DNA of 58,441 nt from Gemmatimonadales bacterium (lineage in GTDB: Bacteria; Gemmatimonadota; Gemmatimonadetes; Palauibacterales; Palauibacteraceae). Shown here one piece after another: positions 1 through 58,441 of this stretch. The stretch is taken from assembly GCA_009841005.1 (NCBI GenBank), contig VXMR01000096.1, positions 1 to 58,441 of the forward strand, written 5' to 3'. The notes under the pieces are model-generated. The model ran no database searches and was not told the origin of the DNA. It saw nothing but the letters and a program-made list of their open reading frames with translations. The position numbers and the translations under genes were made by a program. Every line of letters begins with the position of its first letter. Positions within the stretch are counted from its first letter, which is position 1.

Positions 1-74
1 CCGTGGCGGCGTCGCGCGCCCCCCCCCGGCGGGGCCCCCGCCCCCGGGGGGGGGGGGGGGGGGCCGGGGGCGCC
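1..74. other. Low-complexity contig edge, probably artefactual
   Basis: The first bases hold a run of nine C (19-27), further C blocks and a run of 18 G (46-63). The reading frame that crosses them gives a Pro/Arg then Gly string with no family resemblance. Recognisable oxidoreductase sequence begins only at about base 75. Long homopolymers at a contig end are typical of assembly or sequencing error, so the residues encoded here should not be trusted. Confidence 0.7.
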
Positions 75-752
75 CGCCTGAAGGACGGGTCCGAGGTGCG
101 GGCGCCCGTCGTGGTGAACGTGGGCGGTCCCCATTCCTTCGTCATCAACCGGATGGCGGGGGTCGAGGAAGAGATGAACATCAAGACGCGCGCGCTGAAG
201 CAGGAGGTCTGTCACGTCCCCGCGCCGGAGGGTGTCGACTATAACGTCGTCGGGATGCTGATCTCGGACAGCGATATCGGGTGCTATTCGAGGCCCGAGG
301 TCGGCAACCATATTCTGATCGGTTCCGAGGATCCGCCCTGCGACGATCTGGAGTGGGTGGAGGACCCGGACGACTATGACAATACCTTCAGTTATCAGTG
401 GAAAACGCAGGTCCTGCGCGAAGCGCAGCGGGTGCAGGGACTTCCCGTGCCCCAGGCGCGGCAGGGACTCGTCGACCTCTATGATGTGTCGGACGACTGG
501 ATCCCCATCTATGACAAATCGGACCTCCCCGGCTTCTACATGGCGGTGGGGACGTCCGGGAACCAGTTCAAGAACGCGCCCGTCGCGGGCCAACTCATGG
601 CCGAACTCATCGAGCAGGTCGAGGGCGGGCGCGACCATGACGCGGATCCGGTCCGGTTCCATATGAAATATACGAGACGGGACTGCGATATCGGGTTCTT
701 CAGTCGGCTCCGGACGATGAATCCCGATTCGTCCTATTCGGTCATCGGCTGA
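3..752 (+). CDS. FAD-dependent oxidoreductase of the DAO family, C-terminal part
   Basis: This is the C-terminal part of a DAO/glycine-oxidase-fold flavoenzyme; the gene enters from the left edge, so the FAD-binding GxGxxG start is missing. Usable sequence begins near residue 25 (KDGSEVRAPVVVNVGGPHS), the conserved strand leading to the FAD-contacting glycines. Near the end, PGFYMAVGTSGNQFKNAPVAG matches the family pattern of a glycine-rich FAD contact followed by a helix. It ends 25 bp before soxB on the same strand, so it probably belongs to the sarcosine oxidase operon and acts on a related N-methylated or secondary amine. The exact substrate cannot be told. The first ~24 residues come from the suspect homopolymer region. 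Confidence 0.75.
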   Translation: MAASRAPPRRGPRPRGGGGGAGGARLKDGSEVRAPVVVNVGGPHSFVINRMAGVEEEMNIKTRALKQEVCHVPAPEGVDYNVVGMLISDSDIGCYSRPEVGNHILIGSEDPPCDDLEWVEDPDDYDNTFSYQWKTQVLREAQRVQGLPVPQARQGLVDLYDVSDDWIPIYDKSDLPGFYMAVGTSGNQFKNAPVAGQLMAELIEQVEGGRDHDADPVRFHMKYTRRDCDIGFFSRLRTMNPDSSYSVIG

Positions 753-777
753 CCCCTCGCCCGTCGACTCGCATTCC

Positions 778-2052
778 GTGAGCTTCGGACCGCGCTTCGG
801 ATCGCTTTGGAGGCTGAAGTCCGCGCTGGGAGCGGGGGTCGTTCGCCCGGGCCGATTGTGGGAGGAGAGGCCACTCCGCCGCCACTACGATGTCGTGATC
901 ATCGGCGGCGGCATCCACGGGCTCGCCACGGCCTGGTATCTCGCGAAGGACCACGGGGTCCGGGACATCGCGGTGCTCGAGAGCGAGTACGTCGGGTTCG
1001 GGGGGTCGGGGCGGAACACCGCGATCGTCCGGGCGAACCAGCGCACGCAGGAGAACGTCCCGCTCTACGACGAGGGCCTGAAGCTGTGGCCCATCCTCAC
1101 GGACGAACTCGACTTCAACCTCATGTTCCACAATTGCGGCAACCTCAACCTCGCGCACAGCGAGGCGGCGGTGGCCGCGTTCCGGCTCTCCATCAACACG
1201 GCGAACTTCCATGGCGTGCGGTCGGAGTTGGTCGATGCGCAACAGTGCAAGGAACTGGTCCCGGCGCTGGACGTGTCGGACCGGCCCGCGCACCCGATCC
1301 AGGCGGGCATGTACCACCCGCCGGGCGGCGTGGTGCGCCACGACGCGGTGGTGTGGGGACTCGCCCGGGGCGCCAGCCTGCACGGGGCCTCGATCCACCA
1401 GGGCGTCGAGGTTCAGGGGATCGACACGGAGAGCGGGCGGGTAACGGGCGTGCGGACGAGCGCAGGGCCGATCGGGTGCCGGAAGCTGGGGATCATGGCG
1501 GGGGGATACGGGCCGGCGATCGCGGCGATGCTCGACATCGAGCTGCCGGTGAACCCGCTCACGATCCAGGCGATGGTGACGCAGCCGCTCAAGCCGTTCC
1601 TCCACCACGTCGTGAGTTCGGGCGCCTACCACGTCTACGCGAACCAGACGCTTAAGGGGGAGATCGCGACGGGCGCGCACATGGACCCGCAGGTGAACTA
1701 CACGACGGACGTCACCGCGGGCTACTTCAAGCACCAGGCCGAAGCGCTGACGGACTTCATGCCGTGCCTGAAGGGCGTGCGGTTTCTGAGGGTCTGGGCG
1801 GGGCTGGCCGACATGACGCCGGACATGGCGCCGATCCTCGACGGCAACTTCGCGCACGAGGGGCTCTATCTGGACGTGGGCTGGGGGTACTTCGGCTTCA
1901 AGTCCGGGCCCGTGGCGGGGAAGTACATGGCCGAGTTCATGGCGCGGGAGGAGGCGCCGGAGATCCTGAAGCCGTTCGCGCTCCGCCGCTTCCTCGAGAA
2001 CCGGTACATGGGGGAGACGGCGACGACGATGAAGTACGGCCAGTGGGACTGA
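778..2052 (+). CDS. soxB: Sarcosine oxidase, beta subunit
   Basis: Catalytic flavoprotein subunit of heterotetrameric sarcosine oxidase, which demethylates sarcosine to glycine and, with tetrahydrofolate, yields 5,10-methylene-THF and H2O2. The 424-residue product has a dinucleotide-binding motif GGGIHGLATAWYLA at about residues 43-56, the GGSGRNTAIVR segment at about 75-85, and RHDAVVWGLARGA around residues 187-199. His188 in that segment is the likely covalent FMN attachment site of the family. The GTG start is kept because the N-terminus (SFGPRFGSLWRLKSAL) matches the usual SoxB leader ahead of the FAD motif. No strong Shine-Dalgarno is visible. It is followed 52 bp later by soxD and then soxA, the classical B-D-A order. 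Confidence 0.93.
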   Translation: MSFGPRFGSLWRLKSALGAGVVRPGRLWEERPLRRHYDVVIIGGGIHGLATAWYLAKDHGVRDIAVLESEYVGFGGSGRNTAIVRANQRTQENVPLYDEGLKLWPILTDELDFNLMFHNCGNLNLAHSEAAVAAFRLSINTANFHGVRSELVDAQQCKELVPALDVSDRPAHPIQAGMYHPPGGVVRHDAVVWGLARGASLHGASIHQGVEVQGIDTESGRVTGVRTSAGPIGCRKLGIMAGGYGPAIAAMLDIELPVNPLTIQAMVTQPLKPFLHHVVSSGAYHVYANQTLKGEIATGAHMDPQVNYTTDVTAGYFKHQAEALTDFMPCLKGVRFLRVWAGLADMTPDMAPILDGNFAHEGLYLDVGWGYFGFKSGPVAGKYMAEFMAREEAPEILKPFALRRFLENRYMGETATTMKYGQWD

Positions 2053-2104
2053 CCGTGGACCCGACCGTGGACGCACCTGTGGACCCGACCCGGGAGCGCC
2101 GCTC

Positions 2105-2458
2105 GTGACCTTCCGGTTGACGTGCCCGGTGTGCGGGAAGCGCGACGTCTACGAGTTCACGTACGGGGGGCCGGAGCGGGGCCCGAGGCCGCAGGAAGCG
2201 TATCCGGGGTCCGGAGCGGATCCCGAGGCCGGAGCGAATCCCGAGGCCGGAGCGGGCCTCGCGGCGGGGGCCGAGGCGCACTTTCGCTGGGCGCAGTTCC
2301 GCATGAACCGCCCGGAGCCGCAGGAGGAGTGGTGGCACCACGCGGCCGGCTGCGGCATTTGGTTCTCGATCTGGCGCGACCCGGCCACGAACCGGGAGGC
2401 GCGGCCCGGCGGCGGGGAGACGAGCGGGGACGAGGCAAGCGGGGGCGACTCTCGGTGA
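2105..2458 (+). CDS. soxD: Sarcosine oxidase, delta subunit
   Basis: Small zinc-binding subunit of heterotetrameric sarcosine oxidase. The N-terminal CPVCGKRD (residues 7-14) and the later HHAAGCGIWF provide the Cys/His ligands expected for the family, and the WWHHAAGCG segment is characteristic. At 117 residues it is slightly longer than usual because of a Gly/Ala/Pro/Glu-rich insert at about residues 30-58, partly encoded by a short tandem repeat. The GTG start has GGGAG 8 bp upstream. The stop overlaps the soxA start as GTGA, implying translational coupling. Confidence 0.9.
   Translation: MTFRLTCPVCGKRDVYEFTYGGPERGPRPQEAYPGSGADPEAGANPEAGAGLAAGAEAHFRWAQFRMNRPEPQEEWWHHAAGCGIWFSIWRDPATNREARPGGGETSGDEASGGDSR
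2220..2254 (+). repeat. Short tandem repeat inside soxD (18-bp unit, two copies)
   Basis: The unit atcccgaggccggagcg(a/g) occurs twice in tandem at 2220-2237 and 2238-2254, with a degenerate, related unit on each side. It encodes (D/N)PEAGA repeats in the SoxD linker. The 18-bp period keeps the frame, so copy-number change would lengthen or shorten a flexible loop without disrupting the gene. Confidence 0.7.
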
Positions 2459-5400
2459 GCCGGCTGCCTCCTTCCCCGACCGAGCGGATCGACCGCTCCA
2501 GGCCGCTCGGTTTTCGCTGGTGCGGGCGCACGCTGGAGGGTTTCGAGGGAGATACGGTCGCCTCGGCGCTCTGGGGGGCGGGGGTCCGCACCCTCGGCCG
2601 CAGCTTCGAATATCACCGGCCCCGGGGGCTGTACGACCTGGAGGGGGAAGGGTCGAGCCAGCTCGTCTCGATCGACGGCATCCCGAACCAGTCGGCGGGG
2701 ACGACGCCGCTGCGCGAGGGGATGGAGGTCGGCGCGCAGAACGTGCGGGGAGATCCGCGTTTCGACGTGTACGGCCTTCTCGACCGGCTCGACCGGTTCA
2801 TGCCGGCGGGCTTCTACTACCGGCTCTTCCACCGGCCCGCGTGGGCCGCCCGGTTCTTCCAGGAACGAATGCGGGGGCTGGCCGGCCTGGGCGTGCTGCG
2901 GCTCGACGTCCCGGACCGGGGGGAGCACGCCGAACGCTACCTCAAGGCCGACGTGGCGGTGGTCGGCGGCGGTCCGGCGGGGTTGTCGGCCGCGCTGGAG
3001 GCGGGCCGGCTCGGCCTTCGCGTGTGCCTGTTCGAACGCCGACCGTGGCTGGGGGGACATCTCGACTGGCGCGTGCGGGACGGTCGTTCGCTCGCCGGGG
3101 AGGTGTCCGCCCTCGCCGACGAACTCGAGCGCATGGAATTTGTGCGCGTGTTCCGGCATGCACCGGTCACGGGGATCTGGGGGGAGAACCTCCTCACGGG
3201 CTTCCAGTGTCGGAGTACCGGCCGCCGGGCCGGCAGCCGGACGGACAGCGCGACGGCGGCCGCCTTCGACGAGACGCACTGGGAGTGCCGTGCCCGAGCC
3301 GTGGTGGTCGCGACGGGTTCGATCGAACGGCCGCTGGTGTTCGAGCACAACGACCGGCCGGGCGTGACGCAGGTCGACACGGCGATCCGGCTCGCGCGGA
3401 CGTACGGGGTCCGGCCGGGCGCAGCCGCCGTCTTCAGCGTGGGCGACGACCTCGGGCTGGAGGCAGCGGTGGATCTGGCGTCGCTCGGAGTGGATGTGCG
3501 CCTGGTCGCGGATGCGCGGCACGAGGGTCACGACGAGGCTCTGGTGGATGCGCTGGTCGAGGCGGGGATCGACTTCCGGCCGGGGTGGGCCGCGAGTCGC
3601 GTGCGCGGGCGGAGCCGCGTCCGTCGTGTCGAACTGGCGGCCCGGACGACGACCGGCGCGGGGAGCGGCGCGTCGGTCGGATCCAGGGGTGGCGGGACGG
3701 GCGACTCGCTGCGCGTGGCGTGCGATCTGCTGGTGGCGAGCGCGGGACGCCAGCCGGACATCGGCGTCCTCTCGTGTGCCGGCGCGCGGTTCCGCCGCGG
3801 CGAGCGCACCCGGACCTTCGAGCTCGAGCGCCTGCCGCCCGACGTGTTCGCCGCGGGCGGCGTCCTTCGGCTCACCGATCTCGAGGCGCTCACATCTTCC
3901 GGGCGGATCGCGGGGCTCGAGGCCGCCACAGCGTGCGGCGCGAACGTGGCGAGTCCGCTGGCTCGGGAGCGCGCCCGGCTGGCAGACCGGCCGGGGCCCG
4001 CCCGGGGCTCCTCGATCGTCCGGGGACCCATCACCGAACGCCGCCTCGCCCCCGGCCGCAAGGCGTTCCTCGACTTCGACGAGGACGGTACCTGGAAGAA
4101 CGCGGCCCAGAGCGCCGCCTACGCCTTCGACGTGCCCGAACTCGCGAAGCGCTTCGGGAACTTCGGGCTCGGCCCCGGCCAGTACCGCGTGCCGGGCCAG
4201 AACCTCGCCATGGCGATGGCCGAGATCGCGGGGCGGCCGGTCGGCAGCTTCGCCGCCACGACGGTGCGCCCGCCGGTCATCCCCCCTTCCCTCGCGACGC
4301 TCGCGGGCCCGAACCACGACGTCCACAAACGGACCCCGCTCCACGACGACCAGGCCGCGCGGGGCGCCGTGTTCCGCCGGGCGGGGCCGTGGCTGCGGGC
4401 GCGCTACTTCAGCGAGGACCGGGAGTGTCTCGAGGAGATCCGCAACGTGCGCGAGAACGTCGGCCTCCTCGACAGTTCGCCGCTGGGGAAGTTCCGGATC
4501 TGGGGACCCGACGCCCTGCGCGCCCTCCAGCGCGTCTACGTCTCCGACATGACGCGGGCGCGGCCCGGCCGCTGCACGTACTCGGCGATGTGCAACGACA
4601 CCGGCAACGTCATCGACGACGGCGTCGTCGTGCGGACGGGCGACGACGAGTTCTACTTCACGACGAGTTCGAACCGGGCGGGGACCACCGTCGAGTGGCT
4701 TCGCTTCCACACGCGATACGACGGGTGGGACTACAACCTCGTGAACCTCACAGACGCGCTCGCCTCCATCAACGTGGCGGGGCCGAACGCCCGGCGCGTG
4801 CTGGAGAAGATCACGCGTGCGGAGCTGTCGGACGACGCGTTCCCGTATCTCGGCTGCCGCGAGATCGAGGTGGGAGACGGCGTCGCTGCGCGGTGTCTGC
4901 GCCTCGGGTTCGTGGGCGAGTTGTCCTATGAACTCCACGTGCGGGCGAGCCATGCCCGGTACGTGTGGGATCTGCTGTGGGAGGCCGGGGCGGAGTACGG
5001 CATCCGTCCGTTCGGGCTCGAAGCGCAGAACTGCCTGCGGGCCGAGAAGGGACACGTGATCATCGGGACGGAGTCCGAGCAGCGCGTCACCCTCCTCGAC
5101 ATCGGCATGGGCTGGCTCTGGGACCGCGGGGACACGGCCTCCGGCAAGGTGGGCGCCGCGGCGCTCCGCTACTGCGAGGGGCAGTCCGGGCGGCTGAAGC
5201 TCGTGGGACTCCGGGTCGACGACCCCGCGGGCGACGCGGGTGCCGGGGCCGCTCGCGACCCCGCTCACCGGCCCGAGGACGGAGCGCTCGTCGTGGACGG
5301 TGACCGGATCGCCGGCTTCGTCTGCACCACGCGGCACAGCGAGACGCTGGGCTGGCAGTACGGACTGGCCCTCGTCGAGGACCGGCTGGCGGAGCGGGGC

Positions 5401-6201
5401 CGATCGCTCGACCTGTACGAGTCGCTGGGCCGGCGGACCGTGCGCTCGACCGCAACCGTGGTGCCTCCCCACTTCCATGATCCGAGAGGGCAGCGCCTGC
5501 GGATCGCCGCCGAGGGGCGCCCACGCCGGCCCGGCGAGGCGCCATCGCAGCCGGCGCCCGCGGCCCATCGCCGGTCTCCGGTCCGCTTCGACGCCGCGCC
5601 CGCCCGCACCGAGCGCCGCGCCGGCTGGAACGTCGTGCTCGACTACGAATCGGACCCCGCCCCCGCCGACGTCATGCGCCAGGCCGGCCTCATCGACCTC
5701 AGCCACCGCGCCCGCTGGGATGTCCAGAACCGGGACATCCGGACCGTGCGGCCGTTCGGCCTCGACGTGCCCGGCACTCCCGGGGAAGTCGCGGTCCGCG
5801 ACGGGCTGTTGATCAACCGGATGAACGGAACCCAGGCCTCCGTCTGGCACGTCGGACCCGGGGCGGCGCCCGCCACGCCGGACGGTCCGCACTATACGGA
5901 CACGACCGACTCCCACTGCTGGCTCGCCCTCCTCGGAGACTCCGTTCCGGAGGTGCTGGAGTGCGTCACCAACCTCGACCTCTTCGACCCTGCGCGCGCG
6001 CGGCCGCTCCTGACGCAGGGGCCCGTCCTGCATGTACCTTGTCAGATCGTCACCTGGCGGGACGACGCCGTCCTCCTCATCTGCAGCCGGGGTTACGCGC
6101 AGACTTTCGTCGAAGCACTCCTCGAATCAGGCCGCCACGCGGGTCTGCACCCGGCCGGTGAGCGGCTCTTTACCGACTGGGTGCACGCGCTGGGGAACTG
6201 A
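2455..6201 (+). CDS. soxA: Sarcosine oxidase alpha subunit fused to gamma subunit (SoxA-SoxG)
   Basis: The 1248-residue product begins with the ferredoxin-like SoxA domain (GFEGDTVASALWGAGVR and GRSFEYHRPRG within the first ~70 residues). An FAD/NAD-binding domain follows with VVGGGPAGLSAALEAGRLG near residues 169-187. The folate-binding GcvT/aminomethyltransferase domain spans about 620-1000. The usual SoxA C-terminus, HFHDPRGQRLR, lies near residue 1005. Instead of stopping, the frame continues through a Pro/Arg/Ala-rich linker (about 1018-1050) into ~200 residues that resemble SoxG/YgfZ: AGLIDLSHRARWDVQ, then LLICSRGYAQTFVEALL. SoxG is normally a separate protein. The GTG start overlaps the soxD stop and restores the standard SoxA N-terminus; the open frame runs further upstream but only through soxD. 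It forms the complex that hands the methyl carbon to tetrahydrofolate. Confidence 0.9.
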   Translation: MSRLPPSPTERIDRSRPLGFRWCGRTLEGFEGDTVASALWGAGVRTLGRSFEYHRPRGLYDLEGEGSSQLVSIDGIPNQSAGTTPLREGMEVGAQNVRGDPRFDVYGLLDRLDRFMPAGFYYRLFHRPAWAARFFQERMRGLAGLGVLRLDVPDRGEHAERYLKADVAVVGGGPAGLSAALEAGRLGLRVCLFERRPWLGGHLDWRVRDGRSLAGEVSALADELERMEFVRVFRHAPVTGIWGENLLTGFQCRSTGRRAGSRTDSATAAAFDETHWECRARAVVVATGSIERPLVFEHNDRPGVTQVDTAIRLARTYGVRPGAAAVFSVGDDLGLEAAVDLASLGVDVRLVADARHEGHDEALVDALVEAGIDFRPGWAASRVRGRSRVRRVELAARTTTGAGSGASVGSRGGGTGDSLRVACDLLVASAGRQPDIGVLSCAGARFRRGERTRTFELERLPPDVFAAGGVLRLTDLEALTSSGRIAGLEAATACGANVASPLARERARLADRPGPARGSSIVRGPITERRLAPGRKAFLDFDEDGTWKNAAQSAAYAFDVPELAKRFGNFGLGPGQYRVPGQNLAMAMAEIAGRPVGSFAATTVRPPVIPPSLATLAGPNHDVHKRTPLHDDQAARGAVFRRAGPWLRARYFSEDRECLEEIRNVRENVGLLDSSPLGKFRIWGPDALRALQRVYVSDMTRARPGRCTYSAMCNDTGNVIDDGVVVRTGDDEFYFTTSSNRAGTTVEWLRFHTRYDGWDYNLVNLTDALASINVAGPNARRVLEKITRAELSDDAFPYLGCREIEVGDGVAARCLRLGFVGELSYELHVRASHARYVWDLLWEAGAEYGIRPFGLEAQNCLRAEKGHVIIGTESEQRVTLLDIGMGWLWDRGDTASGKVGAAALRYCEGQSGRLKLVGLRVDDPAGDAGAGAARDPAHRPEDGALVVDGDRIAGFVCTTRHSETLGWQYGLALVEDRLAERGRSLDLYESLGRRTVRSTATVVPPHFHDPRGQRLRIAAEGRPRRPGEAPSQPAPAAHRRSPVRFDAAPARTERRAGWNVVLDYESDPAPADVMRQAGLIDLSHRARWDVQNRDIRTVRPFGLDVPGTPGEVAVRDGLLINRMNGTQASVWHVGPGAAPATPDGPHYTDTTDSHCWLALLGDSVPEVLECVTNLDLFDPARARPLLTQGPVLHVPCQIVTWRDDAVLLICSRGYAQTFVEALLESGRHAGLHPAGERLFTDWVHALGN

Positions 6202-6223
6202 GGCGTTCCCGCGGGAACGCCTC
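6200..6223. terminator. Palindromic hairpin between convergent genes
   Basis: A perfect 24-base palindrome (GAGGCGTTCCCG and its complement) covers the soxA stop codon and the short gap before the convergent PLP-enzyme gene. It could fold as a stem of about ten GC-rich pairs on either strand and serve as a bidirectional terminator. There is no T-tract, so intrinsic termination is uncertain. A near-identical core occurs at 39,084-39,101. Confidence 0.55.
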
Positions 6224-6240
6224 CGGTGCGATCCGGGAGC

Positions 6241-7368
6241 TCAGGAGGTGGCGGCGAGGGCCCGGTCCAGGTCCTCTTTGAGGTCCTCGACGTGCTCGAG
6301 GCCGACGGACATCCGGAGCAGGTTCTCCGGCGCACGGGTCGCCGCCCCTTCGACGGACGCCCGGTGCTCGATGAGGGAGTGGGTCCCCCCGAGGCTCGTG
6401 GCCCGGGCAATCACCTTCACGTTGGCCGCGACCGCGAAGGCTTCCTCCCGCCCGCCCGCAACATCGAACGATAACATCCCCCCGAAGTCCGACATCTGAC
6501 GCGCGGCGAGCGCATGCCCGGGGTTGTCCCGAAGACCCGGATAGTAGACGCGCGCGACGCGCGGATGAGCGTCGAGGAAGCGGGCAAGCTCCATGGCGTT
6601 GGAGCAGTGCATGGCCATGCGCGCGGCGAGGGATTCGAGTCCGCGTCGCGTGAGCCAGGCGTCGAAGGGCGAGGGCACGAGGCCACCGTCCTTCTGGATC
6701 TTCCGCAGCGCTTCAAGCGTCCCGCCCGACTCGCGCACGATCACCGCGCCCCCGGTCACGTCGCTGTGGCCGCCGAAGTACTTGGTCGTGGAGTGCATTA
6801 CGAGATCCATGCCGAGATCGAGCGGCCGCTGCAGGAGCGGCGTCGCCCACGTGTTGTCGCAGCACGAGATCGCCCCGCCCTCCCGCGCGATTCCGGCGAT
6901 CGCCTCGATGTCGGAGATGCGGATGAGCGGGTTCGACGGCGTCTCCATCCACACGAGACGGGTGTGCGGCCGCATGGCCGAGCGGACGGCATCGAGGTCG
7001 GTCATGTCGACGAAGCTCGCCTCGATTCCGCGCTCCGCGAACGAATCCCGGAGGAGAACGCCGGTCCCGTAGTACGCATCGTCCGCCGCGACGACGTGTT
7101 CCCCAGGCGAGAGCGAGAAGATGACGGCGAACGTCGCCGCCATCCCCGAGGGGAACGCGACGGCTTCCGGCCCGCCTTCCAGCGCGGCCAACGCCGCCTC
7201 CAGCAGGGCCCGGTTCGGATTCCCGCTGCGGGAGTAGTCGAACCCCCCGGGGTACGACCCGTCCTCCCCGCGCTCGAAGGTGGTCGAGAGCGTGATCGGG
7301 GGCGCGATCGCCCGGCTCGTCCCGTCCGGGTCCATGCCCGTCTTCACCGCCAGCGTTTCGATTCGCAT
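6241..7368 (-). CDS. Cystathionine gamma-synthase/gamma-lyase-type PLP enzyme
   Basis: A Cys/Met-metabolism PLP enzyme of 375 residues, the usual size. Visible family features are YSRSGNPNRALLEAALAALE (residues ~45-64), SGMAATFAVIF, the substrate/PLP segment ETPSNP at about 142-147, DNTWATP near 171-177, and the Schiff-base lysine K196 in HSTTKYFGGHSD. The C-terminus SLGGTHSLIEHRAS is typical of the gamma-family. Cystathionine gamma-synthase, gamma-lyase and homocysteine-forming relatives cannot be separated by eye. The ATG at 7368 is chosen because MRIETLAVKTG is the normal N-terminus; upstream frame extension lies in the neighbouring gene. It is convergent with soxA and 23 bp downstream of the membrane-protein gene on the same strand. 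Confidence 0.85.
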   Translation of the reverse strand: MRIETLAVKTGMDPDGTSRAIAPPITLSTTFERGEDGSYPGGFDYSRSGNPNRALLEAALAALEGGPEAVAFPSGMAATFAVIFSLSPGEHVVAADDAYYGTGVLLRDSFAERGIEASFVDMTDLDAVRSAMRPHTRLVWMETPSNPLIRISDIEAIAGIAREGGAISCCDNTWATPLLQRPLDLGMDLVMHSTTKYFGGHSDVTGGAVIVRESGGTLEALRKIQKDGGLVPSPFDAWLTRRGLESLAARMAMHCSNAMELARFLDAHPRVARVYYPGLRDNPGHALAARQMSDFGGMLSFDVAGGREEAFAVAANVKVIARATSLGGTHSLIEHRASVEGAATRAPENLLRMSVGLEHVEDLKEDLDRALAATS

Positions 7369-7391
7369 TTCGACCTTTCCGGGGCTCTGGA

Positions 7392-7859
7392 TCAGCGTCG
7401 TCGGGCTCGGAGGGACCCGCCGATGAGGACGCCGACGGGACCGATGACGAGCATCGCGATGGGATACCATGCGGGTCCGTACGGGTCGCCGGAGGCGGAG
7501 AGGCCGGCGAGCGAGGCGAGGCTGAAGAAGACGAGAATCGCCGCCAGGACGCCGGCGTGGAGCCGTGGCGCGCGCGGAGCCGCCAGCGCCGCGAGGAAGC
7601 CCGCCAGGATGGTAACGGCGAGTCGCACGCCCAGACTCGTGAAGATGAACGCGGCGCCCGGAGCCATCTCCGGTTCCACGCCGAAGAGCGACAGCATCAG
7701 CCGCCCGCTAAGGACCGACCCCAGCGTCAGCGCGACGAACCCCAGGATGACGGCCGCGACGCTGCGTAAAATCGAGGCGTCGTTCATGCGCGACCATGTC
7801 TCGACCGCCTCGTCGAGGTCGGGGCGGTAGCCCGGAGGCGGCGACTCGGACTGCGTCAT
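7392..7859 (-). CDS. Small integral membrane protein, unknown function
   Basis: A 155-residue protein with about four hydrophobic segments: SVAAVILGFVALTLGSVLSG, the region around AFIFTSLGVRLAVTILAGFL, VLAAILVFFSLASLAGL, and WYPIAMLVIGPVGVLIGG. It ends in a basic RARRR tail. GGAGAGA lies eight bases ahead of the ATG, which fixes the start; longer frame extensions are antisense to the next gene. The N-terminal ~25 residues (SPPPGYRPDLDEAVETW) are soluble and polar. No family was recognised. It could be co-transcribed with the PLP enzyme downstream. Confidence 0.7.
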   Translation of the reverse strand: MTQSESPPPGYRPDLDEAVETWSRMNDASILRSVAAVILGFVALTLGSVLSGRLMLSLFGVEPEMAPGAAFIFTSLGVRLAVTILAGFLAALAAPRAPRLHAGVLAAILVFFSLASLAGLSASGDPYGPAWYPIAMLVIGPVGVLIGGSLRARRR

Positions 7860-7992
7860 CCGTCTCTCTCCATGACGGGCAGGGCGATATGCGATGCCTT
7901 CCATTTGTCCATCGGTTCCCACTCCCCAAGATTCACGCGCGTCTTTATGGTTCTCGAAGATGATACGACTCCCGGCCACCGAGCGAGTGACG

Positions 7993-8331
7993 ATGAATCC
8001 CGCCGCAACCGACACGCTGGACCTGCAGACCATCCCGGGCGTGGGGCCGAGCATCGCGCGCGACCTGACGGAACTGGGCATCGGCCGGGTGCGGGATCTC
8101 GAAGGACGCGACCCCAACGAACTCTATGACCGCCTCTCCGAGCAGCGCGGCGTGAGCATGGATCCATGCGTGCTGTACGTCTTCCGCTGCGCCGTCTACT
8201 TCGCGGAGACCCACGCCGGGGAGGCCGGAAGGCCCGACCGCGAACTGCCGAGCGCCGAGCGCGAACTGCTCAAGTGGTGGAACTGGAAGGGCCGCGTCCA
8301 CGCCAACGAGCGCCCCGGCGCGCCCGCCTGA
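7993..8331 (+). CDS. Helix-hairpin-helix protein of the Cdd1 ('pathogenicity locus') family
   Basis: A 112-residue protein with a single helix-hairpin-helix unit, LQTIPGVGPSIARDLTELGI at residues ~11-30, followed by the family signature GRDPNELYDRL and DPCVLYVFRCAVYFAE. This matches Cdd1-like proteins, which are thought to bind DNA but have no established reaction. The C-terminal KWWNWKGR segment is also common in the family. ATG at 7993 gives a compact protein; an alternative in-frame ATG at 7960 would add 11 residues. The DNA-repair-like alkyltransferase gene follows 16 bp later, so the two are probably co-expressed. Confidence 0.75.
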   Translation: MNPAATDTLDLQTIPGVGPSIARDLTELGIGRVRDLEGRDPNELYDRLSEQRGVSMDPCVLYVFRCAVYFAETHAGEAGRPDRELPSAERELLKWWNWKGRVHANERPGAPA

Positions 8332-8347
8332 CGGACGATCGGTAACC

Positions 8348-8689
8348 ATGGCTTCGGATCTCCACGAGCGCATCTGCGACGTCGTTGCCCGGATTCCCGC
8401 CGGTCGCGTCGCCACCTACGGGCAGGTCGCCCAACTCGCCGGACTCGGCGGACAGGCCCGTCTCGTGGGCTACGCGCTCTATGCCTCCGACCGGCCGCTC
8501 CCCTGGCACCGCGTGATCAACGCGCGCGGCGAGATCAGTCCCCGCGGCGACTCGTACTCCGAGATGATCCAGTACCAGTTGCTCGCGAACGAAGGGGTGG
8601 AGTTCGACAAGTGGGGACGAATCTCGCTCAAGCGCTTTCGCTGGAACGGGGAGATGCCGCCCCCCGCCGGCTCCTCGCCTCCCTCCTGA
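8348..8689 (+). CDS. Alkyltransferase-like protein (ATL, MGMT-related, no catalytic Cys)
   Basis: A 113-residue relative of the DNA-binding domain of O6-alkylguanine-DNA alkyltransferase. The helix-turn-helix region RIPAGRVATYGQVAQLAGL is present, but the alkyl-acceptor motif PCHRV is PWHRV, with Trp53 replacing cysteine. This is the hallmark of ATL proteins, which bind O6-alkylguanine without removing it and direct the lesion to nucleotide excision repair. The C-terminal LLANEGVEFDKWGRISLKRF is typical. It follows a Cdd1-type helix-hairpin-helix gene by 16 bp, suggesting a small DNA-damage recognition unit. No strong ribosome-binding site is seen. Confidence 0.88.
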   Translation: MASDLHERICDVVARIPAGRVATYGQVAQLAGLGGQARLVGYALYASDRPLPWHRVINARGEISPRGDSYSEMIQYQLLANEGVEFDKWGRISLKRFRWNGEMPPPAGSSPPS

Positions 8690-8703
8690 TTCCGGAGCAT
8701 CGC

Positions 8704-10314
8704 ATGCGCCGTGACTCCCGCACTCATCCGGCCCGCACATTGGCCTGCGTCCTGCTCGGCGTCCTGCTCGCCACGCTGGCCGCCGACGGCATCGAGGCCC
8801 AGCTGCACGCGCAGGACACCCGCGTCGAGATCGCCTCGGGGAACGTCGAGGGCATGCTGGAAAACGGTATCCGCTCCTACAGGGGGATTCCGTTCGCGGC
8901 GCCGCCCGTCGGGGACCGGCGCTGGAAGCCGCCCCAGCCGGTCGAAGCGTGGGGGCGGCGGACGCTGCGCGCGCACAGTTTCGGCCCGGAGTGCATGCAG
9001 GCCCCGTACGGCGCGGGTTCGTTCTTCGGAGGTCCCCCCGCCCCGACGGCGGAGGACTGCCTGTACCTGAACGTCTGGACCGGGGCCGCCGACGCCTCGG
9101 AGCGGCGGCCGGTCATGGTCTGGATCCACGGAGGCGCGCTCACGCGGGGGTCCGGCTCCACCGGCATCTACGACGGGACGGCGCTGGCGGCGAAGGGCGC
9201 CGTCGTCGTCACGATCAACTACCGGCTCGGACCGTTCGGCTACCTCGCGCATCCGCTTCTCTCGGCCGAATCGGAACACGGCTCGTCCGGCAACTACGGC
9301 GTCCTCGACCAGGTCGCGGCGCTCGAGTGGGTGCGCGACAACATCGCGGGCTTCGGCGGGGATCCGGAGCGCGTGACGATCTTCGGCGAGTCGGCCGGCT
9401 CGTGGAGCGTGAACACGCTGATGGCGACGCCGCTGGCGGCGGGACTCTTTCACCGCGCGATCGGTCAGAGCGGGGGGCGGTTCGGACCCATGGTGCGCCT
9501 TTCGGAAGCGCCGGAGGGCGGACGTTCCGCCGAGGAGATCGGAGCGGCGTTCCTCGGGGCGCTCGGGGCGGAGACGCTGGAGGAGATGCGGAGGCTCTCG
9601 GCCGCCAGCGTGATGGCGGGGCTCGACACGCCGGCCGGACGCGGCTTCAGGACGGCGGAGAACGTGGACGGCTGGGTGCTGCCGACGGACGTGACGACGG
9701 CCTTCGCCGGGGGCACGCACAACAACGTCCCGGTGCTCGTCGGGTTCAACGCGGATGAGATGACCTCTCTCTCGTCCCCGAGATCCGTGCCCGAGACGCT
9801 CGAGGCGTGGCGCGAGTGGGTGGCGGGCCGCGTCGGCGACGATGCGGAGAGCTTCGACGCCGCCTACCCGGTAGAGGAGGAAGGCGAGATCTTCGACGCC
9901 TTCATGCGAAGCCGCGGCGATGCCCTGTTCGGCATCCAGATGCGGACGTGGGCGCGGGCGTCGGAAGCCGCCGGCGGGGCTGCCTGGCTCTACTACTTTA
10001 CGCACGAGCCACCCGGACCCGCGAAGGACTATCTCAAGTCGTACCACGCGGCCGAGATCGTGTACGCCTTCGGCAACGTCGGTCCCGGCGAACGGGAAGC
10101 GTTGGACCGCCAGCTGGCGCAGACGATGTCCTCCTACTGGGTCAACTTCGCCGCGAACGGCGACCCGAACGGCCCCGGGCTGCCCTCGTGGCCAGCCTAC
10201 ACGCGCGACTCCGAGGCCCATCTCGTGCTCGGGCCGAAGGTCGAGGCGGGAAGCGCACTCCGCACGACCCAACTGGACTTCTGGGAACGGCGCCTCCGCG
10301 CCGGCACGCCGTGA
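8704..10314 (+). CDS. Secreted type-B carboxylesterase/lipase
   Basis: A 536-residue alpha/beta hydrolase of the carboxylesterase type B family. An N-terminal hydrophobic signal (LACVLLGVLLATLAADGIEA) implies export. Family motifs follow in order: RSYRGIPFAAPPVGDRRW at ~57-74, EDCLYLNVW at ~117-125, the oxyanion HGG at 142-144, and the nucleophile elbow GESAG with Ser230. The later NADEMTSL probably carries the acidic residue and SYHAAEIVYAF the catalytic His. CGGAG six bases upstream supports the ATG at 8704. Its stop overlaps the ATG of the peroxiredoxin-like selenoprotein by one base, so the two are coupled. Confidence 0.9.
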   Translation: MRRDSRTHPARTLACVLLGVLLATLAADGIEAQLHAQDTRVEIASGNVEGMLENGIRSYRGIPFAAPPVGDRRWKPPQPVEAWGRRTLRAHSFGPECMQAPYGAGSFFGGPPAPTAEDCLYLNVWTGAADASERRPVMVWIHGGALTRGSGSTGIYDGTALAAKGAVVVTINYRLGPFGYLAHPLLSAESEHGSSGNYGVLDQVAALEWVRDNIAGFGGDPERVTIFGESAGSWSVNTLMATPLAAGLFHRAIGQSGGRFGPMVRLSEAPEGGRSAEEIGAAFLGALGAETLEEMRRLSAASVMAGLDTPAGRGFRTAENVDGWVLPTDVTTAFAGGTHNNVPVLVGFNADEMTSLSSPRSVPETLEAWREWVAGRVGDDAESFDAAYPVEEEGEIFDAFMRSRGDALFGIQMRTWARASEAAGGAAWLYYFTHEPPGPAKDYLKSYHAAEIVYAFGNVGPGEREALDRQLAQTMSSYWVNFAANGDPNGPGLPSWPAYTRDSEAHLVLGPKVEAGSALRTTQLDFWERRLRAGTP

Positions 10315-10976
10315 TGTCGACCGGACCGCTCTGCCGGCGACTCGCCGAGATCCGCGCGGAGAAGGAGGCCGCGCGCCCCGCCGCCGCGACGGCGGTGATG
10401 GCCGCGGGAACGGAGGCGCTGCGGGCTTCCGGCATCCTCGACCGAATCCCCGGCGTGGGCGACCGGGCGCCGCTGTTTGCCCGCCCGAGCGTGGCCGGCC
10501 CCACGGTCCGGCTGAAGTCGCTCCTCAAGCGCGGCCCCGTGGTGCTCAGCTTCTTCCGCGGCCGCTGGTGACCGTACTGCCGCGAAGAGCAGGTCGCTCT
10601 TCAGTCGGTTCTTCCGGAGATCGAAGCGAAGGGCGCGCGACTCGTCACGCTCTCTCCGCAGCTCGCCGAGTTTGCCCGCGGCTGGGTCGAGGAGGACGGC
10701 ATCGAGTTCGACGTCCTGCTGGACCTCGGGCTGGGGGTCGCTCGTGACTACGGCCTGACGTTCCGGGTCGAGGGCGAACTGCGCGCGCTCTACCGCGACG
10801 GCCTCGGCATCGATCTCGCCCGCTTCAACGGCGACGAGTCCTGGGAACTCCCGCTCACGTCAACCTTCGTCATCGACCGCTCGGGGACTATCGTGTACGC
10901 CTCCGCCGACCCCGACTACACCGTGCGAGGCGAGCCGGCCGACGTCGCCGCCGCCATCCCGCCCTCCAACTCATAG
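10314..10976 (+). CDS. Peroxiredoxin-like AhpC/TSA-fold selenoprotein (in-frame TGA = Sec86)
   Basis: Read through the TGA at 10,569-10,571, this is a continuous 220-residue thioredoxin-fold protein of the AhpC/TSA peroxiredoxin-like group. Before the TGA it has GDRAPLF and VVLSFFRGRW. After it come PYCREEQVALQSVLPEIEAKGARLVTLSPQ (in two pieces), FDVLLDLGLGVARDYGL and STFVIDRSGTIVYA. The family motif is FxRGxWCPYC, so TGA occupies the peroxidatic cysteine and gives U86-P-Y-C89. A hairpin at 10,584-10,602 has the features of a bacterial SECIS. Codon use and homology continue unchanged downstream, which argues against a dead gene, though a Cys-to-stop mutation cannot be excluded by sequence alone. 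Its ATG overlaps the esterase stop. The likely role is thiol-dependent peroxide reduction. Conventional gene callers will end it at residue 85. Confidence 0.85.
10584..10602 (+). promoter_or_regulatory. Bacterial SECIS-like stem-loop
   Basis: A perfect 7-bp stem (gaagagc/gctcttc) closes a five-base loop, AGGTC, starting 19 bases after the in-frame TGA. From general knowledge, bacterial SECIS elements lie within roughly 16-37 bases of the UGA and need a G near the start of a small apical loop. The loop context GCAGGTC also resembles that of the E. coli fdhF element. The structure lies inside the coding region and encodes REEQVAL. It is the binding site expected for the selenocysteine elongation factor SelB. 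Confidence 0.8.
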
Positions 10977-11028
10977 GTGCCTGCGGAGCCGCCCCCCCCG
11001 TCTCGATCAGCGACTCCGCCTGATGACA

Positions 11029-11044
11029 TCATTGACTGCAATGA
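11029..11044. promoter_or_regulatory. Inverted repeat, candidate operator/promoter of the FitAB pair
   Basis: A 6-bp inverted repeat, TCATTG-ACTG-CAATGA, overlaps a -35-like TTGACT (11,032-11,037) and lies 55 bp ahead of the antitoxin start. Only a weak -10 (around CAAGTT at 11,055-11,060) can be seen. Ribbon-helix-helix antitoxins bind such repeats to repress their own operon, so this is a plausible autoregulatory operator. Confidence 0.4.
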
Positions 11045-11098
11045 GATCAACCCGCAAGTTACGTTTTGCACAAACTCCAGACTGACGGTGGTAGAGAC

Positions 11099-11344
11099 GT
11101 GGCGAGTATCACGATTCGGAATCTGGGTGACGGGGTGAAACGCCGGCTTCGGATTAGAGCGGCGGAGCATAATCGTTCCATGGAAGAGGAAGCGCGGGTG
11201 ATTCTCCGCGAGACAGTCGGCCAGGAAAAGATGCCCGCGAAGGGCCTGGGGACTGCGATCCATGAACTGTTCGCGCCCCTGGGTGGCGTGGAGCTCGAGA
11301 TTCCCCCGCGCGAGCCGATGCGCGAACCGCCACGGTTCGACTGA
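11099..11344 (+). CDS. FitA-type ribbon-helix-helix antitoxin
   Basis: An 81-residue antitoxin. The N-terminus ASITIRNLGDGVKRRLRIRAA followed by HNRSMEEEARVILRE is the FitA/Arc-MetJ-like DNA-binding pattern. The C-terminal half (GLGTAIHELFAPLGGVELE) should wrap the toxin active site. The GTG at 11,099 is preferred because the domain starts there; the open frame extends 33 bases further but those residues do not match the family. The toxin gene follows 9 bp later. It probably binds its toxin and represses the operon through the inverted repeat at 11,029-11,044. Confidence 0.85.
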   Translation: MASITIRNLGDGVKRRLRIRAAEHNRSMEEEARVILRETVGQEKMPAKGLGTAIHELFAPLGGVELEIPPREPMREPPRFD

Positions 11345-11353
11345 GTCGCACCG

Positions 11354-11776
11354 ATGTTCATCCTCGACACGAATGTCGTCTCAGAGTTGATGCGCGGGGT
11401 CCCGCAGCCTGAAGTGCTCGCATGGGTCGACGCCCGCGCGAGGCGGGATCTCTTCGTCACTGCGATCACAGAGGCGGAGATCCGAACCGGCATCGCCATC
11501 CTGCCAGCCGGCAGGCGCCGACGGGATCTGGCGCATGCAGCAGATCGGTTCTTTGCGGACTTCTTCACGAACCGCGTGCTGCCGTTCGACGGTTCCGCAG
11601 CGAGGGCCTACGCGGAGATCACGGCCGAGCGACGGGCCGCTGGACGCCCGATCAGCCAATTCGACTGTCAGATCGCGGCCGTCACTCGTTGCCGAGGCGC
11701 TGCGCTGGCGACGCGAAACGTGAGGGATTTCAAGAGCGCCGGGATCGAAGTGCTGGATCCCTGGGCTGACGTCTGA
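11354..11776 (+). CDS. FitB/VapC-type PIN-domain toxin ribonuclease
   Basis: A 140-residue PIN-domain protein, full length for FitB/VapC. Acidic metal ligands are visible: Asp5 in MFILDTNVVSELM, Glu in TAITEAEIRTG (about residue 42), Asp in SQFDCQIAA (about 104), and the late ATRNVRDFK segment. Such toxins are Mg-dependent RNases that cut tRNA or other RNA when unbound. The active-site residues appear intact, so the toxin is probably functional. It is paired with the antitoxin 9 bp upstream, and the next gene begins 7 bp after its stop. Confidence 0.88.
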   Translation: MFILDTNVVSELMRGVPQPEVLAWVDARARRDLFVTAITEAEIRTGIAILPAGRRRRDLAHAADRFFADFFTNRVLPFDGSAARAYAEITAERRAAGRPISQFDCQIAAVTRCRGAALATRNVRDFKSAGIEVLDPWADV

Positions 11777-11783
11777 GGACGCC

Positions 11784-13508
11784 GTGCACGAGTCCCTGCA
11801 GGAGGTGCGGCTTCTGCATGGGCTTCGGGGCCGGATGCGGGACGGGGTGCGGCTTTCGGCGGATGTCTATCTGCCCGCTTCCGGAGGTCCCTTCCCCACC
11901 ATCCTGACGCGGACACCGTACGAGAGCGGCCGGGACGTGTTCATCGAGACCGGCATCTGGTGGGCGGAGCGCGGGTACGCGTTCGTGGTCCAGGACTGTC
12001 GCGGCCGGTTCGGGTCCGAGGGCGTGTTCCACGCGTATCTCCCCGAGATCGAGGATGGGTACGACACGCTGGAGTGGGTGGCGGGGCAGGCGTGGTGCGA
12101 CGGGAAGATCGGGATGTGGGGGCGCAGCTATGGCGGCCTCGCGCAGTGGCTCAGCGCGCCGCTCGGAAGCCCGCACCTCGCCTGCATGGCGCCGCACGTG
12201 ATCTGCGACGACCACTTCGGCGACTGTCACTACCTTGGTGGCGCCTTTCAGTTGCTTCTCTCGCTCGGTGCGGCCGTGATCTGGGAAACGAACCTCGCGA
12301 TCGTGACCGGCAGACAGGCCGCCCGCCTGTTCCAGAACCCGAAGTTCTGGGCCCACCTGCCGATCATCGAGATGGACGAGCGCGCGATCGGGCGGAAGAT
12401 CCCGTACTGGCGAGAGTGGCTGGAGCACCTGACGCGGGACGAGTATTGGCGCCGCCTCAGGGTCACTGATCAATACGGGGGCGTCACGGCACCGGCGTTT
12501 CAGCAGGGCGGGTGGTACGACGCGTATGCGGGGTCGGCGCTCCGCATCCACGAGGGGATGACGGCGGGAGCCGCGACTTCCCGGGCCCGCGCGCAGAACC
12601 GGACGCTCATCGGCCCCTGGTCGCACGAAGTCCCGGAGACGAGGACGGTCGGGGATCTCGACTTCGGACCGGACGCCTGGGTGGACGTGCGGGAGGAGGA
12701 GCGGCGCTGGTTCGACTGGCAGCTTCGCGGCGTGGACGACGGGATCGGCGACGACCCGCCGTTGCGCTGGTTCACGACGGGCGCCGACCGGTGGCGCGAG
12801 GGCGCGGAGTGGCCGCCGCCGGGGACGGAGGAGGTGCCTTGGTATCTGCGCAGCCACGGGCGCGCGAACCGGAGCGACGAAGCCTGGCTGGATCCGGAGC
12901 CGCCGGGGGACGAGCCGCCGGATCGCTTCGAGTACGATCCGCGCGACCCGGCGCCGTCGCTCGGGGGCAACCTCTCTTCCCGGCTGATCACGACCCACGC
13001 CGAGACGCCGATGCGGGGCGGCCCCGTCGAGCAGGCGCCGCTCGAGCGGCGGCCCGACGTGCTCGTCTACACGTCGCGGTCCCTGGAGAGCGATCTGGAG
13101 GTCACGGGGCCGGTCGAGGTCGTGCTCTACGCCGAGTCGTCGGCGCGCGACACGGACCTCGTGGCGCGGGTGACGGACGTCGATCCGGCGGGAGGATCGT
13201 TCGTCCTCACGGAGGGGATTCTGCGCGCGCGGTATCGTGGCGGGCTCGACCGGACGGAGCTTCTGGAGCCGAACGAAGCAACGGAGTTCCGCATCCAGCT
13301 CTATCCGATGAGCCACGTGTTCCGCGCCGGCCACCGGATCCGGCTTCAGATCACGAGCAGCTGCTTCCCCCGCTTCAGCCGCAACCTTAACACGGGGGAG
13401 GACGTGGGGACCGGCACGCGCATGCGGACGGCCCGCAACACGGTCCTGCACTCCGCCGCATATCCTTCATGCGTGCGGCTTCCCGTCGCGACGGCGCCAT
13501 TCGGCTGA
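11784..13508 (+). CDS. CocE/NonD family hydrolase (X-Pro dipeptidyl-peptidase S15 fold)
   Basis: A 574-residue serine hydrolase. The N-terminal alpha/beta-hydrolase part has MRDGVRLSADVYLP at ~18-31, the family segment FVVQDCRGRFGSEG (67-80), and the nucleophile elbow GRSYGG with Ser115. The C-terminal galactose-binding-like jelly-roll domain is indicated by LLEPNEATEFRIQLYPMSH and HRIRLQITSSCFPRFSRN. No signal peptide is seen, so it is probably cytoplasmic. The GTG start matches family N-termini. It acts on an acyl ester or amide; the substrate is unknown. It lies 7 bp after the PIN toxin, but its function need not be linked. Confidence 0.88.
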   Translation: MHESLQEVRLLHGLRGRMRDGVRLSADVYLPASGGPFPTILTRTPYESGRDVFIETGIWWAERGYAFVVQDCRGRFGSEGVFHAYLPEIEDGYDTLEWVAGQAWCDGKIGMWGRSYGGLAQWLSAPLGSPHLACMAPHVICDDHFGDCHYLGGAFQLLLSLGAAVIWETNLAIVTGRQAARLFQNPKFWAHLPIIEMDERAIGRKIPYWREWLEHLTRDEYWRRLRVTDQYGGVTAPAFQQGGWYDAYAGSALRIHEGMTAGAATSRARAQNRTLIGPWSHEVPETRTVGDLDFGPDAWVDVREEERRWFDWQLRGVDDGIGDDPPLRWFTTGADRWREGAEWPPPGTEEVPWYLRSHGRANRSDEAWLDPEPPGDEPPDRFEYDPRDPAPSLGGNLSSRLITTHAETPMRGGPVEQAPLERRPDVLVYTSRSLESDLEVTGPVEVVLYAESSARDTDLVARVTDVDPAGGSFVLTEGILRARYRGGLDRTELLEPNEATEFRIQLYPMSHVFRAGHRIRLQITSSCFPRFSRNLNTGEDVGTGTRMRTARNTVLHSAAYPSCVRLPVATAPFG

Positions 13509-13560
13509 GCGTCGCCGCCGGGCTGGGCGTCGCCTCGCCGGCATCGCCGTCTCCCCGGCG

Positions 13561-14529
13561 TCAGAGCGAGGCTCGAAGGGCTTCCTCGTAGTCGGGCGCG
13601 TGTAGCAGGAAGGCGTCGTGCCCGGCGTCCGAGTTCAGAATCCGCAGGTGCGAGGGCGCGCCGATCCGATTTGCGGTCTCCCGGAGCAGCCAGGGCGGCA
13701 CCAGCGTGTCCTCCTCCCACCCGATGAGCCAGGCGGGGACGCCGAGTTCCTCCGGACGCAGGTCGCACAGATCGACCGAAGCCGACAGCGTCAGAAAGGT
13801 CTCCGCCGGGAACCGATCCGCAAACTCCCGTCCCCGTTCCTCTAGGTAGCGGCCAACGGCGTAGACCGGGGCGCCATCCTCCCACTCCCAGTCGTGCGGG
13901 AAGCGGGCGTCGAGCCCGGCCGCCGACTTGTAGGTCGTGAACGCCAGCGCCCTGGCGAGAGCCACGCCTTCGCTCCCGCGGCCGTGCCGGAGCGCGAACT
14001 CGACGATCCACCGTTGCACCGCGTGTATTCCGATGGCCTGCGGATGGCCGCGGTGCGCCGCGCCGATCAGAACGACGCCGCCAAGACGGGCGGGATGGCG
14101 GACCCCCATCGCCAGCGCGACCATCCCCCCGTACGAGGCGCCCAGCATGCGGTGGGCCCGTTCGACGCCGAGGTGGCGCAGCGCAACCGCCACGGCCTCC
14201 GCCTGATCGCCGGGCGTGATGTGAATCCGGTCCGGCGAGAGACCTTTCGAAGGGTCGGCGGAGGCCGTCGACTCGAACGTCCCGGGAGACCCGAGGAAGT
14301 CGATCGCGAGCAGCCGCCAGCGGTTGGTATCGATGGCCAGATCCGGCCCCACCAGCTTCCGCCACCAGCCGGGCGCTGGATCCAGGACGTTCGCGCAGAG
14401 GTGGCGGTCGGCGGAGATCCCCCCCATGGCGACGAGCAGCGGCGCGCCCTCGGGCCCGGCGAGCTCGTAGCGCACCCGGAAGCGAGCGTCGACCCCGGCC
14501 GCGAATTCCGGCCTCCACTCCGCCGGCAT
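13561..14529 (-). CDS. metX: Homoserine O-acyltransferase (MetX type)
   Basis: An alpha/beta hydrolase-fold acyltransferase that activates homoserine as O-acetyl- or O-succinyl-homoserine for methionine synthesis. Motifs in the 322-residue product are LLVAMGGISADRHLCAN (~31-47), the nucleophile elbow GASYGG with Ser132, the acid in WEEDTLVP, and the C-terminal His in DAGHDAFL. The ATG at 14,529 is chosen because a SAM-I riboswitch ends at 14,638 and a GGAGG lies about 12 bp upstream. The open frame continues to 14,661, but that would place the start inside the riboswitch. A TTG at 14,568 with GGAG is an alternative. The aspartokinase/asd/metY arm runs divergently, fitting a methionine locus. 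Which acyl donor is used cannot be told by eye. Confidence 0.88.
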   Translation of the reverse strand: MPAEWRPEFAAGVDARFRVRYELAGPEGAPLLVAMGGISADRHLCANVLDPAPGWWRKLVGPDLAIDTNRWRLLAIDFLGSPGTFESTASADPSKGLSPDRIHITPGDQAEAVAVALRHLGVERAHRMLGASYGGMVALAMGVRHPARLGGVVLIGAAHRGHPQAIGIHAVQRWIVEFALRHGRGSEGVALARALAFTTYKSAAGLDARFPHDWEWEDGAPVYAVGRYLEERGREFADRFPAETFLTLSASVDLCDLRPEELGVPAWLIGWEEDTLVPPWLLRETANRIGAPSHLRILNSDAGHDAFLLHAPDYEEALRASL

Positions 14530-14637
14530 CGCGACGGCACCCCTCCGACCTTCCGGCAGCACGGCGTTCAATCGGCTTCTCCATGTTTTGTGCGACGCCA
14601 ACTCCGGAGCAGCCGACCGACCCGTGCGGGTGCGACG

Positions 14638-14758
14638 CTCATCTCTCGGATCCCCGTTCAAGGGTCCGCAGGAGTTGGCACCGCTGGGCTGCGCGTGAAC
14701 GCGCGTGCCCCGGTTGCCCCGGCTTCAAAGGGCCCGTCCCTCAGCCGGTCTCGATGAG
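14638..14758 (-). ncRNA. SAM-I (S-box) riboswitch upstream of metX
   Basis: Read on the minus strand, the segment starts CTCATCGAGACCGG and continues with GAGGGACGGGCCC, GAAGCCGGGGCAACC, GGTGCCAACTCCTGC and a closing GAGATGAG. These are the conserved blocks of the S-box aptamer: P1 strands CTCAT/ATGAG, the kink-turn GA, the GGCAACC pseudoknot loop and the TGCCAACTCCTGC junction. It should bind S-adenosylmethionine and shut off metX. Its 3' end lies ~110 bases before the metX start. No U-tract terminator is obvious, so translational control is possible. Confidence 0.95.
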
Positions 14759-14767
14759 TAGCGGCCG

Positions 14768-14826
14768 AACCTGGCGGCTTCGGCAGTGGAGGTCAACTTG
14801 ACGCGCGGCCCACGACCCTGTAGCCT
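14768..14826. promoter_or_regulatory. Divergent promoters sharing a palindromic -35 region
   Basis: GTCAA-C-TTGAC at 14,792-14,802 is a perfect palindrome that supplies -35 elements on both strands. On the plus strand, TTGACG (14,798-14,803) is 17 bp from TAGCCT (14,821-14,826), about 15 bp before the riboswitch. On the minus strand, TTGACC (14,796-14,791) is 17 bp from a weak CAGGTT (14,773-14,768), about 10 bp before the other riboswitch. The overlapping -35 boxes imply that polymerase can occupy only one direction at a time. The -10 matches are modest. Confidence 0.5.
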
Positions 14827-14840
14827 CTGCGCCCTCAACG

Positions 14841-14953
14841 CTCATCGAGACCGGTCGAGGGACAGGCCCGAAGACACCGGGGCAACCTGTGGAAGGTGGC
14901 TCTTCCACTGATGTGCCAACTCCTGCGACGGATGTGATCCGTTGGTAGATGAG
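14841..14953 (+). ncRNA. SAM-I (S-box) riboswitch upstream of the aspartokinase-asd-metY arm
   Basis: The segment reads CTCATCGAGACCGG, GAGGGACAGGCCC, GACACCGGGGCAACC, a GGAAGGTGGCTCTTCC hairpin, GTGCCAACTCCTGC, and a closing TAGATGAG. All S-box aptamer blocks are present in order, with P1 formed by CTCAT/ATGAG. It should sense S-adenosylmethionine and control the downstream operon. The first 14 bases are identical to those of the divergent metX riboswitch, making a 14-base inverted repeat across the promoter region. The first coding start lies about 100 bases beyond. Confidence 0.96.
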
Positions 14954-15000
14954 TCGCCCGCCGCGCTTCGTTAGCACGGCAGCTGTCGTTTCCAGGGCGT

Positions 15001-15046
15001 CGCTTCTCCGGAGTCCGCTGAGTGTGAATCGAGACTCGGGGAGGCG
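15001..15046 (+). promoter_or_regulatory. Possible ribosome-binding-site sequestering helix (riboswitch expression platform)
   Basis: CGCTTCTCC at 15,001-15,009 can pair over nine positions (with G-U wobbles) with GGGGAGGCG at 15,038-15,046, which is the Shine-Dalgarno of the aspartokinase gene. No U-rich terminator follows the aptamer. This suggests the riboswitch controls translation by hiding or freeing the ribosome-binding site. It is a hand-drawn pairing and has not been folded by energy calculation. Confidence 0.4.
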
Positions 15047-15051
15047 TTTCA

Positions 15052-15831
15052 TTGCGCGAAGTTCGCCGCGTTCACGTACTCAAATTCGGCTCATCCGTGC
15101 TGGCGCGTCCGGCCGCGTACCGGTCGGTGGCCGAGGAGATCCGGGCCGAAGTCGCCGGTGGCGCGAACGTCGTCGCGGTCGTGTCGGCCATGGGTGACAC
15201 GACCGACGACCTGCTCGCCGCGGCGCGCGAAGTCGCTCCGTCGCTCCCGGACGATCTCATGGGGTCCCTTCTGGCGACGGGCGAAGAAGCGTCCGTCGCC
15301 CTGCTCCGCCTCGCGCTGGCGACGGCCGGCGTGCGCGCCGTGGGCATGTCGTTCTGGCACCTGCCCGTCCGCACGCAGGGTCCGCTGGGATCCGCCGATC
15401 CGGTTGCGGTGGATGCCCGCCGGATCGAGACGGCCTTCGCGGCCCACGATGCGATCGTCCTTCCCGGGTTCGTGGGCGTCGACGAGACCGGGGTCACCTC
15501 GTTGCTGGGGAGGGGAGGATCCGATCTCACGGCCCTCTTCCTGGGCCACGCGCTCGGCGCGACAGAGGTTCGCCTCGTGAAGGATGTGGACGGGATCTTC
15601 CCGGCCGATCCGAAACGGTTCCCCGACATCGCGCCGCTGCGCACGGCGACGTGGAGAGAGGCCCGGCGGACGGCCGGTGGCGTCGTCCAGGACCGGGCGC
15701 TGCGTTTCGCCGAAGACCACCGAATCCCGTTCCGCGTCGCGGCCCCCGGCGGCACCGGCACGTGGGTCGGTCGGCACGACCCGGCACATGACCGCAACAG
15801 CGGCCGGAAAGCGAGCGCCCGATGCGCATGA
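15052..15831 (+). CDS. Aspartate kinase lacking ACT regulatory domains
   Basis: An amino-acid-kinase-fold aspartokinase, the first step from aspartate towards homoserine, methionine, threonine and lysine. HVLKFGSSVL near the start is the nucleotide/aspartate-binding lysine motif. VVAVVSAMGDTTDDLL, SLLATGEEASVALL, FVGVDETGVTSLLGRGGSDLTALFLG and VRLVKDVDGIFPADPKRF complete the catalytic domain. The product is only 259 residues; ordinary aspartokinases run past 400 because of C-terminal ACT domains that bind lysine or threonine. Feedback inhibition of the usual kind is therefore unlikely, with control left to the SAM-I riboswitch. The TTG start is set by GGGGAGG six bases upstream and agrees with the family N-terminus. 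It overlaps asd by 10 bp. Confidence 0.85.
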   Translation: MREVRRVHVLKFGSSVLARPAAYRSVAEEIRAEVAGGANVVAVVSAMGDTTDDLLAAAREVAPSLPDDLMGSLLATGEEASVALLRLALATAGVRAVGMSFWHLPVRTQGPLGSADPVAVDARRIETAFAAHDAIVLPGFVGVDETGVTSLLGRGGSDLTALFLGHALGATEVRLVKDVDGIFPADPKRFPDIAPLRTATWREARRTAGGVVQDRALRFAEDHRIPFRVAAPGGTGTWVGRHDPAHDRNSGRKASARCA

Positions 15832-16862
15832 CCCGTCGGTTGGACGAACGCCTGCCGGTCGCCGTCCTGGGCGCGACCGGGATCGTCGGACAGCGGCTGA
15901 TCCGGATGCTGGACGGGCACCCCTCCCTCCGGCTCGCCTCCGTCGCGGCATCGGAGAGGCGCGCGGGCGAGAGGTACGGCAACGCCGTCCGTTGGAGCCT
16001 CGGCGGCGACCCGCCCCCGGAGGCGGCCGGACTGCCGCTCCGCGTCGTCACGGACCCACCGGAATGCCGGATCGTGCTGTCCGCGCTTCCGTCGGGGGTG
16101 GCGCGCGAACTCGAGCCGGCGCTCGCGGAGGCCGGGCACATCGTGAGCACGAACGCCTCGGTTCACCGGCTGAGGGCGGACGTGCCGCTGCTGGTGCCGG
16201 AGGTCAACCCGCAGGCGCTGGCCCTCACCGCCGAACAACCCTGGTCGGAAGGGGGAGGCCGGCTCGTCGCCAACCCGAACTGCGTGGTTGCGGGACTGGC
16301 GCTGGCCCTCGCCCCGCTGCACGACGCCTTCGGGATCGAGGCCGCCACGGTCGTCACCCTCCAGGCGGTGACCGGCGGCGGCCTGACCGGAGTCGGTTCC
16401 GTCCAGATCGGGGGAAACGCCATCCCCTGGATCCCCGGCGAGGAAGAGAAGATCGAACCGGAACTCAACAAGATCCTGGGGTCGGAGATCGCCGTGGCGG
16501 TGAGCGTCAATCGAGTCGCGGTGCTTGACGGCCACACGGCGAACGTGTTCCTGAAGTTCGCGTCCCCGGCGAGTCCGGGAGACGCGGCCCGGGCGCTGGC
16601 GGAGTTCCGGGCTCCGCCTTCGCTGCCGGCCCTGCCTTCGCTTCCCGAACGGCCGCTCATCGTGCGCTCGGAGCCGGACCGTCCGCAGCCGCGCCTGGAC
16701 ATCGGCGCGGCCGGCGGGATGGCGGCGAGCGTGGGCAGGATCCGCGCCGCGCCGCCGCACGACCTCGCAATGACCGTGGTCGCGCACAACGGCGTCCGGG
16801 GCGCGGCCGGCGCCTGTCTGGCCAACGCCGAGTTCTGTCTCGCGGGCTGCGCGCGCGGCTGA
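15822..16862 (+). CDS. asd: Aspartate-semialdehyde dehydrogenase
   Basis: NADPH-dependent reduction of aspartyl phosphate to aspartate semialdehyde. The N-terminal Rossmann motif is VAVLGATGIVGQRLIRML at residues ~13-30. The catalytic cysteine is Cys154 in ANPNCVVAGLALALAPL, and LQAVTGGGLTGVG follows. The sequence pattern resembles the archaeal/fungal-type family of this enzyme. In the 346-residue product a second in-frame ATG at 15,828 overlaps the aspartokinase stop as ATGA and may be the true start. No homoserine dehydrogenase is in the window, so the path to homoserine must be completed elsewhere. Confidence 0.92.
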   Translation: MRMTRRLDERLPVAVLGATGIVGQRLIRMLDGHPSLRLASVAASERRAGERYGNAVRWSLGGDPPPEAAGLPLRVVTDPPECRIVLSALPSGVARELEPALAEAGHIVSTNASVHRLRADVPLLVPEVNPQALALTAEQPWSEGGGRLVANPNCVVAGLALALAPLHDAFGIEAATVVTLQAVTGGGLTGVGSVQIGGNAIPWIPGEEEKIEPELNKILGSEIAVAVSVNRVAVLDGHTANVFLKFASPASPGDAARALAEFRAPPSLPALPSLPERPLIVRSEPDRPQPRLDIGAAGGMAASVGRIRAAPPHDLAMTVVAHNGVRGAAGACLANAEFCLAGCARG

Positions 16863-16980
16863 TCGACACGGAGTACAGCTCCGCGTTCGACGGTCGTCCC
16901 GCAGCGACGAAACGATCGGCCGGAGGCGCGGACATTCACCGCCCGAGAGATCGGGCCCCATTGGAGAGAAGACGGAGATC

Positions 16981-18276
16981 ATGAGAGACGAGACCGTAGC
17001 AATCCACCTCGGATACGAATCCGAGCCCACGACGCACGCGGTCGCGGTGCCGCTGTACCAGACCGTGGCGTACGAGTTCGACGACGCGCAGCACGGCGCG
17101 GACCTCTTCAACCTCGAGGTCGAAGGCAACATCTATTCCCGCATCATGAACCCCACGCAGGCCGTCCTTGAGGAGCGACTCGCCCAGCTCGAACGCGGCC
17201 TGGCGACGCTTGCGCTCTCCTCCGGCAGCGCGGCCGTCAACTACTCGATCCTCAATCTCGCCGCCTCGGGCGACAACATCGTCTCGGTGCCCCAGTTGTA
17301 CGGCGGCACCTACACGCTCTTCGCCCACATGCTCCCGCAGCTGGGGATCGAAGTGCGCTTCGCCGAGGGCGACGGCCCGGACGACCTGGCCAAGCTGATC
17401 GATGACCGTACGAAGGCGGTGTTCGTCGAGAGCATCGGAAACCCGGCGGGCAACATCGTGGACCTCGCGGCCGTCGCCGACGTGGCGCACGCCCACGGCG
17501 TCGCCACCATCGTCGACAACACGGTCGCCACGCCCGCGCTCCTCAAGCCGATCGAACACGGCTTCGACATCGTCGTGCACTCGCTGACGAAGTACATCGG
17601 CGGGCACGGCAACTCCCTCGGCGGCGCGATCGTCGATTCCGGGGAATTCCCGTGGACCGAGCACGCGAGCCGCTATCCGCAGTTCACGACGCCGGAGCCC
17701 AGCTACCACGGGGTCGTCTACACGGAGGCGCTCGGGCCGGCCGCCTACATCGGGCGGGCGCGCACGGTACCGCTGCGCAACACGGGGTCGGCGATCTCGC
17801 CCTTCAACGCGTTCCAGATCATCCAGGGGATCCAGACACTGAACCTCCGCATCGAGCGCCACTCCGAGAACGCGCTGGCGGTGGCGAAGCACTTGGAGGA
17901 CCACCCGGTCGTGGAGTGGGTGAGCTACGCCGGACTGCCGGGCGATCCGTACCACGAGCTGGCCCTGAAGTACCTGGGCGGCCGGGCCTCGGGGATCCTG
18001 ACCTTCGGGGTGAAGGGCGGCTTCGAGGCGGGCGTGAAGTTCTACGACGCGCTCGAGCTGTTCAAGCGGCTCGTGAACATCGGGGATGCCAAGTCGCTGG
18101 CGTGCCACCCGGCCTCCACGACGCACCGGCAGCTCACCGAGGAAGAGCAGATCAGCGTCGGCGTGCGTCCGGAGACCATCCGGCTCTCCGTAGGCATCGA
18201 GCACATCGATGACATCATCGAGGACCTCGACCGCGCGCTGGACGTGGCGGCGTCCGCCCGGCCGGTCGCCGCATGA
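16981..18276 (+). CDS. metY: O-acetylhomoserine sulfhydrylase (aminocarboxypropyltransferase)
   Basis: A PLP enzyme of 431 residues making homocysteine directly from an O-acyl homoserine and sulfide. Family features: TVAIHLGYESEPTTHAVAVP at the N-terminus, YSRIMNPTQAVLEERLAQLE (52-71), SIGNPAGNIVDL (~151-162), the Schiff-base lysine K204 in HSLTKYIGGHGNSLGG, and SLACHPASTTHRQL near the C-terminus. Length and the HGNSLGG motif favour metY over cystathionine enzymes. GGAG about 14 bp upstream precedes the ATG. It lies 118 bp behind asd in the riboswitch-controlled arm; with metX opposite it gives direct sulfhydrylation. Confidence 0.93.
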   Translation: MRDETVAIHLGYESEPTTHAVAVPLYQTVAYEFDDAQHGADLFNLEVEGNIYSRIMNPTQAVLEERLAQLERGLATLALSSGSAAVNYSILNLAASGDNIVSVPQLYGGTYTLFAHMLPQLGIEVRFAEGDGPDDLAKLIDDRTKAVFVESIGNPAGNIVDLAAVADVAHAHGVATIVDNTVATPALLKPIEHGFDIVVHSLTKYIGGHGNSLGGAIVDSGEFPWTEHASRYPQFTTPEPSYHGVVYTEALGPAAYIGRARTVPLRNTGSAISPFNAFQIIQGIQTLNLRIERHSENALAVAKHLEDHPVVEWVSYAGLPGDPYHELALKYLGGRASGILTFGVKGGFEAGVKFYDALELFKRLVNIGDAKSLACHPASTTHRQLTEEEQISVGVRPETIRLSVGIEHIDDIIEDLDRALDVAASARPVAA

Positions 18277-18301
18277 CCGACCCGAGCGGCCGCCGTTGAC
18301 C

Positions 18302-18344
18302 GTCGGGCGGGGCGCCGGCTACGGTAGCGGACGCCTCGCCCGAC
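18302..18344 (+). terminator. Strong hairpin downstream of metY
   Basis: A 13-bp stem (GTCGGGCGGGGCG with CGCCTCGCCCGAC, one G-U pair) closes a 17-base loop, beginning 26 bases after the metY stop. There is no following T-tract. It probably terminates or stabilises the metY transcript. A TTGACC/TACGGT pair (18,296/18,320, 18-bp spacing) overlaps it and could be a promoter for the next gene, but that is weak. Confidence 0.5.
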
Positions 18345-18378
18345 CGCGGCAACCTCACCGCAGGAGCGTTTCCATCCC

Positions 18379-20079
18379 TTGAGCGCCCTGGATTGGCTGA
18401 TCGTCCTCGGACTGAACGGTGCGATCATCGCCTACGGGCTGCGCCGCGCGCGCGGCACCTCCACGAGCGGCGAGTGGTTCCTGAGTTCGCGCGCGCTTCC
18501 GTGGTGGGCGGTCGGCCTGTCCCTGTTCGCGACGAACATGGACAACTCGGAGTTCGTGTCGGCCACGGGGACGATCGCGAGCGAGGGCCTGCATTTCCTC
18601 TCCGCGCACACGTTCGGCGGACTCGTCGGGGTGACGATCGCGACCTTCCTCATCGTCCCCGCCATCTACCGGGCCGGGCTGTACACCAACTCCGAGTACC
18701 TCGAGCACCGCTTCGGTCCGGGGACGCGGGTCCTCGGCGCGCTGATCCAGATCCAGTACCGGACCTCCGTGCTGGGACTCATGATCTGGTCCGTCCATCT
18801 CACGCTGGTCGGGGTCGGCGGCCTGAGGCCGGCACTGTCCTGGGCACTGATCGTGTCACTCGTCCTCCTGTCCGGGGTCTACACGGCCGTGGGCGGGTTG
18901 CGGGCCGTCGTTGCGACGGACGTGCTGCAGAGCGTGCTCGTGATGGCGGGAGGTCTCGCGGTGTGCATCGCCGTGTGGCAGGCCGTGGGCGGCTGGAACG
19001 CGATGGTCGCGCAACTGGAGAGCCTGGGGACGACGGCCGAGGGACTCGCGCCGGGGCTCGCCGCCGCGGACCTGGTCCATGTGAGCGCCTTTCGGGGACG
19101 GGACGGGACCACGTCGCCAGCCGTCATCTTCATCGCGTGGATTCTCATCTCCTCCGGCTGGTGGACGGTGAGCCACACCTCGACGCAGCGGATGATGGGC
19201 GCCCGCTCGCTGTGGGACATGAAGATGGCGGGTGTCCTGGGCGTCGGCGTGAGCCTCGTCATCCTGCTCTTCACGGACATGCTCGGGCTCTTCGGGCGGG
19301 CGCAGTTCCCGGTTTTCGCCCGGCCCGACGAGATGTACCCCCACCTGATCTCCACCTACCTCGGGATCGGCGCCAAGGGGCTCGTCGTGGCCGGGGTGGT
19401 GAGCGCCGCGGTGAGCACGTTCGACTCGATGGGCTCGTCGATGTCGGCCGTCTTCACGCGTGATATCTATGCACGCTTCATCTCGCGGGACCGACACGAC
19501 GCCCACTACCTCCGCGTGGGACGCATGGCGACGGTCGCGATCCTGGTGCTGGGGTTCGCCTACTTGCCGCTGATCCTGCGCGCGCCGACGATGCTCGCCG
19601 CCTTCCGCTCGGTCACATCGGTGTTCGTCACGCCGCTCCTCATCGTCTACCTGGTCGGCGCCGTCACGCGCACGAACCGGCGGGTGGGGATGGCCGGCCT
19701 GGCGACGGGGGGGCTGTACGGCGTCGTGGGTTTCGTGGACCGCGAGGTGATCGACGTGTCCTGGCTGCCATCCTGGCTGACCGGTCAGTGGGAGGCGTTC
19801 GTGTGGGCGGTCGCGTTCACGGCCGCCGGCTGCGCCTTTGCGGCGCTCCACCCCCGCTGGCGGGAGACGGTCGGTGTCGGGACGGCCGGTGTCGAGGCGG
19901 CTGCCGGCGACGCGTCGCCCCCGGGCGCCGACGACTGGCTGGCGAAGAGCTCCGGCGAGCTCGGCCCGATCCGCCTTCACCCCTTCAGCGAACGCGTGCC
20001 GCTGTTGGCCAGCCCCGCGCTCTACACGGGACTTCTCGCCGCGATCTCGGCCTGGCTCGTCTTCGGCGTGTTCTGGTAA
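18379..20079 (+). CDS. Sodium:solute symporter (SSS family)
   Basis: A 566-residue integral membrane transporter with about 13 hydrophobic segments, starting with ALDWLIVLGLNGAIIAYGLRRA. Family signatures include GEWFLSSRALPWWAVGLSLFATNMDNSEFVS (in two pieces, about residues 33-63), where the LFATN Na+-site region is typical, plus SGVYTAVGGLRAVVATDVLQ and AAVSTFDSMGSSMSAVFTRDIY. It imports an organic solute driven by sodium; the solute is unknown. The TTG start at 18,379 is used because no ATG or GTG precedes the first membrane segment; a GGAG lies about 13 bp upstream. Confidence 0.85.
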   Translation: MSALDWLIVLGLNGAIIAYGLRRARGTSTSGEWFLSSRALPWWAVGLSLFATNMDNSEFVSATGTIASEGLHFLSAHTFGGLVGVTIATFLIVPAIYRAGLYTNSEYLEHRFGPGTRVLGALIQIQYRTSVLGLMIWSVHLTLVGVGGLRPALSWALIVSLVLLSGVYTAVGGLRAVVATDVLQSVLVMAGGLAVCIAVWQAVGGWNAMVAQLESLGTTAEGLAPGLAAADLVHVSAFRGRDGTTSPAVIFIAWILISSGWWTVSHTSTQRMMGARSLWDMKMAGVLGVGVSLVILLFTDMLGLFGRAQFPVFARPDEMYPHLISTYLGIGAKGLVVAGVVSAAVSTFDSMGSSMSAVFTRDIYARFISRDRHDAHYLRVGRMATVAILVLGFAYLPLILRAPTMLAAFRSVTSVFVTPLLIVYLVGAVTRTNRRVGMAGLATGGLYGVVGFVDREVIDVSWLPSWLTGQWEAFVWAVAFTAAGCAFAALHPRWRETVGVGTAGVEAAAGDASPPGADDWLAKSSGELGPIRLHPFSERVPLLASPALYTGLLAAISAWLVFGVFW

Positions 20080-20199
20080 CCGCAGTCGCTGCGCGAGGCG
20101 TGACACTGGCGCGCCGCCCACCCGGGCCGCAGCCTTGGGCGACGCCGAAGTGAAGTCCTGGCAACCCGCAGAAGTTCGGACCCGCACGCTGGGAGACCC

Positions 20200-20505
20200 A
20201 TGAATCATCCCGCAGCAGGCCGCGATCATCTGGAGTACTGGCGCCGCAACCTCCGCTATGTGGGGACGCTCCTCGCGATCTGGGCGCTGGCGTCCTACGG
20301 CGCCGGGATCGTGTTCGCCGATGCGCTCGACACGATCCGGATCCCGGGCACGGGCTTTCCGCTCGGGTTCTGGTTCGCGCAGCAGGGTGCGATCTACGTC
20401 TTCGTCGTCCTCATCTTCGTCTACGTCTTCCTCATGAACCGGCTCGACCGGGAGTTCGACGTCGACGAGCGTGACGACGTAGCCGGAGAGGAGGGCGCGG
20501 CATGA
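20200..20505 (+). CDS. DUF4212 small subunit of a sodium/solute symporter
   Basis: A 101-residue membrane protein with two hydrophobic helices: VGTLLAIWALASYGAGIVF at ~21-39 and FVVLIFVYVFLMN at ~67-80. The segments EYWRRNLRYV, GFPLGFWFAQQGAIYVFV and FLMNRLDREFDV are the DUF4212 pattern, always found next to a large SSS subunit. GGGAG sits five bases ahead of the ATG. The stop overlaps the start of the large subunit as ATGA, showing coupling. Confidence 0.93.
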   Translation: MNHPAAGRDHLEYWRRNLRYVGTLLAIWALASYGAGIVFADALDTIRIPGTGFPLGFWFAQQGAIYVFVVLIFVYVFLMNRLDREFDVDERDDVAGEEGAA

Positions 20506-22223
20506 CGGTTCTCCAGTGGACGGCGACGCTCGTCGGACTTTCGTTCGCGCTCTACATCGGGATCGCGATCTGGTCGCGGGCCCACTCCACGAGCGAGTTC
20601 TACGTGGCGGGCAAGGGGGTCCATCCCCTGGCCAACGGGATGGCGACGGCGGCGGACTGGATGTCGGCCGCTTCCTTCATCTCGATGGCCGGGATCATCT
20701 CCTTCCTGGGGTACGACGGCTCGGTCTACCTGATGGGGTGGACGGGCGGGTACGTGCTCCTGGCGCTGCTGCTCGCTCCGTATCTGCGGAAGTTCGGCGC
20801 GTTCACCGTCCCCGACTTCGTGGGCGAGCGCTACTACTCCCAGACGGCGCGGGTCGTGGCCGTCATCTGCGCGATCTTCGTCTCCTTCACCTACGTGGCG
20901 GGCCAGATGCGCGGCGTGGGGATCGTGTTCAGCCGCTTCCTCGAGATCGACATTACGCTGGGCGTCGCCATCGGGATGGGGATCGTCTTCTTCTACGCGG
21001 TGCTCGGGGGGATGAAGGGGATCACCTACACGCAGGTCGCACAGTACTGCGTGCTCATCTTCGCGTACATGGTGCCCGCGATCTTCCTGTCGATGCTCGT
21101 CACGGGGATCCCGATTCCGCAGATCGGGCTCGGGGCGGCGGATCAGGAGACGGGGACGTTCCTGCTCGACCGGCTGAACGGCCTGCACCAGGAGCTGGGC
21201 TTCACCGCCTACACGGACGGGACGAAATCGACGCTCGACGTGCTGGCGATCACGGCCGCGCTCATGGTGGGGACGGCGGGGCTGCCGCACGTCATCATCC
21301 GCTTCTACACGGTGCCGAAGGTGCGGGACGCGCGGATCAGCGTGGGCTGGGCGCTCGTGTTCATCGCGCTCCTGTACACGGCGGCGCCGGCGGTGGCGGT
21401 GTTCGCGCGGACGAACCTGCTCAACACGGTGACGGACCAGCCGTACGCGGAGATGCCGGAGTGGTTCACGAAGTGGGAGACGACGGGGTTGATCTCGTAC
21501 GAGGACCACAACGCGGACGGACTCATCCAGTACGTGGGACCGGAGGCGGTGGACGCGGCGGGCGCGCCCGTGCAGAACGAACTCACGATCGACCGCGACA
21601 TCATGGTGCTCGCGAACCCGGAGATCGCGCGGCTGCCGAACTGGGTGGTGGGACTGGTCGCGGCGGGCGGGCTGGCCGCGGCGCTCTCGACGGCGGCCGG
21701 ACTCCTGCTCGTACTCTCGGCGGCGATCAGCCACGACCTGCTCAAGCGCAACTGGCGGCCGGACATCAGCGAGCGGGGCGAACTCATCGCGGCGCGGTTG
21801 AGCGCCGGGTTCGCCGTCGTCGTGGCGGGTTACCTGGGGATGAATCCACCGGGCTTCGTAGCGGAGGTCGTCGCGTTCGCGTTCGGGCTCGCGGCGTCGT
21901 CGTTCTTCCCGGTCATCATCCTCGGCATCTTCTCGAAGCGGCTCAACCGGGAGGGGGCGATCGCGGGCATGCTGTGCGGAATCACGCTCACGGCCGCCTA
22001 CATCGTCTACTTCAAGTTCGTGAACCCGGCGGCGAACGTGGCGGAGAACTGGTGGTTCGGGATCTCGCCCGAGGGGATCGGGGCGGTGGGAATGACGGTG
22101 AACTTCGCGGTGGCGACGGTCGTGTCCCGCTTCACGCCGCCGCCGCCGGCCGAGGCCCAGCGGCTGGTGGAGCGGATCCGGCTCCCGCGCGGGGCAGGCG
22201 AGGCACACGAAATCAGCGGCTGA
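20502..22223 (+). CDS. Sodium/solute symporter large subunit (ActP-like, DUF4212-linked subfamily)
   Basis: A 573-residue SSS transporter of the subfamily that works with DUF4212 proteins and is related to acetate permease ActP. Signatures: STSEFYVAGKGVHPLANGMATAADWMSAASF (two pieces, residues ~29-59), KFGAFTVPDFVGERYYS (~101-117), GQMRGVGIVFSRFLEI, AVLGGMKGITYTQVAQY, and AAALSTAAGLLLVLSAAISHDL. A sizeable extra-membrane insert around residues 305-365 (DQPYAEMPEWFTKWETTG onward) is typical of the subfamily. The probable substrate is a short monocarboxylate such as acetate or lactate (inference). It forms a two-subunit unit with the overlapping upstream gene. Confidence 0.92.
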   Translation: MTVLQWTATLVGLSFALYIGIAIWSRAHSTSEFYVAGKGVHPLANGMATAADWMSAASFISMAGIISFLGYDGSVYLMGWTGGYVLLALLLAPYLRKFGAFTVPDFVGERYYSQTARVVAVICAIFVSFTYVAGQMRGVGIVFSRFLEIDITLGVAIGMGIVFFYAVLGGMKGITYTQVAQYCVLIFAYMVPAIFLSMLVTGIPIPQIGLGAADQETGTFLLDRLNGLHQELGFTAYTDGTKSTLDVLAITAALMVGTAGLPHVIIRFYTVPKVRDARISVGWALVFIALLYTAAPAVAVFARTNLLNTVTDQPYAEMPEWFTKWETTGLISYEDHNADGLIQYVGPEAVDAAGAPVQNELTIDRDIMVLANPEIARLPNWVVGLVAAGGLAAALSTAAGLLLVLSAAISHDLLKRNWRPDISERGELIAARLSAGFAVVVAGYLGMNPPGFVAEVVAFAFGLAASSFFPVIILGIFSKRLNREGAIAGMLCGITLTAAYIVYFKFVNPAANVAENWWFGISPEGIGAVGMTVNFAVATVVSRFTPPPPAEAQRLVERIRLPRGAGEAHEISG

Positions 22224-22265
22224 CGCGTCGGCGGGTCGGGCGGGAGCCTTGGGGTCGTGGGGCGA

Positions 22266-23045
22266 TCAGCGGCCGAGACGGCGCACGAGGACGAGGCGGA
22301 GGAGAGCGAACCGCTCGTCGAAGCCGTAGCGGCAGGGGCTCGGGAGCCCGGTCGGTCCACAGACGCCGGCGTTGACGCCAAGCCGATTCTCCGCCTGGTG
22401 GACGGTTTCGCCGAAATCGTTGTAGAGGCCTTCGAATCGGAGGGTCCAGGCACTCGCCACCGGCATTTCGATGCCGACCCCGGCGACCCATCCGACCCGC
22501 GTCGGCCGCTCGTCGAAGGAATCGTCGGGGTCCAACTGCAGGCGATCGTCCGTTCCCGGGTCGAGATCGGTGAACGAGTTGGAGATTCCGGCCACCGACG
22601 CGCCGCCGGCGACGAACACGCTGACGCGCCCGAGGGACCTCCGAACGCCGATGCGCGCCGTCCCGACCCAGTGCAACTCCGCCGCCGCCGTCTCGTCCAT
22701 TCCGGCCGCATCCAGTTGTCCGGGGGACGCGGACAGACCGCTGAACGCCCCGTCCGCCTCGAACAGGAGCTGTACGCTCCCCAGGCGGAAGTACCGCCCC
22801 GCCAGCACACCGGCCGCGAGTCCGGTGTCACCGTACTCGAACGCCTGGCCCGGGACGCCGTTCGACCCCGTGAAGCCGTCGATGTCGGTCATGCGAACGT
22901 CCACCGAGCCCGGCCCCGCGAATGCGCCGATGTAGCTCCCCGCCTGACCGGAACCGACCGTGCCGTCCTGCGCCTGCGCGGTGCCCACGACCGCCAGCAG
23001 ACTCACGAGCGCCGCGGCGGAACAGCTGCGGCTGCAGGAACTCAC
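22266..23045 (-). CDS. Outer-membrane beta-barrel-like protein
   Basis: A 259-residue exported protein. The N-terminal signal AAALVSLLAVVGTAQAQ ends in a good signal-peptidase site. The mature part alternates polar and hydrophobic residues in strands (VRMTDIDGF, QLLFEADGAF, ELHWVGTARIGVRRSL, VGWVAGVGIEMPV, WTLRFEGLYNDF) and ends with ALLRLVLVRRLGR, consistent with an 8-10-strand barrel. A Cys pair (GVCGPTGLPSPCRYG) near the end may form a disulfide. GTG at 23,045 follows GGAGAAGC. Function unknown; it converges with the symporter gene. Confidence 0.7.
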   Translation of the reverse strand: MSSCSRSCSAAALVSLLAVVGTAQAQDGTVGSGQAGSYIGAFAGPGSVDVRMTDIDGFTGSNGVPGQAFEYGDTGLAAGVLAGRYFRLGSVQLLFEADGAFSGLSASPGQLDAAGMDETAAAELHWVGTARIGVRRSLGRVSVFVAGGASVAGISNSFTDLDPGTDDRLQLDPDDSFDERPTRVGWVAGVGIEMPVASAWTLRFEGLYNDFGETVHQAENRLGVNAGVCGPTGLPSPCRYGFDERFALLRLVLVRRLGR

Positions 23046-23080
23046 GCTTCTCCAGGGCGGGCCGACGGACGCTCCACCTC

Positions 23081-23365
23081 TTATGGCGACTGCACCAGCG
23101 CAGGCCTCACGGCATTGGGATCGTGCTTGATGATGCGCAGAAGCGCCGCAGCCGGGCCGCTGACGCGTCGTCTCCCCTGCTCCCACTTCCGATAGCCGGA
23201 GAGGCTCATTCCCATCAGGGCCGCCATTTGAGCCTGTGTAAGCTTCGCCTCCATACGAACTTCGCGCGGGGAGATCGGGGCGTGAACGATGGCGGGACCC
23301 TCCCCCTTCGCATCGTCCAAGGCCTCGTTCAAGGACTGGATCAGGTCTTCTCCAAACGTGCTCAT
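23081..23365 (-). CDS. Helix-turn-helix antitoxin (HigA/NadS-like)
   Basis: A 94-residue Xre-type regulator. The helix-turn-helix is LTQAQMAALMGMSLSGYRKWEQGRRR (two pieces, about residues 42-67), followed by GPAAALLRIIKHDP. The N-terminal stretch LIQSLNEALDDAKGEG and the SPREVRMEAKL leader match antitoxins that sit downstream of RelE-type toxins. The start overlaps the stop of the preceding reading frame by four bases (ATGA), the usual toxin-first arrangement. That frame encodes only 44 residues of a toxin, so this antitoxin appears to have no working partner. It may still repress its own promoter. Confidence 0.85.
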   Translation of the reverse strand: MSTFGEDLIQSLNEALDDAKGEGPAIVHAPISPREVRMEAKLTQAQMAALMGMSLSGYRKWEQGRRRVSGPAAALLRIIKHDPNAVRPALVQSP

Positions 23366-23496
23366 TTCCCCTGCCTTCCTTGAAGCTTGATGGCGGCGAT
23401 GAGCGCAGCCACCGCTCGGCGCTCGCCGCGGGTCAGGTCGGTCTTGTCGGACTTCGAGTGACGGGAGAAGGTTGGTGTCTCAGCGACGGTGTGCAT
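23362..23496 (-). pseudogene. RelE/HigB-type toxin remnant with internal deletion
   Basis: The 44-residue frame starts MHTVAETPTFSR, like the first residues of RelE-family toxins paired with NadS-type antitoxins. It then jumps directly to KSDKTDLTRGERRAVAALI, which resembles the C-terminal helix (KSDKanLtkgErraLaaL). A full toxin is about 100-110 residues, so the central catalytic sheet is missing without a frameshift. The position and the ATGA overlap with the antitoxin fit the normal operon. The tail IAAIKLQGRQGK is also unlike an intact end. It is probably non-toxic. Confidence 0.6.
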
Positions 23497-23640
23497 GGCG
23501 CATGGTAACCCAATGGGGTACTCACGACAATCCCGAAAACCCTGCCCACATGCCGGCCCGGCAGGTTGCCTGAAGCGACCCGGCATCGCGCACCGCGCCC
23601 CTCACGTCCGCGCTTGACGGCGTGTACCACAGGTCATGCA

Positions 23641-23700
23641 TCCGATAAGGCGCCGGAGTCCGACATCGACATCGCACGAAGGCGGGCAAGGGAGTTCGTC
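23641..23700 (+). pseudogene. Possible C-terminal remnant of a Gp49/HigB-2-like toxin
   Basis: About 20 codons immediately ahead of, and in frame with, the antitoxin ATG encode SDKAPESDIDIARRRAREFV. This resembles the KKTxKTPxxEIxxARxRxxEF tail of Gp49-like RelE toxins, which normally precede this antitoxin type. No toxin body is visible further upstream. The resemblance is short, so the call is tentative. Confidence 0.4.
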
Positions 23701-23988
23701 ATGGTTGACGAAAGGGGAGGCGTCGGTTCGTCGTTCGAGGATTATCTCCGGGAACAGGGGACGCTGGAGGAAACAACGGCTGCGGCCGTCAAGCGCGTCA
23801 TCGCGTGGCAATTGAAGGAGGCCATGGCTACGGAACGCCTGAGCAAGAATGCGATGGCGAGGAAGATGAACACGAGCCGCAGCCAACTGGACCGGATACT
23901 GGACCCCGACAACGATCGGATACAACTCGCCATGCTGATAGGGGCTGCCGAGGCACTGGGGCGGCGCCTCCGAATCGAACTCGTGTAG
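23701..23988 (+). CDS. HigA-2-like Xre antitoxin, toxin partner missing
   Basis: A 95-residue antitoxin with the family N-terminus GSSFEDYLREQGTLEETTAAAVKRVIAWQL (residues ~9-38). The helix-turn-helix SKNAMARKMNTSRSQLDRILDP is at ~49-70 and the end is EALGRRLRIELV. These match antitoxins normally encoded directly after a Gp49-like RelE toxin. AAGGGAG about eight bases upstream supports the ATG. The frame is open upstream but holds only a short toxin-like tail. It sits divergently from a second locus with a gutted toxin and converges with the cytochrome gene 10 bp away. Confidence 0.85.
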   Translation: MVDERGGVGSSFEDYLREQGTLEETTAAAVKRVIAWQLKEAMATERLSKNAMARKMNTSRSQLDRILDPDNDRIQLAMLIGAAEALGRRLRIELV

Positions 23989-23997
23989 CCGCGTCGG

Positions 23998-24672
23998 TCA
24001 GCGGATGGTGGGACCGCCGGTTCGGTTGTCGGGGACGAAGCGGTCGCGCGCGGGCATCCGTGTGTCGACGACCATCGCGGAGTCGACGACGGCGTCCGCC
24101 GGCAGGAGATCGTTGAAGTAGAGCATGGCGCCGACCACGGCGTAGACCTCTTCGTCCGTCATCGTGCCCGGCAGGTCGAAGGGCATGGCGCGGCGGGTGT
24201 AGTCGAACAGCGTCGTCGCGTACGGCCAGTAGTTGCCGACGGTGGAGCGCAGAGTGCGGTCGTTCGCGAACGGGAATTCGTCACCCGGGATACGGCCCGT
24301 GATGATGTCGTTCGGCCCTTCGCGCCCCGTGGGTCCGTGGCAGAGAACACAGCGGTGGCGCTCCCACACCTCCAGTCCCTCCGCGACGGTGCCCTCTCCG
24401 GGCGGCAGGCCTGCGCCGTCTGGACCGATGTCGATGTCCCAGGCCGCGATCTGCGATACCGTCGCGGGCGTCCCGAAGCCGTACACGGGCTCGTCCGCGC
24501 CCGCCCGCCCGGTCATCCCGTCGCCCGGATCGGTCGTCACGACCGTAGCCGCGCCGGGTGCGGCGTTGCCGGCCTCCACGCCGCCCGCGGAGTCGTCCGC
24601 ACCGCAGGCCGCCAGCGCCGGCACGACGGCCGCCACCACCACCAGCCGCGAGACCGCATTGGCGCGGCTCAT
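23998..24672 (-). CDS. Cytochrome c subunit of a sulfite/sulfane dehydrogenase
   Basis: A 224-residue lipoprotein cytochrome c. The signal RLVVVAAVVPALAAC ends in a lipobox with Cys23, predicting an envelope anchor. One haem c is attached at CVLCH (Cys108, Cys111, His112), with the axial Met probably in YTRRAMPFDL. Conserved surroundings WERHRCVLCHGPTGREGPN and GTMTDEEVYAVVGAMLYFNDL match the SorB/SoxD-like cytochromes. It overlaps the upstream molybdoenzyme gene by four bases (ATGA) and should accept its electrons and pass them to the respiratory chain. Confidence 0.85.
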   Translation of the reverse strand: MSRANAVSRLVVVAAVVPALAACGADDSAGGVEAGNAAPGAATVVTTDPGDGMTGRAGADEPVYGFGTPATVSQIAAWDIDIGPDGAGLPPGEGTVAEGLEVWERHRCVLCHGPTGREGPNDIITGRIPGDEFPFANDRTLRSTVGNYWPYATTLFDYTRRAMPFDLPGTMTDEEVYAVVGAMLYFNDLLPADAVVDSAMVVDTRMPARDRFVPDNRTGGPTIR

Positions 24673-25901
24673 ACCGGCGCGAACTCGATCGATCCGTCGC
24701 GGGCCACACGCCACCCGCGGATCGCGTTGGAGTGGTAGCGCGTGCCGGGCCCGCGCGCGTCGAGGACCTGCTGCCGAACCGGCTGCGTGTACCCCGTTTC
24801 GTCGGTGGCGCGGCTCAGCAGGTGCGCCGGACCGCCGTCCCACTCCCAGCCGTGGCGGAACCGCGTCGTGCACTTGGGCAGCACGGGTTCCTGGAGCACC
24901 GCGTCGTGCCACGAGTCGCCGCCGTCCGTGCTCACCTCCACGCGTTCGATCAGACCCCGGCCGGTCCAGGCGTAGCCGGAGATCTCGACGAATCCCGGCC
25001 CCGGCAGCCGCCGCGGGTAGGTGGGATGGGTGATGATCGACTTCGCATCCATCACGAAGGAGAACTGCCGCGATGTCCCGTCCGGGAGCGGATCCGTGTA
25101 CTTGGACGTCTCATCGCGGAACATCGACGGCCGGTCAGAGAGTTCGATTCGGCGGATCCACTTCACGCTCGCGTTGCCCTCCCACCCGGGCAGGAATACC
25201 CGCGCGGGATAGCCCTGCTCCGGCCGGATCGCCTCGCCGTTCTGGGCGTAGGCGATCATTGCGTCGTCCCACGCCTTCTCCATCGGGATGCTGCGGCCCA
25301 TGACCGCCGCGTCCGATCCCTCGGCGAGGAACCACGTCGCATCCGCGTGGGCTCCGACCTCCTCGAACAGCGTCGAAAGCGCGACCCCGGTCCACTCGCT
25401 CGTGCTCAGCAGGCCGTCCACCGACTGGGGCGTGTGCTGCGGGCTGGGCGACGGGGCGTAGGCGCCCCCGCCGTTCCCGGAACACTCGATGAAGAGCAGC
25501 TTCGAGACCTGCGGGAAGCGCTTCAGATCCTCGAGCGTGAAGAGCGTGGGCCGGTCGACCATGCCGTGGATGAGGAGGCGGTAGGTCGCGGGATCGATGT
25601 AGGGGATCCCGTGGTGGTGCCGCTCGAAGTGGAGGTCCGCCGGGGTCATGATCCCGTGCAGGTCCTGGAGCGGCGTGCGCGAGGAGCCACCCATCGATCC
25701 GGACAGGAGCTTCTCCGGCGTCTCGTGCGGAGAGCGGGACCCAACCGTGACGGGACGCGCGCCCGGCACCTTCGTCGGATCTTGCGCCTCCTGGACCAGT
25801 CCGCGCGTCGCGCTGGCCGTGATCGCGCCCCCGGCGGCCGCCGCGGCTCCGGCGATCAGGGCTCGCCGCGTGAGGCCCGAACCTTCTTCCCGGTCGTTCA
25901 C
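24669..25901 (-). CDS. soxC: Sulfite/sulfane dehydrogenase molybdopterin subunit (SoxC/SorA-like)
   Basis: A 410-residue TAT-exported member of the sulfite oxidase family. The twin-arginine signal is LTRRALIAGAAAAAGGA at residues ~10-26. The molybdenum-ligating cysteine is Cys140 in FIECSGNGG, with HGIPYIDPATYRLLIHG before it. The C-terminal dimerisation domain (ISGYAWTGRGLIERVEVSTDGG) follows. It oxidises sulfite or, in SoxCD complexes, sulfane sulfur; which one cannot be decided from sequence. Other sox thiosulfate genes are absent here, favouring a sulfite role. The GTG at 25,901 is chosen because GGAGG lies 4 bp upstream; the ATG at 25,964 has no ribosome-binding site and would add an odd leader. 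Confidence 0.88.
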   Translation of the reverse strand: MNDREEGSGLTRRALIAGAAAAAGGAITASATRGLVQEAQDPTKVPGARPVTVGSRSPHETPEKLLSGSMGGSSRTPLQDLHGIMTPADLHFERHHHGIPYIDPATYRLLIHGMVDRPTLFTLEDLKRFPQVSKLLFIECSGNGGGAYAPSPSPQHTPQSVDGLLSTSEWTGVALSTLFEEVGAHADATWFLAEGSDAAVMGRSIPMEKAWDDAMIAYAQNGEAIRPEQGYPARVFLPGWEGNASVKWIRRIELSDRPSMFRDETSKYTDPLPDGTSRQFSFVMDAKSIITHPTYPRRLPGPGFVEISGYAWTGRGLIERVEVSTDGGDSWHDAVLQEPVLPKCTTRFRHGWEWDGGPAHLLSRATDETGYTQPVRQQVLDARGPGTRYHSNAIRGWRVARDGSIEFAPV

Positions 25902-26030
25902 GTCGCCTCCGTTTCCGTCGGTCTCGCGCCCTGCCTCCACCCCGTCCCGCGCACCCTCCGGCATGTGCGCGCCGACACAGTTGCCGCCGTCACGAGGGCC
26001 GGCAAGGGCGACCCCCGCGGCGGCCCGCCG

Positions 26031-27179
26031 TCAGCGCGACGCGTGCCACTCGCGCAGGATCTCCGCCTCCCGCTCCGCCGGGAGCCCCGGCCGCATCGCC
26101 GCCTGGCGCTCGGGCGTACGGGAGAAGTGAAAGTCCAGCGTCGCCTGCGTCGTATCCGCCAGCGAGCGGAACGTCATCCCGTGCGCGACTTCGTTGGAGA
26201 GGTCGAAGCGCGCGAACCCCTCCGACCCCGGCGTCGGAGGCCGCCACACCGGCATCTCGGCGTAGGGCCGCACGCCGCGCTCGGCGAGGAACTCGCGCGG
26301 CACCCAGGTGAACGTCGTCTCGGCGGTCGTCACGGCGCGGATGCCGTACAGGAGTTCGGACATCGGCCGCGGCGTGGCAGGACCCACGAGGTTGAAGATG
26401 CCCGTGTGCCCGCGGTCCGAGGACAGCGCCATGAAGTCGCCGAGATCGCGCACGTCGATGATCTGCACCGGGTCCGTCCCGTCGCCGGGAGACAGCACCT
26501 CGCCGCCCCGGTGGATCCGCACCGGCCAGTACGTGAAGCGGTCCGTGGGATCGTCGGGGCCGATGATGAGGCCCGGGCGGAAGATCCCGTACCGGTCGGG
26601 GAAGATCCTCATCGCCTCCCGCTCGGACTCCGCCTTCGCGAGGCCGTAGGGCAGCCGCGTGATGTCGGCAGTCGCACGGTCCACGCCGGCGGTCTCGTAC
26701 GTGTAGGAGGGCACTGCGGACGTCATCGGCACGGTGGAGTGGCTCGCGTACGCCGAGCGTGAGGAGACGTAGTAGAAGTATCCCACCGAGTCGCGCAGGA
26801 ACTCCCCGATGCTCGTCACCCAGTCGGGACGCGCCGTGGAGTTGTCGACGACGACGTCCCACGTCCGGCCGCGCAGCGACTCGAAGTCCCCGTTCCGGTC
26901 CCCGACGAGTTCCTCCACGCCCTCGAACATGCCGGGGCGGTTGCCGCGGTTGAAGATCGTCACTTCCAGCCCCTGCGCGAGCGCCGATCGAACCTGGTAG
27001 GGACCGATGAACCCGGTCCCGCCCAGGATGAGCAGCGTCCGGGCCTGCCCCGCGGGCGCCCGGTTCGCGGACGGCCGGGGCGCGAGGGCGCGGGCCGCAC
27101 CGGGGACGCCGAACCCGAGGACGGCGCCCGCCGCAGCCGTGACCTTCAGAAAATCGCGCCGGTTCGAATCTGTGGACAT
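26031..27179 (-). CDS. TAT-exported NAD-dependent epimerase/dehydratase-like protein
   Basis: A 382-residue extended-SDR protein preceded by a twin-arginine signal, NRRDFLKVTAAAGAVLGFG (residues ~6-24). The Rossmann motif LLILGGTGFIGPYQVRSAL occurs at ~49-67, FYYVSSRSAYAS at ~138-149, and PYGLAKAESE carries the YxxxK pair at ~184-188. IFRPGLIIGPDDPTDRFTYW is the substrate-side segment. An exported SDR is unusual, since NAD is cytoplasmic, but this type is frequent in this kind of genome. GGGAG ahead of the ATG fixes the start. The reaction is unknown. Confidence 0.8.
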   Translation of the reverse strand: MSTDSNRRDFLKVTAAAGAVLGFGVPGAARALAPRPSANRAPAGQARTLLILGGTGFIGPYQVRSALAQGLEVTIFNRGNRPGMFEGVEELVGDRNGDFESLRGRTWDVVVDNSTARPDWVTSIGEFLRDSVGYFYYVSSRSAYASHSTVPMTSAVPSYTYETAGVDRATADITRLPYGLAKAESEREAMRIFPDRYGIFRPGLIIGPDDPTDRFTYWPVRIHRGGEVLSPGDGTDPVQIIDVRDLGDFMALSSDRGHTGIFNLVGPATPRPMSELLYGIRAVTTAETTFTWVPREFLAERGVRPYAEMPVWRPPTPGSEGFARFDLSNEVAHGMTFRSLADTTQATLDFHFSRTPERQAAMRPGLPAEREAEILREWHASR

Positions 27180-27232
27180 CGTGAACTCCCTTTCTGGTTT
27201 CGTCTCTATGGTTTCGTCCTCATGGTTCCGTC

Positions 27233-28336
27233 TCAGTTCACGGTGCCGTCGAGCAGCTCGAAGATCCGCAGCACCGCGACCGGGTTCGCGCCCGGGCTGG
27301 CGATCCCGCCGAAGTTGTCGGCGTGTGCCGTAAGGTCGATGCGCGCCGCCGCGTCCTCGGCGCTCACTCCCTGACCGTGGAGCGTGGCGGACTGGTCCCA
27401 CAGGTCCTGCATGTAGGCCTGCAGGTGGTCGATCCGCTCTCGCTCCCGGTACGGCTCGCCGTGGCCGGGGATGATCCAGTCGAAATCGAGCGCCTTCAGG
27501 CGGTCGAGCGTCTCGACCCACTCGTTCACGTACCCGTCGCCCATGTAGGGGAGACCGGCCGTGAGCATGTCTCCGGTGATGATCACGCGGTCATCCGGGA
27601 GGTAAACGATGACGTCGCCCTCCGTGTGGGCGCGCCCGAAGAAGTGGAACTGGATCTCGCGTCCGCCCTTATGGAGCGTGAGTCGTTCCGAGAGCGTCGT
27701 GTTGGGGGGCGTGGGGACGACCTCCTGCAACTGGGCGTAGTAGGTCCGCTGACGTTCGAGCGTGGCCTCCAGTTCCGCTCGCGCCGTCGCGTCCGTCATC
27801 GTGTCGAGCGTCGCCTCCATCTGCTCGATCCGCCCGGGGATCGATCCCACGAAGAGTTCGTACGAGCGGCCCGAATTCGAGCGTCCCGCCGCGATCGCCG
27901 CCCGGGTCGCCTCGTGACTGATGATCTCGACCTCGGGCGGATACACCTGGTTGCCGTGCGCGTGGTCGAAGTGCCAGTGCGTGTTCGCCGCGTAGCGCAC
28001 GGGGTTGTCGGTGATCGAGCGCAGGTCCTCGATGAGGGCGCTCGCCGCCGCGGGGGAAATGTGGGAATCGACGAGGAGCACGTCCGCCTCGTTCACGACC
28101 ACACCGGCGTTCGATCCCACGACGAGGTCGCTCGCGCCGCGAGCGTGGTACACCCCCGGCACGACCTCCGTAAACTCGAAGTGAACGGCTCCCGTCGTTC
28201 CCGCCCCGCCCTCTGCGCCGCCGTCAGCCGCTCCGCCCACGTCCCCGTCGCCTGCCGGGGAGCACCCGGCAAAGAGCCACGCTCCGGCGAGGATGCCAGC
28301 CTGGACCGCCCTCCGGGTTATACGTTTGCTTCCCAC
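27233..28336 (-). CDS. Metallo-beta-lactamase-fold lipoprotein hydrolase
   Basis: A 367-residue exported zinc hydrolase. The signal AVQAGILAGAWLFAGC gives a lipobox, followed by a Gly/Ala-rich tether. The fold is marked by VVPGVYHARGASDLVVG, the metal site THWHFDHAHGN (HxHxDH), HFFGRAHTEGDVIVYLPDDR with a further His, and IIPGHGEP. It resembles class-B-like and SoxH-type hydrolases; the substrate is unknown and a beta-lactam role should not be assumed. The GTG at 28,336 is chosen because AGGAGG lies six bases upstream; a GTG at 28,366 in the same frame has a poorer site. It lies 53 bp ahead of the epimerase-like gene. Confidence 0.85.
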   Translation of the reverse strand: MGSKRITRRAVQAGILAGAWLFAGCSPAGDGDVGGAADGGAEGGAGTTGAVHFEFTEVVPGVYHARGASDLVVGSNAGVVVNEADVLLVDSHISPAAASALIEDLRSITDNPVRYAANTHWHFDHAHGNQVYPPEVEIISHEATRAAIAAGRSNSGRSYELFVGSIPGRIEQMEATLDTMTDATARAELEATLERQRTYYAQLQEVVPTPPNTTLSERLTLHKGGREIQFHFFGRAHTEGDVIVYLPDDRVIITGDMLTAGLPYMGDGYVNEWVETLDRLKALDFDWIIPGHGEPYRERERIDHLQAYMQDLWDQSATLHGQGVSAEDAAARIDLTAHADNFGGIASPGANPVAVLRIFELLDGTVN

Positions 28337-28437
28337 CAACCGCCTCCTGTAGATCGTGGGGGACACCGCTCCCTTCGATCATACCACGTCGGCCAACCGC
28401 CGCTCAACGAGATGACCCCACACACCGTGAAGCATGT

Positions 28438-28466
28438 TTGCTGTTTGACCCGTGATACGTTACAGT
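28438..28466 (+). promoter_or_regulatory. Candidate promoter of orphan higA, leaderless transcript
   Basis: TTGCTG (28,438-28,443) is 17 bp from TACAGT (28,461-28,466). The ATG of the antitoxin gene starts seven bases after the -10 box and has no Shine-Dalgarno. Transcription would therefore start at or next to the ATG, giving a leaderless mRNA. Confidence 0.45.
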
Positions 28467-28473
28467 TCCCACG

Positions 28474-28758
28474 ATGAAGAACCCGCCGCATCCGGGCCTG
28501 TCCGTGCGCCATGATTGTCTGGAGCCTTTGGGGCTCACCGTGACGGAGGCGGCGCGGAGGCTCGGGGTCAGCCGAAAGCAGCTTTCCGAACTCGTCAACG
28601 GCCGTTCAGGCATCTCTCCTGAGATGGCGATCCGCCTCGACAAGGCATTTGGAGGTGGCGCGGAGACCTGGTATCGGCTTCAGTCGGCCTACGACCTCGC
28701 GCAGGCCATGAAGAGGGCCGACCGGATCCACGTCGAGCGGATCCCGGCCCCCGTTTGA
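28474..28758 (+). CDS. higA: HigA-type antitoxin, no adjacent HigB
   Basis: A 94-residue HigA-family antitoxin. The N-terminus [32 protein letters not shown] (two pieces) contains the family PG..L and helix-turn-helix, followed by [40 protein letters not shown], the HigA core. Normally higB lies directly upstream. Here only about 137 bp separate the ATG from the divergent hydrolase gene, and no toxin-like frame is visible there or downstream, so the antitoxin appears to be an orphan. It is preceded by a promoter-like sequence that would yield a leaderless message. Confidence 0.88.
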
Positions 28759-28775
28759 TGCTCGACCCGGACTCC

Positions 28776-29588
28776 CTACGCGCCTCGGCCGGGTAACTGC
28801 AGCCTGCCCGGAAGCCCCACCACATAAGCCCGAACCTCCCGTTCGACGACGCTCATCTCGACCGCGCTTCCCGTGCCGTCGGCTGCCCGAAGCTCGGTGT
28901 AGAGTTCGATCGCGGCCTCGAGCGCGGCCACGCACGCCGCGGCGTCGACGCCTCCAACCGTCCGTTCGAGATCCGTCGCGAAGGCGGGGAGCCGGTCTTC
29001 GATCCGGCGCACGCCGGTGGCCGCCACGCCGGCCCGTCTGAACGCCAGCGGCGCCAGCACCACGGCCCGCCAAAACCCGAGACCGTCCAGCGCCTCGAAG
29101 ATCTCGCCACGTTCGATCTTGTCGGCGACGTAATGCGCCCAGATCCAGAAGCGATCCTCGATCCAGCCGGGATCCGCGGCCGGGTAGCGCGGTGCGGCAC
29201 GGGCGAACGCGGCGCTCAGGCAGCCGTCGACCTCCCACAGGATGACCGGATCTTCGATCCGCTCGTGCACGTCGTCGAGCGACACGAACTTCAGGTCCAC
29301 GTGCAGGAGGGGAGGACCGTAGAGGCACACGAGCAGACGCGGCTCGCCGACGTGCTCCCCGGTGAAGCCCGCCAGAAACGAGGGGTCGAGGTCGGCGGCG
29401 ACCGCCTGCTGCCGGTCGAGGATCTCCGGCCAGGCCGCCGGTTCCACCGCCAGCACGAGGTCGAGGTCGGAGAACTCGTCGATCTCGCCCGCGATGAACG
29501 AACCGCCCGCCGCCAGACCGACGACGCCGTCCACACCGGGTATCGCAGCCAGCGCGCGCTCGAGAAATGCCCGGTGCCGGACCGGCAT
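28776..29588 (-). CDS. Nucleotidyltransferase-domain protein
   Basis: A 270-residue protein with the minimal nucleotidyltransferase signature: GLAAGGSFIAGEIDEFSDLDLVL (two pieces, about residues 24-46), where GGS and DLD provide the nucleotide- and metal-binding residues. A third acidic position may be in LLHVDLKFVSLDDV. The C-terminal half is helical (WIEDRFWIWAHYVADKIERGE), as in aminoglycoside-type nucleotidyltransferases. The target is unknown. The ATG at 29,588 is used; a GTG at 29,615 in frame would add nine residues and neither has a strong ribosome-binding site. Confidence 0.7.
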   Translation of the reverse strand: MPVRHRAFLERALAAIPGVDGVVGLAAGGSFIAGEIDEFSDLDLVLAVEPAAWPEILDRQQAVAADLDPSFLAGFTGEHVGEPRLLVCLYGPPLLHVDLKFVSLDDVHERIEDPVILWEVDGCLSAAFARAAPRYPAADPGWIEDRFWIWAHYVADKIERGEIFEALDGLGFWRAVVLAPLAFRRAGVAATGVRRIEDRLPAFATDLERTVGGVDAAACVAALEAAIELYTELRAADGTGSAVEMSVVEREVRAYVVGLPGRLQLPGRGA

Positions 29589-29654
29589 ATGGTTGTGTTG
29601 ACAGGAACTCTCCACCTTACTCGTCGATCCGTTGAAGGGTGCCGGGGCGCCGGG

Positions 29655-30536
29655 CTACAGTTCGGCGGTGAGGTGGGCGCGGTAGCCCTGGAGTTCGGCG
29701 CGTTCTTCCTCAGGTAGCTCCGGGTGGGTGAGGTCGAGTGTGGCGAGCTGGTCGCGCACGAGTTGGGCGACGAGCAGCCGCATCCAGGGCTTCGAGTCGG
29801 CGGGGATCGCGTACCACGGCGCCCACGGGCGGGCGGTGGCGTTGATCGCGTCCTCGTACGCGGCCATGTAGTCGTCCCAGTGCTGCCGTTCCTCGATGTC
29901 GGCGCGGTTGAACTTCCAGTTCTTGTCGGGGCGGTCGATGCGGCGGAGGAAGCGGCGGGCCTGCTCGTCCTTCGAGATGTTGAGCCAGAACTTCAGGATC
30001 ACGGTCCCGTTCCGAGCCAGGTGCCGTTCATGGTCCCGGATCGACTGGTAGCGCTCCCCGCACCGTTCCATGATGGGCAGCCGGCGGGGCAGCTTCTGCC
30101 GATCGAGATACTCGGGGTGGACCCGCACGATGAGGACTTCCTCGTAATAGCTGCGGTTGAAGATCCCGATCCGGCCCTTCTCCGGGAGCCGGCGCGTCGT
30201 CCGCCACAGGAAGTCGTGTCTCGCCTCCAGGTTGGACGGCGCCTCGAAGGCGTTGATCCGGAAACCCGCGGGGTTCACGCCCGTCATGACCGCCCGCAGC
30301 GTCGAATCCTTGCCGGCCGCGTCCATCGCCTGAAAGACCAGCAGCACCGCGTAGTGGCGGTGCGCGTGCAGACGCCGCTGGAGCCGCGAGATCCTGCGTA
30401 CCGTGCGCTTCAGTTCCTTTCTCATCTCGCGCTCGGAGGGCGCGTCGGGCGGCGGCGCCGTCACCGCGCGGGAGATGTCGAAGTCGCCGTCGTAGCTGAT
30501 CCTGAACGGACTCTCCGGCGGCGAGAAGTCGATCAT
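29655..30536 (-). CDS. Polyphosphate kinase 2 family (PPK2) nucleotide phosphotransferase
   Basis: A 293-residue cytoplasmic PPK2 enzyme, which uses polyphosphate to phosphorylate nucleoside mono- or diphosphates. The Walker A region is VFQAMDAAGKDSTLRAVM with Gly75-Lys76-Asp77. GVNPAGFRINAFEAPS and the lid-like segment FNRSYYEEVLIVRVHPEYL follow, then KFWLNISKDEQARRFLRRI and WYAIPADSKPWMRLLVAQL near the end. All are standard for the family; the class (AMP or ADP) cannot be assigned by eye. It follows the TPR lipoprotein gene by 25 bp on the same strand. Confidence 0.92.
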   Translation of the reverse strand: MIDFSPPESPFRISYDGDFDISRAVTAPPPDAPSEREMRKELKRTVRRISRLQRRLHAHRHYAVLLVFQAMDAAGKDSTLRAVMTGVNPAGFRINAFEAPSNLEARHDFLWRTTRRLPEKGRIGIFNRSYYEEVLIVRVHPEYLDRQKLPRRLPIMERCGERYQSIRDHERHLARNGTVILKFWLNISKDEQARRFLRRIDRPDKNWKFNRADIEERQHWDDYMAAYEDAINATARPWAPWYAIPADSKPWMRLLVAQLVRDQLATLDLTHPELPEEERAELQGYRAHLTAEL

Positions 30537-30561
30537 GCCAAGCGGGTCGGGGCGCCGGATG

Positions 30562-32196
30562 TCAGAACCTCGAGCTGCGCAGCCAGGTGTCCGCGCGGAC
30601 CCAGTAACGGTCGAACTCGCGCCGCGCCTCCTGGGCCTGGGCCGTCTTCTTCTGCGCCTTGAGCGCCTGCGTGAGTCCGAACCAGGCCCAGCCCTGGTTG
30701 GGGAGATCTTCGAGCGCGCCGCGGTAGACCTGCTCCGCCTCCCCGGCCCGGTCGTTCTCGAGCAGGATCGCGCCGAGCGTATGCCGAACCGGCATGTGCC
30801 AGGCCCGCGGCTCCGAGTAGATGAGTCCGTCTTCCTTCTCGATCCCGTGCTTCAGGGCGGCCACGGCCTCCTCCGCCTTCCCCCTCGCGTTCAGGATCTC
30901 CCCGGCGAGGATCGAGCGCGGCAGCGCGACGACGTCCGCGAGCGGGCTGTAGCGGAAGGTGGCGGAGGGATCGGCGTCCTCGAGCGCTTCATCGATCTCC
31001 TCGAGGTGGTCCTGCGCGACATCGATGTGCCCCGTGCGGAGGTAGGCGAGGCCGCGCGAGAAGCTCCACGCGACGACTTCCATCGGATCGTCCGACTTCG
31101 GACCGTCGCCCGCCAGAATCTCGCTCCAGCGGCCGAACGCCGCGTAGGTGAGCGGGATGTAGGCCCCCCACGGGCCGCGGTGTCCCGCCAGGTCCTTCGC
31201 GGCCTGGATCGCGACGGCGCTCTGCCCGTCCATGACGGCGGCGTTGAGCAGCATGTGCAGGTTGTGCGAGGGATAGACGCCGGGAGGGCCGCCGTGCGCG
31301 GCCTTCTGGTCCGCGTGCCACGCCTGCTGGTTGCCGCGCACCGCGTCGCCCCAGCGGCCGATGTTCATGTAGATGTGCGTCGGCATGTGGTGGATGTGGC
31401 TCACCGCGATCTGGCTGCCGAGGTGGTCCGAACATGCTTCCGCCAGACCCGGATCCTGCGACGCCTCCACGAGGTGGATGTAGAGGTGGCAGGCGCCAGG
31501 GTGACGGATATCCCGCGCGAGGACGGTCTCGAGGATGGGGCGGATCTTCTTCACGTCCTTCGCTTCGAGATCCACATCTCCGCGCCGGGGGCGCAGCAGC
31601 ATCCAGGCCTCGGCCTGCAGCGTGAGCACGTCCAGGTCGTCCGGGTAGCGCGCCGCGACCTTGTCCATCTCGCGCGCGTACAGCGTGTCGAGCATGCGGC
31701 GGCGGGAGCGCTCCGGGTCGGCCTCGAACCGCACGTCGAAGGCATCGATGAGCGCCTGTTCGACCTCGGTCGCTCCCGACCTGTGCTCCTTCGCCTTCTG
31801 CATGGCGGCGTGGGCCGAGCGTTCGTTGCCGGGCGACATGCCGCCGTTCAGGTACGGCGCCAGCGACCACGCCTCGCCCCAATAGCAGGAGGCGCACTCC
31901 GGGTCCTCCATCTGCGAGGCGCGGAACGACTCCTCGGCGGTCGACGTGCCGAAGGCGTACATGAAGAGGAGGCCCTCGTCGAAGTAGGCCTGCGCCTTCT
32001 CCGACGCCGTGGTGACCGGCCGGTTGTGCGGACCGAGGTTGCCGTAGAGCGGCGTCGAGTTCCCGTCGCCGTTGCCCGCCTGCGCCGCGCCCCCCATGGA
32101 GGCGCCCGCCATCTGCGGCGCGTCGCGCTGCCCGCTCGAACACCCAGCCACCATCGCCGCCAGGCCCACCGCCAACATCAGATCACGTCGCCGCAT
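30562..32196 (-). CDS. TPR-repeat lipoprotein
   Basis: A 544-residue exported protein. The signal LMLAVGLAAMVAGC ends in a lipobox with Cys19. Helical repeats run through the protein: AQAYFDEGLLFMYAFGTSTAE, SCYWGEAWSLAPYLNGG, ALPS-like pairs in the middle, and AGEAEQVYRGALEDLPNQG with WAWFGLTQALKAQKK at the end, typical of tetratricopeptide repeats. A His-rich segment, SHIHHMPTHIYMNIGRWGDA at about residues 266-285, is conserved-looking and may bind metal. GAGGAGG precedes the ATG. Function unknown; it probably acts as an envelope scaffold. It lies 37 bp downstream of pckA. Confidence 0.8.
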   Translation of the reverse strand: MRRRDLMLAVGLAAMVAGCSSGQRDAPQMAGASMGGAAQAGNGDGNSTPLYGNLGPHNRPVTTASEKAQAYFDEGLLFMYAFGTSTAEESFRASQMEDPECASCYWGEAWSLAPYLNGGMSPGNERSAHAAMQKAKEHRSGATEVEQALIDAFDVRFEADPERSRRRMLDTLYAREMDKVAARYPDDLDVLTLQAEAWMLLRPRRGDVDLEAKDVKKIRPILETVLARDIRHPGACHLYIHLVEASQDPGLAEACSDHLGSQIAVSHIHHMPTHIYMNIGRWGDAVRGNQQAWHADQKAAHGGPPGVYPSHNLHMLLNAAVMDGQSAVAIQAAKDLAGHRGPWGAYIPLTYAAFGRWSEILAGDGPKSDDPMEVVAWSFSRGLAYLRTGHIDVAQDHLEEIDEALEDADPSATFRYSPLADVVALPRSILAGEILNARGKAEEAVAALKHGIEKEDGLIYSEPRAWHMPVRHTLGAILLENDRAGEAEQVYRGALEDLPNQGWAWFGLTQALKAQKKTAQAQEARREFDRYWVRADTWLRSSRF

Positions 32197-32233
32197 CGGG
32201 CTTCCTCCTCATGTTCACCGCCCGTGGCCGGAG

Positions 32234-33853
32234 TCAGACCACGGGGCCCGCCGTACAGACCTCCGGCGGACAATCGTCCTCGTATTCCGTGAAGTTCTCC
32301 CTGAAGAGCCGCGCCAGGTGCGCCGCTTTCTCATCGTACGCCGCGGGGTCCGGCCACGTCGCGCGCGGCCGCAGGATCTCGCTCGGCACGCCCGGCACCT
32401 CGGTCACGACATGGATCCCGAACACCGGGTCCGGCTCCGTCGGCGCGTCCGCCAGTTCGCCCGCGTGGATCGCGTCGACCATCCGGCGCGTGTGCGGCAG
32501 GTCGATCCGCGCCCCGACGCCGAACGGCCCGCCGCTCCAGCCCGTGTTCACGAGCCACACGTTCACGCCGTGCTCATGCATGCGGTCCGCGAGCAGCCGC
32601 GCGTACTTCGCGGGGTGCCACACGAGGAACGGGCCCCCGAAGCAGGGCGAGAAGGTGGCCACGGGGTCGGTGACGCCGACCTCCGTGCCCGCGACCTTCG
32701 CCGTGTACCCGCTGATGAAGTGGTACATGGCCTGCTCGGGCGTCAACCGGCTCACCGGCGGCAGCACGCCGAACGCGTCCGCCGTCAGGAAGATCACGTC
32801 CGTGGGGTGACCCGCCACGCACGGCACCTGCGCGTTGTCGATGAACTCGATCGGGTAGCTGCCGCGCGTGTTCTGCGTGATCGACGAGTCCGACCAGTCC
32901 ACGCTCCCGTCATCCCGCAGCACGACGTTCTCCAGCACCGCGCCGTAGCGGAGCGCCCGGTAGATGTCGGGCTCCTTCTCCTCGGAGAGGTCGATCGTCT
33001 TCGCGTAGCAGCCGCCCTCGATATTGAAGATCCCCGAGTCGGTCCAGCAGTGCTCGTCGTCGCCGATGAGCCGCCGGTTCGGGTCGGCCGAGAGCGTCGT
33101 CTTCCCCGTCCCGGAGAGACCGAAGAGGAGCGACGAGGCCCCGGTCTCCGGGTCGGTGGTCGCCGAGCAGTGCATCGAGAGCACGTCCCGCCTCGGCATG
33201 AGGTAGTTCATGATCGTGAACACACCCTTCTTCATCTCCCCCGCGTACTCGGTCCCGAGGATGCAGGCCTCGTTGTCCGCGAAGGAGAGGTCCACGCTAG
33301 TCGGGGAGGTGACGCCCTCCACGGAGGGATCCGCCGCCTCCTGGCCCGCGTTGTAGACGACGAAATCGGGCTCGCCGAACGTCGCCAGCTCCGCGGGCGT
33401 GGGGCGGATGAGCATGTTGTGCATGAAGAGGGCGTGGTACGGGCGGTTGCAGATGATCCGCACGTTGAGGCGGTACTCCGGGTCCCAGCCCGCGAAACCG
33501 TCGATGACGTAGAGGAGATCCTGCCGGTTCAGGAAGGCCCGGACGCGCGCCCGGTTCCGCAGGAAGCTCTCGCGCTCGAGGGGGAAGTTGACCGGACCCC
33601 ACCAGACATCCCGCTCGGTCTCCGGATCGCACACCACGTGCTTGTCGTTCGGCGAGCGGCCGGTCTTGGCGCCGGAGAAAGCCACGAGCGCTCCGTTCGC
33701 CGCCTGGACCGCGCCGGGTTCGCGTCCGCTCAGGGCGTCGGCGTAGATGTCTCCCACGGGGGGATTACGTTTTATGCGGGTGACGGTGATCCCGTGCGCG
33801 CTGAGGTCGAAGGTTCGATCGATGGTTCCGATCTCCGCTGTCTTGGTCGCCAT
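32234..33853 (-). CDS. pckA: Phosphoenolpyruvate carboxykinase (ATP)
   Basis: A 539-residue gluconeogenic enzyme converting oxaloacetate and ATP to phosphoenolpyruvate. Family motifs: SGAKTGRSPNDKHVV at ~60-74, the Walker A LLFGLSGTGKTTLSADPNR near residues 240-258, IGDDEHCWTD just after it, the lysine/arginine segment GGCYAKTIDLSEEKEPDIY, and VWLVNTGWSGGPFGVGARI. Length is normal. No strong Shine-Dalgarno is seen ahead of the ATG. With amino-acid, peptide and acetate-type uptake genes around it, it supports growth on non-sugar carbon. Confidence 0.96.
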   Translation of the reverse strand: MATKTAEIGTIDRTFDLSAHGITVTRIKRNPPVGDIYADALSGREPGAVQAANGALVAFSGAKTGRSPNDKHVVCDPETERDVWWGPVNFPLERESFLRNRARVRAFLNRQDLLYVIDGFAGWDPEYRLNVRIICNRPYHALFMHNMLIRPTPAELATFGEPDFVVYNAGQEAADPSVEGVTSPTSVDLSFADNEACILGTEYAGEMKKGVFTIMNYLMPRRDVLSMHCSATTDPETGASSLLFGLSGTGKTTLSADPNRRLIGDDEHCWTDSGIFNIEGGCYAKTIDLSEEKEPDIYRALRYGAVLENVVLRDDGSVDWSDSSITQNTRGSYPIEFIDNAQVPCVAGHPTDVIFLTADAFGVLPPVSRLTPEQAMYHFISGYTAKVAGTEVGVTDPVATFSPCFGGPFLVWHPAKYARLLADRMHEHGVNVWLVNTGWSGGPFGVGARIDLPHTRRMVDAIHAGELADAPTEPDPVFGIHVVTEVPGVPSEILRPRATWPDPAAYDEKAAHLARLFRENFTEYEDDCPPEVCTAGPVV

Positions 33854-33966
33854 GTGTCAGAATCGCCATATTCAAGGGAGGATCGGCGCCGGCGACGGAC
33901 CACGGATTCGGACGTGTCCCGCGCGCCGGATCGAATCGGCGCCGACCGTCCGATTCAGGGGCAATC

Positions 33967-33975
33967 TGTTAAAAT
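33967..33975 (+). promoter_or_regulatory. Candidate extended -10 promoter of the deacetylase gene
   Basis: TGTTAAAAT contains the TGn extension and a 5/6 -10 match, TAAAAT, in an otherwise GC-rich 165-bp divergent gap. No good -35 is seen at 16-18 bp, which extended -10 promoters can do without. Transcription would start about 35 bases before the ATG at 34,019. Confidence 0.5.
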
Positions 33976-34018
33976 AAGCCTTCAGACTTGAGATGACTAC
34001 CGAAACGGGGGAATCCTC

Positions 34019-35026
34019 ATGACCGGGCGCATACAATTCAACCCCTCCTCGACTCGTTCGCTGCGGCGCGGATTCGTGACCGCGCTCTGCGGGCTGGCGG
34101 CGCTGTGGACGGCGCCGGCGGCGCCGATGGCCGCCCAGGAAGCGGACGACCCGCCGTGGCGCTGGTCCGAGGAGCGGGTGTTCGAGGCCGTGAACCGCGT
34201 GCGCGCGGGCCGCGACCTGAACCCGGACTCGTGGCCGGACGGGGGCCGCGTCGCCGTGCTGCTCTCCTTTGACGTGGACAACGAGACGGTCTGGCTGCGG
34301 AACGGCGACACCAACGTGGGCGGGCTCTCGCAGGGGGAGTACGGCTCGCGCGTCGCCCTCGGCCGCGTCATCGACCTGCTCGACGAGTACGGGATCGCCG
34401 CCTCGTTCTTCGGCCCCGCGCTCAGCTTCAGCCTGGCGCCGCACCAGGTCGACATGATCCAGGCCTCGGGCCGCCACGAGATCGGCGTCCACGGCTGGAT
34501 CCACGAGCGCAACGCCACGCTCCCGCGCGAGGAGGAGGAACGCCTGCTGCGCATGGCCGTGGAGCGGCTGACCGAACTCACGGGCGAACGTCCGGTCGGC
34601 TACCGCGCGCCGTCGTGGAACTTCAGCGACTCGACGCTCGATCTCCTGCTGGAGATGGACTTCCTGTACGACTCCTCGCTGATGGCGGACGACCGGCCCT
34701 ACGAGATCAACCAGAACGGCGAGGCCACGGGCCTCGTTGAACTCCCCGTGGACTGGATCCTGGACGACGCGCCGCTCTTCAACCCGCTCGGCGACCGCTA
34801 CTCCAACCCGCGCGAGGTGCTGGAGGTGTACAAGGACGAGTTCGACGTGGCCTGGGAGGAGGGGACGATGTTCCTCCTCACCATGCACCCGCACTACATC
34901 GGGCACCGCTCACGGATCGTGATCCTGCGCGAACTCATCGAGCACATGCGCTCGAAGCCCGGCGTGTGGTTCGGAACGCACCGCGAAGCCGTCGAGTGGG
35001 TCCGCGCCCAGGCATCGATGCCCTAG
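34019..35026 (+). CDS. Secreted polysaccharide-deacetylase-family protein
   Basis: A 335-residue NodB-homology protein with a signal peptide (FVTALCGLAALWTAPAAPMAAQ). VAVLLSFDVDNETVWL at about residues 79-94 provides the metal-binding Asp motif. EIGVHGWIHERNA corresponds to the second motif (normally HSxxH, here HGWIH). ERPVGYRAPSWNFSDSTLDLL is motif 3, and FLLTMHPHYIGHRSRI supplies the late His. The SFDVDNE and GYRAPSW forms resemble the PuuE/peptidoglycan-deacetylase branch. The substrate is unknown. GGGGGAA five bases upstream supports the start. It converges with the prolyl oligopeptidase gene with a 3-bp gap. Confidence 0.88.
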   Translation: MTGRIQFNPSSTRSLRRGFVTALCGLAALWTAPAAPMAAQEADDPPWRWSEERVFEAVNRVRAGRDLNPDSWPDGGRVAVLLSFDVDNETVWLRNGDTNVGGLSQGEYGSRVALGRVIDLLDEYGIAASFFGPALSFSLAPHQVDMIQASGRHEIGVHGWIHERNATLPREEEERLLRMAVERLTELTGERPVGYRAPSWNFSDSTLDLLLEMDFLYDSSLMADDRPYEINQNGEATGLVELPVDWILDDAPLFNPLGDRYSNPREVLEVYKDEFDVAWEEGTMFLLTMHPHYIGHRSRIVILRELIEHMRSKPGVWFGTHREAVEWVRAQASMP

Positions 35027-35029
35027 CCG

Positions 35030-37210
35030 CTAGCGCGGAGCGGTCGCCTCGAGCAGGTCCAGGATGAAGGCGAACTCGAAGGCGAGTTCCTCGTACCGGC
35101 GGTCGCGGCCCGAGCCGCCGCCGTGGCCCGCATCCATGTGCGTCTTGAGGAGCAGGCGATTCTCGTCCGTCTTCGTCGCTCGCAGCTTCGCGACCCACTT
35201 CGCGGGCTCCCAATACTGCACCTGCGAGTCGTGCAGTCCCGTCGTGACGAGCAGGTTGGGGTAGTCCTTCGCCTCAACCTGGTCGTAGGGCGAGTAGGAG
35301 AGCATGTAGCGGTACGACTCGAGGTCCGCCGGGTTGCCCCACTCATCCCACTCGAAGGTCGTGAGCGGAATCGACTCGTCCAGCATCGTCGTCACGACAT
35401 CGACGAACGGGACGTGCGCGACGACGCCCCGGAACAGTTCCGGCCGCATGTTCACGACCGCGCCCATGAGCAGACCCCCGGCGCTCCCGCCGCGGGCGAA
35501 GAGCTTCTCGGGACTCGTGTAGCCTTCCGCGACGAGGAAATCCGCCGCGTCCACGTAGTCGGTGAAGGTGTTCTTCTTGTTGAACATCTTCCCGTCCTCG
35601 TACCACGCCCGGCCCAGTTCCTGTCCGCCGCGGATATGGGCGATCGCGTACACGAATCCGCGGTCGAGAAGACTCAGGCGCGTCGAGGAGAAGGTGGGCT
35701 CCATGCTCGCACCGTATGAGCCGTAGGCGTAGAGGAGGAGGGGGTTGTCACCGTCCTTCTCGAGACCGCTCCGGTAAACGAGGGACACCGGGACTTCCAC
35801 GGCGCCGTCGCGGGCGGGGGCATGCAGTCGCTCCACCACGTACTCCGCGCGGTCGTAGCCGCCGAGCACTTCGTCCTCCTTGAGCAGCGTGCGCTCGCGG
35901 GTGGACATGTCGTAGTCGTAGACGGAGCGCGGCGCGGAGAGCGACGTGTACCCGTAGCGCAGGATGTTCGTGTCCAGTTCGGGGTTGGCCGACAGCGAGG
36001 CCAGGTAGGCCGGCTCGTCGAACGCGATCTGGTGCTCGTCTCCCTCCCATGCGCGGACGCGCAGGCGGGTGAGCCCTCCCGCGCGCTCCGAGAGGACGAG
36101 GTAGTTCCGGAACAACTCGAACCCCTGCAGGAAGACGTCGCCCCGGTGCGGGATGACTGTCTCCCAGTTGTCCGTCGCCGTCCGGTCGACGGGAGTCCGC
36201 ATGAGCTTGAAGTTCTCGGCTCCGTCGAGGTTCGTCCGGATGTAGAAGTGGTCCCCGAAGTGGTCGAAGCGGTGCTCGTGCCCGCGCTCGCGCGGGAGGA
36301 AGAGGGTGAATTCGCCCTCGGGGTTCGTCGCGTCGAGGAAGCGGTGCTCGTCCATCACGGTGTGTGAGGAGGAGATGACGAGGTACCTCTTCGACTTCGT
36401 CTTGCGGACGCCCGAGCTGAACTCCTCGTCGTCCTCCTGGTACACGAGCACGTCGTCCGCGGGATCGGTGCCGAGCCGGTGCCGGTAGATCTGGTATGAG
36501 CGCAGGGTGCCGGGATCCCGCTTCGTGTAGAAGAGCGTCTGGTCGTCCTCGGCCCATACCATGTTGCCGGAGGCGCCCTCGATCGCTTCCGGGTAGTCCT
36601 CCCCCGTGGCGAGATTCCGGACCCGGATGGTGTAGATGCGGCGTCCGCGGGTGTCCTCGGCCCACGCCATCAGGTCGCCGTCGGAGCTGACCTCGGGGAA
36701 GGCGGCGTAGTAGTCGTGGCCCTCGGCGAGCGGATTGACGTCGAGGATGACTTCCTCGTCCGCGTCGAGAGACCCGCGCTTCCGGGCGTAGATCGGGTAG
36801 TCCCGGCCGTCCTCGGTGCGGCTGTAGTAGAAGAAGTCGCCCTCTCTCACCGGTACGGAGAGGTCGGTCTGCTGGATCCGTCCCTTGATCTCCTCGAACA
36901 GCTCCGCCTGGAGACCCTCCGTGTGCGCCATCAGCGCGTCGGTATAGCCGTTCTCCGCCTCGAGGTATGCGATGACCTCGGGATTCTCGCGCTGGTTGAG
37001 CCAGTAGTAGTTGTCGACTCGTGTGTGCCCGTGCGTCTCCAGTTGTTCCGGGATCACGCGTGCGACGGGGGGCGCGACCCCGGCGTCGGCCGGGGATTCG
37101 GAGGCGGGATCGGCCCCCTCCCCGGTGCAACCGGCGGCCTGAACGCTCACGGCGAGCAGCGCCGTAATGAGGGAAAAACGGTCATGGCATGCTGCCTTCG
37201 CTCGCGGCAT
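35030..37210 (-). CDS. Prolyl oligopeptidase family serine peptidase (oligopeptidase B-like)
   Basis: A 726-residue S9A-type peptidase exported as a lipoprotein (LLAVSVQAAGC, Cys28). The N-terminal beta-propeller begins with HTRVDNYYWLNQRENPEVIAYLEAEN (two pieces), the usual leader of oligopeptidase B. The C-terminal catalytic domain has LLLYAYGSYGASM, GFVYAIAHIRGGQELGRAWYEDGK (two pieces), the nucleophile in ARGGSAGGLLMGAVVN near residue 575, and a C-terminal His in KTHMDAGHGGGSGR. It cleaves short peptides, probably in the periplasm. GAAGGAG six bases upstream supports the ATG. Confidence 0.93.
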   Translation of the reverse strand: MPRAKAACHDRFSLITALLAVSVQAAGCTGEGADPASESPADAGVAPPVARVIPEQLETHGHTRVDNYYWLNQRENPEVIAYLEAENGYTDALMAHTEGLQAELFEEIKGRIQQTDLSVPVREGDFFYYSRTEDGRDYPIYARKRGSLDADEEVILDVNPLAEGHDYYAAFPEVSSDGDLMAWAEDTRGRRIYTIRVRNLATGEDYPEAIEGASGNMVWAEDDQTLFYTKRDPGTLRSYQIYRHRLGTDPADDVLVYQEDDEEFSSGVRKTKSKRYLVISSSHTVMDEHRFLDATNPEGEFTLFLPRERGHEHRFDHFGDHFYIRTNLDGAENFKLMRTPVDRTATDNWETVIPHRGDVFLQGFELFRNYLVLSERAGGLTRLRVRAWEGDEHQIAFDEPAYLASLSANPELDTNILRYGYTSLSAPRSVYDYDMSTRERTLLKEDEVLGGYDRAEYVVERLHAPARDGAVEVPVSLVYRSGLEKDGDNPLLLYAYGSYGASMEPTFSSTRLSLLDRGFVYAIAHIRGGQELGRAWYEDGKMFNKKNTFTDYVDAADFLVAEGYTSPEKLFARGGSAGGLLMGAVVNMRPELFRGVVAHVPFVDVVTTMLDESIPLTTFEWDEWGNPADLESYRYMLSYSPYDQVEAKDYPNLLVTTGLHDSQVQYWEPAKWVAKLRATKTDENRLLLKTHMDAGHGGGSGRDRRYEELAFEFAFILDLLEATAPR

Positions 37211-37238
37211 CGACGACTCCTTCGTGAGTGAATGCTCC

Positions 37239-37703
37239 TCAGCAGGGCTGGGCCTCCATGATTCTGGCCGGCGTCTCCGACCTCGCTCGAAACGGGTTGA
37301 TCACGCGGACGCCACCGAAGTCATGTCCGTGCTGCAGGTCTTCGGTCAAGAGTACGGAGCACCCGCAGGATTGCGCCGCGGCCACGATGAGGGCGTCCCA
37401 CCAAGAAACCGCGTGCTGATCCTGTAGCACCCACGCTCGTTCCAGAATACGGGCGTCGGTCGCCACCGGCCGCCAGGCGATGAGATCCCGAACGATTTCG
37501 CGAACCTCGGCGGGGTCGTACGCGAGACGCTCCTTCCGGGTGAGGGTCACGTAGAATTCCTGAAGAACCTGAAAGCTCAAGCGTCCGGTCCGCGAACGCG
37601 CAAGGAAGGTGATCCATTCCTCGGCACAGGCCTGCTTCGAGGGATCGCTCTCGTCATGCCGGTAGACGAAGATGTTCGTGTCAACGAAGACCTGGGCGAT
37701 CAT
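37239..37703 (-). CDS. vapC: VapC-type PIN-domain toxin ribonuclease
   Basis: A 154-residue PIN-domain toxin. The active site is intact by eye: Asp8 in VFVDTNIFVYRHD, Glu in SFQVLQEFYVTLT (about 49), Asp in SWWDALIVAAA (about 103), and the late VLLTEDLQHGHDF with further acids. Length is normal. The start overlaps the end of the antitoxin gene by 23 bp, ensuring that antitoxin is made first. It should act as a Mg-dependent RNase held silent by its partner. Confidence 0.88.
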   Translation of the reverse strand: MIAQVFVDTNIFVYRHDESDPSKQACAEEWITFLARSRTGRLSFQVLQEFYVTLTRKERLAYDPAEVREIVRDLIAWRPVATDARILERAWVLQDQHAVSWWDALIVAAAQSCGCSVLLTEDLQHGHDFGGVRVINPFRARSETPARIMEAQPC

Positions 37704-37923
37704 ACAGCTCCTCTCGAGTGGGTCTGCGGCCCTGGGGCCAGTCGATCTTGCGAGGCTGCCGAGCGAGGTAACGCTTCATCGCGACCTCGTAGTCGTCCTC
37801 TCGGCGCCGCGTCCGCTCCAGTAGCTCGCAGATCCATTTCGAGACGCTCCGGTCGTCCTCGGCCGCCTTGACCCGCAGCCACCGGGCCACATCTTCGGGC
37901 AGTGTGATCGTGATGTTCTTCAC
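37681..37923 (-). CDS. vapB: Ribbon-helix-helix antitoxin of the VapBC pair
   Basis: An 80-residue antitoxin. MKNITITLPEDVARWLRVKAAEDDRSVSKWICELLER (two pieces) is a CopG/ribbon-helix-helix DNA-binding unit. The basic C-terminal tail (RYLARQPRKIDWPQGRRP) would contact the toxin. The GTG start has GAGGAG eight bases upstream. The upstream divergent gap carries an inverted-repeat cluster that could be its operator. Confidence 0.85.
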   Translation of the reverse strand: MKNITITLPEDVARWLRVKAAEDDRSVSKWICELLERTRRREDDYEVAMKRYLARQPRKIDWPQGRRPTREELYDRPGLR

Positions 37924-37948
37924 GTCCTGTTCTCCTCAAGCAAAAAGC

Positions 37949-37981
37949 GACACGAATATCGTGAAACACGAAAACCGTGTC
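37949..37981. promoter_or_regulatory. Inverted-repeat cluster, candidate VapBC operator
   Basis: GACACG at 37,949-37,954 is mirrored by CGTGTC at 37,976-37,981. Inside them lie CACGA-ATA-TCGTG (37,951-37,963) and another CACGA. Four half-sites of CACG/CGTG type with near-helical spacing sit between the antitoxin start and the divergent serine hydrolase start, as expected for a ribbon-helix-helix repressor site. Confidence 0.5.
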
Positions 37982-37993
37982 AAACAGACCGAA

Positions 37994-39064
37994 ATGCTGG
38001 CGGCGCTGGTTCTGGCGCTCCTGGCGGGGTTCGGGTGCGCTCCGGCGCCGGTCGCGGACAGTGCGGCGGAGGCTGTCTATCCGGGCGCGTCGTGGGAGCG
38101 GATCACGGATCCGGCGGTGGCCGGGTTCTCGGCCGAGGCGCTGGACGCGATCCATCCCTACGTCGAGGGGATCAACACCTCGGCGGTGATGGCCGTGGTC
38201 GGGGGACGGGTGGTGTTCGAGCACGGACCGGTGGATTCGCTGAGCTATCTCGCCTCTGTGCGGAAGAGCATCCTTGCCATGCTGTACGGGAACTACGTGG
38301 CGGACGGAACCATCGACCTCGAACTCACCCTCGAGGATCTCGGTATGGACGACGTGCAGGGCCTCCTCCCGATCGAGAAGCGCGCCCGCGTCCTCGATCT
38401 CGTTACCGCGCGCTCCGGCGTCTATCACCCCGCGTCGAACGCGGGGGACAACCTCGCGGACGCGCCGCCCCGCGGCTCGCAGGAACCCGGCACCTACTAC
38501 CTGTACAGCAACTGGGACTTCAACGCGGCCGGGGCCGTCTTCGAGCAGCTCACCGGCCGCAACATCTACGACGCGCTGGAAACGGACCTCGCCCTGCCGC
38601 TCGGGTTTGAGGACTGGGACCGGTCGATCCACCGCAAGTCGGGGGACGCGGCGCGCTCCCGGAATCTCGCCTACCACATGGTCCTCTCCACGCGCGACAT
38701 GGCTCGCATCGGCCACGTCATGCTTCTTGGCGGCGTGTGGGGGGAAGCGCGCGTGTTGCCGCAGGGGTGGGCCGAGCGCATCACGAGCGTGGTCACGCCC
38801 TCCGGGGAGATGAATCCGGAGGGCCTGCGCGGAGGCGAGTTCGGATACGGGTACATGTGGTGGGTGTGGGACGGCCCCGCGGTGCCGGAGGGATTCGAGG
38901 GGGCGTACAGCGGCCGGGGCGCCTACGGCCAGTTCATCACGGTCATCCCGTCGGTGGGCATGGTGGTCGCGCACAAGACGGTGCCCGACGCCCAGACGCC
39001 GTGGAGCGACTACATGGGCATCCTCACGCGCCTCGTCGCCGCACACTGCGGCGCGGACTGCTGA
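37994..39064 (+). CDS. Beta-lactamase-family serine hydrolase, lipoprotein
   Basis: A 356-residue serine hydrolase of the class C beta-lactamase/esterase fold. The signal MLAALVLALLAGFGC contains a lipobox (Cys15). The catalytic SxxK is in YLASVRKSILAML (SVRK) and the tyrosine motif is YLYSNWDFNAAGAVFE (YSN). VFEHGPVDSLSYL and RSGVYHPAS are typical of the esterase branch. The third motif may be around GRGAYGQFITVIP (HxG-like position replaced). The ATG at 37,994 directly precedes the signal; a GTG at 37,961 lies inside the operator-like repeats. It is probably an esterase or peptidase rather than a resistance enzyme. Confidence 0.82.
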   Translation: MLAALVLALLAGFGCAPAPVADSAAEAVYPGASWERITDPAVAGFSAEALDAIHPYVEGINTSAVMAVVGGRVVFEHGPVDSLSYLASVRKSILAMLYGNYVADGTIDLELTLEDLGMDDVQGLLPIEKRARVLDLVTARSGVYHPASNAGDNLADAPPRGSQEPGTYYLYSNWDFNAAGAVFEQLTGRNIYDALETDLALPLGFEDWDRSIHRKSGDAARSRNLAYHMVLSTRDMARIGHVMLLGGVWGEARVLPQGWAERITSVVTPSGEMNPEGLRGGEFGYGYMWWVWDGPAVPEGFEGAYSGRGAYGQFITVIPSVGMVVAHKTVPDAQTPWSDYMGILTRLVAAHCGADC

Positions 39065-39083
39065 CGGACGCGAGCACCGAAAA

Positions 39084-39101
39084 ACGTTCCCGCGGAAACG
39101 T
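39084..39101. terminator. Palindromic hairpin between convergent genes
   Basis: ACGTTcCCGCGGaAACGT is a near-perfect palindrome in the 49-bp gap between the serine hydrolase and the convergent P450 gene, preceded on the plus strand by AAAA. Its core CGTTCCCGCGG(A/G)AACG is identical except for one base to the one after soxA. A shared bidirectional terminator motif is the simplest reading. Confidence 0.5.
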
Positions 39102-39113
39102 CGCGAGTTCGAC

Positions 39114-40355
39114 CTAACCGGAACTCATTCCGGTCCATTCCACCCACACAGTCTCGGGCTTCCGGAATTCGTAGCCATGGGGGGCCGCGGTACGATCCGG
39201 GTCGAGGCGCAGTCCCGGGCAGTGGGCCCATAGCGTTTCGAGCACGACGCGGGTCTCGAGGCGGGCGAGCGGGGCGCCGAGGCAGAAGTGGCGGCCCACC
39301 GCGAACGACAGGTGGTCGCCGGCATTCCGGCGGGTCGCGTCGAAGCGGTCGGGGTGCTCGAAGTGCGCGGGATCCCGGTTCGCCGCGCCCAGCATGCAGT
39401 GGACCACCTCTCCCTCCGCGATGCGGACGCCGCGGATCTCGGTGTCGCGGGTCGCGTGGCGGGCGGCCGATTGTACCGCGGGTTCCCAGCGCAGGGTCTC
39501 CTCGATCGCCAGGTCCAGGGCGGCCTCGCTCGCTCGCGCCGCCGGGTGTTGTTCGGGATGCGAGAGCAGCGCCCACACCGCGTTGGCGATCATCGACTCG
39601 GTCGTCTCGATGCCGCCGAAGAGGATGATGAGCGCGTTGGAGCGGATCTCCTCCGCCGTGAGCGGGTCGACGTGGTCGCACGCGAGGTCGGAGAGGAGGC
39701 TGCCGTCCGGTTCCCGTTCGAGTTCCTCGAGGATCGGGGCGAGCGCCCGGCCGAACGCGTCCGCCGCCCCTTTGCCGGCGGCGCGCAGGTCCGGGTCGCC
39801 CGCGAAGTTCGCCAGCGCCCGGGCGAAGTGTTCGTACCACTCGTTCACGCGCTCTGTCTCGGTCAGCGGGATGCCGAGCACGGACAGCACCGAGTGGAGC
39901 GCGACCGGCCGCGCCACGCCTGTCCGCACCTCCCCGGCTTGCCACCGACCCTCCCGTCCGCTGTCAGCCGGCCTGGCCGCAGACCGCATCGTCTCTACCC
40001 TGCGCTCGACTTCCGCGACCAGGGGCGGCAGTGAAGTCGTCGTCAGGCGGGAGGCGTGAAACGGGGGCAGACACTTCCGCTTGTAGCGGATCTGCGTCGG
40101 ACCTTCCGTCGTCATCATGTGGACGCCGAACATGTCGCGGATCGTGGAGGGCGCATCCGTCGTGAAGAGGTCGGGGTCCCGGAGCACGGCGAGGATGTCG
40201 TCACGCCGCGTGAGGAACCAGCGTTCAATCTCCGGGACCCAGGTCACGGGCTCCGCCTCCCGCAGGCGCGCGAAGATCGGATAGGGATCGATCGCCAGAT
40301 CCGAGAGCCGGACGCGCGCCCCGAGCGGAAACCGGTCGCTCCGGGACTCGCTCAA
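39114..40355 (-). CDS. Cytochrome P450
   Basis: A 413-residue soluble bacterial P450. The haem-binding loop FAVGRHFCLGAPLARLE places the thiolate ligand at Cys358. The K-helix ExxR is in EETLRW (286-289). The I-helix oxygen-activation motif, usually AGxxT, is FGGIETTES at about 246-254, so the first Ala is Gly and the acidic residue is Glu. DIRx-type N-terminal segments (FPLGARVRLSDLAIDPYPIFARL) are normal. The start is a TTG; no ATG or GTG lies nearby in frame. A redox partner is not encoded in the window and the substrate is unknown. It lies 34 bp after the membrane-protein gene. Confidence 0.93.
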   Translation of the reverse strand: MSESRSDRFPLGARVRLSDLAIDPYPIFARLREAEPVTWVPEIERWFLTRRDDILAVLRDPDLFTTDAPSTIRDMFGVHMMTTEGPTQIRYKRKCLPPFHASRLTTTSLPPLVAEVERRVETMRSAARPADSGREGRWQAGEVRTGVARPVALHSVLSVLGIPLTETERVNEWYEHFARALANFAGDPDLRAAGKGAADAFGRALAPILEELEREPDGSLLSDLACDHVDPLTAEEIRSNALIILFGGIETTESMIANAVWALLSHPEQHPAARASEAALDLAIEETLRWEPAVQSAARHATRDTEIRGVRIAEGEVVHCMLGAANRDPAHFEHPDRFDATRRNAGDHLSFAVGRHFCLGAPLARLETRVVLETLWAHCPGLRLDPDRTAAPHGYEFRKPETVWVEWTGMSSG

Positions 40356-40389
40356 GAGACCGTCCGGTCCGGGGTCGCGGCGAACGCGA

Positions 40390-41025
40390 TCAGAGCCCGG
40401 ACCACATCAACACGGCGAAGCCGATGAAGAGCGCGTAGATGCCGGCCACGCCGGCGACAATCCAGCGGCCCCGGCCGCGATAGGCCCGGAAGAGGAAGAC
40501 GGAAACCGCCGGGACGAGGATGACTTCGCCGACGGCCGCGTACCCACCGTAGTGCTCGGGGTCCCAGTAGGACACGGGACTCGTGAACCGCCAGTCGCTG
40601 AAGGGGAAGAAGTGGCGGTGCGCGTCCTCCCGGTGCAGGGGGAGGTCGCCCAGCGCGTGGATGATCATGCTCGCGATGAACAGGGTCGCTGCGGTGAGCT
40701 TCGCCCGCCGCGGCGCGGCGGCCACCCCCGCCGATGGGATGTGCCCGGCGGTCGAGCGTCGGCCGATGAGCGCCAGGAGGATGCACAGGGCGATCCCGAG
40801 GAGGGGAATCGAACTCGGGATGTCGAACACGACCTGCCACCCGGGATCGAAGTAGCGCTCCGACCAGATCCGGCCCTCCGATACGCCGCGCACGAGCCGC
40901 TCCCAGGCGTAGAAAACGAGCATCGGGACATCGGGGGCGACGGCCCCGAGCGCGACCGGCAGGGCGTTGCGCTCCGACCGGCCCAGAACAATTAGATTGA
41001 GCGCCGCGTGCGCCGGCGTCGTCAC
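40390..41025 (-). CDS. Polytopic membrane protein, YbcI/DUF457-like or DUF4184-like
   Basis: A 211-residue protein with four to five hydrophobic segments: SSIPLLGIALCILLALIG, LTAATLFIASMIIHALGDL, VGEVILVPAVSVFLFRAY and WIVAGVAGIYALFIGFAVLM. Polar His/Asp residues sit near the membrane: MTTPAHAALN at the start, GAVAPDVPM, and HALGDLPLHREDAHRHFFPFSDW. This layout resembles membrane-bound putative metal-dependent hydrolases. No enzyme activity is established. GTG start. It lies between msrA and the P450 on the same strand. Confidence 0.65.
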   Translation of the reverse strand: MTTPAHAALNLIVLGRSERNALPVALGAVAPDVPMLVFYAWERLVRGVSEGRIWSERYFDPGWQVVFDIPSSIPLLGIALCILLALIGRRSTAGHIPSAGVAAAPRRAKLTAATLFIASMIIHALGDLPLHREDAHRHFFPFSDWRFTSPVSYWDPEHYGGYAAVGEVILVPAVSVFLFRAYRGRGRWIVAGVAGIYALFIGFAVLMWSGL

Positions 41026-41071
41026 CCGGCCGTCCGTGGCCGTCGCGGGGTTCGAGTCGGCGGGGGCTCCG

Positions 41072-41626
41072 TCAGACGCCCGCTCCGCGCTTCAGGCGCT
41101 GCAGGTGCTGTCGCCGGAACTTCGCCACCTTCGGCGCCACGACCGCCTGGCAGTACGGCTGGGTCGGATTCCGATTCAGGTAATCGTCGTGGTACGCCTC
41201 GGCCGGGTAGAACGTCTCCAGCGGGGCCACCTCCGTCACGATCGGATCCGGCCAGAGGCCGGCCGCCGTGATCTCGGCCACCTTCCGCTCGGCCGCGTCC
41301 TTCTGCGCCTCGCTCTCGTGGAAGATCGCCGAACGATACTGCGTTCCCACATCCGCACCCTGCCGGTTCAGCGTCGTCGGATCGTGGATCGTGAAGAAGA
41401 CATCCAGCAGATCGTCGAACGAGACCGTGTCCGGATCGAAGGTTACGCGCACGACTTCCGCGTGCCCGGTGCGGCCCGTGCATACCTGCTCGTAGGTGGG
41501 ATTCTCGGCATGCCCCCCGGCGTACCCCGACTTCACGCCGTGTACCCCTTCCAGAAGCTGATACACGGCTTCGAGGCACCAGAAGCACCCCCCGCCCAGC
41601 GTCGCCGTCTCCCTTCTCTCACTCAT
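41072..41626 (-). CDS. msrA: Peptide methionine sulfoxide reductase MsrA
   Basis: A 184-residue enzyme reducing methionine-S-sulfoxide in proteins. The active-site motif GGGCFWCLEAVYQLL carries the catalytic Cys14, and Cys17 is also present. GVKSGYAGGHAENPTYEQVCTGRTGHAEVV (two pieces), FFTIHDPTTLNRQGADVGTQYRS (two pieces) and a C-terminal cysteine in TQPYCQAV complete the family. No signal peptide. Its ATG overlaps the stop of the upstream amidohydrolase gene as ATGA. Confidence 0.97.
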   Translation of the reverse strand: MSERRETATLGGGCFWCLEAVYQLLEGVHGVKSGYAGGHAENPTYEQVCTGRTGHAEVVRVTFDPDTVSFDDLLDVFFTIHDPTTLNRQGADVGTQYRSAIFHESEAQKDAAERKVAEITAAGLWPDPIVTEVAPLETFYPAEAYHDDYLNRNPTQPYCQAVVAPKVAKFRRQHLQRLKRGAGV

Positions 41627-43293
41627 CTATTCGAATCTCCGTTGTCGGTGGTGGTCGTGGTCGTGGCGCGCTTCTGTTGCTCGACCATCTCGGCTACGTC
41701 GGCGAGGAGTTGCTTCGCGTCGTAGACGATGCCGTCCTTGATCGTGTAGAGGATGCCGCCGACCGTCTCGACCTCGCCCGTCTCGTCGTTCAGGCGCCGC
41801 GCGCCGGTGCCGTAGAGAACCTTGAGGTTGTGGATCGGGTTCTCGTCCACGATCACGAGGTCCGCCAGCAGGCCGCGCCGCACGACGCCGAACTCGATGG
41901 GGCGGCCCGTGGGCTTGAACAGCGTCTCGGCCGCGTGCATGGTCGCGGCGCGGATCACCTCCAGCGGATGGAACCCGGCGTGCTGCAGAAGTTCCATCTC
42001 CTGGATCGTGGAGAAGCCCATGAGGTTGTAGATGTAGCCGGCGTCCGAACTCGCGGTGACGCGGCCGCCCATGTTCTTGTAGTCGTTGAGCAGATCGTGC
42101 CACACCTCGAGGAAGTCGCGCCACGCGACTTCCTCCCACGTCGTCCAGTCGAAGTAGTAGGAGCCGTGGTCCTCGCGGTTCGCCTCGTAGAACTCCCACA
42201 GCGTCGGCAGCGTGTAGGTCTCGTGCCACGGCGCGTACATCTGGTCGTCCACGTCCCAGCTCGCCTGGTAGGCGGTCATCGTGGGGTCGAGGGTGACGTC
42301 GAGCGCGAGCATCTCCTCGAGGAAGGTGTTCCACTCCGGGCTCCCGGGCTCGTGGATCAGGTTCCACTGCATGGGCACCTGCCCGAAGCGGTGCTGCTCG
42401 TCGTTGTAGTTCATCTCCGGGGGCCACGGCTGGACATCGTGGTCCCTGTACAGCGCCTCGAACAGCCCGTAGAAGTGCGTGACGGTGCCGAGGCCGAGGC
42501 GGGCCGCGTCGAGCGCGTTCATCTGCGCGACGCCCATCTGGCCGAGGTGGGCCGTGCTCCCGAGGCCGAGTTGTGCCGCCTCGTCGAGCAGCGCCTCCAT
42601 GATTTCCGGGCGGAACGAGTTGAGCTTGAGCCCGTCGCCGCCCGACTCCTTCACGTACCGGGCCCAGTCGCGCGCGTCCTCCGGGGTGTCGATCAGGCGG
42701 CCGCTCCATCCCTCCCCGCCCGCGCCCGTGAAGGGATAGACCCACATGCGTGGGGCCACGATCTCGTTCGCCGCGCTCCGGGCCTTCTCCCGCACGGACC
42801 AGTCGTGGGGGCCGAACGCGACGCCGCGCCCGGTCGTGATCCCGTGCGCCATCCACAACTTGTACGTGTATTCGGCCTCGGGCGCCTTGGGGACGCCGCC
42901 CGTGTGGAGGTGGAGGTCCACGAAGCCCGGCAGGACGTACATGCCGGTCGCGTCGATTTCATGCACGACCGCGTCCGGGTTGCCCTCGACCGTAAGCCCG
43001 GGGCGGCGCGACTCGTCGATGGGGCGCTGCGGGACGCCAACGCCGACGACGTCGACGATCCGGTTCCCCTCGATGACGATGTCCATCGGCCCTATGGGGG
43101 GCGCGCCTGTGCCGTCGATCACGGTGGCGCCGCGGATGATGAGGCGGTCGTACGGTCCTTCGCCCTCGTCCGGAGCCCGGTCCGGAGCCCCGACCATCTG
43201 CATCGGCTGCAGGGCTTCCGCGGCGGTGGCCAGAAGGATCAGCGCCGAGAGAGCGCTCAGGGCGCTTCGAATCGCGCGGCCGGTCGTCTTCAT
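41623..43293 (-). CDS. Secreted amidohydrolase
   Basis: A 556-residue metal-dependent amidohydrolase with a signal peptide (ALSALSALILLATAAEA). LIIRGATVIDGTGAPPIGPMDIVIEGNRI (two pieces) and ATGMYVLPGFVDLHLHTGG, with the HxH metal motif, mark the composite sandwich and barrel start. GGDGLKLNSF supplies a likely carbamylated-type lysine position, STAHLGQMGV a further His, and TASSDAGYIYN the late Asp. It may hydrolyse a cyclic amide or peptide; the substrate is unknown. GGAGG five bases before the ATG at 43,293 sets the start, 13 bp after the preceding amidohydrolase. It ends in a Thr-rich tail. Confidence 0.85.
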   Translation of the reverse strand: MKTTGRAIRSALSALSALILLATAAEALQPMQMVGAPDRAPDEGEGPYDRLIIRGATVIDGTGAPPIGPMDIVIEGNRIVDVVGVGVPQRPIDESRRPGLTVEGNPDAVVHEIDATGMYVLPGFVDLHLHTGGVPKAPEAEYTYKLWMAHGITTGRGVAFGPHDWSVREKARSAANEIVAPRMWVYPFTGAGGEGWSGRLIDTPEDARDWARYVKESGGDGLKLNSFRPEIMEALLDEAAQLGLGSTAHLGQMGVAQMNALDAARLGLGTVTHFYGLFEALYRDHDVQPWPPEMNYNDEQHRFGQVPMQWNLIHEPGSPEWNTFLEEMLALDVTLDPTMTAYQASWDVDDQMYAPWHETYTLPTLWEFYEANREDHGSYYFDWTTWEEVAWRDFLEVWHDLLNDYKNMGGRVTASSDAGYIYNLMGFSTIQEMELLQHAGFHPLEVIRAATMHAAETLFKPTGRPIEFGVVRRGLLADLVIVDENPIHNLKVLYGTGARRLNDETGEVETVGGILYTIKDGIVYDAKQLLADVAEMVEQQKRATTTTTTDNGDSNR

Positions 43294-43306
43294 GGGTCCT
43301 CCGAGG

Positions 43307-44764
43307 TCAGTCATCGAGGTGGTAGAGGCGGCGGTTGTTTTCGTGCAGGATCATGCGCGCGGCCGCCACGGCCTCGTCGCGGGTCAGGATTCCGGCGTCC
43401 ACGTAGATCCCGAGTGCCTGCGCGAGGAATCGTCGGCCCCACTTGGCCGCGAGCCAGTAGAACTCGGGCAGGTGATAGGCGTCGCTCCCGAACAGGATCT
43501 TGGAGAGGGGGACGACCTCCATCACCTCCAGGAACATGCGCAGCATGCCGTGGTGGATGAGCGGCGCGGCGAGCGACAGTTCGAAGTGGCAGTTCGCGTA
43601 AAGGTGCGTGAGCCACGCGGCCTGGCCGATGAGCGGGTAGCCGGCGTGGATGAGGATGACCTGCGGCATCCGCATCACGCCGCCGCGCTCGAAGCGGACC
43701 ATCTCCTCCATGAGGAAGGGGTCCTGGTTCCGCATGATCCCACGCGGCGCCTCGCCGTCACCGGCATGGAACTGCATCGGCATGTCGCGCTCCAGACACG
43801 CCTCGAGGGCGAGCGAGTGGAGGTAGATCAGCGCTTCGCCCTGCAACTGCCAATACTCGTCGCGATCCCGGGTGTCCGCCGCCGGGACTTCGCCGCGCGC
43901 GCGCCGCGCCCGGAACGCGTCCCATGAGCGGCCGGCCGCCTCTCGATCGAAGTGCGGCTTGAGCAGCCCCAGGCGCGGGAGCAGGTACGACTTCATCCCG
44001 TACGACGGGGCGCCGAGGTTGCCGTCGCCGTCGAGTCCCGCCTCGATCTCGGCCATCATCCCGGTCTCGATCTCGTCGATCCCGAGGTCGAGGTCGTCGC
44101 CCATGAGGCCGCGGAGGATCGTGTCCACGCGCAGGATGTGGCGGCCGCGCGACGGGGCGATCGCGTCCTTGAAGCGGTCGATGCCCGCCTGGTCCATTCC
44201 CTCCCGGTAGCCCATGTCGACCATCGCGTTCTCGATGTTCGCGTCGGCGAACAGGGCGCCGAGATAGCTCGCGTAGTCCCGGCCCCTCTCGTTCCGGGCT
44301 TCGATCACGGCCTCGAAGGTGGCCTCGCAGTCGAGGAAGGCGGCGAGTTCCTTGACGAGATAGCGGAGAAAGACGGTTTCGCCGGCCTGTTCGAGGACGC
44401 GGGCGCGCGTGGCGGCGACGTCGAATTCGGCGTCGAGCGTGGCGCGCTCCGAGGCATCGCCCGCCTGCCAGCGTCCGTAGACGCCGGCGGGGAAGTAGCG
44501 GTCCATCGGGAAGGCGGAGAGCGCGAGCCGCTCGACGAACTGGTCGGGATCCGTCTGCGTGTCGTTGAAGGTGATCGGGTGGCAGTGCGTGTCGTCGACG
44601 GGGATCTCGCGCAACTCGCCGAGGAGTGCGCGAGCGGTCGGGTCCAGCCCCTCGCTCCCCGCGCGGGCGGAAGCGAATCCCGCTTCGCCCCCCGCGCAGG
44701 CCCCAAGCAGCGCGCTGCCGCCGCCGATGCCGGCCAGGCTCAGAAACTCCCTGCGATCAGGCAT
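43307..44764 (-). CDS. Amidohydrolase 2-family lipoprotein
   Basis: A 485-residue exported amidohydrolase. The N-terminus DRREFLSLAGIGGGSALLGAC combines a twin-arginine-like signal with a lipobox. IPVDDTHCHPITFNDT has the HxH metal motif. MPMQFHAGDGEAP and VILIHAGYPLIGQAAWL provide barrel histidines, and ILFGSDAYHLPEF the late catalytic Asp. This is the amidohydrolase-2 pattern (decarboxylase and FluG-like relatives). AGGAGG eight bases upstream sets the ATG at 44,764. It heads a minus-strand run of two amidohydrolases, msrA, a membrane protein and a P450. Confidence 0.85.
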   Translation of the reverse strand: MPDRREFLSLAGIGGGSALLGACAGGEAGFASARAGSEGLDPTARALLGELREIPVDDTHCHPITFNDTQTDPDQFVERLALSAFPMDRYFPAGVYGRWQAGDASERATLDAEFDVAATRARVLEQAGETVFLRYLVKELAAFLDCEATFEAVIEARNERGRDYASYLGALFADANIENAMVDMGYREGMDQAGIDRFKDAIAPSRGRHILRVDTILRGLMGDDLDLGIDEIETGMMAEIEAGLDGDGNLGAPSYGMKSYLLPRLGLLKPHFDREAAGRSWDAFRARRARGEVPAADTRDRDEYWQLQGEALIYLHSLALEACLERDMPMQFHAGDGEAPRGIMRNQDPFLMEEMVRFERGGVMRMPQVILIHAGYPLIGQAAWLTHLYANCHFELSLAAPLIHHGMLRMFLEVMEVVPLSKILFGSDAYHLPEFYWLAAKWGRRFLAQALGIYVDAGILTRDEAVAAARMILHENNRRLYHLDD

Positions 44765-44921
44765 TCGCCGAACCTCCTTGCATGCGGTCACGTTCGATCC
44801 CGGATCGGCCGCGCGCAAGCCGAATCGCGGTCCGTGGAGGCCATCGAACTGTCGCATAACGCGGCAACGGGGCGTTTAGCACACGGGATTACGGATGACG
44901 ACGTACGCGAAGGGAGGGTTC

Positions 44922-45500
44922 ATGCGGTTCAGCCGGCCAGGCAGGTTCGGGTTCGCGAGTCCGGCGGCCACCGCCATGCTGCTGGCGAGCGTTCTGGCGA
45001 GCGTCGGGTGCGACAACTTGGAGTCGCCCTTCGCGCCGGATTTCGGAGTCGAAGAACCCTCCCGGCTCTCCGTCCCCGTCGAACGGACTCCCGTAGCACA
45101 GCCTCCGGCAGAACCGCCCGAGGCCGAACCGGCTCTCACCGAAGAGGTCCCCACACCGGCGACGGACACACCGCCCCTCGAGGACGGCAAGGAGTCGGCG
45201 GTCCGGTCGGCGCCGCCGGGGGATCCACCGGGAGAGGACGAGTCGATCGTGCTGCGCGGGCCTACCTCGATCAGTACGGAATGTCGCTCGGTCCCGCCGC
45301 TGATCATCATTGACGGGGTCAAGCAGCCGGATGACTTCAAACTATCGGATGTCGAGGCCCTGGACATCGATCACGTGGAGGTCGTGAAGGGGCGCGCCGC
45401 GATCCTGCTCTACGGGCCGCGCGCCCGTGGCGGCGCGATCGACATTCAGACGAAGCGCGGGGCGCAGGCCGCCATTCTGAACGGGCTGAAACCAAGGTGA
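44922..45500 (+). CDS. Lipoprotein with a stand-alone TonB-plug-like domain
   Basis: A 192-residue protein. The signal ATAMLLASVLASVGC has a lipobox. A Pro/Glu-rich linker follows (VAQPPAEPPEAEPALTEEVP). The C-terminal ~60 residues, PLIIIDGVKQPDDF, DVEALDIDHVEVVKGRAAILLYG and RGGAIDIQTKRG, match the plug-domain pattern PLiyVDG...DIesIEVLKGaaAalYGsrgaNGVI.iTTK of TonB-dependent receptors. No beta-barrel follows. It may be an independent plug-like protein in the envelope; function unknown. GGAGG ahead of the ATG at 44,922 is stronger than for the ATG at 44,895. Confidence 0.8.
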   Translation: MRFSRPGRFGFASPAATAMLLASVLASVGCDNLESPFAPDFGVEEPSRLSVPVERTPVAQPPAEPPEAEPALTEEVPTPATDTPPLEDGKESAVRSAPPGDPPGEDESIVLRGPTSISTECRSVPPLIIIDGVKQPDDFKLSDVEALDIDHVEVVKGRAAILLYGPRARGGAIDIQTKRGAQAAILNGLKPR

Positions 45501-45502
45501 TC

Positions 45503-45535
45503 ACGCGGGGGCCGGTGTTCTCGCGGCCCCCGCGT
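45503..45535. terminator. Bidirectional terminator hairpin
   Basis: An 11-bp perfect stem (ACGCGGGGGCC/GGCCCCCGCGT) with an 11-base loop starts two bases after the plug-protein stop, in the gap to the convergent symporter gene. It lacks a T-tract, but its position between convergent genes supports a terminator role. Confidence 0.65.
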
Positions 45536-45551
45536 CAGGCCCGTCCCACCG

Positions 45552-46814
45552 TCAGTGGCGAACCTCGGTGTCTACCCCTTCCTCTCCCTCGGAGCGGGCG
45601 ATGATCGCGGCGCCGCACGAGTCGCTGAACACGTTGACCGCGGTGCGGTACATGTCGAGCGGCCGGTCGATGGCGAGCATCGCGCCCACGATCGTGATCG
45701 CCTCCGGGTTGTCGCCGAGGCCGATCGCGTTGAGGACGATGAAGATCACGACCACACCGGCCGACGGCACCGCCGCCGCCCCGATCGAGGCGAGGAGCGC
45801 GGTCAGGACCACGATCGCCTGCTGCCCGATGCTGAGGTCGACCCCGAGCACCTGCGCGATGAAGAGGGCGCCGGCGCACTCGAAGATCGCCGTGCCGTCC
45901 ATGTTCACCGTCGCGCCCATCGGGAGCACGAACGACGAGACCTTGTTCGAGACGCCCACCTTCTCGCGCAGCGTCTTGATCGTCACCGGGAGGGTGGCGC
46001 CCGACGAACTCGTCGAGAACGCGGTCAGGAGCGGCTCGCGCAGGTTCGCGAAGTGGACCAGCGGCTTGATCCGGCCCAGCACGATGAGCAGGAGCGGCAT
46101 GGTGATGAAGAGGTGGATCGTGAGCCCCGACCCGATCGTCGCGAAGTATTTGGCGAGCGCGGCGAAGCGGTCGAAGCCGGTCTCTCCCACCATCGCCGTG
46201 ATCAGTGCGAAGACGCCGATGGGGAGGAACTTTATGATCCCCGACGTGAGCGCCATCATCGCCTGGAAGAAGGCGTTGAAGATGTCGGTGACGACCACGC
46301 GGGGCTTCTCCGGCAGTCCCGTAATGGCTGCGCCGAAGACGATGCAGAAGAAGATGATCGCCAGCATGTCGCCGGCCGAAGCGGCGGCGAAGAAGTTGTT
46401 CGGGACGATGTCGAGGATGAGATCGACGGCAGAGTCCGGCGTGCTGAGTTCGGGTACGTCCTGTTGCGCCGCCGCACCCATGTCGGCGTTCACGCCCGGC
46501 CGGATGAGGTTCACCATCAGCAGGCCGGTCAGCGCCGCCAGCATGCTGGACAGCACGTAGTAGCCCATCGTCTTTCCGAACAGGCGGCCGATCGCCCTCC
46601 CCCCGCCCACGGAGGCGACCCCGGACACGATCGACGTGAGCACGAGCGGCACGATGATCATCCGGAGCAGCTTCATGAACAGCTGGCCGATCCAGCCGAT
46701 GTTCTCGGCCGCCGGCGCCCCGAAGGCCCAGCCGGTGAGCAGGCCCAGGGCCATGGCGGCCAGCACCTGCCAGTGGAGGCGTCGGTACCAGGGGAGGGTG
46801 GGATCGTATTCCAT
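45552..46814 (-). CDS. Dicarboxylate/amino acid:cation symporter (DAACS family)
   Basis: A 420-residue membrane transporter of the glutamate/aspartate/C4-dicarboxylate family. About eight helices plus re-entrant loops are visible. Family signatures: FMKLLRMIIVPLVLTSIVSGVAS (two pieces, ~46-68), the serine-rich hairpin TAFSTSSSGATLPVTI (~264-279), the cation/substrate motif PMGATVNMDGTAIFE (~295-309), and IDRPLDMYRTAVNVFSDSCGAAII near the end. NMDGT is a conserved NMDGT sodium site. It imports glutamate, aspartate or C4-dicarboxylates; exact specificity unknown. Confidence 0.95.
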   Translation of the reverse strand: MEYDPTLPWYRRLHWQVLAAMALGLLTGWAFGAPAAENIGWIGQLFMKLLRMIIVPLVLTSIVSGVASVGGGRAIGRLFGKTMGYYVLSSMLAALTGLLMVNLIRPGVNADMGAAAQQDVPELSTPDSAVDLILDIVPNNFFAAASAGDMLAIIFFCIVFGAAITGLPEKPRVVVTDIFNAFFQAMMALTSGIIKFLPIGVFALITAMVGETGFDRFAALAKYFATIGSGLTIHLFITMPLLLIVLGRIKPLVHFANLREPLLTAFSTSSSGATLPVTIKTLREKVGVSNKVSSFVLPMGATVNMDGTAIFECAGALFIAQVLGVDLSIGQQAIVVLTALLASIGAAAVPSAGVVVIFIVLNAIGLGDNPEAITIVGAMLAIDRPLDMYRTAVNVFSDSCGAAIIARSEGEEGVDTEVRH

Positions 46815-46998
46815 TGGCGTCTCCGGTGCGGCGCCGTGTCGAGGCGCGTATCCAACGTTGTCAGCGACGCGGCCCTAGAGGCGGTCAGGCCGCGATTCGA
46901 GCGAACGATCCAACGGGGGTTGATCGTGGTATCCAGACGGCGAGCCGGCAATGGGCGTCACTCCTCGCCGCGCTGAGCCGGCGCCCCGGGCACTCTCG

Positions 46999-47028
46999 GT
47001 GACTCGCAGGTTTCCGCCGCTCTACACT
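46999..47028 (+). promoter_or_regulatory. Weak candidate promoter of the DNA methyltransferase gene
   Basis: GTGACT (46,999-47,004) and TACACT (47,023-47,028) are separated by 18 bp in the 273-bp divergent gap between the symporter and the methyltransferase. Both match the consensus only partly. Nothing else recognisable was seen in this gap. Confidence 0.3.
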
Positions 47029-47087
47029 AGCTTCGGGAGTTCTGACCGTCGCCACGGCGCGTGGGCTTCATCGTCACGGGAGATGCG

Positions 47088-47936
47088 ATGCCCAGGATCA
47101 TCCATGCAGATAACCTGGACGCGCTCCGGGGCCTGCCGGATGGACACGCGGATCTCATCTACATCGACCCTCCCTTCAACACCGGCCGCACGCAGCGGCG
47201 CACCCGGATCCGAACCCGGCGCGCCTCCGGCGGAGATGTCGGCGACCGGACGGGCTTCCACGGCGAGCGCTACGAGACGACCGTCCTCGGCACCCGGCGT
47301 TTCGCGGATCGATTCGACGACTACCTCGCGTTCCTCGGCCCCCGGCTCGTCGATGCGTATCGCGTTCTCGCGCCGCACGGATCGTTCTATTTCCATGTCG
47401 ACTACCGGGAGGTGCACCACTGCCGGCTGTTCCTCGACGACCTGTTCGGCCCGGAGAATCTCCTGAACGAGATCATCTGGGCCTACGACTACGGCGCGCG
47501 ACCGAAGACGCGGTGGCCGGCGAAGCACGACAACATCCTGTTCTACGTGAAGGATCTGTCGAACTACGTCTTCAACGCGGACGAGATCGAGCGCATCCCG
47601 TACATGGCCCCGGGACTGGTGGGGCCCGAGAAGGCCGCGCGCGGCAAGCTGCCCACGGATACGTGGTGGCACACGATCGTCCCCACGAGCGGCGCCGAGC
47701 GGACGGGATACCCGACCCAGAAGCCGCTCGGCATCCTCCGCCGCATCATCACAGCCTCCTCGAACCCCGGCGACCTCGTGCTCGATTTCTTCGCCGGAAG
47801 CGGCACGACCGGCATGGCCGCCCACGAACTGGGCCGGGACTTCATCCTCGTGGACAACAACCCGGAGGCGCTCGAAGTGATGGCGAAACGATTCGAGTGC
47901 GTCCCCGACGTCCGCTGGGAGGGGCTCCCGACCTAG
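47088..47936 (+). CDS. Solitary DNA (N6-adenine/N4-cytosine) methyltransferase
   Basis: A 282-residue site-specific DNA methyltransferase. The catalytic motif IV, DPPFNTG, is at residues 27-33, ahead of the SAM-binding motif I, DFFAGSGTTGMAA, near residue 233. This order (IV before I) is the beta-class arrangement. YPTQKPLGILRRII before motif I is also typical. The segment between, from RRTRIRTRRASGGDVGD to FHGERYETTV, is probably part of target recognition. The ATG at 47,088 is chosen because GGGAG lies just upstream. No restriction endonuclease is adjacent, so it may be an orphan regulatory methyltransferase. Its end overlaps the convergent cupin gene by 4 bp. Confidence 0.9.
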   Translation: MPRIIHADNLDALRGLPDGHADLIYIDPPFNTGRTQRRTRIRTRRASGGDVGDRTGFHGERYETTVLGTRRFADRFDDYLAFLGPRLVDAYRVLAPHGSFYFHVDYREVHHCRLFLDDLFGPENLLNEIIWAYDYGARPKTRWPAKHDNILFYVKDLSNYVFNADEIERIPYMAPGLVGPEKAARGKLPTDTWWHTIVPTSGAERTGYPTQKPLGILRRIITASSNPGDLVLDFFAGSGTTGMAAHELGRDFILVDNNPEALEVMAKRFECVPDVRWEGLPT

Positions 47937-48295
47937 GGGTCGCGGTGGACGGTGTCGGGGGAGAAGGCGGGGAGGCAGACGGCGACGTACTCGGCTCCCT
48001 CGGGGCCGGGCGCGCTGTAGCGGACCCATTCGCCCGGGTGGGTGACGATCGCCTGGCCCGCGTCCACGTCGATGACGCCGTCCTCGTGCTCCACGCGCAG
48101 TGATCCGCTCAGCACGACGGTGATCTCCTCGAACTCGGGGCGCTGACCGGGTTCGACCCAGCCGGATGGCGCCACCATCCGCGCCACGCTGACGCCGTCG
48201 TGTCCCGTCCGGATGCGGCCGACGTACTCCTCGATCCGCTTGGGCTGGTTCCCGGCCGCCTCGATGACGGCCGGGGCTTCGATCAAGGTGGGCAT
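47933..48295 (-). CDS. Single-domain cupin protein
   Basis: A 120-residue cupin. The two conserved motifs are RPEFEEITVVLSGSLRVEHEDG (two pieces, around residues 52-73), where the usual HxH is replaced by EFEE, and GQAIVTHPGEWVRYSAPGPEGAEY, with a His in the second motif. Small metal-binding proteins of this kind have diverse roles. The loss of the first histidines makes the metal site uncertain. Convergent with the methyltransferase; no function is assigned. Confidence 0.8.
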   Translation of the reverse strand: MPTLIEAPAVIEAAGNQPKRIEEYVGRIRTGHDGVSVARMVAPSGWVEPGQRPEFEEITVVLSGSLRVEHEDGVIDVDAGQAIVTHPGEWVRYSAPGPEGAEYVAVCLPAFSPDTVHRDP

Positions 48296-48331
48296 GTCCC
48301 GGACTGCGCCGGGCGTCCCGCCCCGCGTTCC

Positions 48332-50371
48332 CTACATCCCCGCTCCCGCGAGGGACCGGACGGCATCGGCCAGCATGCGGACCTTCCCGGCGTCTCCCGC
48401 CCCGGCGGCGCCACGGGATACGCCGTCGGCCAGCGACCGGAGCGCGTCGGCGCGCGCGGATCCGGTCATCCCCTCGGCCTCGGCCAGTCCGGCCCGGACA
48501 CGGTCGATCCTCGCCGCCGCGAGACCCCCGTGCCGCTCCAACTGGTCCAGGTAGGCCCTCGCGAGCGCGAACGTCGCGGGCCACTCGAAGATCGGCTGAC
48601 CCTGGGAGTTCAGGTGCGTCAACTGCACGGAGTTGGCGGCATCGATCTCGTTCTGCGTGAGCGCCTCGCTCGGCACGAGTTCGAGGATGTCGAGACCGCG
48701 GGCGATCTCGGAGTTGACGATGAGGCCGTTGTACCAGTAGACGGACCAGCTGCCGCCCATCTGCATGCGGTCGGGGTTCACCGGGCCGCGGTCGAAGTAG
48801 GCGATCTCGACCGGGTTCACGGGGTCGGTCCAGTCGAGGAGCAGGATTCCGCCCTGGTACCAGCCCTGGATCATGATGTCGCGGCCGGGGATCGGGATCA
48901 GCGACCCGTTGTGGGCCACGCAGTTCTCCTCGGGCGTCTGCGGGGCGGCGAGCTTGAAGTAGCTCTGGAACTCCATCTCCGTGCCCTCGATGGTGAAGAT
49001 CGCGTTCGCGCCCCACTCCATCGGGTCGGAGGCCCGGCACTTCGGCGAGCCGCCGCCACCCCACTCGTCCGTGAACAGGATGGCGCTGCCGTCGTTGTTG
49101 AACGTGGCGGAGTGCCAGTAGGAGAAGTTGGAGTCGGACACGGCGGAGAGCCGCCGGGGGTTCTCCGGGTCGCTGATGTCGAGCAGCATGCCGTAGCCTT
49201 CGCATGCCCCGCCTGCGAGACCGATGGCCGGGTAGACGGTGATGTCGTGGCACTGCGTCGGGCCGGGCTCCGGACCGTCGCCCTCCCCGCCCTGCTGTCC
49301 CATCATCTGCGCGATGATCGTGGGTAGCGCTTCGCGCAGTGCCGCGCTGTCGGCTGCGGTGGGCGGACCCTCGCCTCCCCGCTGGGCCACCATCTGCCCG
49401 AGCATCCCCTGGGCGGCCGGTTCGGGCAACACCATCTCCTGCCCCTGCACCTCGATGATGAAGGCGCCGCGCGCCCGGGCCTCCTCGAGCGCCGCGAGGT
49501 CGTCGGGGGCCGGGCCGTGCGTCGGGGGCGCGACCAGGTCCTCGAAGATGCGCGGCGAACTCACGATCTCGGCGCTCGCCGGGTCGGCCAGCGGGACGCG
49601 GATTACCTCGATGCGGAAGAGGGCGGAGTTCGGATCCTCGGACGGCGGCGCGCCCGAGCAGCCGGCGAGTTCCTCCGCCGGACGCACCGGGGCGGAACCG
49701 GACACGTAGACGTAGACGTTCTCGTCGTCCCCGGGGTGTTCCAGCAGCGTGTGCGTGTGCGAGCCGCGGCACGTTTGGACGTTGGCCACGTATTCAGGCG
49801 CGGTGATGTCGGAGATGTCGAAGATGCGGATCCCGCGCAGCCGGTCGTGGCTCACGGCCTCTTCAACGCCCTGGTCACCGCAGTCCAGCCTTCCGCCGAA
49901 CCCCTCGCCGGATACGAACAGGAGATTTTCGTACACGGAGACATCGCTCTGGGACGCGGGGCAGACGTAGGTCACGACGGTCTGTGGATTCGTTGGATCC
50001 GAGATGTCCCAGATCTGAATCCCGTCGTAGTTGCCCTGAATCGCGTACGGGCCGGAGAAGGCGAGGTCGGAGTTGGTCTGGCCCACGAACGGGTCCGGCG
50101 GGGGCGTGGTGGAGACGAGGTCGAGGTTCCAGATCGCCTCGCCCGCGTCGAACATGCCCGGCGCGAGCCCGACGCGCGGGTCCGGCGTGGGTGGATTGAC
50201 CTGAAGGCCCATGGGCGCGGCGGCAGGGGCCACAGGAGCGGTGGCCATGCCGGTCTGCGCCGACTGGTACGCACAGCCGGCGAACCCTCCCACGGCGATC
50301 ACGCCGGCGAGCAGCGCCGCGAGGCGAGCGGTGAATCGAGTGTCGTCGCGTTTCTTCGTCACAGCGAACAT
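48332..50371 (-). CDS. LVIVD-repeat beta-propeller lipoprotein
   Basis: A 679-residue exported protein. The signal LAALLAGVIAVGGFAGC has a lipobox. Propeller-like LVIVD repeats recur: YAIQGNYDGIQIWDISDPTNP, LRGIRIFDISDITAPEYV, YGMLLDISDPENPRRLSAV and GGILLLDWTDPVNPVEIAYF. A long insert rich in Gln, Gly and Met (about residues 290-370) separates blades. Several Cys and His residues (SHTHTLLEH, NCVAHNG) could bind metal. The ATG at 50,371 follows GAAGGA and is preferred to the GTG at 50,401. It is the second gene after DUF305, with a 33-bp gap, so the two are probably co-expressed. Function unknown. Confidence 0.82.
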   Translation of the reverse strand: MFAVTKKRDDTRFTARLAALLAGVIAVGGFAGCAYQSAQTGMATAPVAPAAAPMGLQVNPPTPDPRVGLAPGMFDAGEAIWNLDLVSTTPPPDPFVGQTNSDLAFSGPYAIQGNYDGIQIWDISDPTNPQTVVTYVCPASQSDVSVYENLLFVSGEGFGGRLDCGDQGVEEAVSHDRLRGIRIFDISDITAPEYVANVQTCRGSHTHTLLEHPGDDENVYVYVSGSAPVRPAEELAGCSGAPPSEDPNSALFRIEVIRVPLADPASAEIVSSPRIFEDLVAPPTHGPAPDDLAALEEARARGAFIIEVQGQEMVLPEPAAQGMLGQMVAQRGGEGPPTAADSAALREALPTIIAQMMGQQGGEGDGPEPGPTQCHDITVYPAIGLAGGACEGYGMLLDISDPENPRRLSAVSDSNFSYWHSATFNNDGSAILFTDEWGGGGSPKCRASDPMEWGANAIFTIEGTEMEFQSYFKLAAPQTPEENCVAHNGSLIPIPGRDIMIQGWYQGGILLLDWTDPVNPVEIAYFDRGPVNPDRMQMGGSWSVYWYNGLIVNSEIARGLDILELVPSEALTQNEIDAANSVQLTHLNSQGQPIFEWPATFALARAYLDQLERHGGLAAARIDRVRAGLAEAEGMTGSARADALRSLADGVSRGAAGAGDAGKVRMLADAVRSLAGAGM

Positions 50372-50404
50372 GTCGGATCCTTCGATTGGGTTGAACTGCA
50401 CGAA

Positions 50405-51115
50405 TCAGCCGCCCGGCTCCGGCGCGGCGAGCGCCTCGAGCATGATTTCCATGCGGGCGATTTCCGTGGCCTGATCGACGTGGATGTCGGAGGCCAGCTT
50501 GAATACGAAGTCGTCTTGCGCCGCACCATCGGTGGCGAACAACTCCCGAACCATCGTGACGGCGCCCTTGTGGTGCTGGATCATGTACCGGAGGAAGAGG
50601 CGGTCGAAGTCGGGGCCGCGCGCGGCTTCCAGTTCCGCGAGTTGTTCGCGGGTCAGCATCCCGGCCATGAGCATGGCCCCTTCCCCGTGCCCCCGCATGT
50701 CCCCGGTGTCGGGCACGGGGAGGCCGCGGTCGGAGAGCCAGCGGCTCATGATGGCGATCTCATCGGTCTGAGCGTTGATGATCCTCGCGCACAGCGTCCG
50801 GATCGAGGGACTCGCGCCCGCGGCCGGAGCGAAGCCCGCCATCACCAGCGCCTGCGCGTGGTGCGGGATCATGTGCGTCATGAAGCGGATGTCCGCCTCG
50901 TGCGCACCCTCTAGGGCGGCTTCCGCGCGTGCCCGGTAGATCGCCTCGAGTTCCGCCACCCGCGCCGCATCCGGACGAACCGCGTCCGGGCGAGTCGGCG
51001 TCTCGGATGGACGGCCGCCGGACGTCGCGCTCGCACACGCCTGCACGACCGCGAGCAGGCCGAAGAGTGCAACGCGCCTGGCGCGCGTGACGTGCGTTGT
51101 GTGGTGGGTCCTCAT
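50405..51115 (-). CDS. DUF305-family lipoprotein
   Basis: A 236-residue envelope protein with a lipobox signal (VALFGLLAVVQAC). The DUF305 helical repeat appears twice: ADIRFMTHMIPHHAQALVMA and FLRYMIQHHKGAVTMVREL, each carrying the Met/His-rich motif MIPHHxxA and MIQHHxGA, which is likely to bind a metal such as copper. The C-terminal QATEIARMEIMLEAL is also typical. The ATG at 51,115 precedes the signal; it has no clear ribosome-binding site. It heads the pair with the LVIVD lipoprotein. Confidence 0.9.
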   Translation of the reverse strand: MRTHHTTHVTRARRVALFGLLAVVQACASATSGGRPSETPTRPDAVRPDAARVAELEAIYRARAEAALEGAHEADIRFMTHMIPHHAQALVMAGFAPAAGASPSIRTLCARIINAQTDEIAIMSRWLSDRGLPVPDTGDMRGHGEGAMLMAGMLTREQLAELEAARGPDFDRLFLRYMIQHHKGAVTMVRELFATDGAAQDDFVFKLASDIHVDQATEIARMEIMLEALAAPEPGG

Positions 51116-51279
51116 GCTTCGCCGTGTGGTGACGTCCGTTACCGGAGGGCTGTCCCGCATCAAATCTGCCGAACAGGCATACCGAATCAGGCGTACGAAT
51201 ACAATCCCGTACGGTTTCGCGTCACTGGATCGCGGTCGGCTCGCTCCCGTTGGGCGACGAACCGGTGAAAGCTGGCGGT

Positions 51280-51337
51280 CTCCGCGCCCGTCGCGGAGGC
51301 GTAGGGTGCGCTCGAGGCGTCATGTGCATCGCCTCGA
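51280..51337 (-). terminator. Two hairpins downstream of bioY
   Basis: CTCCGCG-cccgt-CGCGGAG (51,280-51,298) and TCGAGGCG/CGCCTCGA with a 10-base loop (51,312-51,337) lie within 80 bases of the bioY stop on the minus strand. Either could end the transcript; neither has a T-tract. The rest of the 241-bp gap to the DUF305 start holds nothing recognised. Confidence 0.5.
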
Positions 51338-51356
51338 TGGGTGGCGGGACGCGAAT

Positions 51357-51935
51357 TCAGCGCCGCCGTCGCGTCGCCACGATCCGGCGGGTCGCCAGGA
51401 AGCAGATGGCCGCCTTCACCACGGCGCCTGCCAGGAACGGCTGCACGCCGACAGCGAAGAGGGCGCCGGGGCCGAGATCGGTGACGACCGAGAGCCAGCC
51501 TGCACCCATGACGAAGATGATCGAGGAGCCGACGACCAGCGCAATCGCGGTGCGCAGGGCGCGTCCGTCGGAGCCCGAGATCCACCCCACCAGCGCCGCG
51601 GCGAGCGGGAAGGCCATCAGGTAGCCGCCGGTCGGACCGAAGATCCAGGGCAGGCCCGCGGCACCCATGGCGAAGACGGGAACGCCGGCGACGCCGAGAC
51701 CGAGGTAGAGCAGCTGGGAACTTGCCCCGGCCACCGGGCCCAGCAGCGCCCCGGCGAGCAGTACGAACAGGGTCTGAAGCGTCATCGGCACCGGCGTGAT
51801 TCCGAGCGGAACCGCCACATGGGCCCCGAGCGCGGTGAGCAGCGCGAACAGCGCCACGGCGAGCGGCATCGTCAAGAGCCGACCGGCGGTCGCCTCGGGT
51901 GCAAGAGGCCACGCTTTCGTATGCGAATCGATCAC
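51357..51935 (-). CDS. bioY: Biotin transporter BioY (ECF S component)
   Basis: A 192-residue integral membrane protein with about six helices. The BioY pattern is clear: FALLTALGAHVAVPLGITPVPMTLQTLFVLLAG (two pieces) near the start, then LLGPVAGASSQLLYLGLGVAGVPVFA, and GPTGGYLMAFPLAAALVGWI. It captures biotin, alone or with an energy-coupling module that is not encoded here. GAGGAG five bases upstream supports the GTG start. It follows the beta-propeller gene by 26 bp. Confidence 0.95.
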   Translation of the reverse strand: MIDSHTKAWPLAPEATAGRLLTMPLAVALFALLTALGAHVAVPLGITPVPMTLQTLFVLLAGALLGPVAGASSQLLYLGLGVAGVPVFAMGAAGLPWIFGPTGGYLMAFPLAAALVGWISGSDGRALRTAIALVVGSSIIFVMGAGWLSVVTDLGPGALFAVGVQPFLAGAVVKAAICFLATRRIVATRRRR

Positions 51936-51961
51936 TCGTACTCCTCTTCAGTTCTTTCCAC

Positions 51962-53167
51962 TTACGGCAAGAAGCGCAGATCGTAGAGCCTCACGTCCTC
52001 CTCGTCGAGCGCGTCGCGCTGGAGGAGTACGAAGCGGCCGGCATCGACGGCCAGCACGCTCGCTTCCGCGGGAAGATCCAGCCATCCCCGCGGCTGTCCG
52101 TCGGGGCCGAGGATGAGCCAGCGGCGGGTCTCCTCGCCGGGGCGGGTCACAAGTCCGATCCAGACCATCTCGTCGGGACCCAGCACGGCCGAGTGGAAGG
52201 CGGGGTGCGTCTCCCGGTAGGGTGCGTTCTCGACAAACTCCATGTACCAGTCTGGGGCGTCCGGACCCCTGCGTGCGACTCGCTCCGCTCTCCATGCCCC
52301 GATTTCTTCGGCCGTCACCGCCCACCCGCCAGCCGACGCGCGGATCCGGCGTGTCAGACTCCCGTCGGCCGCGTGGACGGAGAGGCTCAGCACGTCGGTG
52401 TCGCCGATAAGGGCCCGGTCCCTGAATCCGCGGGCGACGATGTCCCGCCCGAAGGCGGGTTCGGTGCGGGTGAGCCCGCCGCCGGGCATGCCGCCGTAGC
52501 TCCACTCCGTGGCGGGCAGCACGCCCAGCGTGTCCGGCTCGGCCTCAAGATCGGCGAACAGGAGCAGGGGGGTCGTGTCCCGCTTCGTCCCCTCCGGGAG
52601 GAAGTACCGCTGTTGTCCAAGAATCGCGAGCAGGTGCCCGGCGGTATCTCTCGCGAGCGGTTTCAGGCTCACGATGGCGCTCTGCGCGGAGAGAGGTGAC
52701 TGCGTGAGAAATTCCCCGCTCTCCGAGAACTCGTTGAGGCGGGCCAGCCGCGCGTCGTAGGCCAGGAACCCCCCGTCCGTCCCGAGGAGCGTCGTGATCT
52801 CGCTGAACTCGCCCGGTCCCTCGCCCTGCCCGCCAACCCGGGCCGTGAGCGAACCGTCGGCGGAGAAGAGCAGCACCTCGCCCGAACCGGTGTTGGCGAG
52901 CGCGAGGTCGCCGTTCCCGAGGAGGAGGGCATCACCGACCCAGAACAACTCGACCCCGAGATCGCGGGTGGAGAAGACGATGTTCGCGTCCAGCAGGGGT
53001 ACCGACAGCTCCTCCACCCGGCCCAGGGCGATGTTCGTGATGCCCGCGGAATCGGAGACCAGAACCGCGTTCGGGGGCTGATCTTCGGGTTCGGAGTGAG
53101 CGCCGCCGCAGGCGATGGCCGCGCAACTGAGGACTCCGACGGCGAGGAAGCTTCCGCAAGCGCGCAT
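51962..53167 (-). CDS. Lipoprotein with 6-bladed beta-propeller-like repeats
   Basis: A 401-residue exported protein. The signal SFLAVGVLSCAAIAC has a lipobox. The body shows propeller-type repeats: DALLLGNGDLALANTGSGEVLLFSADGSL (two pieces), the GGQGEGPGEF motif common to 6-bladed propeller proteins of this kind, FLAYDARLARLNEFSESG, and a C-terminal block with WLILGPDGQPRGWLDLP. Function unknown. The ATG at 53,167 immediately precedes the signal peptide, and an earlier in-frame ATG at 53,245 is less likely. Confidence 0.78.
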   Translation of the reverse strand: MRACGSFLAVGVLSCAAIACGGAHSEPEDQPPNAVLVSDSAGITNIALGRVEELSVPLLDANIVFSTRDLGVELFWVGDALLLGNGDLALANTGSGEVLLFSADGSLTARVGGQGEGPGEFSEITTLLGTDGGFLAYDARLARLNEFSESGEFLTQSPLSAQSAIVSLKPLARDTAGHLLAILGQQRYFLPEGTKRDTTPLLLFADLEAEPDTLGVLPATEWSYGGMPGGGLTRTEPAFGRDIVARGFRDRALIGDTDVLSLSVHAADGSLTRRIRASAGGWAVTAEEIGAWRAERVARRGPDAPDWYMEFVENAPYRETHPAFHSAVLGPDEMVWIGLVTRPGEETRRWLILGPDGQPRGWLDLPAEASVLAVDAGRFVLLQRDALDEEDVRLYDLRFLP

Positions 53168-53287
53168 GGTTCCCGTCCCGGTTGAGACATCGGTGATGTT
53201 GACCGCTGTCCGCGGCATGGCGGCCTCATTCTTTAGAGGCGCCATGTCGATCGGGGGTTGTATCCGCTGGGCGCTATCCTCTGGGCG

Positions 53288-55144
53288 CTACTCGGAGGCG
53301 GGGACGCCCAGGGCGCGCCGTAGCGCCGCGGCGCCGCCCACGACGGGCAGCGCGATGCGGGTTTCGCCCAGGTCGACGGTGAGGGTCGTGCCGGGGTCGG
53401 GGTGCAGCGTGAAGAACTTGTCGCTGGAGAAGATCATCAATCCGATGCGGGCTCCGGCCGGGATGATCTGGTCGTCGGGCTGAAGCGCGAACTCCAGGTC
53501 GACGAACTCACCCGGCGCGAGCGATGCGCCGGCCCGGGGCGACGCGATGTCCTCGGCGCCCGCGTTGGCGGGGTCGGCCCAACCCTTCGTGATGATGTTG
53601 TCGTTGATTTCCCCGCTCTCGGTCCACGGCAGCGACACCAGCCACACGGACAGGTTGGCCGCGGGCGCATCGGCCGACATCCGCACGCGGACGGTCGCCA
53701 CGCCCGACAGGTGGACGTCCTCGCGCAGTTCCGGCGTCGCGTACAGCAGGCGGTGATTCGACCACTCGCTCGCGGCAAGTTGGTCGCCGGTGAACGCGAA
53801 GTTGTCGACGATCGCGCCGGTCCCGGCGCCCGCATCGTCGAGGGAGAGCGTGCCGGTCCAGTGCCCGTCGCCGCCGGGGCGGAGCGTCACGGCGTCGGCC
53901 TCGGGGTGGGGATAGCTCGGATAGGGCGTGGGCTCCGCGCGGTCGTCTCCCTCCCGCACGATCCACGCCTCCGGGTCTTCCTCCACGCCGTTCTCGACGC
54001 CGACCACGTAGCGGGTGAACCACCGGTTCATGAGTTCGAGCGGGGGCGCCCCGCCGTGCCCGCCCTGGTGGTAGTAGATCTGCAGCGGCACGCCCCGCTC
54101 CCCGAGCGCCATCGCAATGCGGTGGCTGTGCTCGGGCATGACGTTCCAGTCGTTGAAGGCGTGACTCATGAGCGTGGCCGCCCGCACGCCGTCGACGTGG
54201 TTCAGGTAGTCGCGGCCCGCCCAGAAATCGTTGTAGTCGCCCGTGACGCGGTCCAGCCGCGCCGTCATCTCGTCGCGCACGTTCGCGAGGCAGTAGTCGC
54301 GGACCTCCGGGAAGCCGCTGAAGATGAAGTCGAACAGGACGTCGACATCCTCCCCGGGATAGCCGCCCGGCGACCGCACCAGGCCGTTGGAGCGGTAGTA
54401 GTGGTAGTAGGAGGTGTTCGGCGCGATGGGGATGATCGCCTCGAGCCCCTCCACGCCTGTCGTCGCCGCGGCCAGGGGGAGCGTGCCGTTGTAGGAGGTG
54501 CCCGTCATCCCGACCCTTCCGGTCGCCCAGTAGGCCTCGACCTCCTCGTCTCCGTCCACGCTCGTGAAGCCGCGCGTCCGGCCGTTGAGCCAGTCGATCA
54601 CCGCCTTGGGCGCCAGCGACTCGTTCGCGCCGCCCACGGTCGGACACCCCTGCGACTGGCCGGTCCCGGGCGACTGCGAGTGGACGACCGCGAATCCCCG
54701 CGGCACCCACGTCGCCACATGCGAGTTCGAGATCCGCGGCTGGCTCGGAATGTGGCGGATCGTGGCCGGGAACGGGTCGCGCGGCGGAGCTTCGCCGCCC
54801 ACCTCCTGGCGGAGGTCCCAGAAGTGCGCGAAGTCGATGCCGGCGACGCCCGAGTAGTAAGGGCTCGTTTCGTAGATGACCGGCACCCGGAGCCCCTCGC
54901 CGTCGGTCTGCGCCGGGCGCGTCACATCCAGGTGCACCCGGTCCGGCCGGCCGTCGCCGTCGGAGTCGAACCCGGTCTCGACCCACAGTTCATGGCGGAT
55001 CCAGGCGGACGAATCCGCGAAGGCCGCGACGATCTGCGCCTGCCCGTCCTCGATCACGAGTCCGGCCTGCGCGGTGACCGCCGCCGGAAGCAGGACGAAC
55101 GCGAGAAGGGCTGCGGCGGGCGTGGCGAAGCGCGCTGAGATCAT
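53288..55144 (-). CDS. Xaa-Pro dipeptidyl-peptidase (S15 family), secreted
   Basis: A 618-residue serine peptidase removing X-Pro dipeptides. A signal peptide is evident (AAALLAFVLLPAAVTAQ). VHLDVTRPAQTDG and YETSPYYSGV lead into RGFAVVHSQSPGTGQSQGCP. The nucleophile is in VGMTGTSYNGTLPLAAA at Ser217. Asp of the triad is probably in SHAFNDWNV and His in YHQGGHGGAP. The C-terminal jelly-roll domain (PAGARIGLMIFSSDKFF) is present. It fits with the other secreted peptidases of the window in peptide scavenging. Confidence 0.92.
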   Translation of the reverse strand: MISARFATPAAALLAFVLLPAAVTAQAGLVIEDGQAQIVAAFADSSAWIRHELWVETGFDSDGDGRPDRVHLDVTRPAQTDGEGLRVPVIYETSPYYSGVAGIDFAHFWDLRQEVGGEAPPRDPFPATIRHIPSQPRISNSHVATWVPRGFAVVHSQSPGTGQSQGCPTVGGANESLAPKAVIDWLNGRTRGFTSVDGDEEVEAYWATGRVGMTGTSYNGTLPLAAATTGVEGLEAIIPIAPNTSYYHYYRSNGLVRSPGGYPGEDVDVLFDFIFSGFPEVRDYCLANVRDEMTARLDRVTGDYNDFWAGRDYLNHVDGVRAATLMSHAFNDWNVMPEHSHRIAMALGERGVPLQIYYHQGGHGGAPPLELMNRWFTRYVVGVENGVEEDPEAWIVREGDDRAEPTPYPSYPHPEADAVTLRPGGDGHWTGTLSLDDAGAGTGAIVDNFAFTGDQLAASEWSNHRLLYATPELREDVHLSGVATVRVRMSADAPAANLSVWLVSLPWTESGEINDNIITKGWADPANAGAEDIASPRAGASLAPGEFVDLEFALQPDDQIIPAGARIGLMIFSSDKFFTLHPDPGTTLTVDLGETRIALPVVGGAAALRRALGVPASE

Positions 55145-55186
55145 GGGTTCGGTTCCGATCTGTCAGTGGATAGCGGTGCGTGGCTC

Positions 55187-56902
55187 TCAGGGGCGCCGCA
55201 GGGGGCGGCCGGCGAGTTCGCCGGTCACCTCGTCGTCGCGGATCGCGAAGCGGCCGTTCACGAGCACGTGCACGACGCCCTCGGACAACTGGTGCGGGTC
55301 GTCGTACGTCGCGCGGTCCGTGAACCGCTCCGGGTCGATGACCGCGATGTCCGCGACCAGACCTTCGCGGATGTAGCCGCGATCGTCCAGCCGCAGGAAG
55401 TCCGCGGCGAGGCCCGACATGCTCCGGATCGCGAATGGGAGTCCGATCGCACCGTCCCGGTCCACGAAGTCCTTGATCTTCTTCGGGAAACCCCCGTACA
55501 CGCGAGGATGCACGATCTCCGCGCCCGGCGCGGGCGTGGCGCCGTCCGTGCACGTCATCATCCACGGCATCGTCGCGAGGTAGCGCGTGTTCTCGACGTC
55601 GTAGAGGTCGCGGTTCATCACCCACGGGTTGGACCCGGACATGATCTCGCGCACGGCCTCGGGGACGGGCAGCCCTCGCTCAGCCGCCACATCGGCCAGC
55701 GTCTTGCCGTTGAACTCGGGCCTCGCGTCGGCGAACACGATCTGCTCCGGACCGCCGCGGATCTCGAGCATCTCCATCGTCTGCACGTCGAGGACCCGTG
55801 CCGTGTCGGGATGCTGGAAGCGGCGCACCATCTGCTCCGGGCCGCCGGCCTGCGCCCAGCGCGGGATCGTGTAGGCTCGCAGGCTCGACATCGTGGACGT
55901 GTAGACGTGCTGCGCGCCCGCCACTTCGAGGCCTTCCGCGCGCGCCGAGTCGATGATCGCGGCGCCTTCCGAAGCCCGCCCATACAACGCCGCTCCCTGT
56001 GCGTTGAAGTGGCTGAAGATGGTGCGGAGGCCGGACTCCGCCCCGATGTGGATCGCCTCGCGAATCGAATCGTGGTAGCCGATCCCCTGGTACGCCGCGC
56101 CGAGATCCCGGTCGTGCGTGTCGTAGATGGGGGCGTGCTCGCCGCCGATCGGGTACTCCGCCGCGACCCGGCCGAGTCCGATCACCTCGTCGGCCTCCGC
56201 GTAGTACCCGGGCGTGTAGAAGAGTCCGGAGGAGAGCCCGAAGGCGCCGTCCTCCATGCCCTGGCGGACGAGCGCCTTCATCTCGTCGAGTTCTCCCGCG
56301 GTGGGATCGCGGTCGTCCATGCCGATGACGGCCCCGCGGACGGAACCGTGTCCGATGTAGGAGATGATGTTCTTTCCGACGCCGGACGCTTCCAGGTCCG
56401 CGTAGAGCCCGGCGAGATCCGTGCTGCTCGAGCCGTCGACCCCGATGACGCCGGTCGTGATCCCCTGGGTGAGGAATTCGGCCGCCCCGAGCCCGTACGC
56501 CTCGCCAACGCTGATGACCGTGATATGGCTGTGCATGTCGATGAAGCCGGGCGTGAGCAGCAGGCCGTCGAGTGCCAGGGTGTCGCGCAGCACGAGGTCC
56601 GCCGCCGAGGCATCGCCGACGAAGGTGATCCGGTCGCCCTCCACCGCCACATCGGCCACGAAGGACGGGTCACCGGACCCGTCGAGTACGGTCGCGCCGG
56701 TGAACAGCACGCTCGTCGGCGGGATCTCGGCTTCCGCTTCCGGCACATCGTCAGCTGCACAGCCCAGAGTTGCTCCCGCCAGCGCGAGACACGCGATCAC
56801 CGGACGGGCGGGCAGGTGGCGACGCGCCGCCGAGCGGAGCGCGGAGATCCGCCATCGCAGCGGGATCGCGACCGGCATACTCTCAACGCGTTCGCCGTTC
56901 AT
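55187..56902 (-). CDS. N-acyl-D-amino-acid deacylase-like amidohydrolase
   Basis: A 571-residue exported amidohydrolase. The signal and lipobox appear as ACLALAGATLGC (Cys48). VLFTGATVLDGSGDPSFVADVAVEGDRI (two pieces) begins the domain. PGFIDMHSHITV carries the HxH metal motif, and GLGAAEFLTQGITTGVIGVDGSS follows as in D-aminoacylases. GAFGLSSGLFYTPGYYA, FSHFNAQG and LPFAIRSMSGLAADFL are further family blocks. It should release free D-amino acids from N-acyl-D-amino acids or act on related compounds. GGGGAG five bases before the ATG sets the start. It is divergent from rph with a 39-bp gap. Confidence 0.88.
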   Translation of the reverse strand: MNGERVESMPVAIPLRWRISALRSAARRHLPARPVIACLALAGATLGCAADDVPEAEAEIPPTSVLFTGATVLDGSGDPSFVADVAVEGDRITFVGDASAADLVLRDTLALDGLLLTPGFIDMHSHITVISVGEAYGLGAAEFLTQGITTGVIGVDGSSSTDLAGLYADLEASGVGKNIISYIGHGSVRGAVIGMDDRDPTAGELDEMKALVRQGMEDGAFGLSSGLFYTPGYYAEADEVIGLGRVAAEYPIGGEHAPIYDTHDRDLGAAYQGIGYHDSIREAIHIGAESGLRTIFSHFNAQGAALYGRASEGAAIIDSARAEGLEVAGAQHVYTSTMSSLRAYTIPRWAQAGGPEQMVRRFQHPDTARVLDVQTMEMLEIRGGPEQIVFADARPEFNGKTLADVAAERGLPVPEAVREIMSGSNPWVMNRDLYDVENTRYLATMPWMMTCTDGATPAPGAEIVHPRVYGGFPKKIKDFVDRDGAIGLPFAIRSMSGLAADFLRLDDRGYIREGLVADIAVIDPERFTDRATYDDPHQLSEGVVHVLVNGRFAIRDDEVTGELAGRPLRRP

Positions 56903-56941
56903 CGGTTCTCCCCTTTTCGACCCTTCGACCGAGGCTGCCCC

Positions 56942-57649
56942 ATGCCGGCACGTCCACACGGGCGGGCGCTGGACGCCCTCCGACCCACGACCCTGGAGAC
57001 GGGAACCGCCCCCTTCGCCGAGGGATCGTGCACCATCAGGATGGGGATGACGCGCGTGCTTTGCACGGCCTCCATCGACGAGAGCGTCCCACCGTGGCGC
57101 GAGGGCCGCGGCGGCTGGGTCACGGGGGAGTACGCCATGCTGCCCCGAGCCACGGCGGAGCGCACCCGGCGAGAGCGTCGCGGCGCGAGAGGTCGCACGC
57201 AGGAAATCCAGCGCCTCATCGGCCGCTCGCTGCGGGCCGCAGTCGACCTCCGCGCGCTGGGCGAGCGGACGGTGACGGTGGACTGCGACGTCCTCGTCGC
57301 CGACGGCGGCACCCGCACGGCCTCGATCACGGGCGCGTGCGTGGCCCTCGAGATGGCCTTCCAGCACCTTGTCGCCGAAGGCGCGATCGAAGCCAGCCCG
57401 CTCCGCCAGTGGGTCGCCGCGATCAGCGCCGGCATGGTGGACGGCGAGGCGAGGCTCGATCTGGAGTACGTGGAGGACGCCGCGGCCGACGTCGACTTCA
57501 ACTTCGTCCATCTCGAGGACGGACGCCTGGTCGAGGTGCAGGGGACGGCCGAGGGCGCGCCGTTCACGCGCGAAGAACTCGACGAACTCCTCCGCCTGGG
57601 CGAGGCGGGCGCGGGCAAACTGTTCGAGCTACAGAAAGCAGCCCCTTAG
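56942..57649 (+). CDS. rph: Ribonuclease PH
   Basis: A 235-residue phosphorolytic 3'-5' exoribonuclease that trims tRNA 3' ends. Signatures: HGRALDALRPTTLETG at the start, EGSCTIRMGMTRVLCTASID, GWVTGEYAMLPRATAERTRRER (two pieces), GRTQEIQRLIGRSLRAAVDLRALGERT (two pieces), and DCDVLVADGGTRTASITGACVALEMA (two pieces). LDLEYVEDAAADVDFNFV provides the late Asp residues of the active site. All are present and length is normal. The open frame extends far upstream, but homology starts at this ATG. Confidence 0.96.
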   Translation: MPARPHGRALDALRPTTLETGTAPFAEGSCTIRMGMTRVLCTASIDESVPPWREGRGGWVTGEYAMLPRATAERTRRERRGARGRTQEIQRLIGRSLRAAVDLRALGERTVTVDCDVLVADGGTRTASITGACVALEMAFQHLVAEGAIEASPLRQWVAAISAGMVDGEARLDLEYVEDAAADVDFNFVHLEDGRLVEVQGTAEGAPFTREELDELLRLGEAGAGKLFELQKAAP

Positions 57650-57681
57650 CGCGTTCGGGTCGGCCCATACGCGCGACCGGC

Positions 57682-58341
57682 TCAGCGGCGGCTGGCTCGG
57701 ATGAGGCGGTCGAGGAGGGGGTATTCGCGGTCGAGGTAGGTATTGCCCTGGGCGACGATCCGGGTCTGGTCGCCTCGTCGCAGGCCGCCGCCGGAGTCCT
57801 CTCCGTAGCCGGAGTAGAGTGCATCCACGACCTCCATCCCGCTCACGACCTCGCCGAAGGGGGCGAATCCGGTCGAGTCGAGGCGCACGTTGTCCACGAC
57901 GCTGATATACACCTGGGTCGCGCGGGTCCCGGGGTCGGTGAAGGCGAAGGCGATGCGGCCGCGGGTGTTGGAGGCGAGGACGGGATCGTCCGGGATGTAG
58001 GCGTTCATCCACTCGGCGGTGAGGGCGGGGTCGCCGGCCAGCCCCCACTGGACGATGAAGTCGGGGACGACTCGGTGGAAGCGGGCGTCGTCGTAGTAGC
58101 CGGATTCGACGAGGGTGAGGAACCGCTCGGCTCCCAGCGGCGCCCACTCGCGGTGCACGGCGATGACGAACTCGCCCTGGCTCGTCTCGACAACCACTTC
58201 GACCGGGCCGGCCTCGGTCGCGGCTCGGGCAGCGATGGCATCGGCCCCGACGTCGGTGGACGGGACGGGCTCGACGCGCTCGCAGCCCGCCAGGACGACA
58301 GTCGCCGCGACGAAACGCGCGGCGAGCAGGCCGATCTTCAC
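57682..58341 (-). CDS. Cyclophilin-type peptidyl-prolyl isomerase, lipoprotein
   Basis: A 219-residue envelope protein folding catalyst. The signal FVAATVVLAGC ends in a lipobox (Cys20). The cyclophilin domain starts with VEVVVETSQGEFVIAVHREWAPLGAERFLTLVESGYYDDARFHRVVPDFIVQWG (several pieces), which matches the FxNFxxL...Y.. FHRViP.FmiQgG pattern. TRGRIAFAFTDPGTRATQVYISVVDN and FAPFGEVVSGMEVVD complete it. The active-site Arg (FHRV) is present. GTG start, overlapping the end of the upstream S9 peptidase gene by four bases (GTGA). Confidence 0.93.
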   Translation of the reverse strand: MKIGLLAARFVAATVVLAGCERVEPVPSTDVGADAIAARAATEAGPVEVVVETSQGEFVIAVHREWAPLGAERFLTLVESGYYDDARFHRVVPDFIVQWGLAGDPALTAEWMNAYIPDDPVLASNTRGRIAFAFTDPGTRATQVYISVVDNVRLDSTGFAPFGEVVSGMEVVDALYSGYGEDSGGGLRRGDQTRIVAQGNTYLDREYPLLDRLIRASRR

Positions 58342-58441
58342 TTCAGGAACTGCTCGAAGAAGTCGAGCATGTCGAGGAGCATCTGCCGGCGGTTCGCCTT
58401 CCCGTACACGTAGTAGTTCTCGTTCGGGTACGTCTTGTACT
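58338..58441 (-). CDS. C-terminal end of an S9-family serine peptidase (partial)
   Basis: The last 34 codons of a gene entering from the right edge. The peptide includes YPNENYYVYGKANRRQMLLD and MLDFFEQFLK before the stop. This matches the C-terminal helix of dipeptidyl-peptidase IV/prolyl-oligopeptidase-type enzymes, just after the catalytic His region (YPxEnHxxxGxxNR), where the usual His may be Tyr here. The stop overlaps the start of the cyclophilin gene as GTGA. Confidence 0.75.
   Translation of the reverse strand, partial: YKTYPNENYYVYGKANRRQMLLDMLDFFEQFLK

Follow-up and report, generated by a model that had tools for sequence, protein, structure and literature searches.

Prx-like selenoproteins have been described in several papers (PMC1088965, PMC2398784, PMC1794560, PMC9312934, PMC13188914); where the accessible text of these papers tabulates them, they combine a UxxC motif, in which U is selenocysteine (Sec), with an AhpC-TSA domain (PF00578). 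Selenoproteins with these two features are an established kind, in print at least since 2005. The model of the bacterial SECIS hairpin (bSECIS) in the accessible text of PMC13188914 has a loop of 3–9 nt with a G in the first two positions, a stem of 4–16 bp, a distance of 16–37 nt from UGA to loop and a minimum free energy (MFE) of −7.5 kcal/mol or lower. None of the papers that our literature search returned deals with selenoproteins of Gemmatimonadota, as judged from the accessible text. PMC3281104 and PMC4807772 name the phylum once or twice; 'Gemmatimon' is absent from the main text of PMC5029168, PMC12013277 and PMC9312934, as 'Gemmatimonad' is from PMC13188914, and in the paper on Palauibacterales (PMC10469786) 'selen' occurs only within an author's name.

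We have analysed a 58,441-nt stretch of DNA, here called the window, from a Gemmatimonadales bacterium (assembly GCA_009841005.1, contig VXMR01000096.1), in which an earlier note, made by inspection of the letters, had proposed a Sec-containing peroxiredoxin-like protein hidden by an in-frame TGA. Comparison with related genomes makes it very nearly certain, in our judgement, that 10314–10976 encodes a peroxiredoxin-fold selenoprotein, the UGA at 10569–10571 being read as Sec by means of a downstream hairpin. What carries this conclusion is the conservation of the TGA, together with coding constraint, silent sites and the presence of the Sec machinery.

Results

The coding sequence lies on the plus strand (10314–10976) and specifies 220 residues of the AhpC/TSA (PF00578) family up to a TAG stop at 10974–10976, its start codon being uncertain by a few residues. 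When TGA is read as a residue the frame is open throughout; its sole in-frame TGA is codon 86 (10569–10571, Sec86), in the context FFRGRW-U-PYC, where it stands first in a CxxC-type motif. The putative partner thiol of the UxxC motif, Cys89 (10578–10580, plus strand), is invariant in an alignment of 23 sequences, 11 with Sec and 12 with Cys. The earlier note saw peroxiredoxin-like homology running unbroken across the TGA, and profile searches bear this out: the PF00578 match (84.8 bits against a cut-off of 26) extends from residue 48 to residue 195, and a match to Redoxin (PF08534) also runs across the TGA. The protein thus has the PF00578 domain together with UxxC, here UPYC, that marks a Prx-like thiol:disulfide oxidoreductase, and the TxxU motif of the Sec peroxiredoxin (Prx) is absent from its 220 residues. 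None of the nine NCBIfam families listed for it exceeded its cut-off, the best being ResA (32.6 bits against 170); the SelL-related redox protein family NF040769 gave 30.3 bits against a curated cut-off of 120 with Sec read as Cys.

The 45 codon-resolved Sec loci of the close group (57–100% identity, the window's included) comprise 31 distinct sequences, every one of which has TGA as codon 86; at the same site all 14 of the more distant loci (40–49% identity) have TGC. The in-frame TGA therefore aligns with the Cys of homologs, as expected of a selenoprotein. The continuous PF00578 match and the TGC at the site in the Cys homologs are also the outcome of a check that the earlier note had proposed, alignment of the read-through protein with AhpC/TSA-like families. 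Of 394 genomes of the class, 47 contained a match at E≤1e-40; an in-frame TGA lay within the match in every one of the 47, and none of these matches was of the Cys form, codon identity in this survey being resolved only for the retrieved loci. Some rows of the survey show a second TGA or TAG, which in the retrieved loci falls beyond about residue 215, at the gene end. Within the genus, the match in G091 covers residues 3–83 only and has no stop, and G094 gave no match to the protein in the class survey; a match in G327 (31% identity) also lacks a stop. The nearest matches are assemblies of Candidatus Palauibacter and other Gemmatimonadetes, and a wider sample of the phylum added nothing, its matching genomes all being among those of the class survey. 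Outside Gemmatimonadota only Cys forms were found, by a contig scan whose patterns reach close relatives only and whose site-containing pattern was built for Cys.

Sequence 3′ of the TGA is under purifying selection like that 5′ of it. In comparisons with other distinct Sec sequences (23 made of 30 possible, of which 22 were defined), dN/dS was 0.057–0.327 after the TGA and 0.081–0.521 before it. A dead tail would behave otherwise, and the low values after the TGA therefore indicate that the tail is not dead. This bears on the possibility that the TGA is a nonsense mutation or a sequencing error, leaving a pseudogene or a truncated protein of 85 residues. Translation table 11 does stop at codon 86, and one distant Cys-type locus looks decayed and carries a TGA at another codon. 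The close group, however, has the identical TGA in every distinct sequence, from separate assemblies, followed by a region in which coding constraint persists and silent sites are frozen. Taken together, the 31 of 31 TGA codons, the frozen silent sites and, beyond the TGA, dN/dS values far under 1 exceed chance by a wide margin, and we give mutation or error next to no credence. Stops at varying positions among close homologs, which the earlier note had named as grounds for abandoning its reading, do not occur in the close group; the one TGA found elsewhere belongs to the distant Cys-type locus just mentioned (L085, 3900–4450, Pseudovibrio ascidiaceicola, 42% identity), where it lines up with residue 83. 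Because an intact Cys copy (L076) is present elsewhere in that species, this locus seems to be a duplicate that has decayed.

The predicted SECIS hairpin occupies 10584–10602 on the plus strand. GAAGAGC (10584–10590) pairs perfectly with GCTCTTC (10596–10602) in a 7-bp stem, which is also present in the 60-nt fold, and closes the apical loop AGGTC (10591–10595). The earlier note was right about stem and loop and imprecise about their placement '19 bases later': the stem begins 12 nt after the TGA, and it is the loop that begins after 19. With a 5-nt loop, a G in its second position, a 7-bp stem, 19 nt from UGA to loop and −9.1 kcal/mol for the 19-nt hairpin, the element fits the constraints published in the accessible text of PMC13188914, as the note had expected of a bacterial SECIS. 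Isolated, the 19-nt hairpin folds better than 200 of 200 shuffles. In a 60-nt context its z score is −1.52 and 18 of 200 shuffles fold equally well, while synonymous recoding gives a stem as long in 816 of 20000 cases and a fold as stable in 112 of 2000. Taken alone and in context, the window's hairpin is only mildly unusual, and single-sequence folding there is weak evidence.

Comparison between loci is more telling. Codons 92, 93 and 95 are GAG, CAG and GCT in all 31 distinct sequences, yet GCT, invariably used for Ala95, accounts for 2.5% of the Ala codons of the adjacent esterase gene and for 8.9% of those in the homologous genes. Excess codon identity is greatest at codons 90–95 among 148 stretches of six codons, the best of which start, in order, at codons 90, 91, 92, 94, 93 and 89. 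All 28 distinct stretches are able to form the four core stem pairs, GAGCAGGYYGCTC, the SECIS apex, is present in 26 of the 28, and pairing over the stem holds in 182 of 224 cells in register as against 71–146 when the arms are slid by 1–3. The outer three pairs are less regular (kept in 17, 13 and 15 of the 28). When the 51 nt that follow the TGA are folded, the MFE structure contains the core stem in 20 of the 28 stretches and lacks it in eight; this structure misses the −7.5 kcal/mol limit in two (−6.4 for L048, −7.3 for L051), and the isolated 21-nt hairpin attains it in 13. By these last two measures, the hairpin of distant members is much weaker than that of the window. The apex is thus conserved, but the strong 7-bp stem characterizes the near relatives of the window. 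Covariation is nearly absent, with a single two-sided change, which falls on an outer pair, and is unusable as evidence for the stem because the core is invariant. A search of Rfam gave the hairpin no family match, its one hit, to a miRNA family, scoring 13.6 bits where the cut-off is 100.

Of the four genes of Sec decoding that the earlier note had listed (selA, selB, selC for tRNA-Sec, and selD), three were detected in the genome by profile search, all above curated cut-offs (selA 496, selB 371, selD 375 bits); these profiles exceeded their cut-offs in just one (selA), two (selB) and two (selD) of 14 control genomes. For tRNA-Sec, a search of the assembly gave no hit over the cut-off and nine below it, eight of which proved to be tRNAs for Ser, Leu, Tyr or Val. 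The tRNA-Sec region of a relative nevertheless matches contig C76 from 12397 to the contig end at 13445, and the last 48 nt of C76 are the first 48 of the 92 nt of the relative's tRNA-Sec, anticodon included. A second assembly of the same species (G017) holds the entire gene, called by ARAGORN as tRNA-SeC (tca). The species therefore has tRNA-Sec, and the gene is incomplete in the window's own assembly, where the end of C76 cuts it. Contig C76 also carries selB, and a tmRNA gene (L016, 9098–9463) lies between selB and the cut tRNA-Sec. Across 40 sampled genomes (the window's own included) tRNA-Sec was over the cut-off in 34, which include every one of the 15 other genomes of the genus in the sample. 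In the class sample, selA was found at E≤1e-60 in 284 of 394 genomes: 44 of the 47 with the TGA gene as against 240 of the 347 without it (Fisher p=1.1e-4, relatedness ignored). The three in which it was not found (G100, G131 and G348) are assemblies 90, 81 and 63% complete, respectively, and G100 does have tRNA-Sec.

Two other genes of this genome have an in-frame TGA in a Cys-type motif. In selD it falls in SHGAG-U-ACK (L022 position 1531, contig C41), at what we take to be the place of the active-site Cys or Sec of SelD, and is followed by a hairpin with a GGA loop; SelD is on these grounds probably a selenoprotein itself. A second Prx-like selenoprotein candidate lies on contig C69 at 9340–9894 (L026, 1477–2178, minus strand). 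It resembles the window protein in its motif, FYRGHWUPYC, in a TGA at the matching place and in a hairpin, again with a GGA loop, and differs from it in being only about 30% identical. Its N-terminus resembles, by eye, a lipoprotein signal, and the protein is for this reason probably exported. Weak matches with one TGA in many genomes of the class may represent this second gene.

That UGA is read through does not tell which residue is inserted, and the codon might be reassigned to Trp, or suppressed, with some residue other than Sec inserted. Against this, further homologs carry Cys at the site, not Trp; the neighbouring esterase gene terminates on TGA; the genome contains Sec machinery and the two further TGA-containing genes just described; and the same species has the tRNA-SeC called by ARAGORN, with anticodon TCA. 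We regard such decoding as very improbable.

Directly upstream is a carboxylesterase gene (PF00135; 8611–10314, plus strand), and the TGATG overlap remarked on in the earlier note is real, the esterase stop (TGA, 10312–10314) sharing one base with the selenoprotein ATG (10314–10316). The arrangement is not general. This esterase gene lies upstream in 21 of the 45 Sec loci, exactly those with protein identity of at least 89%, and the junction at these 21 loci varies from an overlap of a few bases to about 40 nt; it was not found in the available DNA of the other 24, two of which, L046 and L066, start within the selenoprotein gene and are therefore uninformative here. The two genes possibly share a transcript, in this lineage only. 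As a general clue to function an operon link to the esterase was rejected, its presence being confined to that minority of loci. Elsewhere in the window, a FitA-like ribbon-helix-helix antitoxin and a PIN-domain toxin (PF22513, PF01850) are encoded just downstream, at 11066–11776, and a large sarcosine-oxidase-alpha-like protein, with domains of the GCV_T, Fer2_4 and pyridine-nucleotide oxidoreductase types, at 2122–6201.

An AlphaFold2 model built from 23 sequences, with Sec read as Cys, has a pLDDT of 94.8 and a pTM of 0.92. Comparison by Foldseek (pdb) and VIA-align 2 placed it among Bcp/PrxQ and AhpE peroxiredoxins, as exemplified by 3hjp (Bcp4; Z 20.2 over 156 residues, rmsd 2.0) and 5id2 (AhpE; Z 20.1 over 152 residues). 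The fold is accordingly predicted to be that of a peroxiredoxin. The term 'peroxiredoxin-like' used in the earlier note is apt for the modelled fold, while peroxidase activity is putative only.

Discussion

Which residue of the UPYC motif would attack is the point on which readings of the enzyme divide. The earlier note put the TGA at the catalytic Cys. This holds in so far as residue 86 corresponds to the first Cys of a thioredoxin-type CxxC; the classical peroxidatic Cys, by alignment, corresponds to Cys89. The same Sec-containing gene could accordingly encode a true peroxiredoxin, in which Cys89 would be peroxidatic, as in PxxxT/SxxC, and Sec86 would resolve or tune it. The closest folds are indeed peroxiredoxins (3hjp, 5id2), and profile alignments with the Bcp-type proteins 2cx3 and 5epf set their Cys against Cys89 and a Ser or Thr against residue 86. 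On the other side, alignment with ResA (4nmu) sets residue 86 against the first Cys of CxxC. In ResA this Cys is the nucleophile, and Sec usually occupies the attacking position. Moreover, the accessible text of PMC1088965 gives Prx-like UxxC proteins a thioredoxin-like motif instead of TxxU. We hold catalysis by Cys89 to be possible and rather unlikely.

Because Sec lies at a thioredoxin-type nucleophile position within a peroxiredoxin fold, the most likely role of the protein, as far as its sequence indicates, is that of a thiol-disulfide oxidoreductase or a reductase of small (hydro)peroxides, with Sec86 attacking. In the sequence of events that we propose, a ribosome reaching the UGA at 10569–10571 would receive Sec-tRNA(Sec) from SelB bound to the hairpin at 10584–10602, Sec86 would be inserted, and translation would continue to the TAG at 10974–10976. 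In the finished protein the selenolate of Sec86, at the start of a helix, would attack a disulfide or a peroxide; Cys89 would resolve Sec86 as an Se–S bond, which a thioredoxin-type donor would reduce.

In an unrooted tree of 44 sequences, a branch with support of 100/99 divides 31 Sec from 13 Cys forms. The tree was drawn from 59 loci, and families f4 and f5 are absent from it because identical rows and rows shorter than 150 aa were left out. One Cys/Sec change would be enough to account for this split, and we infer that it went from Cys to Sec. It seems probable that these genes form a Sec-only peroxiredoxin-like branch, spread over several families of a single class of Gemmatimonadota (47 of 394 genomes), consistent with a single Cys/Sec change and marked by a frozen SECIS apex; their product would be a redox enzyme that depends on selenium, belongs to uncultured and often marine bacteria, and is cut short by ordinary annotation. 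Annotation of these assemblies probably mistakes such genes for truncated ones, and the frozen hairpin apex offers a handle for finding more of them. With this locus, Palauibacter-type Gemmatimonadota can be credited with a well-supported selenoprotein and with Sec decoding as a trait.

The Cys forms (L072–L085, from Ruegeria, Pseudovibrio, Ktedonobacter, a Desulfobacterota genome and others) are of similar length in 13 of 14 cases, are 40–49% identical to the window protein and have in common with the Sec forms the blocks around WCPYC and near the C-terminus; they differ in having TGC for TGA, and the 13 that were used lie across the well-supported (100/99) branch of the tree. The Bcp/PrxQ and AhpE peroxiredoxins 3hjp and 5id2 have the same predicted fold, whereas they are only 19–24% identical and leave about the first 40 residues uncovered, and the related 2cx3 and 5epf carry Ser or Thr at the place of Sec. 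Closest in kind are the Prx-like thiol:disulfide oxidoreductases (UxxC/UxxU) and, from the GOS survey, the Prx-like 1 family, which, as the accessible text of PMC1088965, PMC2398784, PMC9312934 and PMC13188914 describes them, share with the window protein the AhpC-TSA domain, a Sec that opens the CxxC motif and a bacterial SECIS a short way downstream. From these families, compared by their published descriptions, the clade of the window is set apart by its own motif, FFRGRWUPYC, and by its Gemmatimonadota host.
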